NCBI GenBank assembly: GCA_902363395.1
Contig: CABIZZ010000002.1
Coordinates: 1 to 64,000 of the forward strand
Direction of reading: 5' to 3'
DNA length: 64,000 bases
Origin: Streptococcaceae bacterium
Lineage (GTDB): Bacteria > Bacillota > Bacilli > Lactobacillales > Streptococcaceae
How positions within the stretch are numbered: position 1 is the stretch's first letter; each line of letters begins with the position of its first letter. Shown piece by piece: positions 1 to 64,000 of the stretch. The position numbers and the translations under genes were made by a program. A model generated the notes under the pieces. That model was not told the origin of the DNA and did no database searches. It saw nothing but the letters and a program-made list of their open reading frames with translations.

Positions 1-104
<104 letters not shown>

Positions 105-254
105 ATAATTGTTTGTCTAAACTCATTCTGTCACTGACAGATTTATTGTTTTTTTCATTGTTCAGTACTACAACTTCAGTTGTAGCGCCCTGCACATTGG
201 TTCGTCTTGTTCAGTTTTCAAAGGTCTTTGTCGCTCTCGCGCGACAACTATATT

Positions 255-283
255 AGTATATCACGTCCATAAATACTTGTCAA
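255..283 (-). promoter_or_regulatory. rRNA operon promoter and leader
   Basis: On the minus strand a TTGACA -35 box (278-283) stands 17 bp from a TATACT -10 box (255-260), pointing into the 16S gene. The roughly 150-base leader between this promoter and the 16S gene holds a GC-rich hairpin (TTGTCGC...GCGACAA) followed by the CTTTGAAAACTGAACAA segment typical of Firmicute rRNA leaders. I see no gene between the 16S gene and the ami terminator. Confidence 0.9.
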
Positions 284-331
284 CATCTTTTTTCTATTTT
301 TTAAAAAAAGTTTTTCTTTTTTAAAAAAATA

Positions 332-361
332 GAAAACGAGAAGCGTGTTCTTCTCGTTTTC
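332..361 (-). terminator. terminator of the ami operon
   Basis: A 12-bp perfect stem (GAAAACGAGAAG with its complement, 6-base loop) lies just after the amiF stop and, on the minus strand, is followed by a T-rich run. It separates the oligopeptide permease operon from the rRNA promoter. Confidence 0.9.
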
Positions 362-367
362 TTATGT

Positions 368-1291
368 TTATACAAGTTCTTTATATTTTTTCTGTTCTGC
401 TTTATTTGCCCAAACGTAATGTCCAGGTTTGATTTCTACCATTTCTGGTTTGTCGGTTGAATAATCATGCTGATCAGGATCATAAACTTTCAGAACTTTT
501 TTACGTTCTAGAATTGGGTCTGGAATAGGAACTGCAGACAGGAGAGATTGTGTATAAGGATGAATTGGATTGTTGAACAACTCTTCCGTTTCAGCTACTT
601 CTACAATAACTCCTTTGTAAATAACCGCAATACGATCAGAGATAAATCGAACGACTGAAAGATCGTGTGCGATAAAGAGATAGGTCAATCCCAACTCTTT
701 TTGGAATTTCTTAAGGAGATTTAAAACTTGCGCACGTACGGATACGTCAAGGGCTGAAATAGGCTCGTCTGCGATAACAAATTCTGGTTCCATTACCAAG
801 GCACGAGCGATCCCAATCCGCTGGCGTTGTCCACCAGAGAATTCATGGGGATAACGAGTCAAATGCTCTGCTAGAAGGCCCACTTCATGCATAATCTCTT
901 TTACTTTACGTACTCGGTCTTCTTCATTGTCGAATAGGTGATAATTGTACAAACCTTCTGAAATAATGTAGTCGACAGTTGCACGCTCATTCAAACTTGC
1001 TGCCGGGTCTTGGAAGATCATTTGAATTTTACGTATTAATTCATTTTCATCCTTGCGCGATTGCTTCCCATTGATTTTTTTACCATCATATAGAATATCG
1101 CCTGCACTAGTGTCATTCAACCCAATGATTGCACGACCAATTGTCGTCTTCCCACTACCAGACTCACCAACAAGAGAAAATGTTTCTCCTTTGTTGATGA
1201 AGAAATTTGCATTCTTTACAGCTACAAATTTTTTACTTCCTTCACCGAAGGAAATTTCTAGATCTTTAACTTCTATTAATTTTTCTGTCAT
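368..1291 (-). CDS. amiF: oligopeptide ABC transporter ATPase AmiF/OppF
   Basis: One of two cytoplasmic ATPases that power oligopeptide uptake. The 307-residue protein has Walker A (GESGSGKT, about residues 42-49), the ABC signature SGGQRQR and Walker B VIADEP, followed by the OppD/F C-terminal extension that starts around [10 protein letters not shown] and includes [12 protein letters not shown]. It is the last gene of the amiCDEF set, 9 bp after amiE, and ends at a strong terminator. In streptococci this permease imports peptides for nutrition and for sensing peptide signals (family knowledge). Length and gene order match pneumococcal AmiF. Confidence 0.96.
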
Positions 1292-1300
1292 TTCCTTCTC

Positions 1301-2368
1301 CTAGTCCTTGATTGTAGTGAATCCCATTTTCGCACTAATCTTTTCATGAAGATTATCAATAATTTCTGGTTTATTGACTTTTGGTGCATCTTCATGTAAG
1401 AGCCATGTTTTAGCCCAATGTGTATCTGAAACATTGAAGACTGGTGGATGTTCCTCGAAATCAATTTGCATTGCATAGTCTGAACGCAAAGCAAAGGCAT
1501 CCCCTTTTACTGGTGAATACAATGATGGAGGAGTCCCTGGGATAGAATATAAATCACCTTTAGAGGTAGACAATTGTGGCAAACTTGAAAGGAGACTCCA
1601 TGTATAAGGATGTCTTGGATCGTAGAAGATTTCTTCTACTTTACCAAATTCTACAATTTCACCAGCATACATTACGGCAACCTTATCTGCAATACTTGCG
1701 ACCACACCTAAGTCGTGGGTAATAAAGATTGTTGTAAAGTTATATTCTTTTTGCAATGATTTCAACAAGTCAATGATCTGGGCTTGGATGGTTACGTCAA
1801 GGGCCGTTGTCGGCTCGTCACAGATCAAGATATCTGGGCGACAAGCAAGCGCAATAGCAATAACGATCCGTTGGCGCATCCCGCCTGAATATTGGAAAGG
1901 ATATTCATCAAAGCGACGTTCCGCTTCTGGGATTCCCACCTTTTCCATATAATCAATGGCCATTTCTCTGGCTTCTTTGGCACTTTTGCCTTGGTGTTTA
2001 ATAATAACTTCCGTAATTTGGGATCCGATTGTATTAATCGGATCCAAACTGGTCATTGGATCTTGGAAGATGGTTGCAATTTTTGCACCGCGGATATCTT
2101 CCCAGTCTTTGTTTGATTTGAGTTCTGTTAATTCTTGCCCACGATAATTAATGTTACCATTGGCAATTCGTCCGTTGTCTTCTAACATTCCTGTGAAGGT
2201 TTTTGTGAGAACAGATTTACCAGAACCTGATTCACCAACAAGTGCCATAACTTCACCTTCAACAAGGTCTAAGGACACATTGCGAATGGCTGTTAAGACA
2301 CGATCCCGAACATCAAATTCTACTACGATATCGCGAGCAGATAAGATTACATTTTTATCATTTGTCAT
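1301..2368 (-). CDS. amiE: oligopeptide ABC transporter ATPase AmiE/OppD
   Basis: Partner ATPase of AmiF. The 355-residue protein has Walker A GESGSGKS (residues 45-52), the signature SGGMRQR, Walker B ILICDEP and the OppD-type C-terminal region (HPYTWSLLSSLPQL) that in this family precedes the oligopeptide-transporter C-terminal domain. It is followed by amiF after 9 bp and preceded by amiD after 11 bp, so it belongs to one transcript. Confidence 0.96.
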   Translation of the reverse strand: MTNDKNVILSARDIVVEFDVRDRVLTAIRNVSLDLVEGEVMALVGESGSGKSVLTKTFTGMLEDNGRIANGNINYRGQELTELKSNKDWEDIRGAKIATIFQDPMTSLDPINTIGSQITEVIIKHQGKSAKEAREMAIDYMEKVGIPEAERRFDEYPFQYSGGMRQRIVIAIALACRPDILICDEPTTALDVTIQAQIIDLLKSLQKEYNFTTIFITHDLGVVASIADKVAVMYAGEIVEFGKVEEIFYDPRHPYTWSLLSSLPQLSTSKGDLYSIPGTPPSLYSPVKGDAFALRSDYAMQIDFEEHPPVFNVSDTHWAKTWLLHEDAPKVNKPEIIDNLHEKISAKMGFTTIKD

Positions 2369-2379
2369 ACCTACTCCTC

Positions 2380-3306
2380 CTATCTATGTGTACGTGGATC
2401 GCTGGCATCTGCAAGGTTTTGTCCAACGATATAGAATGACAAGGATACCAAGACTAAGACTGTCAATGGAATCCAGAAAAGATACGCATTGGTTGTTACG
2501 TTTTGTGAGTAGTCTGAAATCAGACGACCTAAACTTGGAACTGTAATTGGCAATCCCAATCCAAAGAAGGAAAGGAAGGCCTCAGTTGAAATAAAGGCTG
2601 GCAACAATTGAGTTGTTGTCGTCACAATAACAGATACCAATTGCGGTAAAATGTTTTTTGTCACGATTTTTAGAGTTGGAGTCCCCAAAGTACGGCTTGC
2701 CAAGTTGTACTCTAAATCACGGTAACGCATAATTTGGACACGGATAGAATAAGCAATCCCAATCCATCCTGTTACCGTCATCGCCAAAATTAAGTTCCAG
2801 AAACCAGCTCCGATTGAGTAAGTCAAGACAATAACAATCAACATGAATGGAACGTTTGAAATAACGTTATAAACTTCCATCATGAAGCGGTCGATTGATT
2901 TTGACACACCCCAAATCCCACCAATCACTACACCGATTACAACGTTGATCAAGGTAGCAATAAAAGAGATGATAATCGAATTGCGGGCACCAAACCAAAC
3001 TCCATCAAACAACGATTTACCATTGTTATCTGTACCAAAGAAAGCTTTGGCACTTGGAGGATTCAAACGAGCAGTGAAATCATTTACTTTACTTACATCA
3101 TTGTAATCAAAGTTTGAAAACATTGGATACACAAAACTCATCAAGAGAATTCCCACCAAGACTGCTAACATGAAAATGGTTGATTTCTTTTTAAAAAATT
3201 GGCGAAATACTGATTTCCAGTAGGAGTACGACGGCGCATCAATTGTTTCAGAGGCAAAGTCGTCACGTTCAACAAATTGGAATTTCTTTTTATCGATTGT
3301 AGACAT
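2380..3306 (-). CDS. amiD: oligopeptide ABC transporter permease AmiD/OppC
   Basis: Inner-membrane permease subunit, 308 residues. An N-terminal hydrophilic stretch is followed by a first membrane helix near residue 45, and a binding-protein-dependent permease core with the EAA-loop region around [21 protein letters not shown]. The start codon overlaps the amiC stop by one base (TAATG), which implies translational coupling. It pairs with AmiC to form the channel. Confidence 0.96.
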
Positions 3307-4805
3307 TATTTGCCTCCTTTCTTAGTTGTCAATTTGATACGAGGGTCTACCATAACCATGAGAATATCACCGGCCATCGCTCCAAATACAGCAAGAACGG
3401 TGAAGATGAAGACAAGACCCACCACCATGGTATTATTCGATGCTTTGATGGAATCAATCAACATTTTACCCATACCAGGGAAGGCAAAGACAGTTTCTGT
3501 CAAGGTAGCTCCTGAGATAACCAAGACCAACTGAACAGGAATACCTGTAACGATTGGAACCATGGCATTCTTGAAAATATGCTTGCGTGAAATTTCTTTT
3601 TCAGAAAGTCCTTTAGCACGTGCAAAACGGACAAAGTCTTGTGAGTGCAAGTCAATCATATAACGACGAATCCAAACAGCTAAACCTGGAGCGGTCAATA
3701 GTCCCAGGATGACAGAAGGAAGAACGTACGATCTCCAGTCCTGAGCTCCTAAGACTGGGAAAGAGTCTGGAAGACCGATTGTTGAACCAACCAAGCGGAC
3801 GATGTAGACCAAGGCAATCGTTGGAAGAGCCATCATCAATGTCAAGACAGCTGTTGAGGCACTATCAAACCATGTGTTCTTCAACAAGGCCATGTATGAT
3901 CCCAAAGGAATTGCGATCAAGTAAGCAATTGCAATCCCGATCAAGCCGATAATAGAAGAGCTCACAATCATGGATGGATTTTCATAGTTACTCAAAGTTG
4001 CTGTATAAGCATCTCCTTCACCAAAGCGGGCAATATCTTGAGCATCTGCCTTGCTTGGTGATTTGTAAGTACGTGAGTAGATATCGATAGAAGATTCTTT
4101 TTTCCCTGTTGGGAAGTTTACTTCACTCTTTTTAGTAGTACCTTGTCCTTGTGTAATAACCTGAAGAACCGGCGTATTTGAATAAGTTGGATAAGATTCA
4201 CCCAAGTTTAACGATACAAAATTTTGATGAATGAACGGGAATTGACCATTGAAATACAAAAGATATTTATGTTTAGTCCCCGAACCAACTACTGACCAAC
4301 CAATAGCTGGGTCATTTTCAATGCGAATATAGCGTTCAAGTTTTGGATTTGAAGCATCTTTGATGACATTTGGATGATCAATCTGAATCAGATTGCCGTA
4401 GAATCCAATAACACGTTCAAAGACAGGGACTTCACGAGTTGCGTAAAAGCCTTTGTTTTCAGGGAAACGTTTCAATACCCAGCCATTTCCAAGATTAGAA
4501 ATGTACTTTTTGTAGATCTTTTCATTTTCTTTAGTAGGCTCTACAGTTACTGATGAGTCTTCCTTGCTTGCTTTTTCTTTCAAAGCTTTTGAATCAAGAT
4601 ATTCTATATACCCCATACGATCATAGACTGTGTTTTCATAATTGATTTTAGAATCCTTAGTCTTTGCAATCTTATTGTAGTTAGGGTCGTTTTTGAAAAT
4701 TAAATTTCTTGGGGTTAGCGTATAAATAATTGTATACGTCAATGTCGTAACTAAAAAGATCGACACTAACGAACGTAAAATACGCATAAATATATATTTT
4801 TTCAT
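3306..4805 (-). CDS. amiC: oligopeptide ABC transporter permease AmiC/OppB
   Basis: Permease subunit of 499 residues, much longer than enteric OppB (about 306) because a large extracytoplasmic insertion of about 250 residues follows the first membrane helix. This long form is characteristic of streptococcal AmiC. The C-terminal half has the permease core with the EAA-like segment [20 protein letters not shown]. It is separated from the upstream binding protein by 64 bp containing a hairpin, and overlaps amiD by one base. Confidence 0.96.
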
Positions 4806-4828
4806 ATTCCGTTCCTTTAATGTTCAAA

Positions 4829-4858
4829 AGAACTTTCTCCCCTATTAGAGAAAGTTCT
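4829..4858 (-). terminator. hairpin between amiA and amiC (partial terminator)
   Basis: An 11-bp perfect stem (AGAACTTTCTC and its complement) with an 8-base loop lies between amiA and amiC. The T-run after it is poor, so read-through into amiC is likely. Such a site would make binding-protein mRNA more abundant than permease mRNA (inference). Confidence 0.6.
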
Positions 4859-4869
4859 GATGAAGGTGA

Positions 4870-6855
4870 TTATTTAACGTGTTTTTCTAGTTCTTGCTGA
4901 GCTTTTTTATTTGAATCAGCTTTTTCTTTCAACCATTTTTCACGTGCTTGATCATATTGTTTTTTAGTGACAGGTTCATCTTGAACTTCAACATATTTGA
5001 AATAAGTTGATCCTTTGTTACCTGTTTGTGAGGAAGGTTCAGAGAATGGAACCACTTTTGAAACAACTGTAGCTGCACCAGAGCTTGTCATAGTTGGAAT
5101 CACTAATGCGCTATCTGTTAACCAAGCTTGCGCTGCTGCAAATTTGTCGTAACGTGTTACTACGTCTAGGGTTTCTTTTTCTGCATCATCAAGCAATTTC
5201 GCATATTCATCTAAGCCAACAGCCTTAGCAGAGGCATTATCGACACCACCAGCAAATCCAAGGTAAGTCTTAGTTTGGTCTGGTGAAGATGGTTGCAAGG
5301 TATCAAGGTAAGTAGATGGGTCATCGTAGTCTGGGTTCCATCCTACAAGCCCTTGAAGATCCCAGTCAGTTTCTGCAGCTGATGGTACGTTCAATGTAAT
5401 GTTCAAGACTTCATCTTGGTCCATCATTTGAAGGTCCACAACAACGTTTTCTGTACCAAGTGTTTCTTCAACTGATTGTTTGAAGGATTGCATCCGTGAC
5501 ACAAAGTTTGTTGAGTTTTGTGCAACCGGAACATCCAAGTGGATTGGGAATTGAACACCATCTTTTTGGAGTTCAGCTTTTGCTTTTTCAAACTGAGCTT
5601 TTGCTTTTTCCTTGCTATAGAGTCCGTTTTGACCGTCTGCAAGATTCACACCGCTCCATTGATCTCCATAAGTTTGCAACTTGTCTGCTACTACATCACC
5701 AAATTCTTTACCATTTACTTGAACAAAGGCAGGTGCGGTGTACATATTCCGAATAGCAGCCTTAGCATAGTCTTTACCATTGACTTGCGCTGAATAATTC
5801 TCACGGTTCAAGGCAAATGTGATCGCTTGACGGAAATTCTTGTTTAAGATCGCTTTCTTAGTAGAAGATTTCTGATCATCTGACGTCTTAGAAGTATGGT
5901 TGTAGGCTTGACGGTCAATGTTGAAACCTAAAACTGCTACACCAGAACCAGGCTGTGTGTTGTAGATATTATCTTTGTATTTTTCTTCAACAGATGCAAA
6001 GTTAGAGCTAGCAGGGTATAGACGCGCCTTGGTATATGAACCATCACTAAAACCGCGCGCCAAGGAATCTTGATCTGATCCATCATAATAAGACAATTTA
6101 ATCTTGTCGATATGAACGTTGTCTTTATCCCAGTAATCTTCGTTCTTTTCAAAAGTGATTTCTGATTTAGAAGTGATTGATTTCAAAAGGAATGGACCAT
6201 TGAACAAGATTGATTTGACATTACCTGGCTGACCAAATTCATCACCCTTGCTCTTCAAGAAATCTGTACTAATTGGGAAAAGAACACCATTAGTTGTTTT
6301 TGAATTCCAGAAAGTTTCTGGTTGGTTCAAAGTATACTCAAGTGTATAATCATCTACTGCTTTGACCCCAACCTCAGAGAAGTCTGAAATTTTTCCTTCT
6401 GAGTAGTCTTTCAATCCTTTGATTGAGTCTTTTACCAATGGAAGAGATTCTGATTTTTTATCTGCCGCATGCTTCAATCCAGTAACAAAGTCATGAGCTG
6501 TTACTTCACCATGCTCTTCACCGTCAGCATCATACCATTTAACACCCTTACGGATTTTATAAGTATAGGTCAAACCGTCTTTTGAAACAGACCAATCTTC
6601 AGCAATAGATGGTACAAGGTTTCCGTACTTGTCGTTCTCCAACAAACCATCTACACCGTTTGTTGTAATATCGTGTACGGAAGCTTTTGAAGATACAGTG
6701 TAATCCAAAGTTGTTGGATCATCTGTATAAACATAGCCATATGTTGTATCTTTTTTTGATGCAGACTTGCTATCTTTTGAGCCAGAACATGCTGCAAGGA
6801 AAGTTGCTGCGAGCAATGTTACTCCGGCAAATGCAAAAACTTTACTTTTTTTCAT
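4870..6855 (-). CDS. amiA: oligopeptide-binding lipoprotein AmiA
   Basis: Solute-binding protein of the oligopeptide permease, 661 residues, in the OppA/SBP_bac_5 family. A lipoprotein signal peptide ends in a lipobox (FLAAC, Cys23), so it should be anchored on the outer face of the membrane. The family pattern is clear (YVYTDDPTTLDYTVSS near the mature N terminus; a peptide-pocket region with NPDYDDPSTYLDT late). A ribosome site GGAG precedes the ATG by 7 bases. It lies directly upstream of amiC and has its own promoter and a CodY-like box. Confidence 0.95.
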   Translation of the reverse strand: MKKSKVFAFAGVTLLAATFLAACSGSKDSKSASKKDTTYGYVYTDDPTTLDYTVSSKASVHDITTNGVDGLLENDKYGNLVPSIAEDWSVSKDGLTYTYKIRKGVKWYDADGEEHGEVTAHDFVTGLKHAADKKSESLPLVKDSIKGLKDYSEGKISDFSEVGVKAVDDYTLEYTLNQPETFWNSKTTNGVLFPISTDFLKSKGDEFGQPGNVKSILFNGPFLLKSITSKSEITFEKNEDYWDKDNVHIDKIKLSYYDGSDQDSLARGFSDGSYTKARLYPASSNFASVEEKYKDNIYNTQPGSGVAVLGFNIDRQAYNHTSKTSDDQKSSTKKAILNKNFRQAITFALNRENYSAQVNGKDYAKAAIRNMYTAPAFVQVNGKEFGDVVADKLQTYGDQWSGVNLADGQNGLYSKEKAKAQFEKAKAELQKDGVQFPIHLDVPVAQNSTNFVSRMQSFKQSVEETLGTENVVVDLQMMDQDEVLNITLNVPSAAETDWDLQGLVGWNPDYDDPSTYLDTLQPSSPDQTKTYLGFAGGVDNASAKAVGLDEYAKLLDDAEKETLDVVTRYDKFAAAQAWLTDSALVIPTMTSSGAATVVSKVVPFSEPSSQTGNKGSTYFKYVEVQDEPVTKKQYDQAREKWLKEKADSNKKAQQELEKHVK

Positions 6856-6887
6856 TTTGAGTCTCCATTTTATTGAATTTAGATAGA

Positions 6888-6916
6888 ATTATAGCATAAG
6901 TGAGACAAAAAGTAAA
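6888..6916 (-). promoter_or_regulatory. amiA promoter
   Basis: A minus-strand extended -10 (TGCTATAAT; core 6888-6893) stands 17 bp from a TTTACT -35 (6911-6916). It lies 33 bp upstream of the amiA start and shows that amiA can be transcribed independently of the upstream paralogue. Confidence 0.8.
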
Positions 6917-6919
6917 CTA

Positions 6920-6934
6920 AATTTTCTGAATATT
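6920..6934 (-). promoter_or_regulatory. CodY-like box upstream of amiA
   Basis: AATTTTCTGAATATT matches the CodY consensus AATTTTCWGAAAATT at 14 of 15 positions and lies immediately upstream of the amiA -35 box. CodY represses peptide and amino-acid uptake genes when branched-chain amino acids are plentiful (established in Firmicutes). The assignment here rests on the motif alone. Confidence 0.7.
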
Positions 6935-6946
6935 TGGCAAGTGAAA

Positions 6947-6998
6947 GGAGCCACTAAGCGGAGGACTGTCTAAAAAATCAATCCTTTTTAGTGGCTCC
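6947..6998 (-). terminator. inverted repeat between the two amiA paralogues
   Basis: An 11-bp perfect inverted repeat (GGAGCCACTAA / TTAGTGGCTCC) encloses about 30 bases between the two binding-protein genes. There is no strong T-run, so it may be a weak terminator or an mRNA stabiliser. Confidence 0.5.
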
Positions 6999-7035
6999 TT
7001 CCCCTACTTAAACTTATGCGTTCTTACTATCCCAG

Positions 7036-9003
7036 CTATTTCGATTCGATGTGGTTCTTTAATTCTTCTTGGGCTTTTTTATTGGATTCAGCCTTTTCTT
7101 TCAACCATTTTTCTTTACTTGCATCGTAATCCTTTGTCTTGATGACTTCTTCTGAAAGTTCAAGATATTTATAGTTGGTTCCTGTACCTTTTGTTCCAAC
7201 CCATGAAGCAGCACGACTATATGGGACAGTCCGTTGCAACATTGGCGTTCCACCATTTGAAACAGTTGGCAAGATCAAAGAACTATCGGTTAGCCATGCT
7301 TGAGCGGCTGCGTATTTCTCATACCGTACAGCTTGGTCACTCACTTCTGCATTGGCATCTTTTAAGAGCTCTGCATACTTCCCAAAGTCAACTGCTGTAA
7401 TAGCAGGGCTGTTTGAACCTGCATCCACACCTAGATAGTAGAAAACAGAACCGTTAACAGGACTTAAACTCTCTAAATAAGTAGATGGATCTTGGTAGTC
7501 TGGAACCCATCCTCCGCCTGCAAGGTCATAATCTTTCTCAGCAGCAGTGTCTGTAAAGTAGGTAATATTGTTAAAGTCATCATCAGATAATTTCTGAATA
7601 TCTACGACAACATTGTCTGCACCAAGAACAGCTTCTACGGATTGTTTGAAGGAGCTAGCTTGTTGTACCTGGCTGTTATCTGTCTGACTGACAACGTAAT
7701 CCAAATGAATTGGGAATTGTACCCCTTCTTTTTGCAGTTGTTCTTTAGCTTTTGCAAATTCAGCCTTGGCTTTTTCTTGATTGTAGAGGGTGGTTTGGGC
7801 ATCATCTAGATTTACGTCTTTCCACTCATCCCCATAGGTCACCAATTGTTTCTCGACAACCTTACCGAACTCTTCGCCATTTACTTGAACAAAAGTCGGT
7901 GGAACCAAGGTGTTTCGAAGAATCTTGGTCGCTGCATCTGCGCCAGATGTTTGTGCAGCATAGGCTTCACGGTCAAAGGCAAAGTTGACAGCTTGACGGA
8001 AATCCTTATTTAAAATCGCTTGTTTTGTAGACGATTTTTGAGCATCTGTCGTTTTGGCTGTATGGTTATACTTCTGACGATCGATGTTGAAGCCTAGATA
8101 GTAAGATGTACCATATTGAACACCATAAACAATATTATCACCAAATTTCTTTTTCACACTCTTATAAGTGGAGCTATTTGGCATTACCGTCGCAAATGAA
8201 TATTGTCCATTCTCAAATTTCTTGATGACTGATTCTGGATCTGATCCATCATTGTAAGTCAACTTCACATTATCAATATGAACATTCTTTTCATCATAGT
8301 ATTCTTTATTTTTTACAAGTTCAATTTGAGATTTTGAAGTTAAATTCTTTAAATAATAGGGACCGTTATAGAGAATACTACTTGGTTTTAAAGAACCAAA
8401 GTCTTTTCCTTGAGATTCTAAGAACGCTGCGTTAACTGGGAAAAGGACGCCTGATGTCGTCTTAGAATTCCAAAAGCTTTCTGGGCGTTCCAAGGTATAT
8501 TGAACGGTGTAATCATCTAGAGCTTTCACGCCAACTGTCTTAAAATCTGTTGTTTCACCCTTGGCATAGGCATCCAAACCTTTAATGGAGTTTTGGATTA
8601 AGAAGAGACCTTCTGATTTTGATTCCACAGCATGTTTGATTCCTGTCACAAAATCGTGAGCTGTTACAGCACCGTATTCTTCCCCTTCACTGGTGTACCA
8701 TTTAGCATCTTTTCGAAGTTTATAGGTATAGACCAAGCCATCTTCTGAAACTGTCCAGTCTTCTGCCAAACTTGGGATTAAATTTCCATATTTATCATTT
8801 TCTAACAAACCATCAACAAGGTTACTTGTAATATCAGACGTCGTTGTACGAGTCGATGCAATGTAGTCCAAAGTATTTGGATCCGTTGAATAAATATAAG
8901 AATAAGTAGATTGATTGCTGCTTCCACCACCGCATGCTGTTAATAGAAGAGCGCTGGCTAGAGAAACACCGGCCAGTACAAACCGTTTATTTACTTTCAT
9001 CAC
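7036..9003 (-). CDS. oligopeptide-binding lipoprotein, AmiA/Hpp paralogue
   Basis: A second OppA-family binding protein of 655 residues, closely similar along its length to the adjacent AmiA (shared segments include DPSTYLES and AAAQAWLTDSSLI). A lipobox (LLLTAC, Cys24) gives a lipoprotein. It probably shares the AmiCDEF channel with a different peptide preference, as AliA/AliB and HppG/HppH do in related streptococci (inference). An AAGGAG site fits the first of two adjacent ATG codons. It has its own promoter and transcribes towards amiA. Confidence 0.93.
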   Translation of the reverse strand: MMKVNKRFVLAGVSLASALLLTACGGGSSNQSTYSYIYSTDPNTLDYIASTRTTTSDITSNLVDGLLENDKYGNLIPSLAEDWTVSEDGLVYTYKLRKDAKWYTSEGEEYGAVTAHDFVTGIKHAVESKSEGLFLIQNSIKGLDAYAKGETTDFKTVGVKALDDYTVQYTLERPESFWNSKTTSGVLFPVNAAFLESQGKDFGSLKPSSILYNGPYYLKNLTSKSQIELVKNKEYYDEKNVHIDNVKLTYNDGSDPESVIKKFENGQYSFATVMPNSSTYKSVKKKFGDNIVYGVQYGTSYYLGFNIDRQKYNHTAKTTDAQKSSTKQAILNKDFRQAVNFAFDREAYAAQTSGADAATKILRNTLVPPTFVQVNGEEFGKVVEKQLVTYGDEWKDVNLDDAQTTLYNQEKAKAEFAKAKEQLQKEGVQFPIHLDYVVSQTDNSQVQQASSFKQSVEAVLGADNVVVDIQKLSDDDFNNITYFTDTAAEKDYDLAGGGWVPDYQDPSTYLESLSPVNGSVFYYLGVDAGSNSPAITAVDFGKYAELLKDANAEVSDQAVRYEKYAAAQAWLTDSSLILPTVSNGGTPMLQRTVPYSRAASWVGTKGTGTNYKYLELSEEVIKTKDYDASKEKWLKEKAESNKKAQEELKNHIESK

Positions 9004-9029
9004 TATCTCCTTATGTTAGGTTTTCTACC

Positions 9030-9058
9030 ATTATACACTATTTCTTCCATTTTACCAA
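9030..9058 (-). promoter_or_regulatory. promoter of the amiA paralogue
   Basis: TTGGTA (9053-9058) and a perfect TATAAT (9030-9035) are separated by 17 bp on the minus strand, 27 bp upstream of the gene. The divergent dacA-like gene has an extended -10 (TGATACAAT) near 9136-9144 on the plus strand. Confidence 0.8.
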
Positions 9059-9175
9059 CTATCTTTACAATTTACTTATAGAGTTTTAAATTAAGTGAAG
9101 GTGAAAATAGGATTAAAGCAGTTGCCTTCTTTTATGATACAATAGTAGAGACAAAAAACAATCGAGGATTCAAAC

Positions 9176-10423
9176 GTGAAAAAAATAATCACTTTACTTC
9201 TTTGTATAATTCTTACCCTTCTCAGTACTTCTCCTGTAAGAGCGGAGGACCTAGACCTTGGAGCCCAGCATGCTATTGCGATTGATGGGACAACAGGTAA
9301 AATACTCTACGAAAAAAATAGTGATGAGAAAAAAGAGGTTGGCGGAATCAGCAACCTTTTGACCACTTATCTCGTTTACGAAGCCATTCAGCAAGGAAAA
9401 ATCTCTTTAAATGATGACGTAGATATTTCGGACAAAGCCTACCAACTGACCGCTGTTGAAGGAATCAGCAATGTCCCCATGGAAGCTCGTAAATACAAGG
9501 TTAAGGACCTGCTCACTGCTCTCCTCGTATCAAACGCCAATAGCGCTGCCATTGCCTTAGCTGAAAAAGTAGCTGGTAACGAAGAACAATTCGTCCTGCT
9601 CATGAAAGCGAAGCTCAAAGATTGGGGGATTACAGATGCGACGATTGTGAATGCTAGTGGTTTGAACCAATCTATCATTGATGGGGATGAGGATGAGGAA
9701 AACAAAAAGAAAGATACAGAAAACAAGCTGAGTGCTTATGATGTAGCAGTCATCGCAAAACATCTTCTGGAAGACTATCCTGAAGTTACAAAAATCACCT
9801 CCCTTTCCCATGCAGAATTTGCTGGAATTCAATTGGAGAGCAGCAACTATATGTTGGAAAACATGCCCAACTATCGAGCAGGAGTGGATGGCCTAAAAAC
9901 CGGAAATTCCGATAAAGGGGGGATTTCATTTGTTGCTTCTACCAATCAAAATGGTATTCGCATGATCACTGTTGTCATTGGTGTTGAGGCAATCGATGGA
10001 GATCCCTACGCACGATTTGTTGCAACAGCCAACCTTATGAATTATGTGAGTCAAAACTTTATTGCAAGTCTGATTGTCAGCAAAGGCGAAGCCTACAACA
10101 ACAGTAAATCAACAGTCCTTGATGGTAAAAAAACAAGTGCCACCGCTGTCGCCAAGGATGACTTCATTGTGATTGAACGACAAGGAAGCCAAGCAGAAGC
10201 TAAAATCACCTTTAAAAGTAGCCAAGCTTCATTTAGCGCTCCTATAAAGAAAGGTACTTCTCTCGGAACCCTTACCTACACTGATCCAGAACCCATCGGT
10301 CGAGGGTATATCGAAGGTAAAGCCCCTAGTATGGAAATGGTGAGCGGAGAAAATATCCAAAAAAGTTTCTTCTTAAAAGTGTGGTGGAATCAATTTGTTC
10401 GTTACGTCAACGAAAAACTATAA
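9176..10423 (+). CDS. DacA/PBP3-like protein lacking the catalytic SxxK motif
   Basis: A 415-residue homologue of streptococcal PBP3 (D-alanyl-D-alanine carboxypeptidase), with signal peptide, peptidase S11 domain, C-terminal beta domain and the membrane-associating amphipathic helix FFLKVWWNQFVRYV. In functional PBP3 the nucleophile sits in SVTK before LLTxYLVYEA; here that stretch reads GISN (residues 57-60), so both Ser and Lys are gone. The second motif SxN (SSAN in PBP3) reads SNAN at 119-122, losing its Ser, while KTG is kept at 241-243. The frame is open, so this looks like a pseudoenzyme, not a broken gene. The start is GTG with a GAGGA site 8 bases upstream. It sits next to suf, as dacA does in pneumococcus. 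Confidence 0.85.
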   Translation: MKKIITLLLCIILTLLSTSPVRAEDLDLGAQHAIAIDGTTGKILYEKNSDEKKEVGGISNLLTTYLVYEAIQQGKISLNDDVDISDKAYQLTAVEGISNVPMEARKYKVKDLLTALLVSNANSAAIALAEKVAGNEEQFVLLMKAKLKDWGITDATIVNASGLNQSIIDGDEDEENKKKDTENKLSAYDVAVIAKHLLEDYPEVTKITSLSHAEFAGIQLESSNYMLENMPNYRAGVDGLKTGNSDKGGISFVASTNQNGIRMITVVIGVEAIDGDPYARFVATANLMNYVSQNFIASLIVSKGEAYNNSKSTVLDGKKTSATAVAKDDFIVIERQGSQAEAKITFKSSQASFSAPIKKGTSLGTLTYTDPEPIGRGYIEGKAPSMEMVSGENIQKSFFLKVWWNQFVRYVNEKL

Positions 10424-10429
10424 CTGCTC

Positions 10430-10467
10430 ATAAACAAAAAAAGAGGTCACCCTCTTTTTTTGTTTAT
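10430..10467. terminator. bidirectional terminator between dacA-like gene and next gene
   Basis: A 17-bp A/T-rich stem with GAGG/CCTC at its tip and a 4-base loop, with T-runs on both strands, separates the convergent dacA-like gene and the minus-strand gene at 10489. Confidence 0.9.
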
Positions 10468-10488
10468 TCAATTCCGTCAACAGAACTT

Positions 10489-11061
10489 CTATCGAACTTC
10501 GAAATAAGGAAAAGCAGTGTCGCTGTCTATTGGATGAGTCGGGATTTCTTGTTCAATCACCGCACGCCAACCTGCTACCAATTCTTCAAAAGATAAGCTA
10601 GCTTCAGGTGTAGCTGTTGTTAGCTTCCGACCAAACCAAGCCATGGTCGCCGTTTCTAATTGAAGCATGGCATAACTAATCATAGGAACATTGGCAGCTT
10701 CGTAATTTTCATTGACTGCATGGGATACAGCTGGGGCTTGAGGCAAGAGTTGAAGGCGGATTTTTTCTACAAGTTCTGGATCCAATTCTTGCCAAGAAAT
10801 TAATTTCCCATCGATTTGATAATACAAATCAAATGTTTCTTGACCCGGCTTAAAATTCACTAGCATAAAGGCACGATCCGCTTTATCAGGACCGCCAACA
10901 GCCTTCACAGCATTGATCAAGAGATTTTGTTCCATCTGTCTCCAATAGTCATCTGCTTCTTCAGCTAAATCGTTTGTAAATGGCGGAATAATTTCTTCTG
11001 CAGGAATTTCGCCCTTATTCGCTTTTTCGACATTACCAAATAATTTTTTTAGGAATCCCAT
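10489..11061 (-). CDS. hypothetical protein downstream of sufB
   Basis: A 190-residue soluble protein that I do not recognise. It starts with a short basic amphipathic stretch (MGFLKKLFGNVEK), then an alpha/beta region with acidic patches and FDLYYQIDGKLISWQEL, loosely reminiscent of YezG/DUF600-like folds (weak). No signal peptide or membrane segment is visible. It follows sufB by 20 bp with a good AAAGGAG ribosome site, so it is probably the last gene of the suf transcript. Any role in Fe-S assembly is only suggested by position. Confidence 0.8.
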   Translation of the reverse strand: MGFLKKLFGNVEKANKGEIPAEEIIPPFTNDLAEEADDYWRQMEQNLLINAVKAVGGPDKADRAFMLVNFKPGQETFDLYYQIDGKLISWQELDPELVEKIRLQLLPQAPAVSHAVNENYEAANVPMISYAMLQLETATMAWFGRKLTTATPEASLSFEELVAGWRAVIEQEIPTHPIDSDTAFPYFEVR

Positions 11062-11081
11062 TGGCTTCTCCTTTTATCTCC

Positions 11082-12494
11082 TTAACCGACAGATCCTTCC
11101 ATTTCGTAGCTAATCAATCGGTTCAGCTCAACTGCATATTCCATTGGAAGTTCTTTAGTGAAGGGCTCTACAAATCCCATGACGATCATTTCAGTCGCTT
11201 CTGATTCTGATAAACCACGGCTCATGAGGTAATAGAGTTGCTCTTCAGAAATCTTAGAAACCTTAGCTTCGTGCTCCAAAGCAACTTGCGAGTTATGAAT
11301 TTCATTAAATGGAATGGTATCTGATGCAGATAAGTCATCCATGATAATGGTATCACACTCAATGTGACTGACAGATTTCGCTGAATCTTTATTAAAGGTC
11401 ACTTGTCCACGGTAGTCAACCTTCCCTCCACCTTTCGCGATGGATTTTGAGACGATTGAAGAGCTGGTATGTGGAGCATTATGGATCATTTTAGCACCTG
11501 TATCTTGGTGTTGCCCCGCATTTGCAAAGGCGATAGAAAGCATAGTCCCACGCGCGCCTTCTCCATCCAGATAAACAGACGGGTATTTCATGGTCGTTTT
11601 AGCTCCGAGGTTTCCATCGATCCATTCAACTGTCGCATCTTTGGTTGCTTTGGCCCGTTTGGTTACCAAGTTATAGACATTGTCGGACCAATTTTGGATG
11701 GTCGTGTAACGCATATAAGCGCCATCCAAGGCAAAAATTTCGACAATGGCTGCGTGCAGGCTATTGCTTGAATAAGTCGGTGCTGTACATCCTTCTACAT
11801 AGTGGACGCTAGCGCCTTCGTCAACAATAATCAAAGTTCTCTCAAACTGACCTGTATTTTCATTGTTGATCCGGAAGTAGGTCTGCAAAGGAACATCGAC
11901 CTTAACACCCTTCGGCACATAGATAAAGGTTCCACCTGACCAAACAGCTGAGTTGAGGGCTGCCAACTTATTATCCGTTGGAGGTACCAACTTAGCAAAG
12001 TATTGCTTAAACAAGTCTGGATATTCCTTCAAAGCCGAATCTGTATCGGTAAAAATGATTCCGAGCTTTTGGAATTCTTCCTTCATGTTATGGTAAACTA
12101 CTTCAGACTCATACTGAGCAGCTGCTCCGGCCAGGTAAGCACGCTCTGCTTCTGGAATACCAATCCGTTCAAATGTTTCCTTAATTTTTTCAGGCACTTC
12201 ATCCCAGCTACGTGCAGGTTTATCAGATGGTTTTTGATAATAAATCAAATCATCAAAATCAATATCTGACAAGTCTGCTCCCCAAGTTTGCATCGGCATT
12301 TTTTTAAATGCTTCATAAGACTTCAAACGGAACTCCAGCATCCATTCCGGCTCATTTTTCGCAGCAGACAACTCGCGAATAACCGATTCATTCAACCCTT
12401 TTCCTGTTGACAAGATTGGGTCTACATCATCGTGAAAGCCAAATTTATATTCACCAAGATCAATTGGTTTTGGTTCTACTCTTTCTTCTGTCAT
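11082..12494 (-). CDS. sufB: Fe-S cluster assembly scaffold SufB
   Basis: SufB of the SUF scaffold SufBCD, 470 residues, the usual length. The family core is evident ([27 protein letters not shown], and the C-terminal [25 protein letters not shown]). Fe-S clusters are built on SufBCD from sulfur delivered by SufS-SufU. It is the fifth suf gene here, following sufU after a 145-bp gap that carries a small open frame, and has a GAAAGGA ribosome site. Confidence 0.97.
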
Positions 12495-12544
12495 ATCTTT
12501 CCTTTCATTTTCTTTTTAGCGCTCTTTACATGTGATTACTTTTT

Positions 12545-12639
12545 CTAATCTGGATCATCAGCAGCCGAATGTTGATAGCACTTCTCACCAGAAGCTCGGT
12601 TAAAAAACAGACTTGAATCTTCATCACTTTTATTTATCA

Positions 12640-12640
<1 letters not shown>
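12545..12640 (-). CDS. possible 31-residue ORF between sufU and sufB
   Basis: A 31-codon frame begins at an ATG that overlaps the sufU stop (TAATG) and ends at TAG before sufB. The product starts MINKSDEDSS and contains CYQH; no family is recognised. No separate ribosome site is evident, so translation would depend on coupling to sufU. It may be chance. Confidence 0.3.
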
Positions 12641-15552
<2,912 letters not shown>

Positions 15553-15593
15553 TTACTCCTCCTCAAAGATCCTGTTCAGTTTTGGACACAAGA

Positions 15594-16364
15594 TTAGAGT
15601 TCTTCTTTGTAGTCGTAACCTAACTCTTCTGCTAATTTCGCGTATCCTTCACGCTCCAAACGCACAGCAAGTTCAGGACCACCTGAAAGGACGACACGAC
15701 CTTCCATCATCACGTGAACCACATCAGGAGTAATGTAGTTTAAAAGACGTTGGTAGTGGGTAATAATCATGGCACCAAAACCTTCGCCACGCATTTCATT
15801 GACCCCTTTTGAAACTACTTTAAGGGCATCAATATCCAAACCGGAGTCAATCTCATCAAGAAGGGCAAACTTCGGTTCCAACATCAACAATTGTAGAATC
15901 TCATTGCGTTTCTTCTCACCACCTGAGAAACCTTCGTTCAAATAGCGTTCTGCCATTTCTTCCTTCATATTGAGGAGTTCCATTTTCTGGTCCAATTTTG
16001 TGATAAAATCACGAACAGAAATTTTTTCATCCTCTTCTTTGCCTGCATTCATGGCTGCACGAAGGAATTCAGCATTGGTAATTCCTGGAATTTCTGATGG
16101 GTATTGCATAGCCAAGAAAAGGCCCATGCGAGCACGTTCATCCACTTCCAATTCAAGGATATTCACTCCATCAAATAGAATTTCACCCTTGGTCACTTCA
16201 TAGTTTGGATTCCCCATGATCGCTGCAGATAGGGTTGATTTCCCTGTCCCGTTAGGTCCCATGATGGCTGCAATTTCCCCTGTTTTAAGGGTCAAGTTCA
16301 CGCCTTTTAAAATTTCCTTGCCTTCAATTTCTACATGAAGATCTTTAATCTCTAATACTGACAT
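15594..16364 (-). CDS. sufC: Fe-S assembly ATPase SufC
   Basis: An ABC-type soluble ATPase of the SUF complex, 256 residues. Walker A is GPNGTGKST (36-44), the signature FSGGEKKRNE is the SufC variant, and Walker B is FALLDEIDSGLD. It is the first gene of the suf operon. A TATACT -10 (16401-16406) lies about 40 bp upstream, immediately after the tagO terminator. Confidence 0.97.
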   Translation of the reverse strand: MSVLEIKDLHVEIEGKEILKGVNLTLKTGEIAAIMGPNGTGKSTLSAAIMGNPNYEVTKGEILFDGVNILELEVDERARMGLFLAMQYPSEIPGITNAEFLRAAMNAGKEEDEKISVRDFITKLDQKMELLNMKEEMAERYLNEGFSGGEKKRNEILQLLMLEPKFALLDEIDSGLDIDALKVVSKGVNEMRGEGFGAMIITHYQRLLNYITPDVVHVMMEGRVVLSGGPELAVRLEREGYAKLAEELGYDYKEEL

Positions 16365-16412
16365 TTGTATTCCTTTCTGCTATAGAGTTTTGTCTTATCT
16401 AGTATAACAAAA

Positions 16413-16431
16413 AAAAGCCTAAAAGGCTTTT
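16413..16431 (-). terminator. tagO terminator abutting the suf promoter
   Basis: An 8-bp stem (AAAAGCCT/AGGCTTTT) with a 3-base loop, followed on the minus strand by a run of T. The sufC -10 box begins only a few bases further on, so termination and suf initiation are packed into about 40 bp. Confidence 0.85.
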
Positions 16432-16450
16432 CTGGTGTTTAGAATCGTTC

Positions 16451-17608
16451 TTATTTAGTTTTGTTTTTTCTATTTTGTCGAACTTCCTCTCGATAGGCAG
16501 AATTTCCGATATAGCGTAAGCAATTGAGGAGCGGACTATGGTTCGGACCTAGGACTCCAATCAATTCTGCTAATAATTCAACTCCTAATACCAAACCGAT
16601 GACAAGCAGAACGCCACCAATACGAGTCGAAATATTCAATAGAAGAGAAATCATAGCAAAAATCATCGAAATTCCATAGATAACCAAGACAGTTCCACGA
16701 TGCGTTAAGCCCAAAGAAAGTAGGCGATGGTGCAAGTGATTCCGGTCTGGGGCATAGAACTTCTGACCAGAGAGAGTCCGACGAACAATCGCTAAAAAGG
16801 TATCCGTAATGGGAACTCCCAAGATTATCATCGGCGTAACAACCGCAACTGCCGTCGCATTCTTAAGACCTTGCAAGGACAAAACAGCGATCATAAATCC
16901 AATGAAGAGGGCTCCTGTATCCCCTAAATAAAGAATCGCTGGATGATAATTAAAGGGGAAGAAACCAGCAATGGCCATGACTAAGACAAAAATCGTCATA
17001 GTCAGAAAGAGATTGGGCACTGGGAGAAAGAAATGAGAAACAATCCCCATCGTCACCAAGGAAATAATCGAAACCCCGCTGACCAGGCCATCCAAACCAT
17101 CAATCAAATTGACTGCATTGGTAATCGAAATGATCCAAATGACTGTTAGAATATAGGACAACCAGGGGTCAAAATGAAGAAACGGCCCTCCAAAAGGGAT
17201 CTTGAAATCATTTAAGCGAAAATCTGTAAAGAACCAGATCACACTAGCCCCTAGGAAAATCCCCAGCATCTTTAACCGCGGCGATAATTCTTTTATATCA
17301 TCGATTAAACCAGTCAAACCTATAATCCATCCTCCAACGACAACTGGTAAAGTATAGGTCAGATAAGATGTCTTAGCTACATAGCCTTTGGTAATCATCG
17401 GTAGCAATACCACGGTTGCAATGGTGAAAGCAAGAAGAATGGCTAAACCACCAGCGCTGGGCATTGGTTTTTTATTGATCCGACGCGCATTTGGATAGTC
17501 TACGGCATCTATTTTAAAGGCCAATAACCTCACAAAGGGAGTTAGAATCAAACTGATCAAAAAAGTTGCAATCAGGACCAGGATAAATTGTAATGGAAAA
17601 GTAATCAT
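16451..17608 (-). CDS. tagO: UDP-GlcNAc:undecaprenyl-phosphate GlcNAc-1-phosphate transferase
   Basis: A polytopic membrane enzyme of the MraY/WecA/TagO family, 385 residues, which starts wall polymer synthesis by moving GlcNAc-1-P onto undecaprenyl phosphate. Visible motifs are the N-terminal PNARRINKKPMPSAGG, the DDIKE aspartates, NLIDGLDGL, and the cytoplasmic-loop histidines (DRNHLHHRLLSLG). It overlaps mecA by 4 bp (ATGA), as in other streptococci. Confidence 0.93.
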   Translation of the reverse strand: MITFPLQFILVLIATFLISLILTPFVRLLAFKIDAVDYPNARRINKKPMPSAGGLAILLAFTIATVVLLPMITKGYVAKTSYLTYTLPVVVGGWIIGLTGLIDDIKELSPRLKMLGIFLGASVIWFFTDFRLNDFKIPFGGPFLHFDPWLSYILTVIWIISITNAVNLIDGLDGLVSGVSIISLVTMGIVSHFFLPVPNLFLTMTIFVLVMAIAGFFPFNYHPAILYLGDTGALFIGFMIAVLSLQGLKNATAVAVVTPMIILGVPITDTFLAIVRRTLSGQKFYAPDRNHLHHRLLSLGLTHRGTVLVIYGISMIFAMISLLLNISTRIGGVLLVIGLVLGVELLAELIGVLGPNHSPLLNCLRYIGNSAYREEVRQNRKNKTK

Positions 17609-18351
17609 ACCAAATTAACCTTTTGAAGTTCGTGAATAGCATCTGAGACGAGCAAGAGATGACCATGTTCCTGGAGGACAGCTCTAGTAGTATCTGTGTC
17701 TTCTGCATGTTCACGCATGGTTGCCAAGAGCCAACCTGGATAATCTTGCGGGCACCCTTCCAAATCAATCAAGACGGTTAAATAGTAAATCCCGTCCATT
17801 TTATAAAGTTCCGAAGTCTCAACCGCATAATGAACTGTTTTTGTAAACCGAATCACTTCTTCTAACTGAGAAAACTGAAGGATATAATAAATATACCGTG
17901 TATCTACTGGATGATTCGGCGTATCTTCTTCTGAAAGCTGATTCTCATCAGCCAGTTCCTCAGCTTCTAAATGACGGATAGCATCGCCGTCTCCCTTACT
18001 CTTTTCAGAGATGGTTTTTTCCAAGGTCTTGATAAATTCGTCCGGAGACATTTGCGACAATTCTTCCATATCAGGCAAGTCGGAAAAATCTTCAAAATTT
18101 AGATGCTGATCAATTTTTGATTTGGTCACAAACACATCGAGCTTATCCGGCTTAGGAGTCACTCGGAAACTTAACATGCCACTGTCTAAGAAGCTTTCTG
18201 GCATTTCCAATTCATCTAAGATGGTATAGAAAAATTCTTCTGTTTTTTCTTGAGGCACCAAAAAATCAGCCATTTCCATGCCTCGTTCCTCTAAATCCTC
18301 TAATTGAATCGTGATTTTAATGGTTGAATCACTGATTTGCTTCATCTTCAT
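17605..18351 (-). CDS. mecA: adaptor protein MecA
   Basis: MecA hands substrates, including the competence factor ComX in streptococci, to the ClpC protease. The 248-residue protein matches the streptococcal form: N-terminal substrate-binding domain (MKMKQISDSTIKI, MADFLVPQEKTEEFFYTILDELEMP), an acidic linker around 115-145, and a C-terminal ClpC-binding domain (RYIYYILQFSQLEEVIRF). Its promoter is clear. It is translationally coupled to tagO downstream. Confidence 0.95.
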   Translation of the reverse strand: MKMKQISDSTIKITIQLEDLEERGMEMADFLVPQEKTEEFFYTILDELEMPESFLDSGMLSFRVTPKPDKLDVFVTKSKIDQHLNFEDFSDLPDMEELSQMSPDEFIKTLEKTISEKSKGDGDAIRHLEAEELADENQLSEEDTPNHPVDTRYIYYILQFSQLEEVIRFTKTVHYAVETSELYKMDGIYYLTVLIDLEGCPQDYPGWLLATMREHAEDTDTTRAVLQEHGHLLLVSDAIHELQKVNLV

Positions 18352-18379
18352 GACTGCACCTCATACTGTTAGTCTTTCT

Positions 18380-18408
18380 ATTATACTAAAAAGGGACATA
18401 TTTTTCAA
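18380..18408 (-). promoter_or_regulatory. mecA-tagO promoter
   Basis: TTGAAA (18403-18408) and TATAAT (18380-18385) with a 17-bp spacer on the minus strand, 28 bp upstream of mecA. Confidence 0.85.
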
Positions 18409-18514
18409 AACATGACCCCCATCTCAGATATGAAAAAACTTAAACAAAAGAGCACTTCCTCCCCCCTCAAACATAGCCATTTGAAGAGAAAGAAGAAGCA
18501 CTCCTATCTCATCG

Positions 18515-19351
18515 TTAGATAAAGATTTTAATTACTGCATAGACCAGCAAAATCGCTCCCAAAACAATCCGATATTTTCCAAAAACCGTGAAGTCATGAG
18601 TTTTAACATAATCTGTCAAGAAGCGAATCGCTACCATACTGACTCCGAAGGCAACTGCCATAGCGACCAAAAGGATCGTTCCTTGGCTGAAGCTTAAAGC
18701 ATTTCCTCCCAAGACAAACTTAGCGACCTTTAATAGGCTAGCTCCAAACATAGCAGGAATCCCCAGATAGAAGGTAAATTCTGTCACAACTGAGCGGCTA
18801 ACTCCATTGACCAAACCACCTACAATCGTTGCACCTGACCGACTGGTCCCTGGGAAAAGTGACAAGACTTGGAACAAACCAATATAGAGAGCAGTCTTAT
18901 AAGGCAACTTGTGTAATTCCGTCACTTCTGGCTCTACTTGCTCTCGTTTTTCAAGGTAAATAAAGGCCCACCCATAGGTGATCAGCATGATGGCTACAGA
19001 AAAAGAGTTATGAAAATGAGCTTCAAACCAATCATCCAATTTAAAGACAAAGAGCAAAGGTAGGGTCGCTACAGCAACCTTGGCCCACAATTGCCAAGTC
19101 CGTCTCACCTCTTTTTTCGATTTTCCAGGCTTAAATGGATAAAGCTTGTCGAAGTAAATCACGACGACGGCCATAATAGCACCAAGCTGAATAACGACAT
19201 TAAACATCTCCATAAAGGCAGGGTTCTGATCCTTAAACTGAATAAAGTCTTGGATCAAAATCAAATGACCTGTACTTGAGATTGGAAGCCACTCGGTGAC
19301 TCCTTCAACGATTCCAAAAAGAATCGCTTTTATCACTTCAATGATAAACAT
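18515..19351 (-). CDS. uppP: undecaprenyl-diphosphatase UppP (BacA)
   Basis: An integral membrane phosphatase that recycles undecaprenyl diphosphate for wall synthesis and gives intrinsic bacitracin tolerance. The 278-residue protein has the UppP motifs [16 protein letters not shown] (glutamate and serine box near the N terminus) and [12 protein letters not shown] (second box). It appears to be a single-gene unit with a TATAAT upstream, and it neighbours tagO, which uses the same lipid carrier. Confidence 0.96.
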
Positions 19352-19440
19352 CTTCTTCTCCTAAACTTACATTTGCTATATTATAACACATTTCTAGTCA
19401 TAGAACCAGATGTGCTTGCAAGGATGCATAGACTAAAAAA

Positions 19441-19617
19441 GAGAGTGGGACAGAAATCGGTAATTCGTTAGAATTCGATTTCGTCGTCCCACCTCCGCAC
19501 AGTTGAGTAGGGCTGTAAAAGCTGATGAAATCAGCGTAGTAGAGCCCACTCAACCACTGCGTCTTGCTCAACAATCCCAAAATAATTGAGAGGCTAGGAC
19601 TTTTGTCCCAGCCTCTT
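19441..19617. repeat. three-hairpin intergenic repeat, copy 1
   Basis: A 177-bp element, nearly identical to copies at 30348-30524 and (inverted) 38987-39163, with a divergent relative at 37244-37412. It folds into three hairpins: GTGGGAC (19445-19451) with GTCCCAC (19486-19492); GTTGAGT (19502-19508) with ACTCAAC (19548-19554); and a terminator-like GAGAGGCTAGGAC stem near 19587-19617. No transposase is present. It lies between uppP and the DUF2207 gene. Short open frames across it are not thought to be genes. Confidence 0.9.
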
Positions 19618-19664
19618 CTATAAAATTATACACACAACTGTGGCTAGCTAGCACTTGTGCGACT

Positions 19665-21572
19665 CTAAAAAGCACCGAAGCCACCGCCACCACCGCCACC
19701 AGAGAAGCCACCACCAGAACTACCGCTTGAAGATACTGTAAAATGACTAGCAGTTGTCGCGGTCGTTCCATAAGTAGATAAGAGATGGCTGGAATGGATC
19801 AGATTACTACGAAATGGAGTGTAGACATAGGCATCCAGACTTGGGTTATCCAAGTGGATTTGACGAAGCTTCATCACTTTACTTACTTGATCTGCAAAAC
19901 CAAATAGAGTAGCATAGACTAATAAGCGATTCCATAAAACCAGCGATTGAACTTCTGCTTCTTCCAAATGAGCGATATCCCGCAACATATTACGGAAGCT
20001 ATCCCAGTAATAGCGCTGTTCTGCACCGAGGTCCGTTGGGACTCCATCCCGTCCATAGAGGGTGAACTTCCCTTGGAAGGATGCCGGAAGAATCCACATC
20101 ACCAACACATAGATCACACAAAAGATAGAGAGCCAATTCAAGATGAAATAAGCAATTAGACCGGCTACCAAAGCAATGCTCCACGCAGCCCATCCAAAGA
20201 AGAGACACATACGGCCTACACGTTCCTCCCCTGCCTCTAAGAAACGATAATAAGAAGGAAGGGAGAAAGTTTGGATCTTTTGTTGAACTGCCTGAGCAAC
20301 ACGAGAAATCGCCACATCAATCCGATCTTGCGCTTGTTTTCCTCGCTTGCGAATGGCATCTTGCTCTTTCTCAGAGGCATATTTATAGAGAGAGTCCGAA
20401 ATTTCATAATCTGAAAACAAGTCATCTGTTCTACAATATTTTTGAGAACCGAAAGCAAGTCTAAGAAACTCGCGCTCAAATTCATCCAATGTTTCTTCAT
20501 TTTGAATGGTTAAAACTGTATGAGTGTCGTATTGCTCACAGATGATATTTTTTCGATCAATCAGATCAAGTAAGGTCGCTTGCACCAACTGATCAAATTT
20601 AAAGGCGCCCCGAGCATGTTTTTTGGTTGGAGAAATCTCATCTAGCTCTGTAGAGTATACAATCGAGGCCATTAGTAGAGGCGCAACGTCATTTGGAATC
20701 TCATACAAGCGGCTATTTTTTGGGAAAACTCTGGTAGAAGTCACAGATTGCATGAATCGATGACGATAATAAATAGCAAGAAGAAGGATGAACAGAATAA
20801 GGATTGGGAGTAGGACCTTCATAAATAGGCGAATCCAGGTCCGTTTTTGAACAATTCCTGCTTCCGTCCGATGATAGTTGGACTCCTCCATCAAGCCTGT
20901 ATCGCGATAGGATTCCCCAAAGGAAGCTACATCCGATTTCCGCCAGTAAGCATAAATTTCAACACCTTCTTTTCGTTTCAGATTCTCTAGAGTAGCCTTA
21001 TAGTTTGCTTCTTCTTTCTGAACAGTTGCCTCAGCCCCCATATAAGCCGTATGGATATTCAGTTCCGATTTCGAGGCAGCTGTAGCAAATTTCGGGATAA
21101 CCTGTAACTCTACTTTTTTGACCTCTTGATCCCCATCACTGATTGGTTTCCAGTTCAATAATAGGATATCTTGGTGAACATAGAGCAGGTTTTTTAAGCG
21201 CCAGGTAACCTTTATCTTGACAGTATCCCCTGCACTTCCACCGTTATAAATCTTTACCTGATAACCATCGCCTAAATTATGAACTTCTGGTTCTTGCGAC
21301 AAGGTTCTACCTTCCACTTCCACCAAAGGAGGAATTACTATTTCAAAACCTTGAGGCATTTTACCAGCACTTCCTAAGGTGACATATTGACCATTATAGG
21401 AAGTTGTAAAATGATAGACCAATTCTTCCTCATAGGTAGCATCATCCCAAGTTTCCAAGGTAAGAGTCCCCCGATAAGACTGAACCTCATAGGAAGGACC
21501 ATCCGCTTTTACAAAACCTGTTATAAATAGACAGGCCATCACTGCCAATAGAACATACAGAATTTTTTTCAT
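19665..21572 (-). CDS. DUF2207 family membrane protein
   Basis: A 635-residue protein with an N-terminal signal peptide (cleavage near VKADG), an extracellular beta-rich DUF2207 domain of about 220 residues, a membrane helix near 265-285, a cytoplasmic middle part, two more hydrophobic segments (about 465-515), and a Gly/Ser-rich tail ending in a glycine run. This is the usual DUF2207 architecture; the function is not established. An extended -10 (TGCTATAAT, core 21595-21600) precedes it, divergent from the transporter promoter. Confidence 0.9.
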   Translation of the reverse strand: MKKILYVLLAVMACLFITGFVKADGPSYEVQSYRGTLTLETWDDATYEEELVYHFTTSYNGQYVTLGSAGKMPQGFEIVIPPLVEVEGRTLSQEPEVHNLGDGYQVKIYNGGSAGDTVKIKVTWRLKNLLYVHQDILLLNWKPISDGDQEVKKVELQVIPKFATAASKSELNIHTAYMGAEATVQKEEANYKATLENLKRKEGVEIYAYWRKSDVASFGESYRDTGLMEESNYHRTEAGIVQKRTWIRLFMKVLLPILILFILLLAIYYRHRFMQSVTSTRVFPKNSRLYEIPNDVAPLLMASIVYSTELDEISPTKKHARGAFKFDQLVQATLLDLIDRKNIICEQYDTHTVLTIQNEETLDEFEREFLRLAFGSQKYCRTDDLFSDYEISDSLYKYASEKEQDAIRKRGKQAQDRIDVAISRVAQAVQQKIQTFSLPSYYRFLEAGEERVGRMCLFFGWAAWSIALVAGLIAYFILNWLSIFCVIYVLVMWILPASFQGKFTLYGRDGVPTDLGAEQRYYWDSFRNMLRDIAHLEEAEVQSLVLWNRLLVYATLFGFADQVSKVMKLRQIHLDNPSLDAYVYTPFRSNLIHSSHLLSTYGTTATTASHFTVSSSGSSGGGFSGGGGGGGFGAF

Positions 21573-21628
21573 TTCCCCTATACTCCTTTGGTTTATTATA
21601 GCATTTTTTCATGAAAAGGTTATCAGGT

Positions 21629-21657
21629 TTGAAAAGTAGACCAATTTCCTGTACAAT
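21629..21657 (+). promoter_or_regulatory. promoter of the amino-acid ABC transporter
   Basis: TTGAAA (21629-21634), a 17-bp spacer and TACAAT (21652-21657), with a GAGGAG ribosome site before the ATG at 21693. Confidence 0.85.
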
Positions 21658-21692
21658 AAGATGATACTATTTATAAAGGAAGAGGAGACTAC

Positions 21693-23255
21693 ATGAAAAA
21701 AACAATTTATGCTCTCTTTACCGGACTACTTTTGTGTCTGGGAATGAGCCATATTGTCAAAGCAGATGAGTATCTCCGGATTGGAATGGAGGCTGCGTAT
21801 GCTCCTTTCAACTGGACTCAAGAAGATGATTCAAATGGAGCCGTAAAGATTGATGGCACCAACCAATATGCCAACGGGTACGATGTTCAAATCGCCAAAA
21901 AAGTTGCTGAGGGACTAGGTAAAAAACCTCTGATCGTAAAAACATCTTGGAACGGACTAATTCCAGCCCTCACTTCTGGGAAAATCGATATGATCATCGC
22001 CGGGATGAGTCCTACTGCTGAGCGCAAAAAAGAGGTTGCCTTTTCTAATAGCTACTATACTAGTGAGCCAGTCATGCTAGTTCGCAAAGATGGAAACTAT
22101 GCGAATGCCACTAGTTTAGATGACTTTAAGGATGCCAAGGTCACCTCTCAACAAGGGGTCTACCTCTACTCGCTCATCTCCCAACTCAAGGGTGCAAAAC
22201 AAGAAACTGCAATGGGAGACTTTGCTCAAATGCGCCAAGCTTTAGAATCTGGTGTTATCGATGCCTATGTTTCTGAGCGTCCAGAAGCCTTGACAGCTGA
22301 GTCCGCTAATTCAAAATTTAAGATGATCCAATTCAAAAAAGGATTTGAAGTTGGGGAAGAAGATGCGACCATCGCTATCGGGATGAAGAAGGGTGACGCT
22401 AGACTTGACCAAGTCAATGCGGCACTAGCTAATATTTCATCAGAAGACCAAGTCAAACTCATGGATGATATGATCAAGAAGCAACCAGCTTCCAGCGATG
22501 CTAGCGATGATGAGCAGACTTTCTTCAGCCAAATGATGAAGATTTTGAAAGATAATGGCCCACAGTTCTTACGCGGAACTGGTATGACTCTCCTCATCTC
22601 CATGACGGGAACCATCGCTGGGTTGATTATCGGTTTGTTAATCGGTGTCTTCCGGACTGCGCCTATGTCTAAGAACAAGGCCGTCGCTGCCTTGCAATCA
22701 TTCTTTGGTTGGTTCCTCAATGTCTACATTGAGATCTTCCGTGGAACTCCGATGATCGTTCAATCCATGGTTATTTTCTACGGTTCGGCCCAAGCCTTCA
22801 ATATTTCCTTGGATCGTACCTGGGCCGCCATCTTTATTGTTTCGATCAATACAGGGGCTTATATGAGTGAGATTGTTCGTGGAGGAATCTTGGCAGTGGA
22901 TACTGGTCAGTTTGAAGCAGCGACTGCTCTAGGAATGACCCATGGACAAACCATGCGCAAGGTCGTCCTTCCTCAGGTCGTTCGGAATATCTTGCCAGCG
23001 ACAGGGAATGAATTTGTCATCAACATCAAGGACACATCTGTCTTGAATGTTATCTCCGTGGTCGAACTTTACTTTACAGGAAATACGGTCGCAACTCAAA
23101 ACTACCAATACTTCCCAACCTTTACGATTATTGCGGTTATTTACTTTATCCTGACTTTCACTATCACCCGTATCCTACGTTACATCGAACGTCGCTTAGA
23201 TTCTGATACCTATACAACAGGTGCCAATCAAATGCAAGTCAAAGAGGTGAAATAA
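21693..23255 (+). CDS. amino-acid ABC transporter, fused binding protein and permease
   Basis: A 520-residue fusion. A signal peptide is followed by an SBP_bac_3 domain ([14 protein letters not shown], about residues 27-265) and then by a permease domain with several membrane helices (about 295-500) carrying the EAA motif [21 protein letters not shown]. Substrates in this family are polar amino acids such as glutamine; the exact one cannot be read. The stop overlaps the ATPase start by one base. The fusion means binding protein and channel are made in equal amounts. Confidence 0.94.
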
Positions 23256-23995
23256 TGGCAGAAAAAATACTTGAAATCAAACACTTAAAAAAATCCTACG
23301 GTCAAAACGAAGTTTTGAAGGACATCTCTCTTTCTGTTGAGAAGGGCGAAGTGATCTCTATCATTGGGAGCTCTGGTAGTGGGAAATCTACCTTCCTTCG
23401 CTCCATCAATCTCTTAGAAACACCGACTGATGGAGAAATCCTCTACCGGGGGCAAAACGTTCTTGATCCTGACTATGATCTCACCCACTATCGGGAAAAA
23501 TTGGGCATGGTTTTCCAAAGCTTCAACCTATTTGAAAACTTAAATGTCTTAGAAAACACCATTGTCGCTCAGACAACTGTCCTAAAACGGGACAGAGAAA
23601 CGGCTGAGAAGATTGCTAAAGCGAATTTAGAGAAAGTTGGTATGGGAGAACCTTATTGGGCTGCTCGTCCAAAACAACTTTCAGGAGGACAAAAACAACG
23701 GGTCGCTATCGCTCGGGCCCTCTCTATGGATCCGGATGCTATTCTCTTCGATGAGCCAACCTCTGCTCTGGACCCTGAAATGGTCGGAGAAGTTCTTAAA
23801 ATTATGCAAGACTTAGCCAAAGAAGGCTTAACCATGATCGTGGTCACCCACGAAATGGAATTTGCACGAGACGTCTCAAGTCGTGTTATCTTTATGGACA
23901 AGGGGGTCATCGCTGAACAAGGTGATCCGAAAGAAATCTTTACCAATCCAAAAGAAGAACGAACGAAAGAATTCTTACAACGTTTCTTAAACTAA
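23255..23995 (+). CDS. amino-acid ABC transporter ATPase (GlnQ type)
   Basis: ATPase of 246 residues for the fused transporter upstream. Walker [10 protein letters not shown], signature [15 protein letters not shown], Walker [14 protein letters not shown], and a conserved switch histidine in VVTHEMEFA. It is the second and last gene of the unit, ending in a strong terminator. Confidence 0.95.
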
Positions 23996-24000
23996 AACAA

Positions 24001-24038
24001 ACTCCCTCACTGGAAATCCTTCCGATGAGGGAGTTTTT
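24001..24038 (+). terminator. terminator of the amino-acid transporter operon
   Basis: A 9-bp perfect stem (ACTCCCTCA/TGAGGGAGT) followed by TTTTT on the plus strand, directly after the ATPase stop. Confidence 0.92.
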
Positions 24039-24148
24039 AAATACCATCAATTGAAAGCACGATTCCACACATAAACTTGTTGAAATCCTTTGATAGATAT
24101 GAAGTAAGCTAGTGATACTTTCCTACGATATCCTGATTTATACTATAT

Positions 24149-24180
24149 AAAAAGAAGGGAAGCTTTTTCCCTTCTTTTTT
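24149..24180. terminator. bidirectional terminator
   Basis: A stem AAAAAGAAGGGA with its complement TCCCTTCTTTTT. It ends the small minus-strand gene at 24191 and can also stop leftover plus-strand transcription. Confidence 0.85.
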
Positions 24181-24190
24181 ATATCTAAGT

Positions 24191-24406
24191 TTAATTTTCG
24201 AATTTTTGATGATTCTTATCATAAAAATCGATCAAGCCAAGCGCAGTTTCAAACGAAATGTTTTTCACTTTTGCACGACCTTGCGCAAGTGCAATGATAG
24301 ACATTTCACGGGCGTTCGTTTCTTTACTGATACGATAGCCAGTGATCTTTTTATCACGTACCCAACCAACAACTGATTCCACTTTTTCGAAGTTCGATTT
24401 AGCCAT
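24191..24406 (-). CDS. small HTH-like protein
   Basis: A 71-residue basic protein. The centre (YRISKETNAREMSIIALAQGRAKVKNISFETALGLIDFY) resembles short Cro/CI-like helix-turn-helix proteins of streptococci and lactococci: helix, turn, recognition helix, then a helix that packs on the core. An AGGAG site precedes the ATG. It stands alone with its own terminator. DNA binding is inferred from the pattern; targets are unknown. Confidence 0.75.
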   Translation of the reverse strand: MAKSNFEKVESVVGWVRDKKITGYRISKETNAREMSIIALAQGRAKVKNISFETALGLIDFYDKNHQKFEN

Positions 24407-24515
24407 GATTCTTCTCCTATATTATTATTTCCAATACTAATATAAAATTTTTTGCATATTTTGTCAACCATAATAGCTGAAAATACGAACAATTTTAAAA
24501 AAGTCAGATATTTTG

Positions 24516-25403
24516 TTATTTAGCTTTTAAAGCTGAGAGGATTTGGGTGCGAATGCTCTCTACGCCATCAGGATTAGCTGGTAAGAAGAGGGTATTGGTT
24601 CCTTGTTTTTCTGCAAAGTTATTCAAAGTATCCAAATATTGGTTGGTCAAAAGAATCGACATAATCTGTTCTTCTGTCAAATTCACATTGGTGTCTTTCA
24701 ATTCCTTGATAGAATCTGCTAAACCATCTACAATGGCCTTCCGTTGCTCTGCAATCCCGACCCCGTGAAGGCGATCTTTTTCAGCTTCCGCTTCGGCTGC
24801 AGTAACAATCTTAATCTTGTCCGCTTCAGCCAATTCTTGAGCAGCCACACGTTTCCGTTGAGCAGCGTTGATCTCATTCATTGACTGCTTCACTTCAGCA
24901 TCTGGTTCAACCTTGGTAATCAAGGTTTTTACAATGATATACCCGTAGGTTGACATTTCTTCAGCTACTTGTTTTTGAACCTCAAGGGCGATTTCATCCT
25001 TTTTCTCAAACAATTCATCCAAGGTCAACTTTGGAACAGATGAGCGCAGAGCATCTTCGATGTAAGATTTGATCTGAGCTTCTGGACGCATCAATTTGTA
25101 GTAAGCATCCGTTACATTGTTTTCATTTACGCGGTATTGTGTCGCTACATTCATGGTAACGAATACGTTATCTTGTGTCTTAGTTTCGACCACAATCTCG
25201 CTTTGCAAGAGACGCAATTGCACACGCGCCGCAATTTTATCGATTCCAAATGGTGCACGGACATGAATCCCACTGTTGCTGATCTTTTGATAGCGTCCAA
25301 AACGCTCAATAATCGCAACAGATTGTTGTTTCACCACATAGAGCGAGCTAATAAATACAGTAGCTCCAATTACTAGAATAGCCAATAGAAAAATCCAAAT
25401 CAT
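24516..25403 (-). CDS. SPFH/band 7 (stomatin-like) membrane protein
   Basis: A 295-residue protein with one N-terminal membrane anchor (residues 3-24) and an SPFH/band 7 domain (QQSVAIIERFGRYQKI to about 200), then an Ala/Glu-rich coiled coil (AQELAEADKIKIVTAAEAEAEKDR) typical of stomatin/HflK-like proteins that oligomerise at membranes. It lies between the small HTH gene and ilvA and has no obvious operon partner; prokaryotic stomatins often sit beside NfeD genes, but none is seen here. Confidence 0.92.
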   Translation of the reverse strand: MIWIFLLAILVIGATVFISSLYVVKQQSVAIIERFGRYQKISNSGIHVRAPFGIDKIAARVQLRLLQSEIVVETKTQDNVFVTMNVATQYRVNENNVTDAYYKLMRPEAQIKSYIEDALRSSVPKLTLDELFEKKDEIALEVQKQVAEEMSTYGYIIVKTLITKVEPDAEVKQSMNEINAAQRKRVAAQELAEADKIKIVTAAEAEAEKDRLHGVGIAEQRKAIVDGLADSIKELKDTNVNLTEEQIMSILLTNQYLDTLNNFAEKQGTNTLFLPANPDGVESIRTQILSALKAK

Positions 25404-25464
25404 TTCCTGATTCTCCTTTATATTTTATTTACTTTTTAGAAGTGATTCTTTGTTAAAGAATCCA

Positions 25465-26715
25465 TCATACCAACATGTTATAGAGGGTTTCATTTCCATT
25501 CAAGTTAATGAAAGAAGGGTCGAATTGTTCAATCCGATTGATCAGTCCTGCATAGTCATGCTTATCTGCCAAAGCGACACCAATCAAGACTGGCCCAGTC
25601 CCTTTACTTGCCCGTTTGATGTACTCAAACCGCGTGATATCGTCATTTGGACCTAGGATATCATTTACAAACTCTCTCAAGGCTCCTGGACGTTGCGGGA
25701 AGTTGACGATGAAGTAGTGTTTGATACCATCATAGATCAAAGCTCGCTCTTCCATCTCTGGCATCCGGTTAATGTCATTATTCCCACCAGAAATCACACA
25801 ACAAATGGTCTTCCCTTTGATATACTCTCTCAATACTTCCAAAGCTGCAACACTGGCAGCTCCAGCTGGTTCTGCAACCAAGCCTTGCTTGGAGTATAGA
25901 TCAATCAAGGTCTCAGAGATCAAGCCCTCGTTGACGCCAATCAAGGTCTCAACATTTTTTTTCGTTGCTTCATAAGTCAACTGGCCTACCTTTTGAACAG
26001 CAATCCCATCCGCAAACTTATCAATCTGTTTGAGTTTTACTGGACCTCCGGCTTCAAAGGCTGCCTTCATCGACCGAGCGCCATCTGCTTCGATCCCAAT
26101 CACCTCGATTTCCGGCGCTTGTTCCTTAATGTAGGTGGATACTCCAGCGATGAGACCACCCCCACCAACTGGTACTAAGACAGCATCAAAATCAATTGAC
26201 TCTTTTTTTGCTTCCTCAAGAATTTCATAGGCTACAGTTCCTTGACCCGCTTGGACATTGGCATCATCAAATGGATCAATGAAGGTACAGTTTTTAAGCT
26301 CGGTATATTCCTGCGCCGCCTTAGAAGAAGCATCAAAGGTATCTCCTACTAATTTAATGGTCACATACTCTCCACCGAAGAAACGAACCTGGCTAATCTT
26401 TTGCTGAGGTGTTGTAATCGGCATAAAGATAGTCGCTGGAATTTTCATCTCTCGGCAAGTGTAGGCAACTCCTTGAGCGTGGTTGCCCGCCGAAGCACAG
26501 ACTACTCCTCGCTCTCTCTCTTTCTCATTCAGCTGAGAAATCGCGTAGTAGGCTCCACGAATCTTAAAGGAACGAACACGCTGAGCATTTTCCTTCTTTA
26601 AGTAGATTTTCGCTCCATACTTTTCGGATAAATAATGATCATAATCTAAGGGAGTCTCAACAACCACACCCTTTAAGACCTTGTGGGCTTTTATGATATC
26701 TTTCGATGTTATCAT
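25465..26715 (-). CDS. ilvA: threonine dehydratase IlvA
   Basis: A PLP enzyme that deaminates threonine to 2-oxobutanoate, the first step to isoleucine. In its 416 residues the PLP lysine is Lys51 in VRSFKIRGAYYA, the glycine loop is VPVGGGGLIAG, and a single ACT-like regulatory domain is present at the C terminus (about residues 325-416), as in Gram-positive biosynthetic enzymes. It has its own promoter and CodY-like box and lies downstream of ilvC behind a terminator. Confidence 0.96.
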   Translation of the reverse strand: MITSKDIIKAHKVLKGVVVETPLDYDHYLSEKYGAKIYLKKENAQRVRSFKIRGAYYAISQLNEKERERGVVCASAGNHAQGVAYTCREMKIPATIFMPITTPQQKISQVRFFGGEYVTIKLVGDTFDASSKAAQEYTELKNCTFIDPFDDANVQAGQGTVAYEILEEAKKESIDFDAVLVPVGGGGLIAGVSTYIKEQAPEIEVIGIEADGARSMKAAFEAGGPVKLKQIDKFADGIAVQKVGQLTYEATKKNVETLIGVNEGLISETLIDLYSKQGLVAEPAGAASVAALEVLREYIKGKTICCVISGGNNDINRMPEMEERALIYDGIKHYFIVNFPQRPGALREFVNDILGPNDDITRFEYIKRASKGTGPVLIGVALADKHDYAGLINRIEQFDPSFINLNGNETLYNMLV

Positions 26716-26746
26716 AGTCTTCCTCTTCTTCTCCTTATTTCATCTA

Positions 26747-26775
26747 ATTATATCAAAAGACTGCAAAAATTTCAG
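26747..26775 (-). promoter_or_regulatory. ilvA promoter
   Basis: An extended -10 TGATATAAT (core 26747-26752) and a CTGAAA -35 (26770-26775) with a 17-bp spacer on the minus strand. Confidence 0.82.
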
Positions 26776-26786
26776 CGTGTTTTCCA

Positions 26787-26801
26787 AATTTTCAGAAAAA
26801 T
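26787..26801 (-). promoter_or_regulatory. CodY-like box upstream of ilvA
   Basis: AATTTTCAGAAAAAT (plus-strand reading) matches the CodY consensus at 14 of 15 positions and sits 11 bp upstream of the ilvA -35 box. The placement parallels the ami and ilvB boxes. Confidence 0.72.
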
Positions 26802-26888
26802 CACCCAAAATGCTCGATATGGCACGTCTCTTCATACAGATTCTGCTAAATGGTTGAAAATACCTTCCAATCTATCTCTGCTATTGAT

Positions 26889-26918
26889 GAAAAAGAAGTT
26901 GGGATTTCTCCCAACTTC
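26889..26918 (-). terminator. ilvBNC terminator
   Basis: A 10-bp perfect stem (GAAGTTGGGA with its complement, 4-base loop) followed by TTTTTC on the minus strand, just after ilvC. Confidence 0.93.
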
Positions 26919-26930
26919 ACCATCACCTCA

Positions 26931-27971
<1,041 letters not shown>

Positions 27972-28021
27972 CTATTATTTATTGCCTCTTAGGCGGTAGT
28001 AACTATTTTGAATGGTGGGCT

Positions 28022-28498
28022 TTAATCGCGGGTAAAGCCAGTTGCACCCGTCCGTGCAACATTCTTAATCCCATAAGGACGAATGACACGCAAGAGAGCT
28101 TCGTTCTTCTCTGCATTTCCTGTCATCTGCACGGTGATGGAGCTTGGAGCCACGTCAACCACAGTTGCGCGGAAGGGCTGGATAATAGCCAGCAATTCTG
28201 CCCGTTTCTCTGCTGGTGCAGAGACCTTGATCAGAATAACTTCACGCTCTAGGTGAGGTTTATCTGTAATGTCTCGGACGCGAATCACATCGACCTGGCG
28301 ATTGAGTTGCTTGATGATTTGTTCGACTTCATCATGAGATGCAACATCGATGATGATGGTAATCCGTGATACATTCGGATTTTCTGTCGCTCCCACTGAG
28401 ATGCTCTCAATGTTGACTTGTCGTCTAGACAAGACACCGGTAAAGCGATTGAGAACCCCAGACCGGTTTTGAAGTTTGGCTGTTAACATTCTACGCAT
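28022..28498 (-). CDS. ilvN: acetolactate synthase small subunit IlvN (IlvH)
   Basis: A 158-residue regulatory subunit with the N-terminal ACT domain (LTAKLQNRSGVLNRFTGVLSRRQVNIESISVG) that gives valine feedback control, and the usual C-terminal domain. It overlaps ilvB by 8 bp, in line with assembly of the two subunits. Confidence 0.96.
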   Translation of the reverse strand: MRRMLTAKLQNRSGVLNRFTGVLSRRQVNIESISVGATENPNVSRITIIIDVASHDEVEQIIKQLNRQVDVIRVRDITDKPHLEREVILIKVSAPAEKRAELLAIIQPFRATVVDVAPSSITVQMTGNAEKNEALLRVIRPYGIKNVARTGATGFTRD

Positions 28499-30191
28499 TA
28501 AACTTCACCCCCAACATCTCATGATTGCTCTTACCAGCTGGTACCATTGGTAGAACGTGTTCTTTCCGAGAAATGTCAATCTCGATGAACATTGGTACAT
28601 CTTCGGTAATGACTTCCAAATCCTTCTCGAGGGTCTCGGGATTGTCAAATTTGTAGTTCTTAATCCCGTAGGCTTGCGCCATCAATTGGAAGTCTGGCAA
28701 GGTTTCAAAGACGGACTCTGATGTTCGTCCATCATAGAAGGCTTCTTGCCACTGCCGAACCATCCCAAGTGAATGGTTGTTGAGCATGATGACCTTGATC
28801 GGAATCTTGTAAACATTCAAGATTGCCAATTCTTGGTTGGTCATCTGGAAGCCACCATCTCCGACAAAGAGCACGACTTCTTTGTCTGGATTGGCAATCT
28901 TAGCACCAATTGCAGCTGGTACACCGAATCCCATAGTCCCTAAACCACCAGAAGTCACTAATTGCCGTTCGTTTTGATATGGGTAGTACTGAGCTGCCCA
29001 CATTTGGTGTTGGCCAACGTCTGTCACGACGATGGCATCCCCCTTGGTCAACTCACCCACGCGTTCAATAACTGCTTGGGGTTGGACCACGCGTTCTTTC
29101 TTATCGTAAGAACGAACCCGGTTCTTATCTTTTGTGACCTTCTCGATCCATTTCTCCGTATTGTTGTGAACGACTGGCTCTGCCAACAACTGTTGTAGAG
29201 CTTTCTTCGCATCGCCAACAACGGGAATATCGACTGCAATAATCTTCCCAATCTCTGCTGGGTCAATATCAATATGAGCGACTTTGGCATTCTTCGCAAA
29301 GGTCTTTGGATTTCCTGTCAGACGGTCATCGAAACGACAGCCAATACTGATCATGAAATCCGCTTCGGTCATGGCAATGTTGGCCGCAAAGGAACCGTGC
29401 ATCCCACCCATTCCAAGGAAGAGAGGATGGTTTGTCGCAATCGTTCCCTGACCTAAAAGGCTAGTCACTACAGGGATCTGGTAGCGTTCTGCTAGGGCTA
29501 CCAATTCTTCTGCCGCTTCCGCATAGCTAACGCCACCCCCAGCCAAAAGGACTGGTTTCTTAGCCTTGCCCAATTGCTTCAAGATTTTCTTAATCTGCAA
29601 TTCATTTGGCTCAATGGTCGGCTGGTAACTTGGAATGTTGACTGCTGGGTTGAATATATAATCTGTTTCTAAGGCAGAGACATCTTTTGGAAGGTCAATG
29701 ACGACAGGACCTGGACGACCAGTTGTCGCAATATGGACCGCTTCAGTAATAATCCGTGGAATATCTGCTGTCTCTCGTACTTGGTAATTGTACTTGGTGA
29801 TTGGCATGGTAATCCCAACAATATCTGCCTCTTGGAAGGCATCCTTCCCGATCCCAGAACGGTTGACCTGACCAGTAAACACAAGAAGAGGAACACTATC
29901 ACTCATGGCATCCGCAATCCCTGTAATGGCATTGGTTGCTCCAGGTCCACTTGTGACGACGGCCACACCCAGCTTCCCAGTTGATTTAGCATAGCCTTCA
30001 GCCTCATGCAAGCAGCCTTGTTCATGTCGGCCAAGAATGTGTTTGATCCCTTTAAAACTATAAATAGCATCGTAAAGGGGCAAAACGGCTCCACCCGGGT
30101 ACCCAAAAATGGTATCAATCCCAAGATCCCGAAGCGTTTCTAGCACAAGCTCTGAACCTGTCTTTGCAGTTTCTAAGGTAATTTTCTCCAT
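28491..30191 (-). CDS. ilvB: acetolactate synthase large subunit IlvB
   Basis: A ThDP- and FAD-dependent enzyme that condenses pyruvate with pyruvate or 2-oxobutanoate. Visible are the catalytic glutamate region GRHEQGCLHEAEGYA, the FAD/central domain, and the ThDP motif VGDGGFQMTNQELAILNVYKIP. The ATG at 30191 (MEKITLETAK, 566 residues) is preferred because AAAGGAG lies just upstream; a longer frame from a TTG at 30221 would overlap that ribosome site. Confidence 0.96.
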   Translation of the reverse strand: MEKITLETAKTGSELVLETLRDLGIDTIFGYPGGAVLPLYDAIYSFKGIKHILGRHEQGCLHEAEGYAKSTGKLGVAVVTSGPGATNAITGIADAMSDSVPLLVFTGQVNRSGIGKDAFQEADIVGITMPITKYNYQVRETADIPRIITEAVHIATTGRPGPVVIDLPKDVSALETDYIFNPAVNIPSYQPTIEPNELQIKKILKQLGKAKKPVLLAGGGVSYAEAAEELVALAERYQIPVVTSLLGQGTIATNHPLFLGMGGMHGSFAANIAMTEADFMISIGCRFDDRLTGNPKTFAKNAKVAHIDIDPAEIGKIIAVDIPVVGDAKKALQQLLAEPVVHNNTEKWIEKVTKDKNRVRSYDKKERVVQPQAVIERVGELTKGDAIVVTDVGQHQMWAAQYYPYQNERQLVTSGGLGTMGFGVPAAIGAKIANPDKEVVLFVGDGGFQMTNQELAILNVYKIPIKVIMLNNHSLGMVRQWQEAFYDGRTSESVFETLPDFQLMAQAYGIKNYKFDNPETLEKDLEVITEDVPMFIEIDISRKEHVLPMVPAGKSNHEMLGVKFNA

Positions 30192-30235
30192 GTCTCTCCT
30201 TTCTGTTTCTTTGATTATCAAATGAGCATGCTACT

Positions 30236-30263
30236 ATCATACCATTTTTGGAAAATATTTCAA
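30236..30263 (-). promoter_or_regulatory. ilvBNC promoter
   Basis: TTGAAA (30258-30263) and TATGAT (30236-30241) with a 16-bp spacer on the minus strand. A weaker CodY-like sequence (ATTTTCCAAAAAT) overlaps the spacer. No T-box or leader peptide was found. Confidence 0.75.
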
Positions 30264-30275
30264 GTAAAAATCACA

Positions 30276-30290
30276 AATTTTCTGAATTTT
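30276..30290 (-). promoter_or_regulatory. CodY-like box upstream of ilvB
   Basis: AATTTTCTGAATTTT matches the CodY consensus at 13 of 15 positions and sits 12 bp upstream of the -35 box of ilvB. Confidence 0.7.
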
Positions 30291-30347
30291 CTATCCAAAT
30301 CCGAATAATGAGATTTCTCCTGAAAAAAGAACAATCAAATCAAAAAA

Positions 30348-30524
30348 GAGAGTGGGACAGAAATCGGTAATTCGTTAGAATTCGATTTCGTCGTCCCACC
30401 TCCGCACAGTTGAGTAGGGCTGTAAAAGCTGATGAATTCAGCGTAGTAGAGCCCACTCAACCACTGCGTCTTGCTCGACAATCCAAAAACAATTGAGAGG
30501 CTAGGACTTTTGTCCCAGCCTCTT
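30348..30524. repeat. three-hairpin intergenic repeat, copy 2
   Basis: 177 bp, same orientation as copy 1 and differing from it at only a handful of positions, mostly in loops and linkers (for example GAAATC to GAATTC at the apex of hairpin 2). On the minus strand its GAGGCTGGGAC hairpin begins 7 bp after the stop codon of the response-regulator gene and would act as its terminator. Confidence 0.9.
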
Positions 30525-30531
30525 TGCTTCC

Positions 30532-31131
30532 TTATAGCCAGCCCCTTTCTTGGGCAATCTTTGCTGCCTCGGTCCGGTTCTCTGCATCCAACTTGGTCAG
30601 AATGGCTGACATATAATTGCGGATGGTCCCGTTAGAGAGAAATAACCGATCAGCAATTTCTTGGTTGGAAGCTCCTTTGGCGACTTCTTTTAGGACTGCT
30701 TGCTCCTGAGAACTTAGAGGATTGGGATGGGTCAAGATTCCCTCCATTAATTCAGGAGAATATTCTTTTTGGCCTGCCAAAACGGTATGCAGGGTCCCCA
30801 TCAAGTCCGTGATGCGGCGTTCTTTTAGAACATAGGCATCGACTCCTGCCTTGAGGGCCCGCTCAAAGTAACCTGGCCGCTTAAAGGTGGTAACGATGAC
30901 AACCTTGAGCTGGGGTTGTTGACTTTTGGCCCATTCCAACACTTCTAGCCCTGTTTTGATGGGCATTTCAATATCTAAAATAGCAATATCGACTGGATGG
31001 GTTTCGAGTAAGCGAATAGCTTCTTGCCCGTCTCCAGCCTGCAAGACTTCTTCTACATCCTCTTGCAAAAGCAAGAGCTGGCAGAGGGCATCGCGCAACA
31101 TACTTTGGTCTTCAGCAACTAATAAGCGCAT
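30532..31131 (-). CDS. NarL/LuxR-type response regulator (DesR-like)
   Basis: A 199-residue regulator: a receiver domain with phosphoacceptor Asp53 (ILDIEMP) and acidic pair Glu7-Asp8, then a LuxR-type HTH ([43 protein letters not shown], here split for reading: recognition helix around [12 protein letters not shown]). It is the last gene of a six-gene operon with its cognate kinase and an ABC transporter. The likely target is the palindrome upstream of the operon. Confidence 0.92.
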
Positions 31132-31132
31132 C

Positions 31133-32230
31133 TTATTTCCTTTCTTGATAGGGGATTCGTATTTCTATGCGGGTTGGCTTGTGACGACGACTAATCTCTA
31201 ACTCTCCTCCCAATAAGGCAATCCGTTCGCGGATTGAGTGCAGATCCTTATCGGAAACTTTACTAAAGCCGATGCCATTGTCTTCTGCGATCATTTCTAC
31301 ACCTGTCTCGGTAGAGCGATAAGAGAGAAAGGCTTGCGTTGCTTTGGCATGTTTGATCATATTAGTGGCCAATTCCAGAGACACCATGGCTAGAGCAGAC
31401 TCTAGGATCGGCGAGATGCTGGCTGTATCGAGCTCATTCTGAATTTCTACTTTGACTTGCGCCACTTCTAGCATTTGCTGGACAGTTTCTAGCTCTCTTG
31501 CCAGGGTTCGCTGCTTCAAGTTCTCCACAATCTCTCGGACTTGGTGCATGGACTCTTGACTGATGGCTTGAATCTCTTGCACCTGCTCCTGCGCCTTCTC
31601 AACTTGACCCAATGCTAAGAACTGATCAGCCAGGTCTGCCTTGACACTGAGCATGGCAAAGGTGTGGCCTAGACTATCATGCAGATCGCGGCCAATCCGA
31701 TGGCGCTCGTTTTCTGCCAGCAAGAGATTGATTTGAGCGTTTTGCTTGGCATGGTCAGCTTTCAGCTCTTCCACCATCTGAATCCGGATCATGCCATAGG
31801 TCATGGCATGGGTAAAAAAGAAAATAATGATTAAAAATACCCATTCATACTCCATCGCACTCTGTTTGAAAAAGATGACCCCAAAAAGCAGGAATTGCGA
31901 TAGAAAAACTGTCCAAAGATAGGGAGAGCGAAAATTGCGAATCTCAAAGTGATAGACCAATAGGTTGCTGATGAAGAAATAAAACCAAAAATAGTTGGCG
32001 TTAATAAAAAGAGTATTTCCTGCTACATAGGCTAGGAGGTATAGCCAACAAATCCAGGTCAGCTTTTTGTTTTCAGTAATCAAGACTCCTAGATAGGAAG
32101 CAATAAACAAGAGGGCTAAAAAGAAGTGCCAGTAGGGGACCTCCCCTAATAAAATAGAGATAAAGGGAAAGCCCATAAAGACTAGGCTAGCGTAAAACAT
32201 ATAATGGATACGCTTGAGTTTTTCAATCAT
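31133..32230 (-). CDS. sensor histidine kinase, DesK/NarX-type
   Basis: A 365-residue kinase with about five to six hydrophobic N-terminal segments (residues 10-150) and no large extracellular domain, like membrane-sensing DesK. A coiled coil leads to the HisKA_3 box [11 protein letters not shown] (phospho-His184), and the ATPase domain has EDNGIGF. It overlaps the permease by 4 bp. The sensed signal is unknown; membrane or envelope state is a reasonable guess from the topology. Confidence 0.92.
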
Positions 32231-32967
32231 GAACGAACCTCAGAATGACGACGATAAACAATGACAAGGGTAAACAAGACCAAGGTAAACAAGGTTAAAT
32301 AGACACTAGCAAGAACATGAATCTGTCCCTTGTTTAAAAAAGTCTTAATCAGTTCCATCAATTGATAGGTTGGCAGGCATTTGCCAATAGCTTGCATCCA
32401 TTCTGGAAAGAGACTAATCGGCATCCAAAGGCCACCCATGACAGCCAACCCCATGTAAAGGAGATTGCCCACAACAGACATCAATTGACTAGAAGGAAGC
32501 AAGGTCAAAACCAGACCGAGAGCCACAAACGCTAGGCTTCCTAGGATGAGAATAAAGGCCGACAAAATCCAATCTTGTAGGGACATATTCACATGGCGCA
32601 CCACATGGCCAACAGTAAAGACAACTCCAATCGATAGAAGAAAATCGACAAAGAGACCCACAACCTTTATTAGATAATATTCTACCATAGATACCGGGGT
32701 ATGGCGCAAGACCTTTTGCCAATTATTGAGTCGATCGGTTTCAAGAACTGTTGGAAAAGAAAAGATAGCCGTAGACATCATAGAAAATGCCGTCATAGAA
32801 AGGAGATAATCCCTCATAAAGTGAGCAGGTGCTCCTGGCGTTTCCTGGTACATCCCTGAAAAAAAGAGATAAAAGGCCGTGGGCATCCCAATTGATAACA
32901 AGTAATAAATGGCTTGGCGTCTAGTCAAATGCCACTCAACCACGCCGAGAGCTTTCATGCGTTTCAT
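32227..32967 (-). CDS. ABC-2 type transporter permease
   Basis: A 246-residue integral membrane protein with six predicted helices and an ABC-2 style core (TVLETDRLNNWQKVLRHTPVS then VVGLFVDFLLSIGVV). The start is either Met1 or Met4; both overlap the end of the ATPase gene. Together with that ATPase it forms an exporter controlled by the adjoining two-component system. The substrate is unknown. Confidence 0.88.
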   Translation of the reverse strand: MKRMKALGVVEWHLTRRQAIYYLLSIGMPTAFYLFFSGMYQETPGAPAHFMRDYLLSMTAFSMMSTAIFSFPTVLETDRLNNWQKVLRHTPVSMVEYYLIKVVGLFVDFLLSIGVVFTVGHVVRHVNMSLQDWILSAFILILGSLAFVALGLVLTLLPSSQLMSVVGNLLYMGLAVMGGLWMPISLFPEWMQAIGKCLPTYQLMELIKTFLNKGQIHVLASVYLTLFTLVLFTLVIVYRRHSEVRS

Positions 32968-33853
32968 CTTCTCTACCTACTTCCTTTGTATTTTCAAAAA
33001 TAGAATCCAATAAACTTCTATTGGTCACTTCGATCTCTTGGATCGAACATCCTTCTTCCTGCAATCGCCTCCACAAACGATTGGCATCGCCTGTCACAAC
33101 CTGAAGGGCATCGGGTTTGACCGTCACTTGACCAACTCCGTCCATCCCTGCCACTAGAGCTTGGTATCGCAAAGGCAGGGTAAAATGTTTTTCTACCTCT
33201 TCACTTCTCATAGCTAGTGGCGTCGTATCTCGAAGCAAACGTCCCTGGTGCAAGACCAGGATCCGGTCAGCTGTATGCTCTACTTCCTCGATGTAATGGG
33301 AAGAATAGACTATAGTCACACCTTGGTCCTTTAAATGCCCGACGATCTCCCAAAAGCGTTGGCGAGTGGACGTATCCATGGCAGCCGTTGGCTCATCCAG
33401 AAACAGAAGACTGGGACGACCAATCAAGGTCAACACAAAGGATAAAAGACGCTTTTGCCCACCAGACAGCTTACTGGCTAATTGCTTCTTTTGTTCTGGA
33501 GTAAAACGCAATAAATCATCGATGTCATTGACCGTTAAAGGGTTGGGATAAATGGAGCGAAAGAAACTGATCAGTTCCTGCACGGTTAGCTTTTGCACGA
33601 TGGCATTCTCTTGAGGGAGATAAGAGACACTATCCTTTAACTGAGGATGACCAGGAGCTTTTCCTTCTATTTTAATGATTCCAGAAGTTACCTTCCTATC
33701 TCCTAGGAGGCAATCCATCAAGGTTGTTTTCCCAGCTCCGTTTGGTCCAATCAAAGCCAGGCAGTCCCCTCTCTCAACTGTGAAAGAAAGATCTTCTAGG
33801 ATCACCTTCCCTCTGATACTTTTGTTCAAGTTCTCTACTCTAATGACACTCAT
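32936..33853 (-). CDS. ABC transporter ATPase
   Basis: A 305-residue exporter-type ATPase: Walker A GPNGAGKTT, signature LSGGQKRLLSF, Walker B LLFLDEPTAAMD, plus a C-terminal domain of about 90 residues typical of drug or antimicrobial-peptide exporters. It overlaps both the upstream small gene (14 bp) and the downstream permease gene (up to 32 bp). Confidence 0.93.
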   Translation of the reverse strand: MSVIRVENLNKSIRGKVILEDLSFTVERGDCLALIGPNGAGKTTLMDCLLGDRKVTSGIIKIEGKAPGHPQLKDSVSYLPQENAIVQKLTVQELISFFRSIYPNPLTVNDIDDLLRFTPEQKKQLASKLSGGQKRLLSFVLTLIGRPSLLFLDEPTAAMDTSTRQRFWEIVGHLKDQGVTIVYSSHYIEEVEHTADRILVLHQGRLLRDTTPLAMRSEEVEKHFTLPLRYQALVAGMDGVGQVTVKPDALQVVTGDANRLWRRLQEEGCSIQEIEVTNRSLLDSIFENTKEVGREDETHESSRRG

Positions 33854-34037
33854 AAGACTCTCCTTTCAACCAGGTTTGGCCAGCTGGAATGATGACATAG
33901 ACGACCAAGGTCACTCCCCAAACCGTTTGGAAAAACCAGCTAGGAAAATGGGCAGAAAACCAGCCCGTCATTATCTCAGTTGCCCAAAGGAGCAAACACA
34001 AAACAGCTACCAATCCAATTTCAAGTTTCTTTTTCAT
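33840..34037 (-). CDS. small membrane protein in the exporter/two-component operon
   Basis: A 65-residue protein with two predicted membrane helices (about 6-25 and 34-55) and a short charged tail ending ESYECH. No family is recognised. It overlaps the ATPase gene by 14 bp and the upstream small gene by 4 bp, so the frame is very likely real and co-translated. Confidence 0.75.
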   Translation of the reverse strand: MKKKLEIGLVAVLCLLLWATEIMTGWFSAHFPSWFFQTVWGVTLVVYVIIPAGQTWLKGESYECH

Positions 34038-34225
34038 TGCTCCATCTCCTTTTTAACAGCCTTGATCATCTTCAATCCTTCTTGGACCGCCCAGCTCATG
34101 ATGCCAATCCCAGCAAATAATTCCCAAGGGAAATGGTAATAGAGACTATCATCCTTTGAAAAGATCAAATAGACGACCATCCCAACCACTGTTAACGTAA
34201 ACACTTTATAGAACCATTGTTTCAT
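34034..34225 (-). CDS. small membrane protein, first gene of the operon
   Basis: A 63-residue protein with two predicted membrane helices (about 7-25 and 33-52) and a basic C-terminal amphipathic end (GLKMIKAVKKEMEQ). No family is recognised. It is the promoter-proximal gene, preceded by a TATAAT -10 box at 34254-34259 and, further upstream, the candidate operator. Confidence 0.75.
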   Translation of the reverse strand: MKQWFYKVFTLTVVGMVVYLIFSKDDSLYYHFPWELFAGIGIMSWAVQEGLKMIKAVKKEMEQ

Positions 34226-34290
34226 TTTTCCTTACCTCTTACTTTCTGACTATATTATAGCGAAAGGAATAACAGGCCACTAGATGATTT

Positions 34291-34319
34291 TGTCACTGGC
34301 TCACATGACAAATGTCATG
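34291..34319 (-). promoter_or_regulatory. candidate operator of the two-component/ABC operon
   Basis: A 16-bp dyad (CATGACA, two central bases, TGTCATG at 34304-34319) plus a further TGTCA half site at 34291-34295. The dyad is centred about 55 bp upstream of the operon's TATAAT (34254-34259), which has no recognisable -35 box. That fits activation by a dimeric LuxR-type regulator. Confidence 0.6.
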
Positions 34320-34325
34320 GGAAAT

Positions 34326-34353
34326 AAAAAAAGGCCGGACAAGAGTCCGAGCC
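34326..34353 (-). terminator. terminator of the DUF1307 lipoprotein gene
   Basis: The stem GGCTCGGAC...GTCCGGCC (one bulge) is followed by seven T on the minus strand and begins at the stop codon of the lipoprotein gene. Confidence 0.88.
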
Positions 34354-34922
34354 TATGGTGCTGGGGTTTCTTCTTTGAAACCATGGAGTTTTAATCCTGT
34401 GAAAACGGTCGATGCCTTGATGTCTTTCAGGTCACCGATACCAAGATTTTTAAAGTAAGATAGATCTTTAACCTTGTCCCAATCAATGGTTTCCATATCA
34501 ACAGAGACTGTTGAGGCTAATTTTTTCTCTGGAGTGACCTTATATTCGATACTGAAGCCAGCTGTGTCTTTCAGAGCCTTGTATTCTGAATCTGACTGCA
34601 AACCTTCATTGATAATTTTTGTCATCTCTTCAGGACTTAGATTAGCTGAGTTAGTGGCAATTTTTTCTGGTAGGGCCGATAAAACATCTAACTTTAATTT
34701 CTGAACCTTATCACCTTTTGTCGTGATGGTGTAGCGATGTTGATTGCCATTGATTTCTGCAGTGAGAACCTTGGTTTCTTCCTTTGCCTCACTAGTAACA
34801 GTTTCACTTTTTTCTATCGAAGTAGTGGTTGAGCTTTTTGATGTTTCTGTGGACTGAGACTTAGTAGCACACCCCGTCATCACAAAAAGCAAAGCTCCTA
34901 AAAAGCAGATTACCTTTTTCAT
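34353..34922 (-). CDS. DUF1307 (YehR-like) lipoprotein
   Basis: A 189-residue lipoprotein: lipobox VMTGC with Cys18, a Ser/Thr-rich linker (about 20-50), then a DUF1307 domain (GNQHRYTITTKGDKVQKL to GLKLHGFKEE). The function of the family is not established. It is a single-gene unit with its own promoter and terminator. Confidence 0.88.
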   Translation of the reverse strand: MKKVICFLGALLFVMTGCATKSQSTETSKSSTTTSIEKSETVTSEAKEETKVLTAEINGNQHRYTITTKGDKVQKLKLDVLSALPEKIATNSANLSPEEMTKIINEGLQSDSEYKALKDTAGFSIEYKVTPEKKLASTVSVDMETIDWDKVKDLSYFKNLGIGDLKDIKASTVFTGLKLHGFKEETPAP

Positions 34923-34952
34923 TTGCTTTTTCTCCTATTTCTATTTTTCTAA

Positions 34953-34981
34953 AGTATAACATATCAAATAAAAATTGTCTA
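34953..34981 (-). promoter_or_regulatory. promoter of the DUF1307 lipoprotein gene
   Basis: TAGACA (34976-34981), 17-bp spacer, TATACT (34953-34958) on the minus strand. Confidence 0.8.
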
Positions 34982-35021
34982 AAAACACCTATCTAATCGC
35001 TTTCATAAAGCTTTTTTTATC

Positions 35022-35058
35022 AAAAAAAGGGCCAAAAAATCATTTTTTGGCTCTTTTT
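35022..35058 (-). terminator. fakA operon terminator
   Basis: The stem GAGCCAAAAAA/TTTTTTGGCcC is followed by a run of T on the minus strand, just after the fakA stop. Confidence 0.85.
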
Positions 35059-35082
35059 CCTGCTATTTTTGAAATTTTTTGA

Positions 35083-36747
35083 TTATTCAACGCTAAACAA
35101 ATATGGGTAAACTGGTTGATTTCCTTGATGAATTTCGACTTCGACGTCCTCATATTTAGCCATCAAGTTTTGAGCCAAGTCATTGGCTACTTCTTCTTTA
35201 CCATCTTCACCGATATAAATCGTGACAATTTCACTATCTTCGTCCAACATCTTGTCAAAGGTTGCTGTCAAGGTTTCCATCATATCTGGATTGGAAACGA
35301 CGATCTTACCATCAACCATTCCAAGATTGTCGTTTTCATGGATTTCAAGACCATCAATAGTGGTATCACGAACGGCTGTCGTCACACTACCTGAAACAAC
35401 ATCTTCCAATGAAGCGCTCATGCGTTCGTAGTTTTCTTCGATCGACTTGCTCTCATCAAAGGCAAGAAGACTGGTCAATCCTTGAGGGATGGTCTTCGTC
35501 TCTACGACTGCTGCTGGTTGCTCAATGACTTCTGCTGCAGATTGAGCCGCCATCAAGATGTTCTTGTTGTTTGGCAAGATAATGATGTTGCGCGCATTCA
35601 ACCCTTCAACAGCTTTGACAAAGTCTTCTGTTGAAGGGTTCATAGTTTGACCACCAGAGATGATGTAATCCACTCCTTGCGCTTTGAAGATATCCGCTAA
35701 ACCGTCACCCGCAACGACTGCAATAATCGCATATTCTTTTGCTTCAGCTGGTTTCGCTTGACGTTCTTCTTTTTCAACTTGTGCTTCGTGCTGGTTGCGC
35801 ATGTTGTCAACTTTTACTTTGACCAAGCTACCATATTTCAATCCTTCTTGCATAACAAGACCTGGATCTTCAGTATGGACATGGACTTTGACGATTTCAT
35901 CATCGTTGACGACTAATAGAGAATCCCCAAGATTGTTCAAATAGTTACGGAATTCGTCGTAGTCAAAGTCTTTGACATAGGTTGGACCTTGCTTCAAAGC
36001 GACCATGATTTCTGTACAGTAACCAAAGGTGATATCTTCAGTTGCCACATGGCCCGCTACGGACTTGTGGTGCTCTGCGTTGATCATTTCTGACATGGTT
36101 GCTGGAGTCGCAACAAATTCTTCAGAAGCGATGAATTCTCCTGTCAAAGCTGATAGGAACCCTTCATAGATGAAGACTAAACCTTGACCACCAGAGTCCA
36201 CCACACCGACTTCCTTCAATACTGGAAGCATATCTGGTGTTTTGGCAAGGGCTGTTTTAGCTCCTTCAAGGGCTGCACGCATGACTTCTACTGCATCATT
36301 GGTTGATTCTGCTTTTTTCTTGGCACCGATGGCAGCACCGCGAGAAACGGTCAAAATGGTCCCTTCAACAGGCTTCATAACCGCTTTATAGGCTACTTCA
36401 ACCCCTGCTTGGAAGGCTGCCGCAAGAGCTGCCCCATCCAATTCATCCTTGTCTTTGACGCTTTGAGAAAATCCGCGGAACAACTGAGAAGTAATAACTC
36501 CTGAGTTTCCACGCGCTCCCATCAAAAGCCCCTTCGCAAAGATATTTGCTGCTTCACCAACAGTTGAAGCAGAGCGATCGGCTACTTCTTTTGCACCATT
36601 TTCAATGGTCATCCCCATGTTGGTTCCAGTATCACCATCTGGTACAGGAAAAACGTTCAATGAATTGACATACTCGGCTTGTTTATTTAAGCGAGTAGCC
36701 CCTGCTTGGACCATTTCTTGAAATAAACTAGTTGTAATTTTAGACAC
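35083..36747 (-). CDS. fakA: fatty acid kinase FakA-like (DAK family, YloV)
   Basis: A 554-residue protein with an N-terminal DhaL/DAK2 domain (NVFPVPDGDTGTNMGMT, the Mg-nucleotide aspartates) and a C-terminal DegV-like region, the layout of FakA. FakA phosphorylates fatty acids carried by FakB proteins for incorporation into phospholipids (established in S. aureus). The gene follows an Asp23-family gene by 2 bp, the arrangement conserved in streptococci and bacilli. Confidence 0.93.
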   Translation of the reverse strand: MSKITTSLFQEMVQAGATRLNKQAEYVNSLNVFPVPDGDTGTNMGMTIENGAKEVADRSASTVGEAANIFAKGLLMGARGNSGVITSQLFRGFSQSVKDKDELDGAALAAAFQAGVEVAYKAVMKPVEGTILTVSRGAAIGAKKKAESTNDAVEVMRAALEGAKTALAKTPDMLPVLKEVGVVDSGGQGLVFIYEGFLSALTGEFIASEEFVATPATMSEMINAEHHKSVAGHVATEDITFGYCTEIMVALKQGPTYVKDFDYDEFRNYLNNLGDSLLVVNDDEIVKVHVHTEDPGLVMQEGLKYGSLVKVKVDNMRNQHEAQVEKEERQAKPAEAKEYAIIAVVAGDGLADIFKAQGVDYIISGGQTMNPSTEDFVKAVEGLNARNIIILPNNKNILMAAQSAAEVIEQPAAVVETKTIPQGLTSLLAFDESKSIEENYERMSASLEDVVSGSVTTAVRDTTIDGLEIHENDNLGMVDGKIVVSNPDMMETLTATFDKMLDEDSEIVTIYIGEDGKEEVANDLAQNLMAKYEDVEVEIHQGNQPVYPYLFSVE

Positions 36748-36749
36748 GA

Positions 36750-37115
36750 TTATTCTCCCACAATTTTAATGTTTTGGATATAGACGTTGACTGTATCCGT
36801 TGTGATTCCAAGTTGATTTTCTAAACTGAATTTGACACGCTCTTGAATATTTTTTGAGACTTCGCTAATCTTTGTACCATAGCTCAAAACAGTGTAAACA
36901 TCAACCGCAATACTTCCTGCTTCCGCTGTTTTCACAACGACACCCTTAGAGTAGTTTTCCTTACCTAAGAGAGCTTGGAAATTATCTTTAATCGCGTTTT
37001 TGCTGGCCATTCCAACCACTCCAAAAATTTCAGTGGCTGCACCGCCTACAACAGTTGCGATGACATCATCGGTCAATTCAATTTGACCATCTTTTGTATT
37101 GATTTTTACTGTCAT
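36750..37115 (-). CDS. Asp23/Gls24 family envelope stress protein (YloU)
   Basis: A 121-residue Asp23-family protein (IATVVGGAATEIFGVVGMASK, VDVYTVLSYGTKISEVSKNIQERV). Members of the family associate with the membrane and are linked to envelope stress. It is the first gene of the fakA operon and has a good promoter. Confidence 0.93.
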   Translation of the reverse strand: MTVKINTKDGQIELTDDVIATVVGGAATEIFGVVGMASKNAIKDNFQALLGKENYSKGVVVKTAEAGSIAVDVYTVLSYGTKISEVSKNIQERVKFSLENQLGITTDTVNVYIQNIKIVGE

Positions 37116-37145
37116 AATTTCTACCTCAAAAGTATTTTATATTCT

Positions 37146-37174
37146 ATTTTACCATAAAAGAGGGCGCGTGTAAA
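37146..37174 (-). promoter_or_regulatory. asp23-fakA promoter
   Basis: TTTACA (37169-37174), 17-bp spacer, extended -10 TGGTAAAAT (core 37146-37151) on the minus strand. Confidence 0.85.
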
Positions 37175-37243
37175 AGGGATACACCTTTCTCCTATCAGTT
37201 GATACAAATGTCCAAAAAGAGAAAAAATGAAGAAAAAGAAAAG

Positions 37244-37412
37244 GGAGTGGGAAAGAACTCCGATTCATTCAAAAGAGTTCGTATTCCCACCCCCGCACAG
37301 TTGATTAGGAAGTACGAATGTTTCAAACATGAGTAGTTCCAATCAACCACTGCGTCATACTACTATTCCTATCAAAAAGCGAAGGCTGGACACTTTATGC
37401 CCAGCCTTCTTT
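37244..37412. repeat. three-hairpin intergenic repeat, divergent copy 4
   Basis: About 169 bp in the orientation of copies 1 and 2. Primary sequence differs widely in the stems but the fold is kept: GTGGGAA/TTCCCAC replaces GTGGGAC/GTCCCAC; GTTGATT/AATCAAC replaces GTTGAGT/ACTCAAC; GGAA/TTCC replaces GGGCT/AGCCC; GAAGGCTGG/CCAGCCTTC forms hairpin 3. The linkers CGCACAGTTGA and TCAACCACTGCG are unchanged. Hairpin 3 lies 5 bp after the rpmB stop and is the likely rpmB terminator. Confidence 0.85.
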
Positions 37413-37417
37413 CTTTA

Positions 37418-37606
37418 TTAAACGCGTTCTACTTTACCAGATTTCAATGCACGAGCTGAAGCCCAAACTTTTTTAGGTTTACCATCGATAAGGACAGTTA
37501 CTTTTTGAAGGTTTGGTTTTACGGCACGTTTGGTTTGGTTCATCGCGTGTGAACGGTTGTTTCCTGATACAGTCTTACGACCAGTAAAATAACATACTTT
37601 AGCCAT
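37418..37606 (-). CDS. rpmB: 50S ribosomal protein L28
   Basis: A 62-residue basic protein, full length for L28 ([27 protein letters not shown]). It is transcribed alone from a consensus-like promoter; a palindromic leader lies directly before its AGGAGG ribosome site. The neighbours asp23 and fakA are the usual ones. Confidence 0.97.
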
Positions 37607-37620
37607 TCTGTTTTGCCTCC

Positions 37621-37694
37621 TATTAGATCTAATATTACGGATGTGCTAGCACCACATACCGTACTATATTACCAAAAAAACTTTCTCTTGGCAA
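37621..37694 (-). promoter_or_regulatory. rpmB promoter and palindromic leader
   Basis: TTGCCA (37689-37694) and TAATAT (37666-37671) with a 17-bp spacer. The short leader contains two perfect palindromes, GTGCTAGCAC (37643-37652) and TATTAGATCTAATA (37621-37634); the second directly abuts the ribosome site. Translational autoregulation is possible but not shown. Confidence 0.7.
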
Positions 37695-37724
37695 GACCTT
37701 TGAATAAGTTTTTCTTAGATCGGA

Positions 37725-38420
37725 TTATGAAAAGGAATTCTCACCTACATAGATGATTTCTAGATTCCCCAGTGAGACCTCTCCGACGATGTAAAAGTCT
37801 TTGCTGGTTAAATTGCTAGGATTTTCCTGGTGTTGGATAGCTGACAAAGAACTTTCTACATTGACATGAACCCGCCAATCGCTTGGCACATAAAGACTCA
37901 AACTTCCAAGGGAGACATCCACCGCAAACTGGGCAGATGGACCTTCGATCCGGCAATTGTCAAAATAGATAGAAGCTTCTCCCAAGCTCACATCCGCACT
38001 TCCACCTGTAAAATTCTGGTCATTCAAATACTTGGTCACTGTAGAAAAGGAGACATCAATGTCATTGCCAGCAGTTTGAGAAGATGTTCCTGCTGAGTAG
38101 GAGTTCCAAGTAGCTTTTGCTTTTTTGGAAGGCTTAAAGAGAATATTGAGACCAATCACCGCTAAAATAGAAGAAAAGATGACCACCGAATTGGATACTG
38201 GAAGAAAATGGTATTGGCCGTTAAGGGAGAAGAGGGCCAAAATCCCATATAGGAAGCCCCAACCAAAGTGGCGCTTCAAGAAACTAGAGAGGGAAAGGAC
38301 TGCGAGCAAGACAACCCAAGCCAGCGTCCAGATACTGATCTCCCATTTTACAAAATAGCCTTGTAAGAGCACCAAGGCTGCTAGGAGGATTAAGAAAATC
38401 CCAATTAATTTATTTTTCAT
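37725..38420 (-). CDS. LiaF-like membrane protein, partner of LytTR regulator
   Basis: A 231-residue protein with about four N-terminal membrane helices (residues 5-95) and a C-terminal LiaF-type beta domain (SADVSLGEASIYFDNCRIEGPSA onward, with repeated VSLG units). It follows the LytTR gene by 4 bp. LytTR regulators with a co-encoded inhibitory membrane protein are known in streptococci (HdrRM/BrsRM systems); by analogy this protein may restrain the regulator (inference). Confidence 0.82.
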   Translation of the reverse strand: MKNKLIGIFLILLAALVLLQGYFVKWEISIWTLAWVVLLAVLSLSSFLKRHFGWGFLYGILALFSLNGQYHFLPVSNSVVIFSSILAVIGLNILFKPSKKAKATWNSYSAGTSSQTAGNDIDVSFSTVTKYLNDQNFTGGSADVSLGEASIYFDNCRIEGPSAQFAVDVSLGSLSLYVPSDWRVHVNVESSLSAIQHQENPSNLTSKDFYIVGEVSLGNLEIIYVGENSFS

Positions 38421-38424
38421 TTTG

Positions 38425-38871
38425 TTACCTCATTTCCTTTAACCGTTCTTTTAAGAGTTGATAATAGTGTCGGGACACGTGTACCTGCTTATGGGTTTGA
38501 TAAAAGTTTACTGTACTGGTTCCCGAAAAAGATTTTTCGATGGAATAAATCTGCTTGGTATTAACGATGGTCGACTTGGAGATGCGACAGAAAGCAATCG
38601 GCAAGATTTCTTCCAATTCGTAGAGTTTTTGACGGACCTCATATGCCTCTTCTCTGGTACGCCCATAGATCTTTTCACCATCTGTTTCAAAGAAGAGAAT
38701 TTCTGACACATCTACAAAGTACTCGCTTCGATCCTTGTAAAAGGTCAAGGGCGTCATTTTTTGCTCCAAGATCAACTGTTGCAAGCGGGCGACATCCTCC
38801 GTCAATCGAGGAGCCCGAATGATCATTTCTGGCTCATCCATCTGCGGATCTAATTCGATACGAACTTTCAT
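38425..38871 (-). CDS. LytTR-family transcriptional regulator
   Basis: A 148-residue protein without a receiver domain: a short N-terminal region, then a LytTR DNA-binding domain (ILFFETDGEKIYGRTREEAYEVRQKLYELEEILP to the C terminus, with CRISKSTIVN). Direct repeats upstream of its promoter are probable binding sites. It is co-transcribed with the LiaF-like gene. Confidence 0.9.
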   Translation of the reverse strand: MKVRIELDPQMDEPEMIIRAPRLTEDVARLQQLILEQKMTPLTFYKDRSEYFVDVSEILFFETDGEKIYGRTREEAYEVRQKLYELEEILPIAFCRISKSTIVNTKQIYSIEKSFSGTSTVNFYQTHKQVHVSRHYYQLLKERLKEMR

Positions 38872-38901
38872 AGGACTCCTTTCTTAACCTTTGTTAGTAA
38901 C

Positions 38902-38977
38902 ATTATAACAGCTGTTCAAAATCTTACAAGTCCTTTTCGGTAAGTGGTTCTTTTCAGCCCCTAAGTGGTTCTTTCAG
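38902..38977 (-). promoter_or_regulatory. promoter and direct-repeat operator of the LytTR operon
   Basis: TTGTAA (38924-38929), 16-bp spacer, TATAAT (38902-38907). Upstream of the -35 are two direct repeats, TAAGTGGTTCTTTTCAG (38941-38957) and TAAGTGGTTCTTTCAG (38962-38977), with a 21-bp period. That is two helical turns, the spacing known for LytTR proteins such as AgrA. Confidence 0.68.
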
Positions 38978-38986
38978 ACAGGTAAA

Positions 38987-39163
38987 AAGAGGCTGGGACA
39001 AAAGTCCTAGCCTCTCAATTATTTTTGGATTGTTGAGCAAGACGCAGTGGTTGAGTGGGCTCTACCACGCTGATTTCATCAGCTTTTACAGCCCTACTCA
39101 ACTGTGCGGAGGTGGGACGACGAAATCGAATTCTAACGAATTACCGATTTCTGTCCCACTCTC
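38987..39163. repeat. three-hairpin intergenic repeat, copy 3 (inverted)
   Basis: 177 bp, nearly identical to copies 1 and 2 but inverted relative to them and to the surrounding genes. It separates the half-size LiaF paralogue from the LytTR operon and begins only about 10 bp beyond the LytTR direct repeats. Confidence 0.9.
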
Positions 39164-39187
39164 CTAAAGCGAATAAAATTGGAAGCA

Positions 39188-39499
39188 TTATTTTTCTTTT
39201 GGTGCGTCTGGAAAGAGAAAACCGAGACCAAGACAAGCCAAGACACCCGCAGTAATCACGACCCCATTTGAAATCGGAAGGAGGTCATAGATGGCATTGG
39301 CAATGATAAAACCAATGATGGCACAAATCAAGCTGGACTTGTAGTCTTTCTTGAGTGCATTTTCAAGCGTAAAGAAAGCAAACAAGACAACTGGAACCAA
39401 TGGCCAAAGATTGGCATCTATTTTCGGATAACCAATGATACTAAAAGTGATAACGGCGAGAGCTGCAAGGATAAATCCAAAACCAATTAATTTTTTCAT
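39188..39499 (-). CDS. half-size LiaF-like membrane protein
   Basis: A 103-residue protein of four predicted helices that aligns with the N-terminal membrane half of the LiaF-like protein at 37725 (LIGFGFILAAL versus LIGIFLILLAAL; LPISNGVVITAGVLACLGL versus LPVSNSVVIFSSILAVIGL). The C-terminal LiaF domain is absent. The frame ends cleanly and it has its own promoter, so it appears to be a true short paralogue. Confidence 0.78.
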   Translation of the reverse strand: MKKLIGFGFILAALAVITFSIIGYPKIDANLWPLVPVVLFAFFTLENALKKDYKSSLICAIIGFIIANAIYDLLPISNGVVITAGVLACLGLGFLFPDAPKEK

Positions 39500-39553
39500 G
39501 ATACTACCTCTTTTTGTATTTATATCAGAAGACTAGCTTCTTTTGATAATCCT

Positions 39554-39582
39554 ACTATAACAAACAGAAGCAAGGGTGACAA
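39554..39582 (-). promoter_or_regulatory. promoter of the half-size LiaF-like gene
   Basis: TTGTCA (39577-39582), 17-bp spacer, TATAGT (39554-39559) on the minus strand. Confidence 0.75.
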
Positions 39583-40046
39583 GGAAATTTGGATAAGCGG
39601 TCGAATTATCGGACTATCTGGTCAAATCTCCGTTCATTCCTAGGCGTTAGAAGACAATATTCGATGATAACGGAAGGTCAATGAATTACCGTAGAGATGG
39701 AGAAAAGGTTTTGGATGCTTTGTCATTTTTGGTACAAATAAAACTTTTCGTAAAACCTGGTTTGGAAAGCATGGGTTTCAGTTGGACTAAAAACAGCGTC
39801 ATATCAAGGCTTTTCAGAACGATATCTACTGATTAATTTCATAAAATTTGAATCAATAATCTTTAAACGGGGGAATAGTTATTGTAATCTTCGAACTTCC
39901 TGATCAGATAATGTCATAGGCCTGCTGAAGTTAAAGCACTACAAGTAATTCTCAAAATTTCTAAATTTTTATAGCGTCTTGTTAACGTTTTTTTAGTTTA
40001 AGTGACTATGTTTTTATCACTGGATAGCCAGGAGAAGGACGAAATT
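39583..40046. other. non-coding segment at the left edge of the accessory island
   Basis: No convincing gene, RNA or terminator was found here. The sequence becomes AT-rich and unlike its left neighbours from about 39.6 kb. It contains TTTGGTACAAAT (39728-39739), which recurs at 44009-44020 near the tRNA-Thr gene; it may mark decayed ends of an integrated element (speculative). Confidence 0.5.
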
Positions 40047-40787
40047 TTATTTCCCCAAATCCAAATCAGGTAGGATATCTAAAAAATTGAACTGTTGGTT
40101 AGATAAATATGACCTTGTTAGTAGTTCTTTATCTGTCATTTGATAGTGTGTCTTACAATGATACAGATAATATATTTCATTTTGGAAGATAAAAAATAAC
40201 TTATCAAATTTACTTAAAAAATAATCTCCTGCTATCATTTCTCTAGGGTCAATAATTAGCGATGGAATACTTTCTTTTCCTTGCTGAATTGCATTTGCAA
40301 CCCTGTGATTTCCATCAATCAGTAGATAAGTGAACGCCTGTGCATTATAAAAATGAACAAAAATAATTGGTTCTTTTTTTATCTCAATATCTTCTTTTTG
40401 ATTTTCTGGTGGTGTCCACGTCACTAACTTTAGTTCTTTAGAAAATTTATTTAAGTTTACATCTTGTGAGTATTGTTGGTCTGACTTAGCCATTTGAACT
40501 AACGGTTCTACCACGAAATTAATCAATACTGATACTCCAGTATTAAAGTTAGTTTTATGTTGAAATTTTTCATGAGGTTGAAAATTTTCAATCAACTTTT
40601 GTAGGTAACTAGGGTTTCTCATTTTTCTTAATAAATCATTATCTGCACTTTTAAGTTGAGTTTTCCACTTGTTAAGGTAATTTCTCTGTAATTTTTCATT
40701 ATCAAATATAGGCTGTTTTTCAAAACCTATCATTAATTTTTCATAATTAATATCGTAGGGGGTAAATGTTAAAAAATCAATAGGCAT
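40047..40787 (-). CDS. ParB/Srx-like domain protein
   Basis: A 246-residue protein not assigned to a named family. The segment FTYLLIDGNHRVANAIQQGKESIPSLIID (about residues 154-182, read in two parts) resembles the ParB/sulfiredoxin-like motif DGxHRxxAA seen in nucleases, NTP-binding and modification proteins. No signal peptide or membrane helix is visible. It is a single gene with AGGAG before the ATG and a perfect 13-bp inverted repeat in its promoter. It lies in an AT-rich island. Confidence 0.7.
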   Translation of the reverse strand: MPIDFLTFTPYDINYEKLMIGFEKQPIFDNEKLQRNYLNKWKTQLKSADNDLLRKMRNPSYLQKLIENFQPHEKFQHKTNFNTGVSVLINFVVEPLVQMAKSDQQYSQDVNLNKFSKELKLVTWTPPENQKEDIEIKKEPIIFVHFYNAQAFTYLLIDGNHRVANAIQQGKESIPSLIIDPREMIAGDYFLSKFDKLFFIFQNEIYYLYHCKTHYQMTDKELLTRSYLSNQQFNFLDILPDLDLGK

Positions 40788-40809
40788 AATCTTCTCCTTT
40801 TACACTCTT

Positions 40810-40866
40810 ATCATAACATTTTCTACTCTTTTATGCAGAAATTATCTGTTTAGAAGAGTAGAAAAT
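40810..40866 (-). promoter_or_regulatory. promoter with 13-bp inverted repeat upstream of the ParB-like gene
   Basis: The perfect inverted repeat ATTTTCTACTCTT (40818-40830) / AAGAGTAGAAAAT (40854-40866), arms 23 bp apart, lies directly upstream of a TATGAT -10 (40810-40815) on the minus strand. The layout suggests a repressor operator. Confidence 0.6.
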
Positions 40867-40940
40867 CACTTAAATAGATACAAATGATTGACAATGTAAA
40901 CCAAATGTATTACATCAAATAATGAAAGGTGGTGACGCTG

Positions 40941-41213
40941 ATGGCAACTGTACCAACTCAAATTCGGATTGATGAGACCGTAAAAGCGCAAGCAACTTCA
41001 TTATTTAATGATTTAGGAATGGATATGTCCAGCGCAGTCAATATTTTTCTTCGCCAATGTGTCCTACGTGAGGGGATTCCTTTCACGGTTGAAATGCCAA
41101 ACTACAATGCAAAAACGCTAGAAGCTATTGCTGAAGCGAAACGGATTTCTCGTGACAATTCTGTAGCCTCCTATGACAATATGGAAGATCTAAAGAAAGC
41201 TCTGGAAGCCTAA
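40941..41213 (+). CDS. RelB/DinJ-family antitoxin
   Basis: A 90-residue antitoxin with the RelB/DinJ ribbon-helix-helix N terminus (VPTQIRIDETVKAQATSLFNDLGMDMSSAVNIFL). The ATG at 40941 is preferred because AAAGGTGG lies 9 bases upstream; the frame could also begin at GTG 40929. A TTGACA box (40888-40893) and a dyad ATGTATTACAT (40905-40915) upstream fit autoregulation. Its toxin partner is truncated. Confidence 0.85.
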   Translation: MATVPTQIRIDETVKAQATSLFNDLGMDMSSAVNIFLRQCVLREGIPFTVEMPNYNAKTLEAIAEAKRISRDNSVASYDNMEDLKKALEA

Positions 41214-41270
41214 ATGTATCAAGTCAAGTTTACTTCTGTTTTTAAAAAAAGCTACAAACTCAACATCTAG
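41214..41270 (+). pseudogene. truncated YafQ/RelE-type toxin, 18 codons
   Basis: The frame starts at an ATG directly after the antitoxin stop and reads MYQVKFTSVFKKSYKLNI before TAG. This matches the N terminus of YafQ-like mRNA interferases (about 90 residues). No continuation is visible in other frames, so most of the toxin has been deleted. Confidence 0.75.
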
Positions 41271-41306
41271 AATATCCTTATTAGAGATATATTTTGTATA
41301 CAACTT

Positions 41307-41498
41307 CTATGCTGTATACAGATAATCATCGTAATCTAGTTCTCGATTCTGCCAAGCATTTTTATGAGGTTTTAATTCCAACTCTACTGATATTGGGAAA
41401 ACATCATAAGCGATGCACTTCTCCATATGATGAAGAAGAAGTGAGTCTCTAAAAATAGTCCCATCAATATCAAAAATTGCTGCAATTTCTTGACTCAT
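41307..41498 (-). pseudogene. N-terminal fragment of a HAD-family hydrolase
   Basis: A 63-codon frame starting MSQEIAAIFDIDGTIFRDS, the HAD motif I (DxDGT with nucleophile Asp) of subfamily IB phosphatases, then about 45 more residues that fit that family (NRELDYDDYLYTA) before a stop. Full-length members have about 200 residues, so motifs II-IV are missing. It is probably non-functional. Confidence 0.75.
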
Positions 41499-41531
41499 TT
41501 TTTTCCTAACTTTCTAACAATCGTATCAATT

Positions 41532-42098
41532 TTAATTATTTGACTGTGCTTCTACATTCTCTTTCAATAATTGAAGATCTACAAATTCACCTAATCGACA
41601 ATAATCACAATCATCCTTACCACAACCATCAGTAAAATCAGCTGAATTCACTTTATCCCAGAATTCTTGGATTTGAGCAAGAACTATATCCATATCCTCT
41701 TTTGTAACTTTCACAGTATGAGTTGAGTAGCCTTCCTTTGCGTCATTATCATCTAGGAAAATATATTGCGTTTCAATTCGTTTACCAGTCGTATCTATTT
41801 CAGAAGAATTTTCTAATAAAATATTATAGAAGACTGCTTGATGCCAATAATCACGTCCTACTGCAAGTTCTTCAACACCTCTCTGAGCAGAACCTGTCTT
41901 ATAATCTACTACTCGAATAAGATCATTGTCAAATTCTAACTTATCTATAATCCCATTAATTGAGTACTTATCTCCTAATTTGACACGAAGTTCTTTCTCT
42001 AAGCAGACATTTTTCCCTTTTAGACTGTCAGGAATATAATGTTCAAAAAGATTAGCTAATAAGCGATGACCATATTCTTTTAATTCTTCTACGGACAT
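41532..42098 (-). pseudogene. C-terminal fragment of a PD-(D/E)XK helicase-nuclease
   Basis: About 189 codons (possible ATG at 42098, or TTG at 42131) encode a RecB/AddB-like PD-(D/E)XK nuclease core: a glutamate in CLEKELRVKL, INGIIDKLEF, DYKTGS with the catalytic Asp and Lys, and a late cysteine cluster (GCGKDDCDYC). Such domains normally form the C terminus of UvrD/AddB-type helicases, and no helicase part is present upstream. It therefore looks like a remnant joined to the HTH fragment. A small Cas4-like protein was considered, but no other cas gene is nearby. Confidence 0.6.
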
Positions 42099-42103
42099 TG
42101 TAT

Positions 42104-42340
42104 TTATAATTTCCTCTTGATGTGAGTGCAACGGTAGGTGTTATCAGAAGTATCGAATAGTATTTCTAAACCTAAGTTAGGATTTTCTTCGAGTATTCTC
42201 TTTAGAAAACCTAAATCACGTTGAATCGATTTAGGATCAACACCAAACTCGTCCTTTAATTAAGCTTTTGATAATCTCTTTCCAGCATATAACCGAAGAA
42301 AGATTGTTAGTATTCGTTCCTTTCCTTGAGTCTTTGCCAT
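42104..42340 (-). pseudogene. fragment of a WYL/DeoR-type HTH regulator with in-frame stop
   Basis: The frame begins MAKTQGKERILTIFLRLYAG, meets TAA after 26 codons, and continues in the same frame with LKDEFGVDPKSIQRDLGFLK, the winged-HTH pattern at the N terminus of WYL-domain regulators. It ends after about 78 codons, running out of frame into the nuclease fragment. The WYL domain is absent. Confidence 0.65.
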
Positions 42341-42352
42341 TTGAGTCACCCA

Positions 42353-43729
42353 TTAGTCTTTTAGCTCTTTATCAGTATCACTTTTAGTTATCAAGTCAGA
42401 AATTTCTGTAAAAGCTGTTTTCTTCAGTATATCGTAAATATTTTTCCAAGCCTTAAAATCTGAAACTGAGATAACATTTCCTTCTGTTATCCCTCCACCT
42501 GCACTAGCAGGCTGGCAATAAAAGAAATGATCTTCAAGATCTTTCAAAAACTTATCGGCTAATCCAACTTCCTTAAATAATTCATCAAACAATTTCTTCC
42601 AAGCACCATCGTACTTTCGAAAAACAAAAACTGGTTTGTTTGATTTGTTTGGTTTATTAGCTAGATATATGTAAATTCTTCTCAATACAATATAGACACC
42701 TAATTTAGACAAATCTGAATTAAGAAGGATTTTTTCTCCAATACCATTTTCACCTAAATCAGGCTCGGCACATGAAAAAGGATAAATTTCTAAATTACAT
42801 ATTTTTTGGGCTATCTCAAGAGCTTTTTTACATTCTTCATTATTTTCAACTCTTGATTCACCCTTAAATTTACTCAAGTCTTTTCCATCTATATCCAATA
42901 ATTGAGCATAGTATTGTGCTACATAATAATATTTTTCAGACAGAACTGGTTTTTTACTTTTGCTATTTTTATTAAGTATATACTCTCTTTCAAAAAAATC
43001 ATCTTTTTCTTTTTCAAACATATTTTCTAATTCATGCAACAAGTTACTTTTGCCACTATAAATTATATTAGTAATTTCTTTATCATCAAATTTCTTCAAT
43101 TGATATCGTTCTTTTATGATATCTTTGATATCAGGTAAATCATCTTTTGAATATTTTTCTAAAATACTTTTTATCTTATCCGTTGACTTTTTACTGCTGT
43201 CATCTTCATTTAATAATTTATAGGTTTTTCCAAAATATCCCTCTAAATCAGTACTCTCTATACCTTTATCGATATCACTATCTTTATAATCACCTAAATA
43301 ACCTCTAGGATTTTCCATACAGTGAAAAACCACTGCATTGTCAACATCACCATGAAAATGAGTCGGAATTTGGTAACGCATATTTAAATGTTGATTCTCA
43401 TCTTCTAATTTTTTCCACTCAGGATTTTCACTTTTAAAACTTTTCCATTTCTTATCATCTTTTAAAATATTCAGCCAAGAAAAATCATTGGTAGAATCAG
43501 GATGATCAATGTTATAAAATTTTTGAATTAAGTTTTGACCTTCTTTATTCTGCCAAGGGTTAAATTTTTTTAGAAACTCATTTTGTTTGCACTTAACAAA
43601 CTTAAAATGAGTTTCTAAAATACTTTTTAAATCCCTTCTTTGTTCATCCGTTAATCCTTTTCTATCTCTTTTTTTTATAGATTTTAAATAATCCATTAAC
43701 ACTTCCTCTGAAGTTTTATCTTCTGCCAT
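42353..43729 (-). CDS. hypothetical protein, 458 residues, accessory island
   Basis: A long intact frame of no family that I can name. The start at MAEDKTSEEV is chosen because GAGGAAAG precedes it; the upstream ATG (43774) overlaps a TATAAT -10 box. It is rich in Lys, Asp and Glu. Two conserved-looking blocks stand out: RYQIPTHFHGDVDNAVVFHC with ENPRG (residues about 117-140), and YPFSCAEPD...LGVYIVLRRIYIYLANKP...PVFVFRKYDGAWKKLF (about 315-390). The order of a beta-strand plus NP turn, a YPF/SP segment and a late strand loosely recalls uracil-DNA-glycosylase-like folds (speculative). The gene is AT-rich. Confidence 0.75.
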   Translation of the reverse strand: MAEDKTSEEVLMDYLKSIKKRDRKGLTDEQRRDLKSILETHFKFVKCKQNEFLKKFNPWQNKEGQNLIQKFYNIDHPDSTNDFSWLNILKDDKKWKSFKSENPEWKKLEDENQHLNMRYQIPTHFHGDVDNAVVFHCMENPRGYLGDYKDSDIDKGIESTDLEGYFGKTYKLLNEDDSSKKSTDKIKSILEKYSKDDLPDIKDIIKERYQLKKFDDKEITNIIYSGKSNLLHELENMFEKEKDDFFEREYILNKNSKSKKPVLSEKYYYVAQYYAQLLDIDGKDLSKFKGESRVENNEECKKALEIAQKICNLEIYPFSCAEPDLGENGIGEKILLNSDLSKLGVYIVLRRIYIYLANKPNKSNKPVFVFRKYDGAWKKLFDELFKEVGLADKFLKDLEDHFFYCQPASAGGGITEGNVISVSDFKAWKNIYDILKKTAFTEISDLITKSDTDKELKD

Positions 43730-44047
43730 AAATCTTTCCTCACTTAATTTGCTAATATTTTTTTGTAACTTCATTATAACACTAACTGTAGATAAATCAT
43801 GTCCACAGTTATAAAAATGGTTAACTTTTTTTATTATTTAAAATAACTTTCCGAAAAATAAGTATTTTCTAGAAAGTTAGTTTTGAGCATTTCTAAAATA
43901 GCTCTAGAATATTGATAAAGCCATTCCCATATTAGCTAAGACTACGATTATACATTACAAGAGAAGATTAACGATGAATTTGAAAATATCCGAAAACTTT
44001 TATAATAATTTGGTACAAATTTTGGTACAAAAAAGTGATTCAACATC
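43730..44047. other. AT-rich intergenic segment beside tRNA-Thr
   Basis: It contains the TATAAT -10 of the 458-residue gene (around 43771-43776). On the plus strand it also holds a short frame reading DYDYTLQEKINDEFENIRKLL before TAA (ending about 44003) and two copies of TTTGGTACAAA (44009-44030). The frame points at the tRNA 3' end and might be the tail of a lost integrase (weak). Nothing else is seen. Confidence 0.4.
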
Positions 44048-44073
44048 AAAAAAAGCCCGTCACAAGGGGCTTT
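44048..44073 (-). terminator. terminator after tRNA-Thr
   Basis: The stem AAAGCCC/GGGCTTT is followed by seven T on the minus strand, 17 bp past the tRNA 3' end. Confidence 0.85.
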
Positions 44074-44089
44074 GTCTTATATCATTTGA

Positions 44090-44162
44090 TGCCGATTGCA
44101 GGGATCGAACCTGTGACCTTCGCGTTACGAGTGCGGTGCTCTACCAACTGAGCTAAATCGGC
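44090..44162 (-). tRNA. tRNA-Thr (anticodon CGT)
   Basis: The acceptor stem GCCGATT/AATCGGC, D-arm GCTC/GAGC, T-loop TTCGATC and anticodon loop CTCGTAA (anticodon CGT) are all visible. The 3' CCA is not encoded. In the canonical numbering, three helix-end pairs are A/C mismatches: C27-A43, A31-C39 and A49-C65. It may therefore be partly degraded or simply atypical. It borders the accessory island. Confidence 0.9.
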
Positions 44163-44209
44163 GATTCCCCTTATAGTATAGCACTATAAGAAAGGATGTC
44201 AAGGGATTC

Positions 44210-44672
44210 TTAATTCATCTTTTTAATCAAAATCTGATAAGGATTTTGATGCCTCCACAGTTGTGGAAAAATCTCTAATTTTTTAAAGCCAAGACTGCGA
44301 TAAAAGACATTGGTTCGGTCATAATCTTTATTAGAGCCTTCTGCCACTGTTTTCACCTACAAAAAAATCAACATTTTTGCCGGCTTCACTCTCTAAAGTA
44401 GCAAGCAATTGACTCCCAATTCCTCTACCTTGATGAGCTTTTTTTACACCGAGACAATCAATTTCTGCACAATCTTCACTAGAATAGGAAAAGTTTACAA
44501 AGCCAAGCAAATTACTCTCCTAAAAGGCGGTCCACACCTTCAAGTCCTTGGCTCCTTCGATATAGGCTTGCGTGCTTTCTGGTATTCCAAACCATTCTGG
44601 CAAATCCCTTAAAATCTCAGCGACAACTATCATTTTTTGATCTTCACTCTTGACTTCTTCAATAACAAACAT
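44210..44672 (-). pseudogene. broken GNAT-family acetyltransferase
   Basis: Minus-strand reading from ATG 44672 gives MFVIEEVKSEDQKMIVVAEI, then an in-frame TAG after WTAF, resuming with ESNLLGFVNFSYSSEDCAEIDCLGVKK and the acetyl-CoA loop HQGRGIGSQLL. A frameshift near EAGKNVDFF is needed to reach VKTVAEGSNKDYDRTNVFYRSLGF and the normal C terminus. With both a stop and a frameshift the gene is inactive. Confidence 0.85.
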
Positions 44673-44710
44673 TACAAAATCTTTTCTTGGTTTTAGTCTT
44701 ACTTTAGCTC

Positions 44711-45496
44711 TTACGAACCAGCACTTTCGTAGGCATCTAACCCCCTGTCCCAAAGTTTCAGAGAGATGCAAAAGAAGATAAGAGAAATCAGAATCAAACC
44801 ACCAATATTAAAGAAGACATCCTTGTCCTGCAAGAAATAGCTGGCAGGATAGTAGGCCGTAAAGGCGAAAGGCACAATAAAGCTAATTAACCAACGAAGG
44901 ACCGAATTGTAAATGGAAATCGGGTACTTGGCAAAATCATTAAACATATAAAAAATGTAAGTCATGGCACCTGACTGCTTGGTCCAAAAAGCGATGCTGG
45001 CTGTTGCAATTTTCAAGGAAGTATAAATCAAGGTCGCAAAAGGAATACAAACTAGAAAAATCAGGAATTTGGGAAGAGTCCAAGCAATGCTAGTCACCGT
45101 TGTCGTTAGTAAGATTCCACCGACCAAAAGTTCACCCAAGGCATCAATCTGAAAGGTCTCAACGAGGATGTGAAAGAGAGGATTGATAGGACGCGTCAGA
45201 TACTTGTCAAATTCTCCTTTTCGAACTAGTCGTTGACCTAAAGCCCAGAGATTGTCAAAAAATAGATGATCTAATCCCTTTGGAATTAAGGAAAATCCAT
45301 AGATAAAGGCAATCTCTTGAAAGGTCCAACCTTCTAGCGAGGGGATGTGTTGAAAGATGACATTGAGAAACAAGAGGTTTAGGCCTTGAGTCAGAAAGAC
45401 TCCCAAGACACCTACCACAAAATCCACCTTGTATTCCATGACTTGCTTGATGTATTGTCTGATAAAAATCAGATGCATGCGTTGATATTTTTTCAT
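44711..45496 (-). CDS. ABC-2 transporter permease (DUF990-like), second subunit
   Basis: A 261-residue permease with about six helices and the motif GEFDKYLTRPINPLFHIL typical of the ABC-2/DUF990 pair of exporter permeases. It follows the other permease gene by one base and is the last gene of the three-gene exporter operon. Substrate unknown. Confidence 0.88.
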   Translation of the reverse strand: MKKYQRMHLIFIRQYIKQVMEYKVDFVVGVLGVFLTQGLNLLFLNVIFQHIPSLEGWTFQEIAFIYGFSLIPKGLDHLFFDNLWALGQRLVRKGEFDKYLTRPINPLFHILVETFQIDALGELLVGGILLTTTVTSIAWTLPKFLIFLVCIPFATLIYTSLKIATASIAFWTKQSGAMTYIFYMFNDFAKYPISIYNSVLRWLISFIVPFAFTAYYPASYFLQDKDVFFNIGGLILISLIFFCISLKLWDRGLDAYESAGS

Positions 45497-45497
45497 A

Positions 45498-46316
45498 CTA
45501 ACCTCCCTGAATCGTGATAAATGACTGGACTCGTTTCCAAATCAACTGAGACAAGCCCACCATCACTATAAGCCAGAAAAGCTGAAGCAAAAGTGCTTGA
45601 AGAATCTGACTGGCATCGTATTTCCCAACAATGATCATAACCGGAGTGTAAATCAAGGATGAAAATGGCAATAAGGAGAGAATATCTGAAACCACCTTTG
45701 GAAAAAACGTCAAGGGAATCAAACTGCCAGACATAAAGGCCACTATTGAAGTCTTGAGTAGATTGGAACCCCATAAATTTTTAAACACAAAGGCTGAAAA
45801 CCCAAAGCAGATATTAAAGAAAAAGTTAATCAGATAAGCCAGAGTCAAGCTAAAGAGATAAAGGACAGTTAATCCCAGCACTTCTACAATCCCTTGACCA
45901 GATAAGATTTTCATCAAAACAATGACACTTAAAAATGGCAGTCCAACAGAGATAAAAATCAACCACTTGGAACCAAGCTCGGTGAAAAGAAAAGAGGTCG
46001 AAAAATGGACTGGTCTCAGCAAGCGCATGATAATAGAGCCATCTTTTACCTCATCACCAATCGTAAAGGAGCTATCAGACCTGGTCAAAAGATTGGTCAC
46101 AAAACTCATGATGATGTAGAGGGTGATATCCGCCATACTGAAGCCCTGAATCAAAGGCTCCTGGGAGGAGTCAAAGACAGCCTTCCAGAGATAGAAAGCG
46201 ACAAAAGCCCCCATGACATCACCAATCCGATAGAGAATAAAGTTAATTCGATAGCTAATCAACTCCTGAATCCCTGCATTGATAAAGGGTTTATAACGTC
46301 TCCACAATTTGACCAT
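45498..46316 (-). CDS. ABC-2 transporter permease (DUF990-like), first subunit
   Basis: A 272-residue membrane protein (MVKLWRRYKPFINAGIQELISYRINF) with six helices and the paired motif VKDGSIIMRLLRPVHFS. The ATG at 46316 is chosen because AAAGGAGC precedes it; it lies one base after the ATPase stop. A longer frame from 46358 would overlap the ATPase gene by 41 bp. Confidence 0.88.
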   Translation of the reverse strand: MVKLWRRYKPFINAGIQELISYRINFILYRIGDVMGAFVAFYLWKAVFDSSQEPLIQGFSMADITLYIIMSFVTNLLTRSDSSFTIGDEVKDGSIIMRLLRPVHFSTSFLFTELGSKWLIFISVGLPFLSVIVLMKILSGQGIVEVLGLTVLYLFSLTLAYLINFFFNICFGFSAFVFKNLWGSNLLKTSIVAFMSGSLIPLTFFPKVVSDILSLLPFSSLIYTPVMIIVGKYDASQILQALLLQLFWLIVMVGLSQLIWKRVQSFITIQGG

Positions 46317-46317
46317 C

Positions 46318-47310
46318 TTAGAGCTCCTTTCGATAGAAGCGACGGATAATATCTTCAATATCTGTATCTACCATCTTCAAATCACGAACTTCAAAATCAG
46401 ATAAGGTTTGCTTGATAATATCAGCCGACTGGTAGTGGGAACTATCGAATTCAATATTGAGAGTATTTCCTTGTCTATCAATGGACATATCAGGCAAGCC
46501 CTCATAATGAGAGACTAGATGATTTTGACCTGGCGTCAGGTCAAAGGAGAGAGTCTTCATCTTTCCAAAGGTCTCCTTGAGCTGGCTAACCGTTCCATCA
46601 AAAATCTCTTGCCCCTTATCAATCATAAAAATCCGATCACAGAGTTGCTCAATATCACTCAAATCATGAGTAGTCAAGAGAATAGTTGTCTCTTCCTCCT
46701 GATTAATCTGAGTAATGGCCCGACGAATGTTGTCCTTGACCGACACATCCAAACCAATAGTCGGCTCATCTAAAAAGAGAACTTTGGGATTGTGAAGCAA
46801 GGAAGCCGCAATATCCGCCCGCATCCGTTGACCTAGTGAAAGAGTCCGCACAGGATCCTTGATAAATTCCTTCAAATCCAAAACTTCATTCAAAAAGTCC
46901 ATGCGCTTATGGAAAAGCGAGTCCGGTACATCATAGATCTCTTTCAAGACCGTGTAGGTCTCTTGCAGAGCCAAATCCCACCATAGCTGGGTGCGTTGTC
47001 CGAAAACGACTCCAATATCCTTGACATAATCTTGGCGATTATCCTGGGGAATCTTGCCGTTAATCCGACAAAAACCAGATGTGGGCTTCAAAATTCCTGT
47101 CAGCATTTTGATGGTGGTTGACTTCCCAGCACCATTTGCCCCGATAAATCCTAAAATCTGCCCTTTTGGAACTTCAAAAGTTAAATCCTTGACCGCTTCA
47201 AATGTCTGCTTTTCAGGATGAATAAAGGAGCGCAAGGCTCCCTTTAACCCCGGCTCCTTAACTGTCTTCACAAAGTTTTTCTGAAGATGTTGCACTTCTA
47301 TCATTGCCAT
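46318..47310 (-). CDS. ABC-2 transporter ATPase
   Basis: A 330-residue ATPase of the exporter type that pairs with two DUF990-like permeases. Walker A GANGAGKST, signature LSLGQRMRADIAASLL (the LSLGQ variant of this subfamily), Walker B VLFLDEPTIGLD, and a C-terminal extension of about 100 residues. It is the first gene of the operon, with a GGGAG site and a promoter that carries a cre site. Confidence 0.92.
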   Translation of the reverse strand: MAMIEVQHLQKNFVKTVKEPGLKGALRSFIHPEKQTFEAVKDLTFEVPKGQILGFIGANGAGKSTTIKMLTGILKPTSGFCRINGKIPQDNRQDYVKDIGVVFGQRTQLWWDLALQETYTVLKEIYDVPDSLFHKRMDFLNEVLDLKEFIKDPVRTLSLGQRMRADIAASLLHNPKVLFLDEPTIGLDVSVKDNIRRAITQINQEEETTILLTTHDLSDIEQLCDRIFMIDKGQEIFDGTVSQLKETFGKMKTLSFDLTPGQNHLVSHYEGLPDMSIDRQGNTLNIEFDSSHYQSADIIKQTLSDFEVRDLKMVDTDIEDIIRRFYRKEL

Positions 47311-47419
47311 ATCTATCTCCCTATCGTAAGAAGCAACATTGTATTTTTGACTACAAATATTCTAAATCCTTACTTTCTACACTTTCTCAATATTATTACA
47401 GAAGGCTTTATACCAACCT

Positions 47420-47458
47420 ATTATAATCTAATAAAAAAAGGAATGCAAGCGTTTGCTT
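47420..47458 (-). promoter_or_regulatory. ABC-2 exporter promoter with cre site
   Basis: TTGCAT (47443-47448), 17-bp spacer, TATAAT (47420-47425) on the minus strand. A catabolite-responsive element, ATGCAAGCGTTTGCT (47443-47457), covers the -35 box and fits the cre consensus WTGNAANCGNWNNCW. CcpA binding here would repress the operon. Confidence 0.7.
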
Positions 47459-47545
47459 ATTGATTATGAAATTAGAGATTTCTCTCTTAAAATGAAACTT
47501 TTAATCAAAAATTCTGTTAAATAGTTTCCTTAAGACACCAAAAAA

Positions 47546-47563
47546 CCTGCCCTTAGGGGCAGG
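47546..47563 (-). terminator. strong terminator after a 14-codon ORF
   Basis: A 7-bp GC stem (CCTGCCC/GGGCAGG, 4-base loop) followed by TTTTTT on the minus strand, abutting the stop codon of the tiny ORF. Confidence 0.9.
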
Positions 47564-47608
47564 CTACGAATTGTAAAAAGGCAAACTATTTTGATCAATA
47601 TGAATCAT
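47564..47608 (-). CDS. possible 14-residue peptide ORF with own promoter and terminator
   Basis: ATG at 47608 with AGGAG 6 bases upstream, product MIHIDQNSLPFYNS, stop directly before a terminator. An extended -10 TGATATAAT (core 47637-47642) lies about 30 bp upstream. The transcript would be about 85-90 bases. It may be a leader or signal peptide, a small RNA, or the stub of a deleted gene. The segment 47643-47702 further upstream shows nothing else. Confidence 0.4.
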   Translation of the reverse strand: MIHIDQNSLPFYNS

Positions 47609-47702
47609 AATCTCCTAATATTAACTCAACAATTTAATTATATCATGTAAAAACTATATTGGCCCTTCAAACAAAAAATTATTACTAGAAATGATTGAAT
47701 TG

Positions 47703-47739
47703 TTTTGTTTACAATAAACACTTTTCCAAATAAGAGAAC
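47703..47739. repeat. 37-bp direct repeat, downstream flank of the lac cluster
   Basis: Identical over 37 bp to 56392-56428 upstream of lacR, in the same orientation. It contains the dyad TGTTTACAATAAACA. Outside the 37 bp the similarity continues, less perfectly, into the adjoining terminator. Confidence 0.9.
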
Positions 47740-47740
47740 C

Positions 47741-47769
47741 AAAAAAGACCTACCCTTACGGATAAGCCT
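47741..47769 (-). terminator. lacG terminator
   Basis: The stem AGGCTTATCC/GGGTAGGTCT (with G-U pairs) is followed by a T-run on the minus strand, 18 bp after lacG. It is related in sequence to the terminators at 56430 and 57413. Confidence 0.75.
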
Positions 47770-47787
47770 TCTTACATGTTTATTTCT

Positions 47788-49209
<1,422 letters not shown>

Positions 49210-49281
49210 TTATTTGGATCAAATAAAAAGTGAGGGGAGAGGAGTTAGTGAGCCATCCATCTCCATCTCACTTTTTAGTTC

Positions 49282-50985
49282 TTATTCTTCAAATTGAGCT
49301 TGAACAAAGGCTAGAGCACCTTGTCCATCGCGTGTTAACTTAATATACTGAGCACCTTCTGTCTTCGCCAATTTGATGCCTAGTTTATCTGTTTCAGCCT
49401 TCATATCTTCGAAGTTGGAAGCAACCTGAGGCGCCAAGATAACAAGGTCAAATTCTGGCAACATTTCACGGTGAGCACCGTAGCCACCGGCTGCCGCTTT
49501 GACAGGAACCTTGTATTCTGCCGCAGCCTTGTTCAAAGCGTTGGCAAGGAGTCCACTAGTTCCACCACCTGCACAAAGAACCAATACGTTTGTTTCTTTT
49601 GTGATATTGTTTTGAACAGGTTCGTCTTCAACACCAGCTTTTTCAAGAATCGCATCAGCTTTAGCTGTATTGAAGTTTGCTGCGACTTTTTCTTTCAAGC
49701 TATCGTTAGCTTTACCAGAACGTTCTTCTTCAAGAATTTGTTCATCATAAACCTTAACGAATGGATAGTAAATGATTACGTCCACTACCACTAGAAGAGC
49801 AGCAAGGATGAAGGAAAGAACTTGGAAGTTCGTACCAAGGACAATTCCTAGAGGTCCAGGCGTTACCCATGGAAGGTTTGCTGAGAAGGAGTTCATTCCC
49901 AAGGTATCAACAAAGAATTTGAAGATCCAGACGTTTGCGATTGGCGCAAAGATAAATGGAATGAAGAAGGTTGGGTTCAATACAATTGGAGCACCGAAGA
50001 GAATTGGTTCATTGACCCCGAAGAAGGTTGGAACGACGGAAGCACGTCCAATCGCACGGTTTCGTTCAGATTTACACAACCACATGAAGAGGAATGGAAC
50101 AATCAAGGTTGCACCAGTACCACCCATGGTAACGATAAACATTTGAGTCCCAGAAGTAATGACTTTATCTGCGTGTTGGCCTGCTTGAAGCAAGTGTAAG
50201 TTGTTATCAATATTTGCATAAGTGATCGCCGCAATCGCTGGTTCTACGATAGAAGGACCGTGGATACCAACAAACCAGAAGAAGGCATATGCACCAAAGA
50301 TAAGGGTAATTCCAAGATAACCATCTGCTGCAGAGAACAACGGAGCTAGAAGTGTTCCGATAGATTCCGCAACTGTTACACCGATAGCACCTTTAACAAT
50401 TAATTCAAATGCATACAAAAGAACAATTGAAACTGTAAATGGAATCAAGTCTTTGAAGACTTGTGAAATATTCGGTGGAACCTCGTCTGGCATGCGAATC
50501 GTCACATTATTTTTCACACAGACCTTATAAACATTAACTGTAACAAAGGCTGCAATGAAGGCTGTCAACAGACCTTTTGTACCCATGAATGCTGTTAAGA
50601 ATCCACCTTCTTTAGCAGGTTCAGCAGCCATGAGCAAGAATCCAACCATTGAAGCTAACATTGTAGAAATGAAGTTGATTTGGTTGGTTGCTGGGAGATC
50701 ACGGTTCATAGAATCAGTCAACGCTTTAGCAGTTGTTCCTCCAACAAAGAAGGCCAAGATTCCCATAGAATAATTATATGGGGTCATCAAGAATGTTTCA
50801 ATATCTTTAGACCAGTGGAAGCCCCAAGCGTTTGGTACATAGGCAATCAGGATGAAGATAGATGAGAAGAGGATAACAGGCATCCCTGCAATAAAGCCAT
50901 CTCGAATCGCTCGTAAGTATTTGTTTCGAGAAATCTTTTCAAAGAAAGGTTTCCCTTTTTCAATCAGTTCAATCAGTTTATTCAT
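49282..50985 (-). CDS. lacE: lactose PTS EIICB component LacE
   Basis: A 567-residue membrane transporter: a Lac-family EIIC domain with about eight to ten helices (residues 25-410), a linker, and an EIIB domain whose phosphocysteine is about Cys471 in [12 protein letters not shown]. It brings in lactose with phosphorylation at galactose C6. Its ATG overlaps the lacF stop (TAATG). Confidence 0.96.
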
Positions 50986-51302
50986 TATCTTGCTCCTCTT
51001 TTATATAGTTCAATGAGATGGTGAATCACGTCTTTTAATAAGATCGTTGTCATTAAGTGGTCCTGCCCATGCATCATGGTAATGCTGTATGGGAGGTCTT
51101 CTCCTGCTGCTTCTTGCGCTAGCATAGTTGTTTGAGATTTGTGAGCCTCTGCGATACAGCTTCCTGCTTCTTCTACCAAGCTTTCAGCCTGAGCGAATTC
51201 ACCCTTTTCAGCCGCCTTAAGGGCTTCCAAGAGTTTAGAGCGAGCATCCCCTGCATACGCAACGATCTCAAAACCTAATAATGTCATTTCTTCTTTGGTC
51301 AT
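50985..51302 (-). CDS. lacF: lactose PTS EIIA component LacF
   Basis: A 105-residue trimeric EIIA of the lactose/chitobiose type, with phospho-His78 in [10 protein letters not shown]. The ATG at 51302 ([18 protein letters not shown]) is chosen because GGAGG lies 8 bases upstream and matches known LacF starts; a longer frame would begin at a TTG inside that ribosome site. It receives phosphate from HPr and passes it to LacE. Confidence 0.95.
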
Positions 51303-51344
51303 GACCAATTCCTCCAATTTAAATTTCTTAATATTTAAAAGTTG

Positions 51345-52178
51345 TTACAATAATCGTTGAATGTGTAAGACCAGGTAGACCCGTTCACTCTTGTACAAGT
51401 CAACCCCGGTCTCCCTAGAAATTACATCATAAATCTTGGAACCAATCTCAAAAGCTAATGGATAAGAACTTTTGATATGTTCCTCCATATCTAAAAGCGA
51501 TTGATTATCATCGCGATTGCGATCTAGGTAATCCAAGAAGTAGTTAAGATGAATCATGAAGCGATCATAAAAATTGTTGTTGGCTTCAGTCCGTTTGATT
51601 GAATAACTATTCAGAACCTCTTCCACGCCTTTTAAAATTTCTTTTCGTTGGTCCATGGAATCTACGACTTCTACTTCATTTTCACCTTCTGCGTTGATGA
51701 AGTGATACGCAATGCGAGTAACCTCATCTTCGGGGAAGCTAGTCGTGAGCTTATCCCGATAAATATCAACTGCCTCTTTAGCAATCTCAAAAGCCACTGG
51801 ATAGTTTTCTGAGATATCCAAAAGATTACTTTCCTTATACCTACCTTGAGTCACTGCCTGGTAAGAGCAAAACATGTGGTCGGTCAAGGTCACATAGATA
51901 TATTCTTGAACAGGGTAGTGATACTTTTTGCTCAAGTGATCAATCATCTCGTAGGTCACTGTGATGAAGTCTAAAGGAACGTCTTTTAGTAGGGTCATAA
52001 AGTTCTCTCTGGATTCCTCTGTTTTCATCCGAAAGAGTTTTTCTACCTTTTCTTTTGGAACTAGGTCACCCTTCTTTTTCCCAAAAACAATTCCTTTTCC
52101 AATGACAATCAGTTCTTCCCCTTTGTCATTTCTCACCAGAGCAACATTGTGATTGAGTGGATTTAAAATCCGATACAT
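51345..52178 (-). CDS. lacT: BglG-family transcriptional antiterminator LacT
   Basis: A 277-residue protein with an N-terminal RNA-binding CAT domain (MYRILNPLNHNVALVRNDKGEELIVIGKGIVFGKKKGD) and two PRD domains with phosphorylatable histidines (for example DHLSKKYHYP and FMIHLNYFLDYLDRNRDD). It should let RNA polymerase pass the terminator in its own leader when lactose is transported. It heads the lacTFEG half of the cluster. Confidence 0.93.
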   Translation of the reverse strand: MYRILNPLNHNVALVRNDKGEELIVIGKGIVFGKKKGDLVPKEKVEKLFRMKTEESRENFMTLLKDVPLDFITVTYEMIDHLSKKYHYPVQEYIYVTLTDHMFCSYQAVTQGRYKESNLLDISENYPVAFEIAKEAVDIYRDKLTTSFPEDEVTRIAYHFINAEGENEVEVVDSMDQRKEILKGVEEVLNSYSIKRTEANNNFYDRFMIHLNYFLDYLDRNRDDNQSLLDMEEHIKSSYPLAFEIGSKIYDVISRETGVDLYKSERVYLVLHIQRLL

Positions 52179-52213
52179 GGTACTCTCCTTACTAGTTTAT
52201 TCAAGGTTTGAGG

Positions 52214-52270
52214 TATAAAAAATGACCACAAATGAGATTAGAGAGAATCTTCCCTAATTCATCTGTGATC
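52214..52270 (-). terminator. LacT-controlled leader terminator/antiterminator region
   Basis: A long imperfect stem (GATCACAGATGA-ATTAG paired with CTAATCTCATTTGTGGTC) followed by TTTTTT on the minus strand, between the lacT promoter and the lacT start. The upstream side (TTAGATTACGCATGATCACAG) is where an RAT site would lie; it is not a close match to the classical BglG/LicT RAT. Confidence 0.72.
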
Positions 52271-52319
52271 ATGCGTAATCTAACTTACTAACACTCACCT
52301 TGTATTCACTTATGGATTA

Positions 52320-52348
52320 AGTATAGCACACGCTTTTGTTTTTGTAAA
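52320..52348 (-). promoter_or_regulatory. lacTFEG promoter
   Basis: TTTACA (52343-52348), 17-bp spacer, TATACT (52320-52325) on the minus strand. The spacer contains a weak cre-like sequence (AAAAGCGTGTGC). It gives lacTFEG a transcript separate from lacABCD. Confidence 0.8.
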
Positions 52349-52469
52349 CCCTTTCTTAACAACTTTTTAACTTTTTTGTTTTTTCCTAACAAATAGCTGT
52401 TTATAGCTGTCTTCTCTAGACTCTTCAAGGAAATTCGAACGCCCGTCGTTAAAGGAGTGGTCTACACTG

Positions 52470-53450
52470 TTAAATACGCTCTTTCCAAGAAGTTGCGACT
52501 TGGTCTAAGACTTGGTTGAGCTCTTCAATGTTACGACGACCTTCTGTACGAAGCCATTCACGAGCTGCTGCTTCGCCATTCTTGATGTAGGCTTCTACAG
52601 ATCCAGCCCAAGTTGCACGACCACAAAGGACCCCGTTGAAGTTCGCGCCTGCTTCATGCGCAAAGACTAAGGTTTCTTGGAAGAGTTTGGCAGAAACACC
52701 GGCACTCAAGTAGATGTATGGAAGATTGGTTGCTTCTTCTTGTTCTTTAAAGAAGGCAGCAGCTTCTTCACGGCTATGAACGATTTCTCCATCTCCAAAG
52801 CCTTCTACGTATTTGACGTTAACTGGCACTTCTACCTTCAAGACATCGATGTTGAAGCGTGGGTCTGAGAAGACTTTCATAGCTTCGATGACCTTACGAG
52901 GTTTTACTTTCGCATATTCTACAGAACCTGCATCCGCAATAGTTTCATCATAAGCCAAGATTTCAAGGAAGAATGGAATTTCTTCTGCCGCACATTCTGA
53001 ACCGATGCGTTCGATATAGGCTTGTTTTTCTTGGTTGAGTTCTTCTGCACTATCCACATCATAGTAGAGCAAGAATTTCACTGCATCTGCGCCCTGTTCT
53101 TTGATGCGTTTAGCTGACCAAAGGTTAAGGCAGTCTGGCAGACGTTTTGTGCTAGAAGTGTCGTAGCCAGTTTTTTCATAAGCCAACAAGAGACCTGCTT
53201 CTGCATCCAAGACCTTAGTTGCTGGAAGTCCATACTCAGGGTCCAAGAGCATAGAAGATGCGAATGGTGTCAATTCTTCAGCCACCAAGACCTTCAATTC
53301 TTCCATTTGCGCCACGGTTGGTTCTGTGTCTTGGTACTGAGCCATGAGGCGTTTCAAGGCACCACGTTGGTCAAAGGCCAAGGCGGAGATCACACCTTCT
53401 TTGGTGCTCAATTTTTCTAAATAGTTGCGTTTTTGTTCTGTTAATACCAT
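52470..53450 (-). CDS. lacD: tagatose 1,6-bisphosphate aldolase LacD
   Basis: Class I aldolase, 326 residues, the standard LacD length. It splits tagatose-1,6-bisphosphate into dihydroxyacetone phosphate and glyceraldehyde-3-phosphate. Typical segments are [22 protein letters not shown], split around the DQRG motif, and the strand with [19 protein letters not shown] containing the Schiff-base lysine. It begins 1 bp after the lacC stop, with GAGG upstream. Confidence 0.96.
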
Positions 53451-53451
53451 C

Positions 53452-54381
53452 TTATACCTCTTTTACATTTATCTGTTGATACAAATCATCATAGCGATGA
53501 ATATTGATATGGCCTGTCGTTGCTTCTTGAGCATTCAACATGCCAAGGACATTGGCTTTGGTTAAAAGTGCTTGGTCGTCTTCCTGATGATAGAGAGCTG
53601 AGGCAATCCCAGCAACTGTCGAATCACCAGATCCTACTGGATTGACCACTTCAATTTTTGGAATATCCACTTTATAGAAGACATCACCATGTTTGGCAAA
53701 GGCACCGTCAGCTCCTAGGGAGACGATGACCCATTCGATTCCTTTAAATAAGTCCGATTGAAGGACCTCTTTTAATTGATCTAAATCCGTAGTCACTTCG
53801 TAGCCTAAGAGTTGAGACAACTCTTCATTATTGGGTTTAATCACTGTTGGTTGAACGGGAGCTACTAGTGCTTTTTCTAGGGAAGCTCCTGAGCAGTCCA
53901 GAACGACTGGTTTTCCTACCTTCTTAGCGCGCTCGACCAATTGAGAATAATAATCAAGTGGCAAGCCAGCTGGTAAACTACCTGAGATAGCAACGACTGC
54001 TACATCTGGAAGCAAGGCTTCAAAGTGAGCCAGAAATGCTTGCCCTTCTTCTTCAGAAACAGACGGACCTTTTTCCAGGATTTCAGTTTGTTGTCCTTCG
54101 TGAAGGATCGCAATACAATTCCGGGTCTCCCCTTGAATTTCAAAGAATTCTTTGCCGATTTCCTGATCTAGATGGTCCAAGATAAATTGGCCTGTTGAAC
54201 CACCAATCAGACCAGTTGCCGAGACAGGATCTCCAATCTCTGCAAGGACCCGTGTGACATTGAGACCCTTCCCTCCTGCGGTTTTGCTTACCTTGTCAAC
54301 TCGATTGACCGTATCCAAGTGTAAAGTTTCTAATGGATAGGAGATGTCGATTGAAGGGTTCATGGTTACCGTTAAAATCAT
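53452..54381 (-). CDS. lacC: tagatose-6-phosphate kinase LacC
   Basis: A PfkB-family kinase, 309 residues, close to the usual 310. The N terminus [17 protein letters not shown], the glycine region [14 protein letters not shown] and the C-terminal anion hole [13 protein letters not shown] with its catalytic Asp are all present. The ATG at 54381 is preferred over the longer frame because GAGGTGAG precedes it. It phosphorylates tagatose-6-phosphate at C1. Confidence 0.95.
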
Positions 54382-54392
54382 AGACTCACCTC

Positions 54393-54908
54393 TTAGTCGT
54401 GGTATTCCCCACGGTCCCATTTTTCAAGGAATTCTGTGAAGAAATCCTCATCTTCTTGACGGTCGTTGTGGGTTTCCAAATGTTGAATCTTGGCAATCAA
54501 TTTCTTGTTTTCTTCACTAGGTTTGTATTCCGCATGGATGAAGGCTTCCAAAATGTCACACATCAGAAGTTCTCCTGTGACCTTCCCACCAAAACCAATC
54601 ACGTTGGCATTGAGTTCTTCTTTGGCATAAAGTGCAGAGGTCATATCGCGGACCAAGGCTGAACGGACACCCGGAACCTTGTTAACCGCGTTGTTAATTC
54701 CAACGCCAGTTCCACAAATACATACTCCAAGATCTGCTTGACCACTCACTACTGCTTCCCCAACCTTCTTCCCAAAAATTGGATAGTGGGTCCGAGCATG
54801 GTCATAGGTTCCGAAGTCAAGGACTTCATAGCCTTTTGATTTCAAAAATTCAGAAACAGCCATTTTTTCATTTGTGACAATATGGTCACATCCAATTGCA
54901 ATTTTCAT
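54393..54908 (-). CDS. lacB: galactose-6-phosphate isomerase subunit LacB
   Basis: A 171-residue RpiB-family subunit ([46 protein letters not shown]). Together with LacA it converts galactose-6-phosphate to tagatose-6-phosphate. The ATG at 54908 matches the family start and has GGGGAGGAG upstream; the longer frame to 54977 overlaps lacA and is rejected. Confidence 0.96.
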
Positions 54909-54924
54909 TCGTTTACTCCTCCCC

Positions 54925-55350
54925 TTAGCACATCTTGTTAAGCATATCGACACGGATTTGGTGGCGACCGCCGTCATACTTACCGTTTACAAAACCTTTA
55001 GCGATATTTTTTGCCAATTGGTCACCCACGATTTGAGCCCCCATGGTGATCATGCGAGAATTGTTGTGGCCACGAGTCATGTAAGCGGAACGCTCATCTG
55101 AAACCTCTGCGGCAACCATTCCTTTAATTTTAGTTGCGACCATAAATGGACCAGCTCCGTAAGCATCAATAACAATACCCAGATTATCTTCTGCTTGTTT
55201 CACTTCTTTAGCAACAGCCAAGGTCACATCAACAAAGTCTTGTCCTTCTTCAGTGACATCCACCACTTGGAAACCTTCTGCTTCCAAATACTCTTTGACT
55301 ACTTCTTTTAAGCGGATACCAGCCGCATCCGCACCAACTACAATTGCCAT
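54925..55350 (-). CDS. lacA: galactose-6-phosphate isomerase subunit LacA
   Basis: A 141-residue RpiB-family subunit ([40 protein letters not shown]). It is the first gene of lacABCD, with AAAGGAG upstream, a consensus promoter and LacR-type operators. Confidence 0.95.
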
Positions 55351-55414
55351 ATGCTTCTCCTTTTTGCATTTCCGTCAACAAAGAAAGTTCTCCTCTTTCT
55401 TCATTCGACTTCGT

Positions 55415-55461
55415 TTTGTTATTCACAAACACAGTATAGCGCTAAATTTGTTTGTTGTCAA
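55415..55461 (-). promoter_or_regulatory. lacABCD promoter and LacR-type operator
   Basis: A perfect TTGACA (55456-55461), 17-bp spacer and TATACT (55433-55438). The dyad TTTGT-N5-ACAAA (55415-55429) lies at the start-site region, an ideal repressor position. A second dyad, TTGTT-N3-AACAA, lies upstream near 55521-55534. Confidence 0.82.
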
Positions 55462-55537
55462 CTATTTTTTGTTTATTTTTTTCGTTTTTTCTTTATTTTT
55501 TATTATTTTTTAGCCCTATATTGTTTATAACAAACAA

Positions 55538-55563
55538 AAAAGAGAGAATCGCTCTCTCTTTTC
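55538..55563 (-). terminator. lacR terminator
   Basis: The stem AAGAGAGAG/TTCTCTCTT with a 3-base loop and a following T-run on the minus strand, directly after lacR. It is followed by an upstream LacR-type dyad and the lacA promoter. Confidence 0.88.
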
Positions 55564-55573
55564 AGTTTATTAT

Positions 55574-56329
55574 TTATACAATCACACGTGTATATTCCTC
55601 TAATTCTTCATGTGCTTTCTCAGATGCATCGTCCGTTATCACTGCCGTCACTTTTTTTAAGGAACAGATAGATGTAAAGTCTTCCTTGCCAATCTTAGAG
55701 GAGTCAATCAGCAGGTAAGCTTCAGAAGAACGTTCTAAGGCTAACTTTTGCGTATAGGCTTCTTCAAAAGAAGAAGTCAGAACGCGTCCATCCACAATGC
55801 CATTCCCACTAAAAAACATCTTGTGGAAGTACATTCTTTCCATGAGAGTGTTCGTTATCTCGCCGACAAAAGCTTGACTTGTTTCTCGGAGTTCTCCTCC
55901 CAAGAGGATTACCTTAAAGGTATCACTTTTTTTCTTTAACAATTCTTGAAAAATCGGTAGACAATTTGTCACCACACGCAATTCCTTATTATTAATGGCT
56001 TCGGAAAGAACCTCAACAGAGGTCCCCGGCCCAAGGAAAATACTCTCACCTTCTTTTATCAGCTCGCTAGCTTTCTTCGCTACTTCACGCTTAGCCAGAA
56101 TATTCTTTAGCAACTTCTCTTCATGGGGCAGTTCCCGTGAAGGGAGGAATTGGTTACTTTTGGCTCCATTTCGAACCCGAATAAGGAGACCTTGCTTTTC
56201 CAATTCAATCAAATCCCGACGGACCGTCATATCCGACACCTGCATACTTTCCATGATGTCTTGAACATAAACGGTTCCAGCCTTATTGACCAGATTGATA
56301 ATCTCATTCAGTCTTTCCTGTTTTCTCAT
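55574..56329 (-). CDS. lacR: lactose operon repressor LacR (DeoR family)
   Basis: A 251-residue DeoR-family regulator: N-terminal HTH (RLNEIINLVNKAGTVYVQDI, MQVSDMTVRRDLIELEKQG) and a sugar-phosphate-binding C-terminal domain (IFLGPGTSVEVLSEAI, VVTNCLPIF). LacR represses the tagatose pathway genes and is relieved by tagatose-6-phosphate (family knowledge). It is transcribed in the same direction as the genes it controls. Confidence 0.94.
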   Translation of the reverse strand: MRKQERLNEIINLVNKAGTVYVQDIMESMQVSDMTVRRDLIELEKQGLLIRVRNGAKSNQFLPSRELPHEEKLLKNILAKREVAKKASELIKEGESIFLGPGTSVEVLSEAINNKELRVVTNCLPIFQELLKKKSDTFKVILLGGELRETSQAFVGEITNTLMERMYFHKMFFSGNGIVDGRVLTSSFEEAYTQKLALERSSEAYLLIDSSKIGKEDFTSICSLKKVTAVITDDASEKAHEELEEYTRVIV

Positions 56330-56357
56330 TTCCTACCTACTTGCTTCGTTTTTGTTT

Positions 56358-56386
56358 ATTATAACCTTAAATTGTCAGAATCGCAA
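56358..56386 (-). promoter_or_regulatory. lacR promoter
   Basis: TTGCGA (56381-56386), 17-bp spacer, TATAAT (56358-56363). The dyad TGTTTATTGTAAACA lies 8 bp upstream of the -35 box, within the 37-bp direct repeat. Confidence 0.82.
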
Positions 56387-56391
56387 TCATT

Positions 56392-56428
56392 TTTTGTTTA
56401 CAATAAACACTTTTCCAAATAAGAGAAC
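56392..56428. repeat. 37-bp direct repeat, upstream flank of the lac cluster
   Basis: Identical to 47703-47739. It lies between the lipoprotein terminator and the lacR promoter. The two copies are about 8.7 kb apart and enclose lacR through lacG exactly. Confidence 0.9.
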
Positions 56429-56429
56429 T

Positions 56430-56466
56430 AAAAAGGCTTATCCTTACGGATAAACCTCTGGTTAAT
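56430..56466 (-). terminator. terminator of the lipoprotein gene, duplicate of the fba terminator
   Basis: The stem GGTTTATCC/GGATAAGCC with a 4-base loop and TTTTT on the minus strand. The 37 bp here match 57413-57449 with a single mismatch in the hairpin loop. Confidence 0.88.
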
Positions 56467-56473
56467 TTATAAT

Positions 56474-57265
56474 CTATTTATATTCAGTGAAAATTAATCT
56501 AGCATTATCACTTGGTACATCCTGATCTGTATTATATAAACTAGTTGAAATTATATCACCGTCTTCTAGCTTCACAACAACATCTTGATTCCCAGGAGTT
56601 AAAGTTTGTTCTTTCGTCTTTTTTGTTGAAATATTATAAATATCAACTGTCCAACCTAAATTATCAAATTGAGGATCCATTTTTACATTTGTAGTCAATT
56701 TATATGTGCCAGCTTTTATATCGCGACCTACGACATACTCACCAATTCCTAATTCATTAGTCATTTGTACTTGGGCAGGAACAGCAGTAAATTTAACTTT
56801 AGAAATACTTTTTAGTTCTAATGAATCTCCTTCAAATAAAATTATTCTGATTTTTGAGGGATAGTCTACAGAAGTGCCTGGTGCACCTCCTAACCAATTT
56901 ATAAATAACATAAGATGATTCTTCCTATTACCGAAAATATTTCCTGAACCTCCTGTTATTTCCAAATCATAAATCCCAGGTTTTACATCTCCATTTTCCC
57001 CTACAACAATATCTCCAGTTGCGTAAATTTCCTCAGTTGATTTCGATTGTTTTGCTAACGAATTCATCTCCTCTACACTCGAACTCTCTTTTGTAACATC
57101 TTTCACTGATGAACTCTTTTTAGACTTAGGTGTAGAATCTGATTTTACAGTTGGATTTTTTTCAGGCAAAGTAGTATCTTTCGATACATTATTAGTATGA
57201 CAAGCCGTTAGCAACGAGCCGGCTATTAAAACTGTTAACAATAATTTAGTGTTTTTCATATTCAC
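56474..57265 (-). CDS. putative lipoprotein with two similar C-terminal domains
   Basis: A 263-residue lipoprotein: lipobox LLTAC (Cys22), a Ser/Lys/Thr-rich linker to about residue 75, then two related beta domains. The first begins GDIVVGENGDVKPGIYDLEI and the second GEYVVGRDIKAGTYKLTTN, each with a later strand like LFEGDSLELKS and KLEDGDIISTS. The function is not recognised. It is AT-richer than fba beside it and sits between two near-identical terminators, so it looks inserted. Confidence 0.78.
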   Translation of the reverse strand: MNMKNTKLLLTVLIAGSLLTACHTNNVSKDTTLPEKNPTVKSDSTPKSKKSSSVKDVTKESSSVEEMNSLAKQSKSTEEIYATGDIVVGENGDVKPGIYDLEITGGSGNIFGNRKNHLMLFINWLGGAPGTSVDYPSKIRIILFEGDSLELKSISKVKFTAVPAQVQMTNELGIGEYVVGRDIKAGTYKLTTNVKMDPQFDNLGWTVDIYNISTKKTKEQTLTPGNQDVVVKLEDGDIISTSLYNTDQDVPSDNARLIFTEYK

Positions 57266-57412
57266 ACTACCTCCTATATACCTAAAACTAATTTCATTTT
57301 ATCACAACTGATCACAAAAGTAAATATATTAACATTTGTATGTGACTTCAAATTGATTTTTTCTTGCTATTTTATTCATTCAATATTAGTTAAAAAAATC
57401 AATGTAAAATCA

Positions 57413-57449
57413 AAAAAGGCTTATCCTTGCGGATAAACCTCTGGTTAAT
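57413..57449 (-). terminator. fba terminator
   Basis: The stem GGTTTATCC/GGATAAGCC with loop GCAA and six T on the minus strand, 16 bp after fba. Confidence 0.9.
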
Positions 57450-57465
57450 AACGTTTCAAGCAAGA

Positions 57466-58347
57466 TTAAGCTTTGTTTTCGCTACCAAATACGTCGATAC
57501 GTTCTTCAACTGAAGCTGTGATTGCTTCGAATCCTGGTTTCAAGAATTTACGTGGGTCGAAGAGTTTCTTCTTGTCGTATTCTGCTTCGTTTGCATCGTA
57601 TTCACGTACGAATTGACGAGTTGCGTTAGCGAATGCGATTTGGCACTCAGTGTTAACGTTAACTTTCGCAACACCAAGTTTGATAGCTTCTTGGATTTGC
57701 TCATCAGGGATACCTGAACCACCGTGCAATACGATTGGGAATCCTGGAAGAGCTTCTGTCAATTTCTTCAAGTGATCAAGGTCAAGACCTTCCCAGTTTG
57801 CTGGGTATGGACCGTGGATGTTACCAATACCTGCTGCCAAGAAGTCGATTCCTGTAGCAACCATTGCTTTAGCATCTTCGATTGGTGCCAATTCACCTTT
57901 ACCAACGATACCGTCTTCTTCACCACCGATTGTACCAACTTCAGCTTCAACTGAGATACCTTTAGCGTGAGCTTTTTCTACAACTTCTTTCGCCAATTTA
58001 AGGTTTTCTTCAACTGGAAGGTGTGATCCGTCGAACATGATTGAAGTGTAACCAACTTCGATACACTCAAGAGCATCTTCGTAGTGACCATGGTCAAGGT
58101 GGATTGCAACTGGTACAGTGATACCCATTGCTTCAACAAGGTTAGCGATCATGTTGCGAGCTACTTTGTAACCACCCATGTATTTAGCAGCACCCATAGA
58201 AGTTTGGATCAAAACTGGAGCTTTTTTAGCTTCTGCTGCACGCAAGATAGCTTGAGTCCACTCAAGGTTGTTTGTGTTAAATCCACCAACTGCGTAACCA
58301 TTGTCACGAGCTGCTTGGACAAATTTTTCTGCTGAAACGATTGCCAT
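57466..58347 (-). CDS. fba: class II fructose-bisphosphate aldolase
   Basis: A zinc-dependent aldolase of 293 residues in glycolysis and gluconeogenesis. Zn-binding histidines are seen in HLDHGHYEDA, NIHGPYP and LHGGSGIPDEQI, with the FDGSHLP segment typical of the class. Codon choice looks highly optimised. It is a single-gene unit that ends at its terminator. Confidence 0.96.
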   Translation of the reverse strand: MAIVSAEKFVQAARDNGYAVGGFNTNNLEWTQAILRAAEAKKAPVLIQTSMGAAKYMGGYKVARNMIANLVEAMGITVPVAIHLDHGHYEDALECIEVGYTSIMFDGSHLPVEENLKLAKEVVEKAHAKGISVEAEVGTIGGEEDGIVGKGELAPIEDAKAMVATGIDFLAAGIGNIHGPYPANWEGLDLDHLKKLTEALPGFPIVLHGGSGIPDEQIQEAIKLGVAKVNVNTECQIAFANATRQFVREYDANEAEYDKKKLFDPRKFLKPGFEAITASVEERIDVFGSENKA

Positions 58348-58524
58348 TAGTAGTAGGCCTCCTCTAATTTTTTGTGGTTAAACCACTTACATTGTTTATT
58401 TTATCACTTTTTCATTGAAAATGCTAGCTTTTCCTGAACCTTTAAAGCGTTTTCTTCTCTTTCAAGCAATCTTTCTCCTAAATGAACAAGAAAAAAGACA
58501 GCCGAAGCTGTCTTGATCATCCGA

Positions 58525-58610
58525 TGCGGAGAGAGGGACTTGAACCCTCACGACCTAAAGCGGTCACAGGATCCTTAGTCCTGCGCGTCTGCCAATTCCG
58601 CCATCCCCGC
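58525..58610 (-). tRNA. tRNA-Leu (anticodon AAG)
   Basis: An 86-base class II tRNA: acceptor GCGGGGA/TCTCCGC, anticodon stem CAGGA/TCCTG with loop CTAAGGA (anticodon AAG), a long variable arm and T-loop TTCAAGT. The 3' CCA is not encoded. All helices pair well. Confidence 0.95.
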
Positions 58611-58696
58611 GATTGAGTACCTTACTAGTATATCAATCTTCTACTTTCTTGTCAAGATTTTTTTCAAACTTTTTTCAAAGGTTGTCATTTCTTCAC

Positions 58697-58726
58697 AAAA
58701 AAGGAGCAGGTCGAAGGACCTGCTCC
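58697..58726 (-). terminator. pyrG terminator
   Basis: A 10-bp perfect stem (GGAGCAGGTC, loop CTTC) followed by TTTTTT on the minus strand. Confidence 0.95.
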
Positions 58727-58734
58727 CTTGATTT

Positions 58735-60452
<1,718 letters not shown>

Positions 60453-60459
60453 GAACAAT

Positions 60460-60488
60460 ATCTTACTCCAAATATTCTTCTTTGTCAA
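60460..60488 (-). promoter_or_regulatory. pyrG promoter
   Basis: A perfect TTGACA (60483-60488), 17-bp spacer, TAAGAT (60460-60465) on the minus strand, just after the stop of the upstream gene. Confidence 0.9.
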
Positions 60489-60521
60489 ATTGAAACTTTC
60501 ATGAAAATGATTTTTATACAC

Positions 60522-61217
60522 TTAAGTAGCTGGCTCCACGCCATTTCGTGTGACGATAAACTTCTCAAATTGAAGATCAGGCATGCAGGAAGCAAGATCC
60601 TTGTGGATCCGTTCCAGTGCTTCCAAGCGCATCTCTACAGAGGTCGCTCGGTTCCCCTGGATGATAAAGAGGGCATTGCGGGTAGTCTCCTCCATCTTAT
60701 AGCGCTCACCATCTCTCACATCTAGCCATGCCATAATACCCTCTTGATCTCGGTAGACCGGATCGGTTTCACTAACATGCTTTTCTGTTGATAAGATGGG
60801 CAAAAAGGTATCCTCTCTTTGACTAATCGTAAACTCGATTGGTCCCTGGATCTTATCCAGATCATGCCCTCCAATGGCTAAAAAGGAACGGAGACATTCA
60901 ACATTATAGATATCAATCACACTATTGATCGTCGGTAGGAAGCCTCGACTTTGGATATTCTTAATCAAAGCGAGAATAGTTGGCGGGTTCTTCTTGACAC
61001 TACGCCCCACTTCCTTCAACAAGTCCATATAGCCTTGTACAACTGCCTCCTCTTTCACCGAGCTGAGATCACAATTTAAGGCCCAGGCTTCCTTCTCCTT
61101 CTTTTTAGCTAGAAAAGTTGCAGATAAGGGAGCTTGTGGATCCACCTGTTTGGCCACTCCAATTACAACTGTCTCAATCCCCAAATCCACCAAACTTTGA
61201 TCAAGTATCCAGTCCAT
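60522..61217 (-). CDS. B3/B4 tRNA-binding domain protein
   Basis: A 231-residue soluble protein in the family of stand-alone B3/B4 domains related to the editing part of the phenylalanyl-tRNA synthetase beta chain (NSVIDIYNVECLRSFLAIGGHDLDKIQGPIEF is typical, quoted in parts: SVIDIYNVECLRS and AIGGHDLD). Possibly it edits or binds aminoacyl-tRNA, but the role is not established. It lies between rpoE and pyrG on the same strand; no terminator separates it from the pyrG promoter. Confidence 0.82.
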   Translation of the reverse strand: MDWILDQSLVDLGIETVVIGVAKQVDPQAPLSATFLAKKKEKEAWALNCDLSSVKEEAVVQGYMDLLKEVGRSVKKNPPTILALIKNIQSRGFLPTINSVIDIYNVECLRSFLAIGGHDLDKIQGPIEFTISQREDTFLPILSTEKHVSETDPVYRDQEGIMAWLDVRDGERYKMEETTRNALFIIQGNRATSVEMRLEALERIHKDLASCMPDLQFEKFIVTRNGVEPAT

Positions 61218-61290
61218 ATGCCCTTCCTCCTTCCGCGCTACGTTAGGCTTACACCCTCATTATACTCTTCCTTGAATCATCCTTCAAGTA

Positions 61291-61322
61291 AACAAAAAAA
61301 CAAGGAAAAATTCCTTGTTTTT
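61291..61322 (-). terminator. rpoE terminator
   Basis: The stem AAAAACAAGGAA/TTCCTTGTTTTT followed by a T-run on the minus strand, overlapping the end region of rpoE. Confidence 0.85.
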
Positions 61323-61325
61323 GGA

Positions 61326-61904
61326 TTATTCTTCTTCTTCGTAAGACTCTTCTTCGTCTTCTTCGTCACTTAACTCAACTTCTTCATCCAACTCATCTGG
61401 TGAGATTTCATTGATTTCAGCGTCATAGGCTTCCACTTCATCCTTCTCATCTTCTGGGTTTTCATCATCGTAAGTAAGCGCTGGATCTGCTTCGTAGACA
61501 TCTTCGTCTTCTGGATCATCCGCATTGTAATCGATCGCGTCTTCGTCTCCGTCCATAAAGGCATTGACACGTTTTTTCTTACGTTTTTTAGGCTCTTCGT
61601 CTTCATCTGTTTCTTCAAGAGCGATGATTTCTTCATCTACTTCATCGATCGCATACCATGAGCGAAGTCCCCATTTGTTGTCTCCTAGTGGGATAAAGCT
61701 TCCATCCACATTTAATTCTGTATAGAACAATGGAAGAGCTTCACGAATTTCACTGTTTGATTTTTCGAGGTAGTTTTGAATTTCATTGACCAGGTCATTG
61801 AAATACATTTCATGATCACGCCCACGTGACTCTAAGATCGCACGGGCTACTTCAATCATTGAAAGTTCACTTTTTTCTTGTCCAGCAAATACTTCTAATT
61901 CCAA
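61326..61904 (-). CDS. rpoE: DNA-directed RNA polymerase delta subunit
   Basis: A 192-residue protein with the N-terminal HARE-HTH fold ([34 protein letters not shown]) and a highly acidic, unstructured tail from about residue 95 to the end (runs of Glu and Asp), as in Firmicute delta factors. It speeds RNA polymerase recycling and promoter selectivity. Confidence 0.96.
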
Positions 61905-61995
61905 GGTAGATCTCCTTCATTTTTATCTCAAGGCAACACTCTTTTTCATTAAAAAAGAGGATACCCCTAGAATACATCATTTATCGTTACACTCT

Positions 61996-62024
61996 ATTGT
62001 ACGATAATTTTCCCCTTTCGTCAA
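61996..62024 (-). promoter_or_regulatory. rpoE promoter
   Basis: TTGACG (62019-62024), 17-bp spacer, TACAAT (61996-62001). The leader contains a CTCTTTTT/GAAAAAGAG hairpin before the ribosome site. Confidence 0.85.
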
Positions 62025-62048
62025 AGGAAAATTCCGCGCCAAGAAGAA

Positions 62049-62083
62049 GAGAAAAGCCGGGACACATGGCCTCAGCTTTTCTT
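62049..62083 (-). terminator. tig terminator
   Basis: An inverted repeat AGAAAAGC/GCTTTTCT with a GC-rich inner part lies after the tig stop; its T content after the stem is moderate. Confidence 0.65.
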
Positions 62084-62122
62084 CTTATGACTTGTTTCCA
62101 TCAAGATGGAAGATTGTCTTTT

Positions 62123-63406
62123 TTATTTTACTTTTGCAGTACTTGTGATCACTTCAACAGCTTTCTTCACAGCGATGTCGTGTTTCAACATTTCTGGTGA
62201 AAGCAAGCTACGAACTTGTTCAACTGGCATGTTGTAGTCTGCTGCCAATTGTTCGATTTCTGCAGTTACTTCTTCGTCAGTTGCTTCGAAGCCTTCTGCT
62301 TTAGCAACTGCTTCTACGACAAGGTTAGTCTTAGTACGTGCTGCTGCATCTGCTTCATATTGTTTGTGAAGATCTTCTTGAGTTGTACCAGTGATTTGGA
62401 AGTACATGTCTGGAGAGATTCCTTGACGTTGCATGTTTCCAAGGAATTCATTTACAGCACGGTGTACTTCTTCGTGGATCATTTCTTCTGGAAGGTCAAC
62501 GATTTCTGCATTTTCTACTGCAAGGTCAATCGCTGCTGACTCAACTGCATCTTTGTAAGCTTCTTCTTTCGCTTCAGCCAACTCTTTGCGGTATTTTTCT
62601 TTCAATTCAGCAAGAGTTTCAACTTCTTCATCGATGTCTTTTGCCAATTCATCGTCAAGAGCTGGTACTTCTTTTGCTTTTACTTCGTGGATGGTTGTCA
62701 CGAATTTTGCTTCTTTACCTGCAAGGTCAGTTGCTTGGTAGTTTTCTGGGAAAGTTACGATGACATCAACTGTTTCACCAGCTGAGTGTCCAACCAATTG
62801 GTCTTCGAAACCTGGGATGAATTGACCTGAACCAAGGCCAAGTGAGAAGTTGTCTCCTTTTCCTCCGTCAAACTCAACACCGTCAACAGAACCTACAAAG
62901 TCGATCACAACAGTATCACCTTCAGCTGCTGGTCCTTCTTTGATTACCAATTCAGCCAAGTTGTTGCGTTCGCGTTCGATACGTGCATCAACATCTTCAT
63001 CTGTTACTTCTTTAGAAACTTCTACAGATACTTCAAGGTCTTTGTAAGCACCCAATTTTACTTCTGGTTTTGTAACAACATTTGCTGTCAATGTCCAATC
63101 TTGACCTTTTTCCATTGATACAACGTCAAAAGTTGGTTGAGCAACCACTTCAAGACCTGCTTCTTTTACTGCTGCTTCATAAGCTGCTGGAAGAAGATCG
63201 TTCAAAGCATCTTGATAAAGTGATTCTTCACCAAAACGTTGGTTAAAGATCGGACGTGGAAGGTGACCTTTACGGAATCCTGGTACGTTCAAGTTTTTCT
63301 TAACAGACTCAAATACGCGGTCTAAAGCTGGTTTAATTTGGTCTTGACTGATGGTAAAAGTCAATACTCCGCGGTTTGTTTCTTTGTTTTCAAATGATAC
63401 AGACAT
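62123..63406 (-). CDS. tig: trigger factor
   Basis: A ribosome-associated chaperone and prolyl isomerase, 427 residues. The ribosome-binding loop [17 protein letters not shown] (about residues 45-61), the FKBP-type PPIase domain ([20 protein letters not shown]) and the C-terminal helical arms are in order. An extended -10 TGGTAAAAT (core 63444-63449) and TTGCAT (63466-63471) precede it. Confidence 0.97.
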
Positions 63407-63589
63407 TCTGTCTCTCCTTAAAATAATATAGTCATTCCTAATAATTTTACCATAAAACTTCGAAAATGCAAGTTTTTGGGCATCTTGGTTTTGTGGAAAC
63501 TGCTTCTTTTTAGAGGAATTTTATAGTGGTTTCTGAAGACCAAAAGATTAAAAAATTTATTTCCTATCCTAAAAATTGTCCCGGAACAA

Positions 63590-63618
63590 AAAAACTAGTC
63601 CGTACCTGAACTAGTTTC
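63590..63618 (-). terminator. terminator of the UPF0340 gene
   Basis: The stem AACTAGT/ACTAGTT followed by a run of T on the minus strand, 8 bp after the stop at 63626. Confidence 0.85.
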
Positions 63619-63625
63619 CTTCCTA

Positions 63626-64000
63626 TTAGGACTTCCGAAGCGGATCTTCCTGGTAAGTAGCACGCGCTCCACCGATCAACTTAGGACGACTGGCTAGAGC
63701 CGTCACATGAGCACCACCCAGTTCTTTCAAAACAGGGCGAACGGGTACTTGCACATGTTTGACATGCATCCCGATAGAAGTATCCCCAATATCCAAACCA
63801 GCCTGGGCTGTGATGTATTCCACTTCGACAGGGTCTTTCATATAACCGAAAGCAGCCAACTGACCGGCACCCCCCGCATGGAGGCTCGGTAGTACATTAA
63901 CGATTTCTAAGTCTTTCTTTTCTGCTAGTTCACGTTCGACCACCAGGGCTCGGTTAAGGTGCTCACATCCTTGAACCGCTAAATAAATCCCTTTGGGATT
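63626..64000 (-). CDS. UPF0340/DUF436 family protein, C-terminal part
   Basis: The last 124 codons of a gene that continues beyond the right edge. The readable start, [20 protein letters not shown], and the end, [20 protein letters not shown], fit the UPF0340 (YwlG-like, TIGR01440) family, whose members have about 180-190 residues and no established function. Confidence 0.88.

What the first reader, a model, noticed from the sequence alone, without database searches (positions are those of the whole stretch)
9176..10423. DacA/PBP3 homologue without the catalytic serine and lysine
At the SxxK position, fixed by the following LLTTYLVYEA that matches pneumococcal PBP3, the gene encodes GISN, so both nucleophile Ser and general-base Lys are missing. 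The SxN serine is also replaced (SNAN). KTG, the signal peptide and the C-terminal amphipathic helix are retained and the 415-codon frame is open. It sits beside suf, where dacA normally is. A pseudoenzyme that binds peptidoglycan or regulates septal synthesis, or a diverged copy alongside an active dacA elsewhere, are both possible.
Basis: partly seen in the sequence, partly recalled or inferred. Interest (0 to 1): 0.72.

Follow-up and report, generated by a model that had tools for sequence, protein, structure and literature searches.

The report
Inactive PBP3 (DacA) in oral streptococci
A cell-wall trimming enzyme of oral streptococci has lost the residues it needs for catalysis, yet the gene is mostly kept under strong selection while a second, intact-looking enzyme is present in close relatives; the pattern was already in print, but why the dead protein is kept is unknown.

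Summary

This is not a species oddity. Of 275 Streptococcus genomes with a DacA ORF of at least 330 aa, 95 of 120 that also carry a PBP4-like carboxypeptidase have a DacA with a lost motif, against 1 of 155 that lack it. The second enzyme kept its motifs in all 57 genomes inspected of 127. After allowing for shared ancestry the association is weak or not significant.

The core phenomenon is published: Denapaite et al. 2016 (PMC4863584) report inactive 'group 1' PBP3 at the suf locus beside an intact 'group 2' carboxypeptidase. Added here: genus-wide scale, repeated loss, selection, fold. Most likely it is a retained pseudoenzyme whose catalysis passed to group 2; its retained role is inferred.

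The parts
9176..10423 (+). suf-locus dacA (PBP3, 'group 1' carboxypeptidase) without catalytic Ser and Lys, 415 aa, GTG start
   Evidence: PF00768 222 bits, PF07943 39.9 bits; 1XP4; NCBIfam strep_PBP3 533.5 bits, cut-off 490
9176..9244 (+). N-terminal signal-peptide-like stretch, residues 1-23 (boundary approximate, read by eye)
   Evidence: hydrophobic stretch seen directly; helix 2-15 in the model
9344..9355 (+). SxxK position: GISN, residues 57-60 (catalytic Ser and Lys absent)
   Evidence: alignment to 1XP4 and to 284 Streptococcus DacA ORFs
9533..9541 (+). SxN position: NAN, residues 120-122 (Ser absent, Asn kept)
9896..9904 (+). KTG, residues 241-243, kept; next residue is Asn (Thr in 61 of 65 intact representatives)
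10364..10420 (+). C-terminal amphipathic helix, residues 397-415 (membrane-anchor region by analogy, recalled)
   Evidence: model helix 399-414; region rate 0.49 of the gene mean in the inactive set
10489..11061 (-). flanking ORF of 190 aa between dacA and suf; no NCBIfam match
11082..16364 (-). suf genes (five ORFs; names recognised by eye, not tested by a family search here)
7036..9003 (-). OppA-like substrate-binding lipoprotein on the other flank
   Evidence: OppA models, below cut-off

Best explanation
The gene is the orthologous suf-locus dacA, turned into a non-catalytic pseudoenzyme. In this lineage D,D-carboxypeptidase activity is most likely supplied by an intact PBP4-like group 2 enzyme encoded elsewhere, which relaxed the need for DacA's own catalysis. 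Lysine was probably lost first (lost in 10 of 10 branch representatives, Asn in 7 of them, while 4 of 10 still have the Ser), then the serine and, in some lineages, the other motifs. The folded, exported, membrane-anchored protein was kept because it does something other than cleave D-Ala, most plausibly occupying its usual place at the membrane and wall and contacting peptidoglycan or division proteins. Shown: loss of residues, selection on the gene, retained predicted fold, the motif-intact paralogue in relatives. Inferred: order of events, transfer of activity, and the retained role.
For: Residues absent in 9 of 9 group members, window included. Purifying selection: median pairwise dN/dS 0.066 in the window clade (26 pairs), 0.077, 0.070 and 0.068 in three other inactive groups, 0.099 in a fourth (6 pairs), against 0.036-0.094 in four intact groups. 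Seven neighbouring genes 0.009-0.150, dacA 0.073 in the same set. AlphaFold model pLDDT 87.9 matches 1XP4 over 367 residues at rmsd 2.0. 95 of 120 genomes with the paralogue have a DacA with a lost motif (93 if G106 and G295, counted through truncated ORFs, are set aside) against 1 of 155 without it. Paralogue motifs intact in 57 of 57 genomes inspected, out of 127 that have it (in one, G016, KTG lay beyond the fetched end). Published report of the same pairing: PMC4863584.
Against: No activity, expression or phenotype was measured. The association is weak once ancestry is considered: independent pairs gave a median p of 0.5; a branch-length test gave p 0.034 for any motif and 0.40 for SxxK alone. 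25 of 120 genomes with the paralogue keep only intact DacA. One genome without the paralogue (G247) has an inactive DacA and no other PF00768 match. Five genomes with the paralogue have no suf-type DacA at all (G005, G069, G134, G268, G306) and several have truncated or broken copies (G235, G242, G230, G106, G099, one copy in G295, and G065 in the window's own group), so the retained role is not essential everywhere. dacA has the highest median dN of the eight genes compared. The KTG stretch and residues 73-115 evolve faster in the inactive set, so an intact substrate pocket is not being preserved.
Confidence: 0.7

Rival explanations
1. The gene is a slowly decaying relic: catalysis became redundant and the protein has no remaining function, persisting only because too little time has passed.
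For: Truncated, broken or absent suf-type copies occur in some genomes that have the paralogue, one of them (G065) in the window's own group. The KTG region is relaxed in the inactive set (rate 1.06 of the gene mean against 0.17-0.20 in two intact sets). dacA has the highest median dN (0.033) of the eight genes compared in the window group.
Against: dN/dS about 0.07 within four inactive groups; of 122 paralogue-bearing genomes with a suf-type gene, 116 have an ORF of at least 395 aa; a whole supported branch is inactive (10 of 10 representatives, support 97); well-predicted fold; 35 alignment positions, one of them a gap column, are at least 95% conserved in both intact and inactive sets.
Confidence: 0.15
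2. The protein still binds D-Ala-D-Ala stem peptides without cutting them and so shields pentapeptides or competes with the group 2 enzyme (a substrate-binding regulator).
For: Overall fold kept. In the Sanguinis branch, N224 and G239 are kept in 10 of 10 and R280 in 9 of 10 representatives. KTG is kept in the window group.
Against: Across all inactive representatives R280 is kept in only 32 of 52 and K241 in 22 of 52 (K241 partly circular, as KTG loss defines the set); S. parasanguinis-type copies have RVS in place of KTG; residues 73-115 and the KTG stretch are relaxed.
Confidence: 0.1
3. The active site has been rebuilt and another residue serves as nucleophile, so the protein is still an enzyme.
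For: A serine lies inside GISN, two residues after the usual serine position (seen in the sequence).
Against: The alignment around the motif has no gaps. Relatives in the same branch have Thr or Ser at that position without a consistent alternative pattern (SITN, AITN, GLST), and the lysine is lost in all 10 branch representatives.
Confidence: 0.04

Closest known systems
Inactive group 1 CPases (PBP3 homologues) of viridans streptococci, Denapaite et al. 2016, PMC4863584
   Same: Same gene and place (between a suf gene and an ABC transporter gene), mutated Ser and/or Lys of SXXK, and a group 2 CPase with SMSK/SSN/KTG in the genome; [quoted passage not shown] sections 10 and 18 read)
   Different: The species named there for the extra homologues are S. 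constellatus, S. parasanguinis, S. gordonii, S. sinensis and S. cristatus, plus strains of unknown species; the window group (S. xiaochunlingii/australis/rubneri) is not named in those sections. Selection, fold and number of losses are not reported in them.
S. pneumoniae PBP3 / DacA (1XP4)
   Same: 51% identity over the aligned structure, same fold; same gene neighbourhood (recalled)
   Different: 1XP4 has SITK, SAN, KTG; the window protein has GISN, NAN, KTG
Group 2 CPase, S. aureus PBP4-like (L002 type)
   Same: PF00768 family
   Different: 28% identical to the window protein; best NCBIfam model is PBP4_Staph (311 bits, below its cut-off of 500); all three motifs intact
S. aureus PBP4
   Different: Active enzyme (recalled); about 25% identity to the window protein

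Membership tests
Streptococcal PBP3 as a sequence family (NCBIfam NF038273, PF00768) | Profile score over the curated cut-off | tested here: met
   NF038273 533.5 against 490 bits; PF00768 222 against 27.6
Active serine D-Ala-D-Ala carboxypeptidase / penicillin-binding protein | SxxK with nucleophilic Ser and general-base Lys | tested here: not met
   GISN
Active serine D-Ala-D-Ala carboxypeptidase / penicillin-binding protein | SxN motif | tested here: not met
   NAN: Ser absent, Asn kept
Active serine D-Ala-D-Ala carboxypeptidase / penicillin-binding protein | KTG motif | tested here: met
   KTG kept, followed by Asn
Active serine D-Ala-D-Ala carboxypeptidase / penicillin-binding protein | Release of D-Ala, acylation by penicillin | not testable with these tools
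   needs protein
Inactive group 1 CPase of streptococci (Denapaite 2016) | Gene between suf and an ABC transporter gene | tested here: met
   OppA-like gene at 7036-9003, suf genes from 11082 (recognised by eye), with a 190-aa ORF between dacA and suf
Inactive group 1 CPase of streptococci (Denapaite 2016) | Ser and/or Lys of SXXK changed | tested here: met
Inactive group 1 CPase of streptococci (Denapaite 2016) | Intact group 2 CPase in the same genome | tested here: inconclusive
   Window's own assembly not held. Present in 8 of 8 close relatives and motif-intact in each (L111-L118)

The most novel reading that the evidence does not exclude
Streptococcal PBP3 has a second, non-catalytic job that natural selection guards on its own. 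In many lineages (about 12 separate losses of a catalytic motif on the DacA tree, 7 of SxxK) catalysis was handed to a PBP4-like enzyme and the PBP3 scaffold was kept as a pseudoenzyme at the membrane-wall interface, which would make these species natural separation-of-function mutants for class C penicillin-binding proteins.
Probability: 0.4. Interest if true: 0.65.

Novelty: new member of a known kind. Interest (0 to 1): 0.38.

Why it matters
The NCBI profile for streptococcal PBP3 passes this protein as D-alanyl-D-alanine carboxypeptidase PBP3 although it lacks the nucleophile, so automatic annotation and penicillin-target lists for these oral species would probably be wrong. If the protein does have a non-catalytic role, these species separate the structural from the catalytic role of a low-molecular-mass PBP without any engineering, and make the question testable by simple gene removal.

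Tried and rejected
Sequencing error or wrong frame: rejected, 8 of 8 other genomes of the group agree.

Tandem or relocated duplicate of dacA as the explanation for the window gene: rejected for this group, since each of the 8 relatives has one suf-type DacA and otherwise only hits of 28-31% identity. Tandem second DacA copies occur elsewhere in the genus, for example in G300, G034 and G301.

Strong statistical proof that paralogue presence permits loss: not obtained. Raw Fisher p 7e-49 ignores ancestry; independent pairs n.s.; branch-length binomial p 0.016 as first run, 0.034 after setting aside two truncated ORFs, for any motif; 0.26 and 0.40 for SxxK. The tree is a quick one with 31 of 118 inner branches open, so loss counts are approximate.

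Preserved substrate pocket: not supported. The list of positions lost in inactive copies is partly circular, because inactive was defined by the motif residues.

Promoter scan: 5 promoter-like sites against 3.1 expected, 2 terminator-like against 1.4, so uninformative. The fold list includes an integrative model of a YxkC-DacA complex (9a4z); a paper search for it found nothing, so a partner protein remains a lead only.

Papers: searches; some searches listed only the best 20 of 240, 10 of 330 and 12 of 59. PMC4863584 is the only one in which I saw the phenomenon (passages, then sections 10 and 18; not the whole text). PMC2605481, PMC12837354 and PMC4087270 were seen as passages; the rest as listings. 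The library lacks most subscription journals.

Row choices: group 2 presence was set from the best E-value, typed by hand from its table (5.2e-75 or better counted present, 9.7e-40 or weaker absent; nothing between). DacA was not fetched for G129; five genomes have no suf-type DacA; G171, G235 and G242 have no ORF of 330 aa; so 275 of 284 genomes were counted. HTG was counted as intact for the third motif, MTG and ITG as lost.

Full report
What is there. The ORF at 9176-10423 is a complete DacA/PBP3 homologue of 415 residues starting at GTG. It matches PF00768 and PF07943, and its best solved relative is S. pneumoniae PBP3, 1XP4. In place of the pneumococcal SITK, SAN and KTG it has GISN, NAN and KTG.

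Where it comes from. The window is 98.4% identical over 13.2 kb to S. xiaochunlingii E24 (L033) and 93.0-97.4% to loci of S. australis strains and S. sp. bf_0095 (L034-L037). Its own assembly is not held. The same three motif states occur in 8 of 8 other genomes of this group, seven of them full length; the copy of G065 stops early, at the place of window residue 387, and so lacks the C-terminal helix. Each of the eight has one suf-type DacA and at least two further, distant PF00768-type hits of 28-31% identity.

Genus-wide survey. DacA was sought in 284 Streptococcus genomes (coordinates also), stretches were in hand for 278 (counted), and an ORF of at least 330 aa was found in 275. A second family, here called group 2 after PMC4863584, was scored in all 284 with the L002 protein: 127 have it and 157 do not (counted). 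Of 155 genomes without it and with such a DacA ORF, 154 have all three motifs intact; the exception, G247, has GLTK/SSD/AVS. Of 120 genomes with it, 25 have only intact DacA and 95 have at least one copy with a lost motif (90 with a single such copy, 5 mixed). Two of the 95, G106 and G295, count only through truncated ORFs, leaving 93. SxxK has lost Ser or Lys in 63 of the 120, SxN is lost in 53 and KTG in 69. Where the lysine is lost, it is Asn in 40 of 62 proteins.

The paralogue. In the window's relatives it lies beside a gene recognised by eye as nagB. It is 28% identical to the window protein, has SMSK/SSN/KTG, and scores best against the S. aureus PBP4 model, below that model's cut-off. 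Its motifs were intact in all 57 genomes inspected of the 127 that have it, three of them with STTK in place of SMSK (KTG was out of view in one). Stops inside were listed for the best group 2 match of a few other genomes (for example G106 and G205), which were not looked into. Close relatives carry a further PF00768 gene with SMAK/SSS/KTG (L003, L367).

Tree. On a tree of 121 representatives built without the motif columns, the window's branch (Sanguinis, parasanguinis and australis types) is a supported set of 10, all inactive at SxxK (support 97). Fewest-changes counts are 9 for SxxK and 11 for any motif. Treating loss as irreversible gives 9 and 14 sets; two in each are truncated ORFs, leaving 7 and 12. 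The link to the paralogue goes the expected way but is not significant by independent pairs, and reaches p 0.034 (any motif) or 0.40 (SxxK) by branch length.

What is already known. Denapaite et al. 2016 (PMC4863584; sections 10 and 18 read) reported two groups of carboxypeptidases in several viridans streptococci: group 1 at the suf locus with mutated Ser and/or Lys of SXXK in almost all strains that have group 2, and group 2 with SMSK/SSN/KTG, in one strain with a second, SMAK protein. They took group 2 to be the likely only functional carboxypeptidase. The finding is therefore a further member of a published kind. Selection, fold, genus-wide counts and number of losses are additions of this work as far as those sections and the searches show.

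Results against. Some genomes with the paralogue have lost the suf-type gene (five) or have truncated or broken copies (G235, G242, G230, G106, G099, G065, and one copy in G295); 25 of 120 keep only intact DacA; and G247 has neither an intact DacA nor another PF00768 match. The retained role, if any, is dispensable in some lineages. No expression or activity data were available.

Noticed in passing
G247 (L368:6770-8017, - strand): A Streptococcus genome (96% complete) whose only PF00768 match is a DacA with GLTK/SSD/AVS: apparently no intact S11 D,D-carboxypeptidase.
   Followed up: partly
window 9176-10423: The NCBIfam model NF038273 passes this inactive protein over its cut-off, so automatic annotation would name it a carboxypeptidase.
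   Followed up: yes
window 4870-6855 and 7036-9003: Two neighbouring OppA-like lipoprotein genes next to dacA; each matches the other copy in relatives at about 66% DNA identity.
   Followed up: no
window 10489-11061: A 190-aa ORF between dacA and suf with no NCBIfam match and the highest dN/dS (0.15) of the eight genes compared.
   Followed up: no
L003:1117-2406 and L367:9613-10902: A further PF00768 gene close to the group 2 gene, with SMAK/SSS/KTG: it may be a second protein losing its SxN motif.
   Followed up: partly
L087:1585-2739 (G065): A copy in the window's own group that ends early and lacks the C-terminal helix.
   Followed up: partly
G070, G089, G127, G204, G212 and related genomes: A separate branch mostly keeps SxxK but has lost the SxN serine and KTG (NAN with FVG, FIG or FVA), a different route of decay.
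   Followed up: partly
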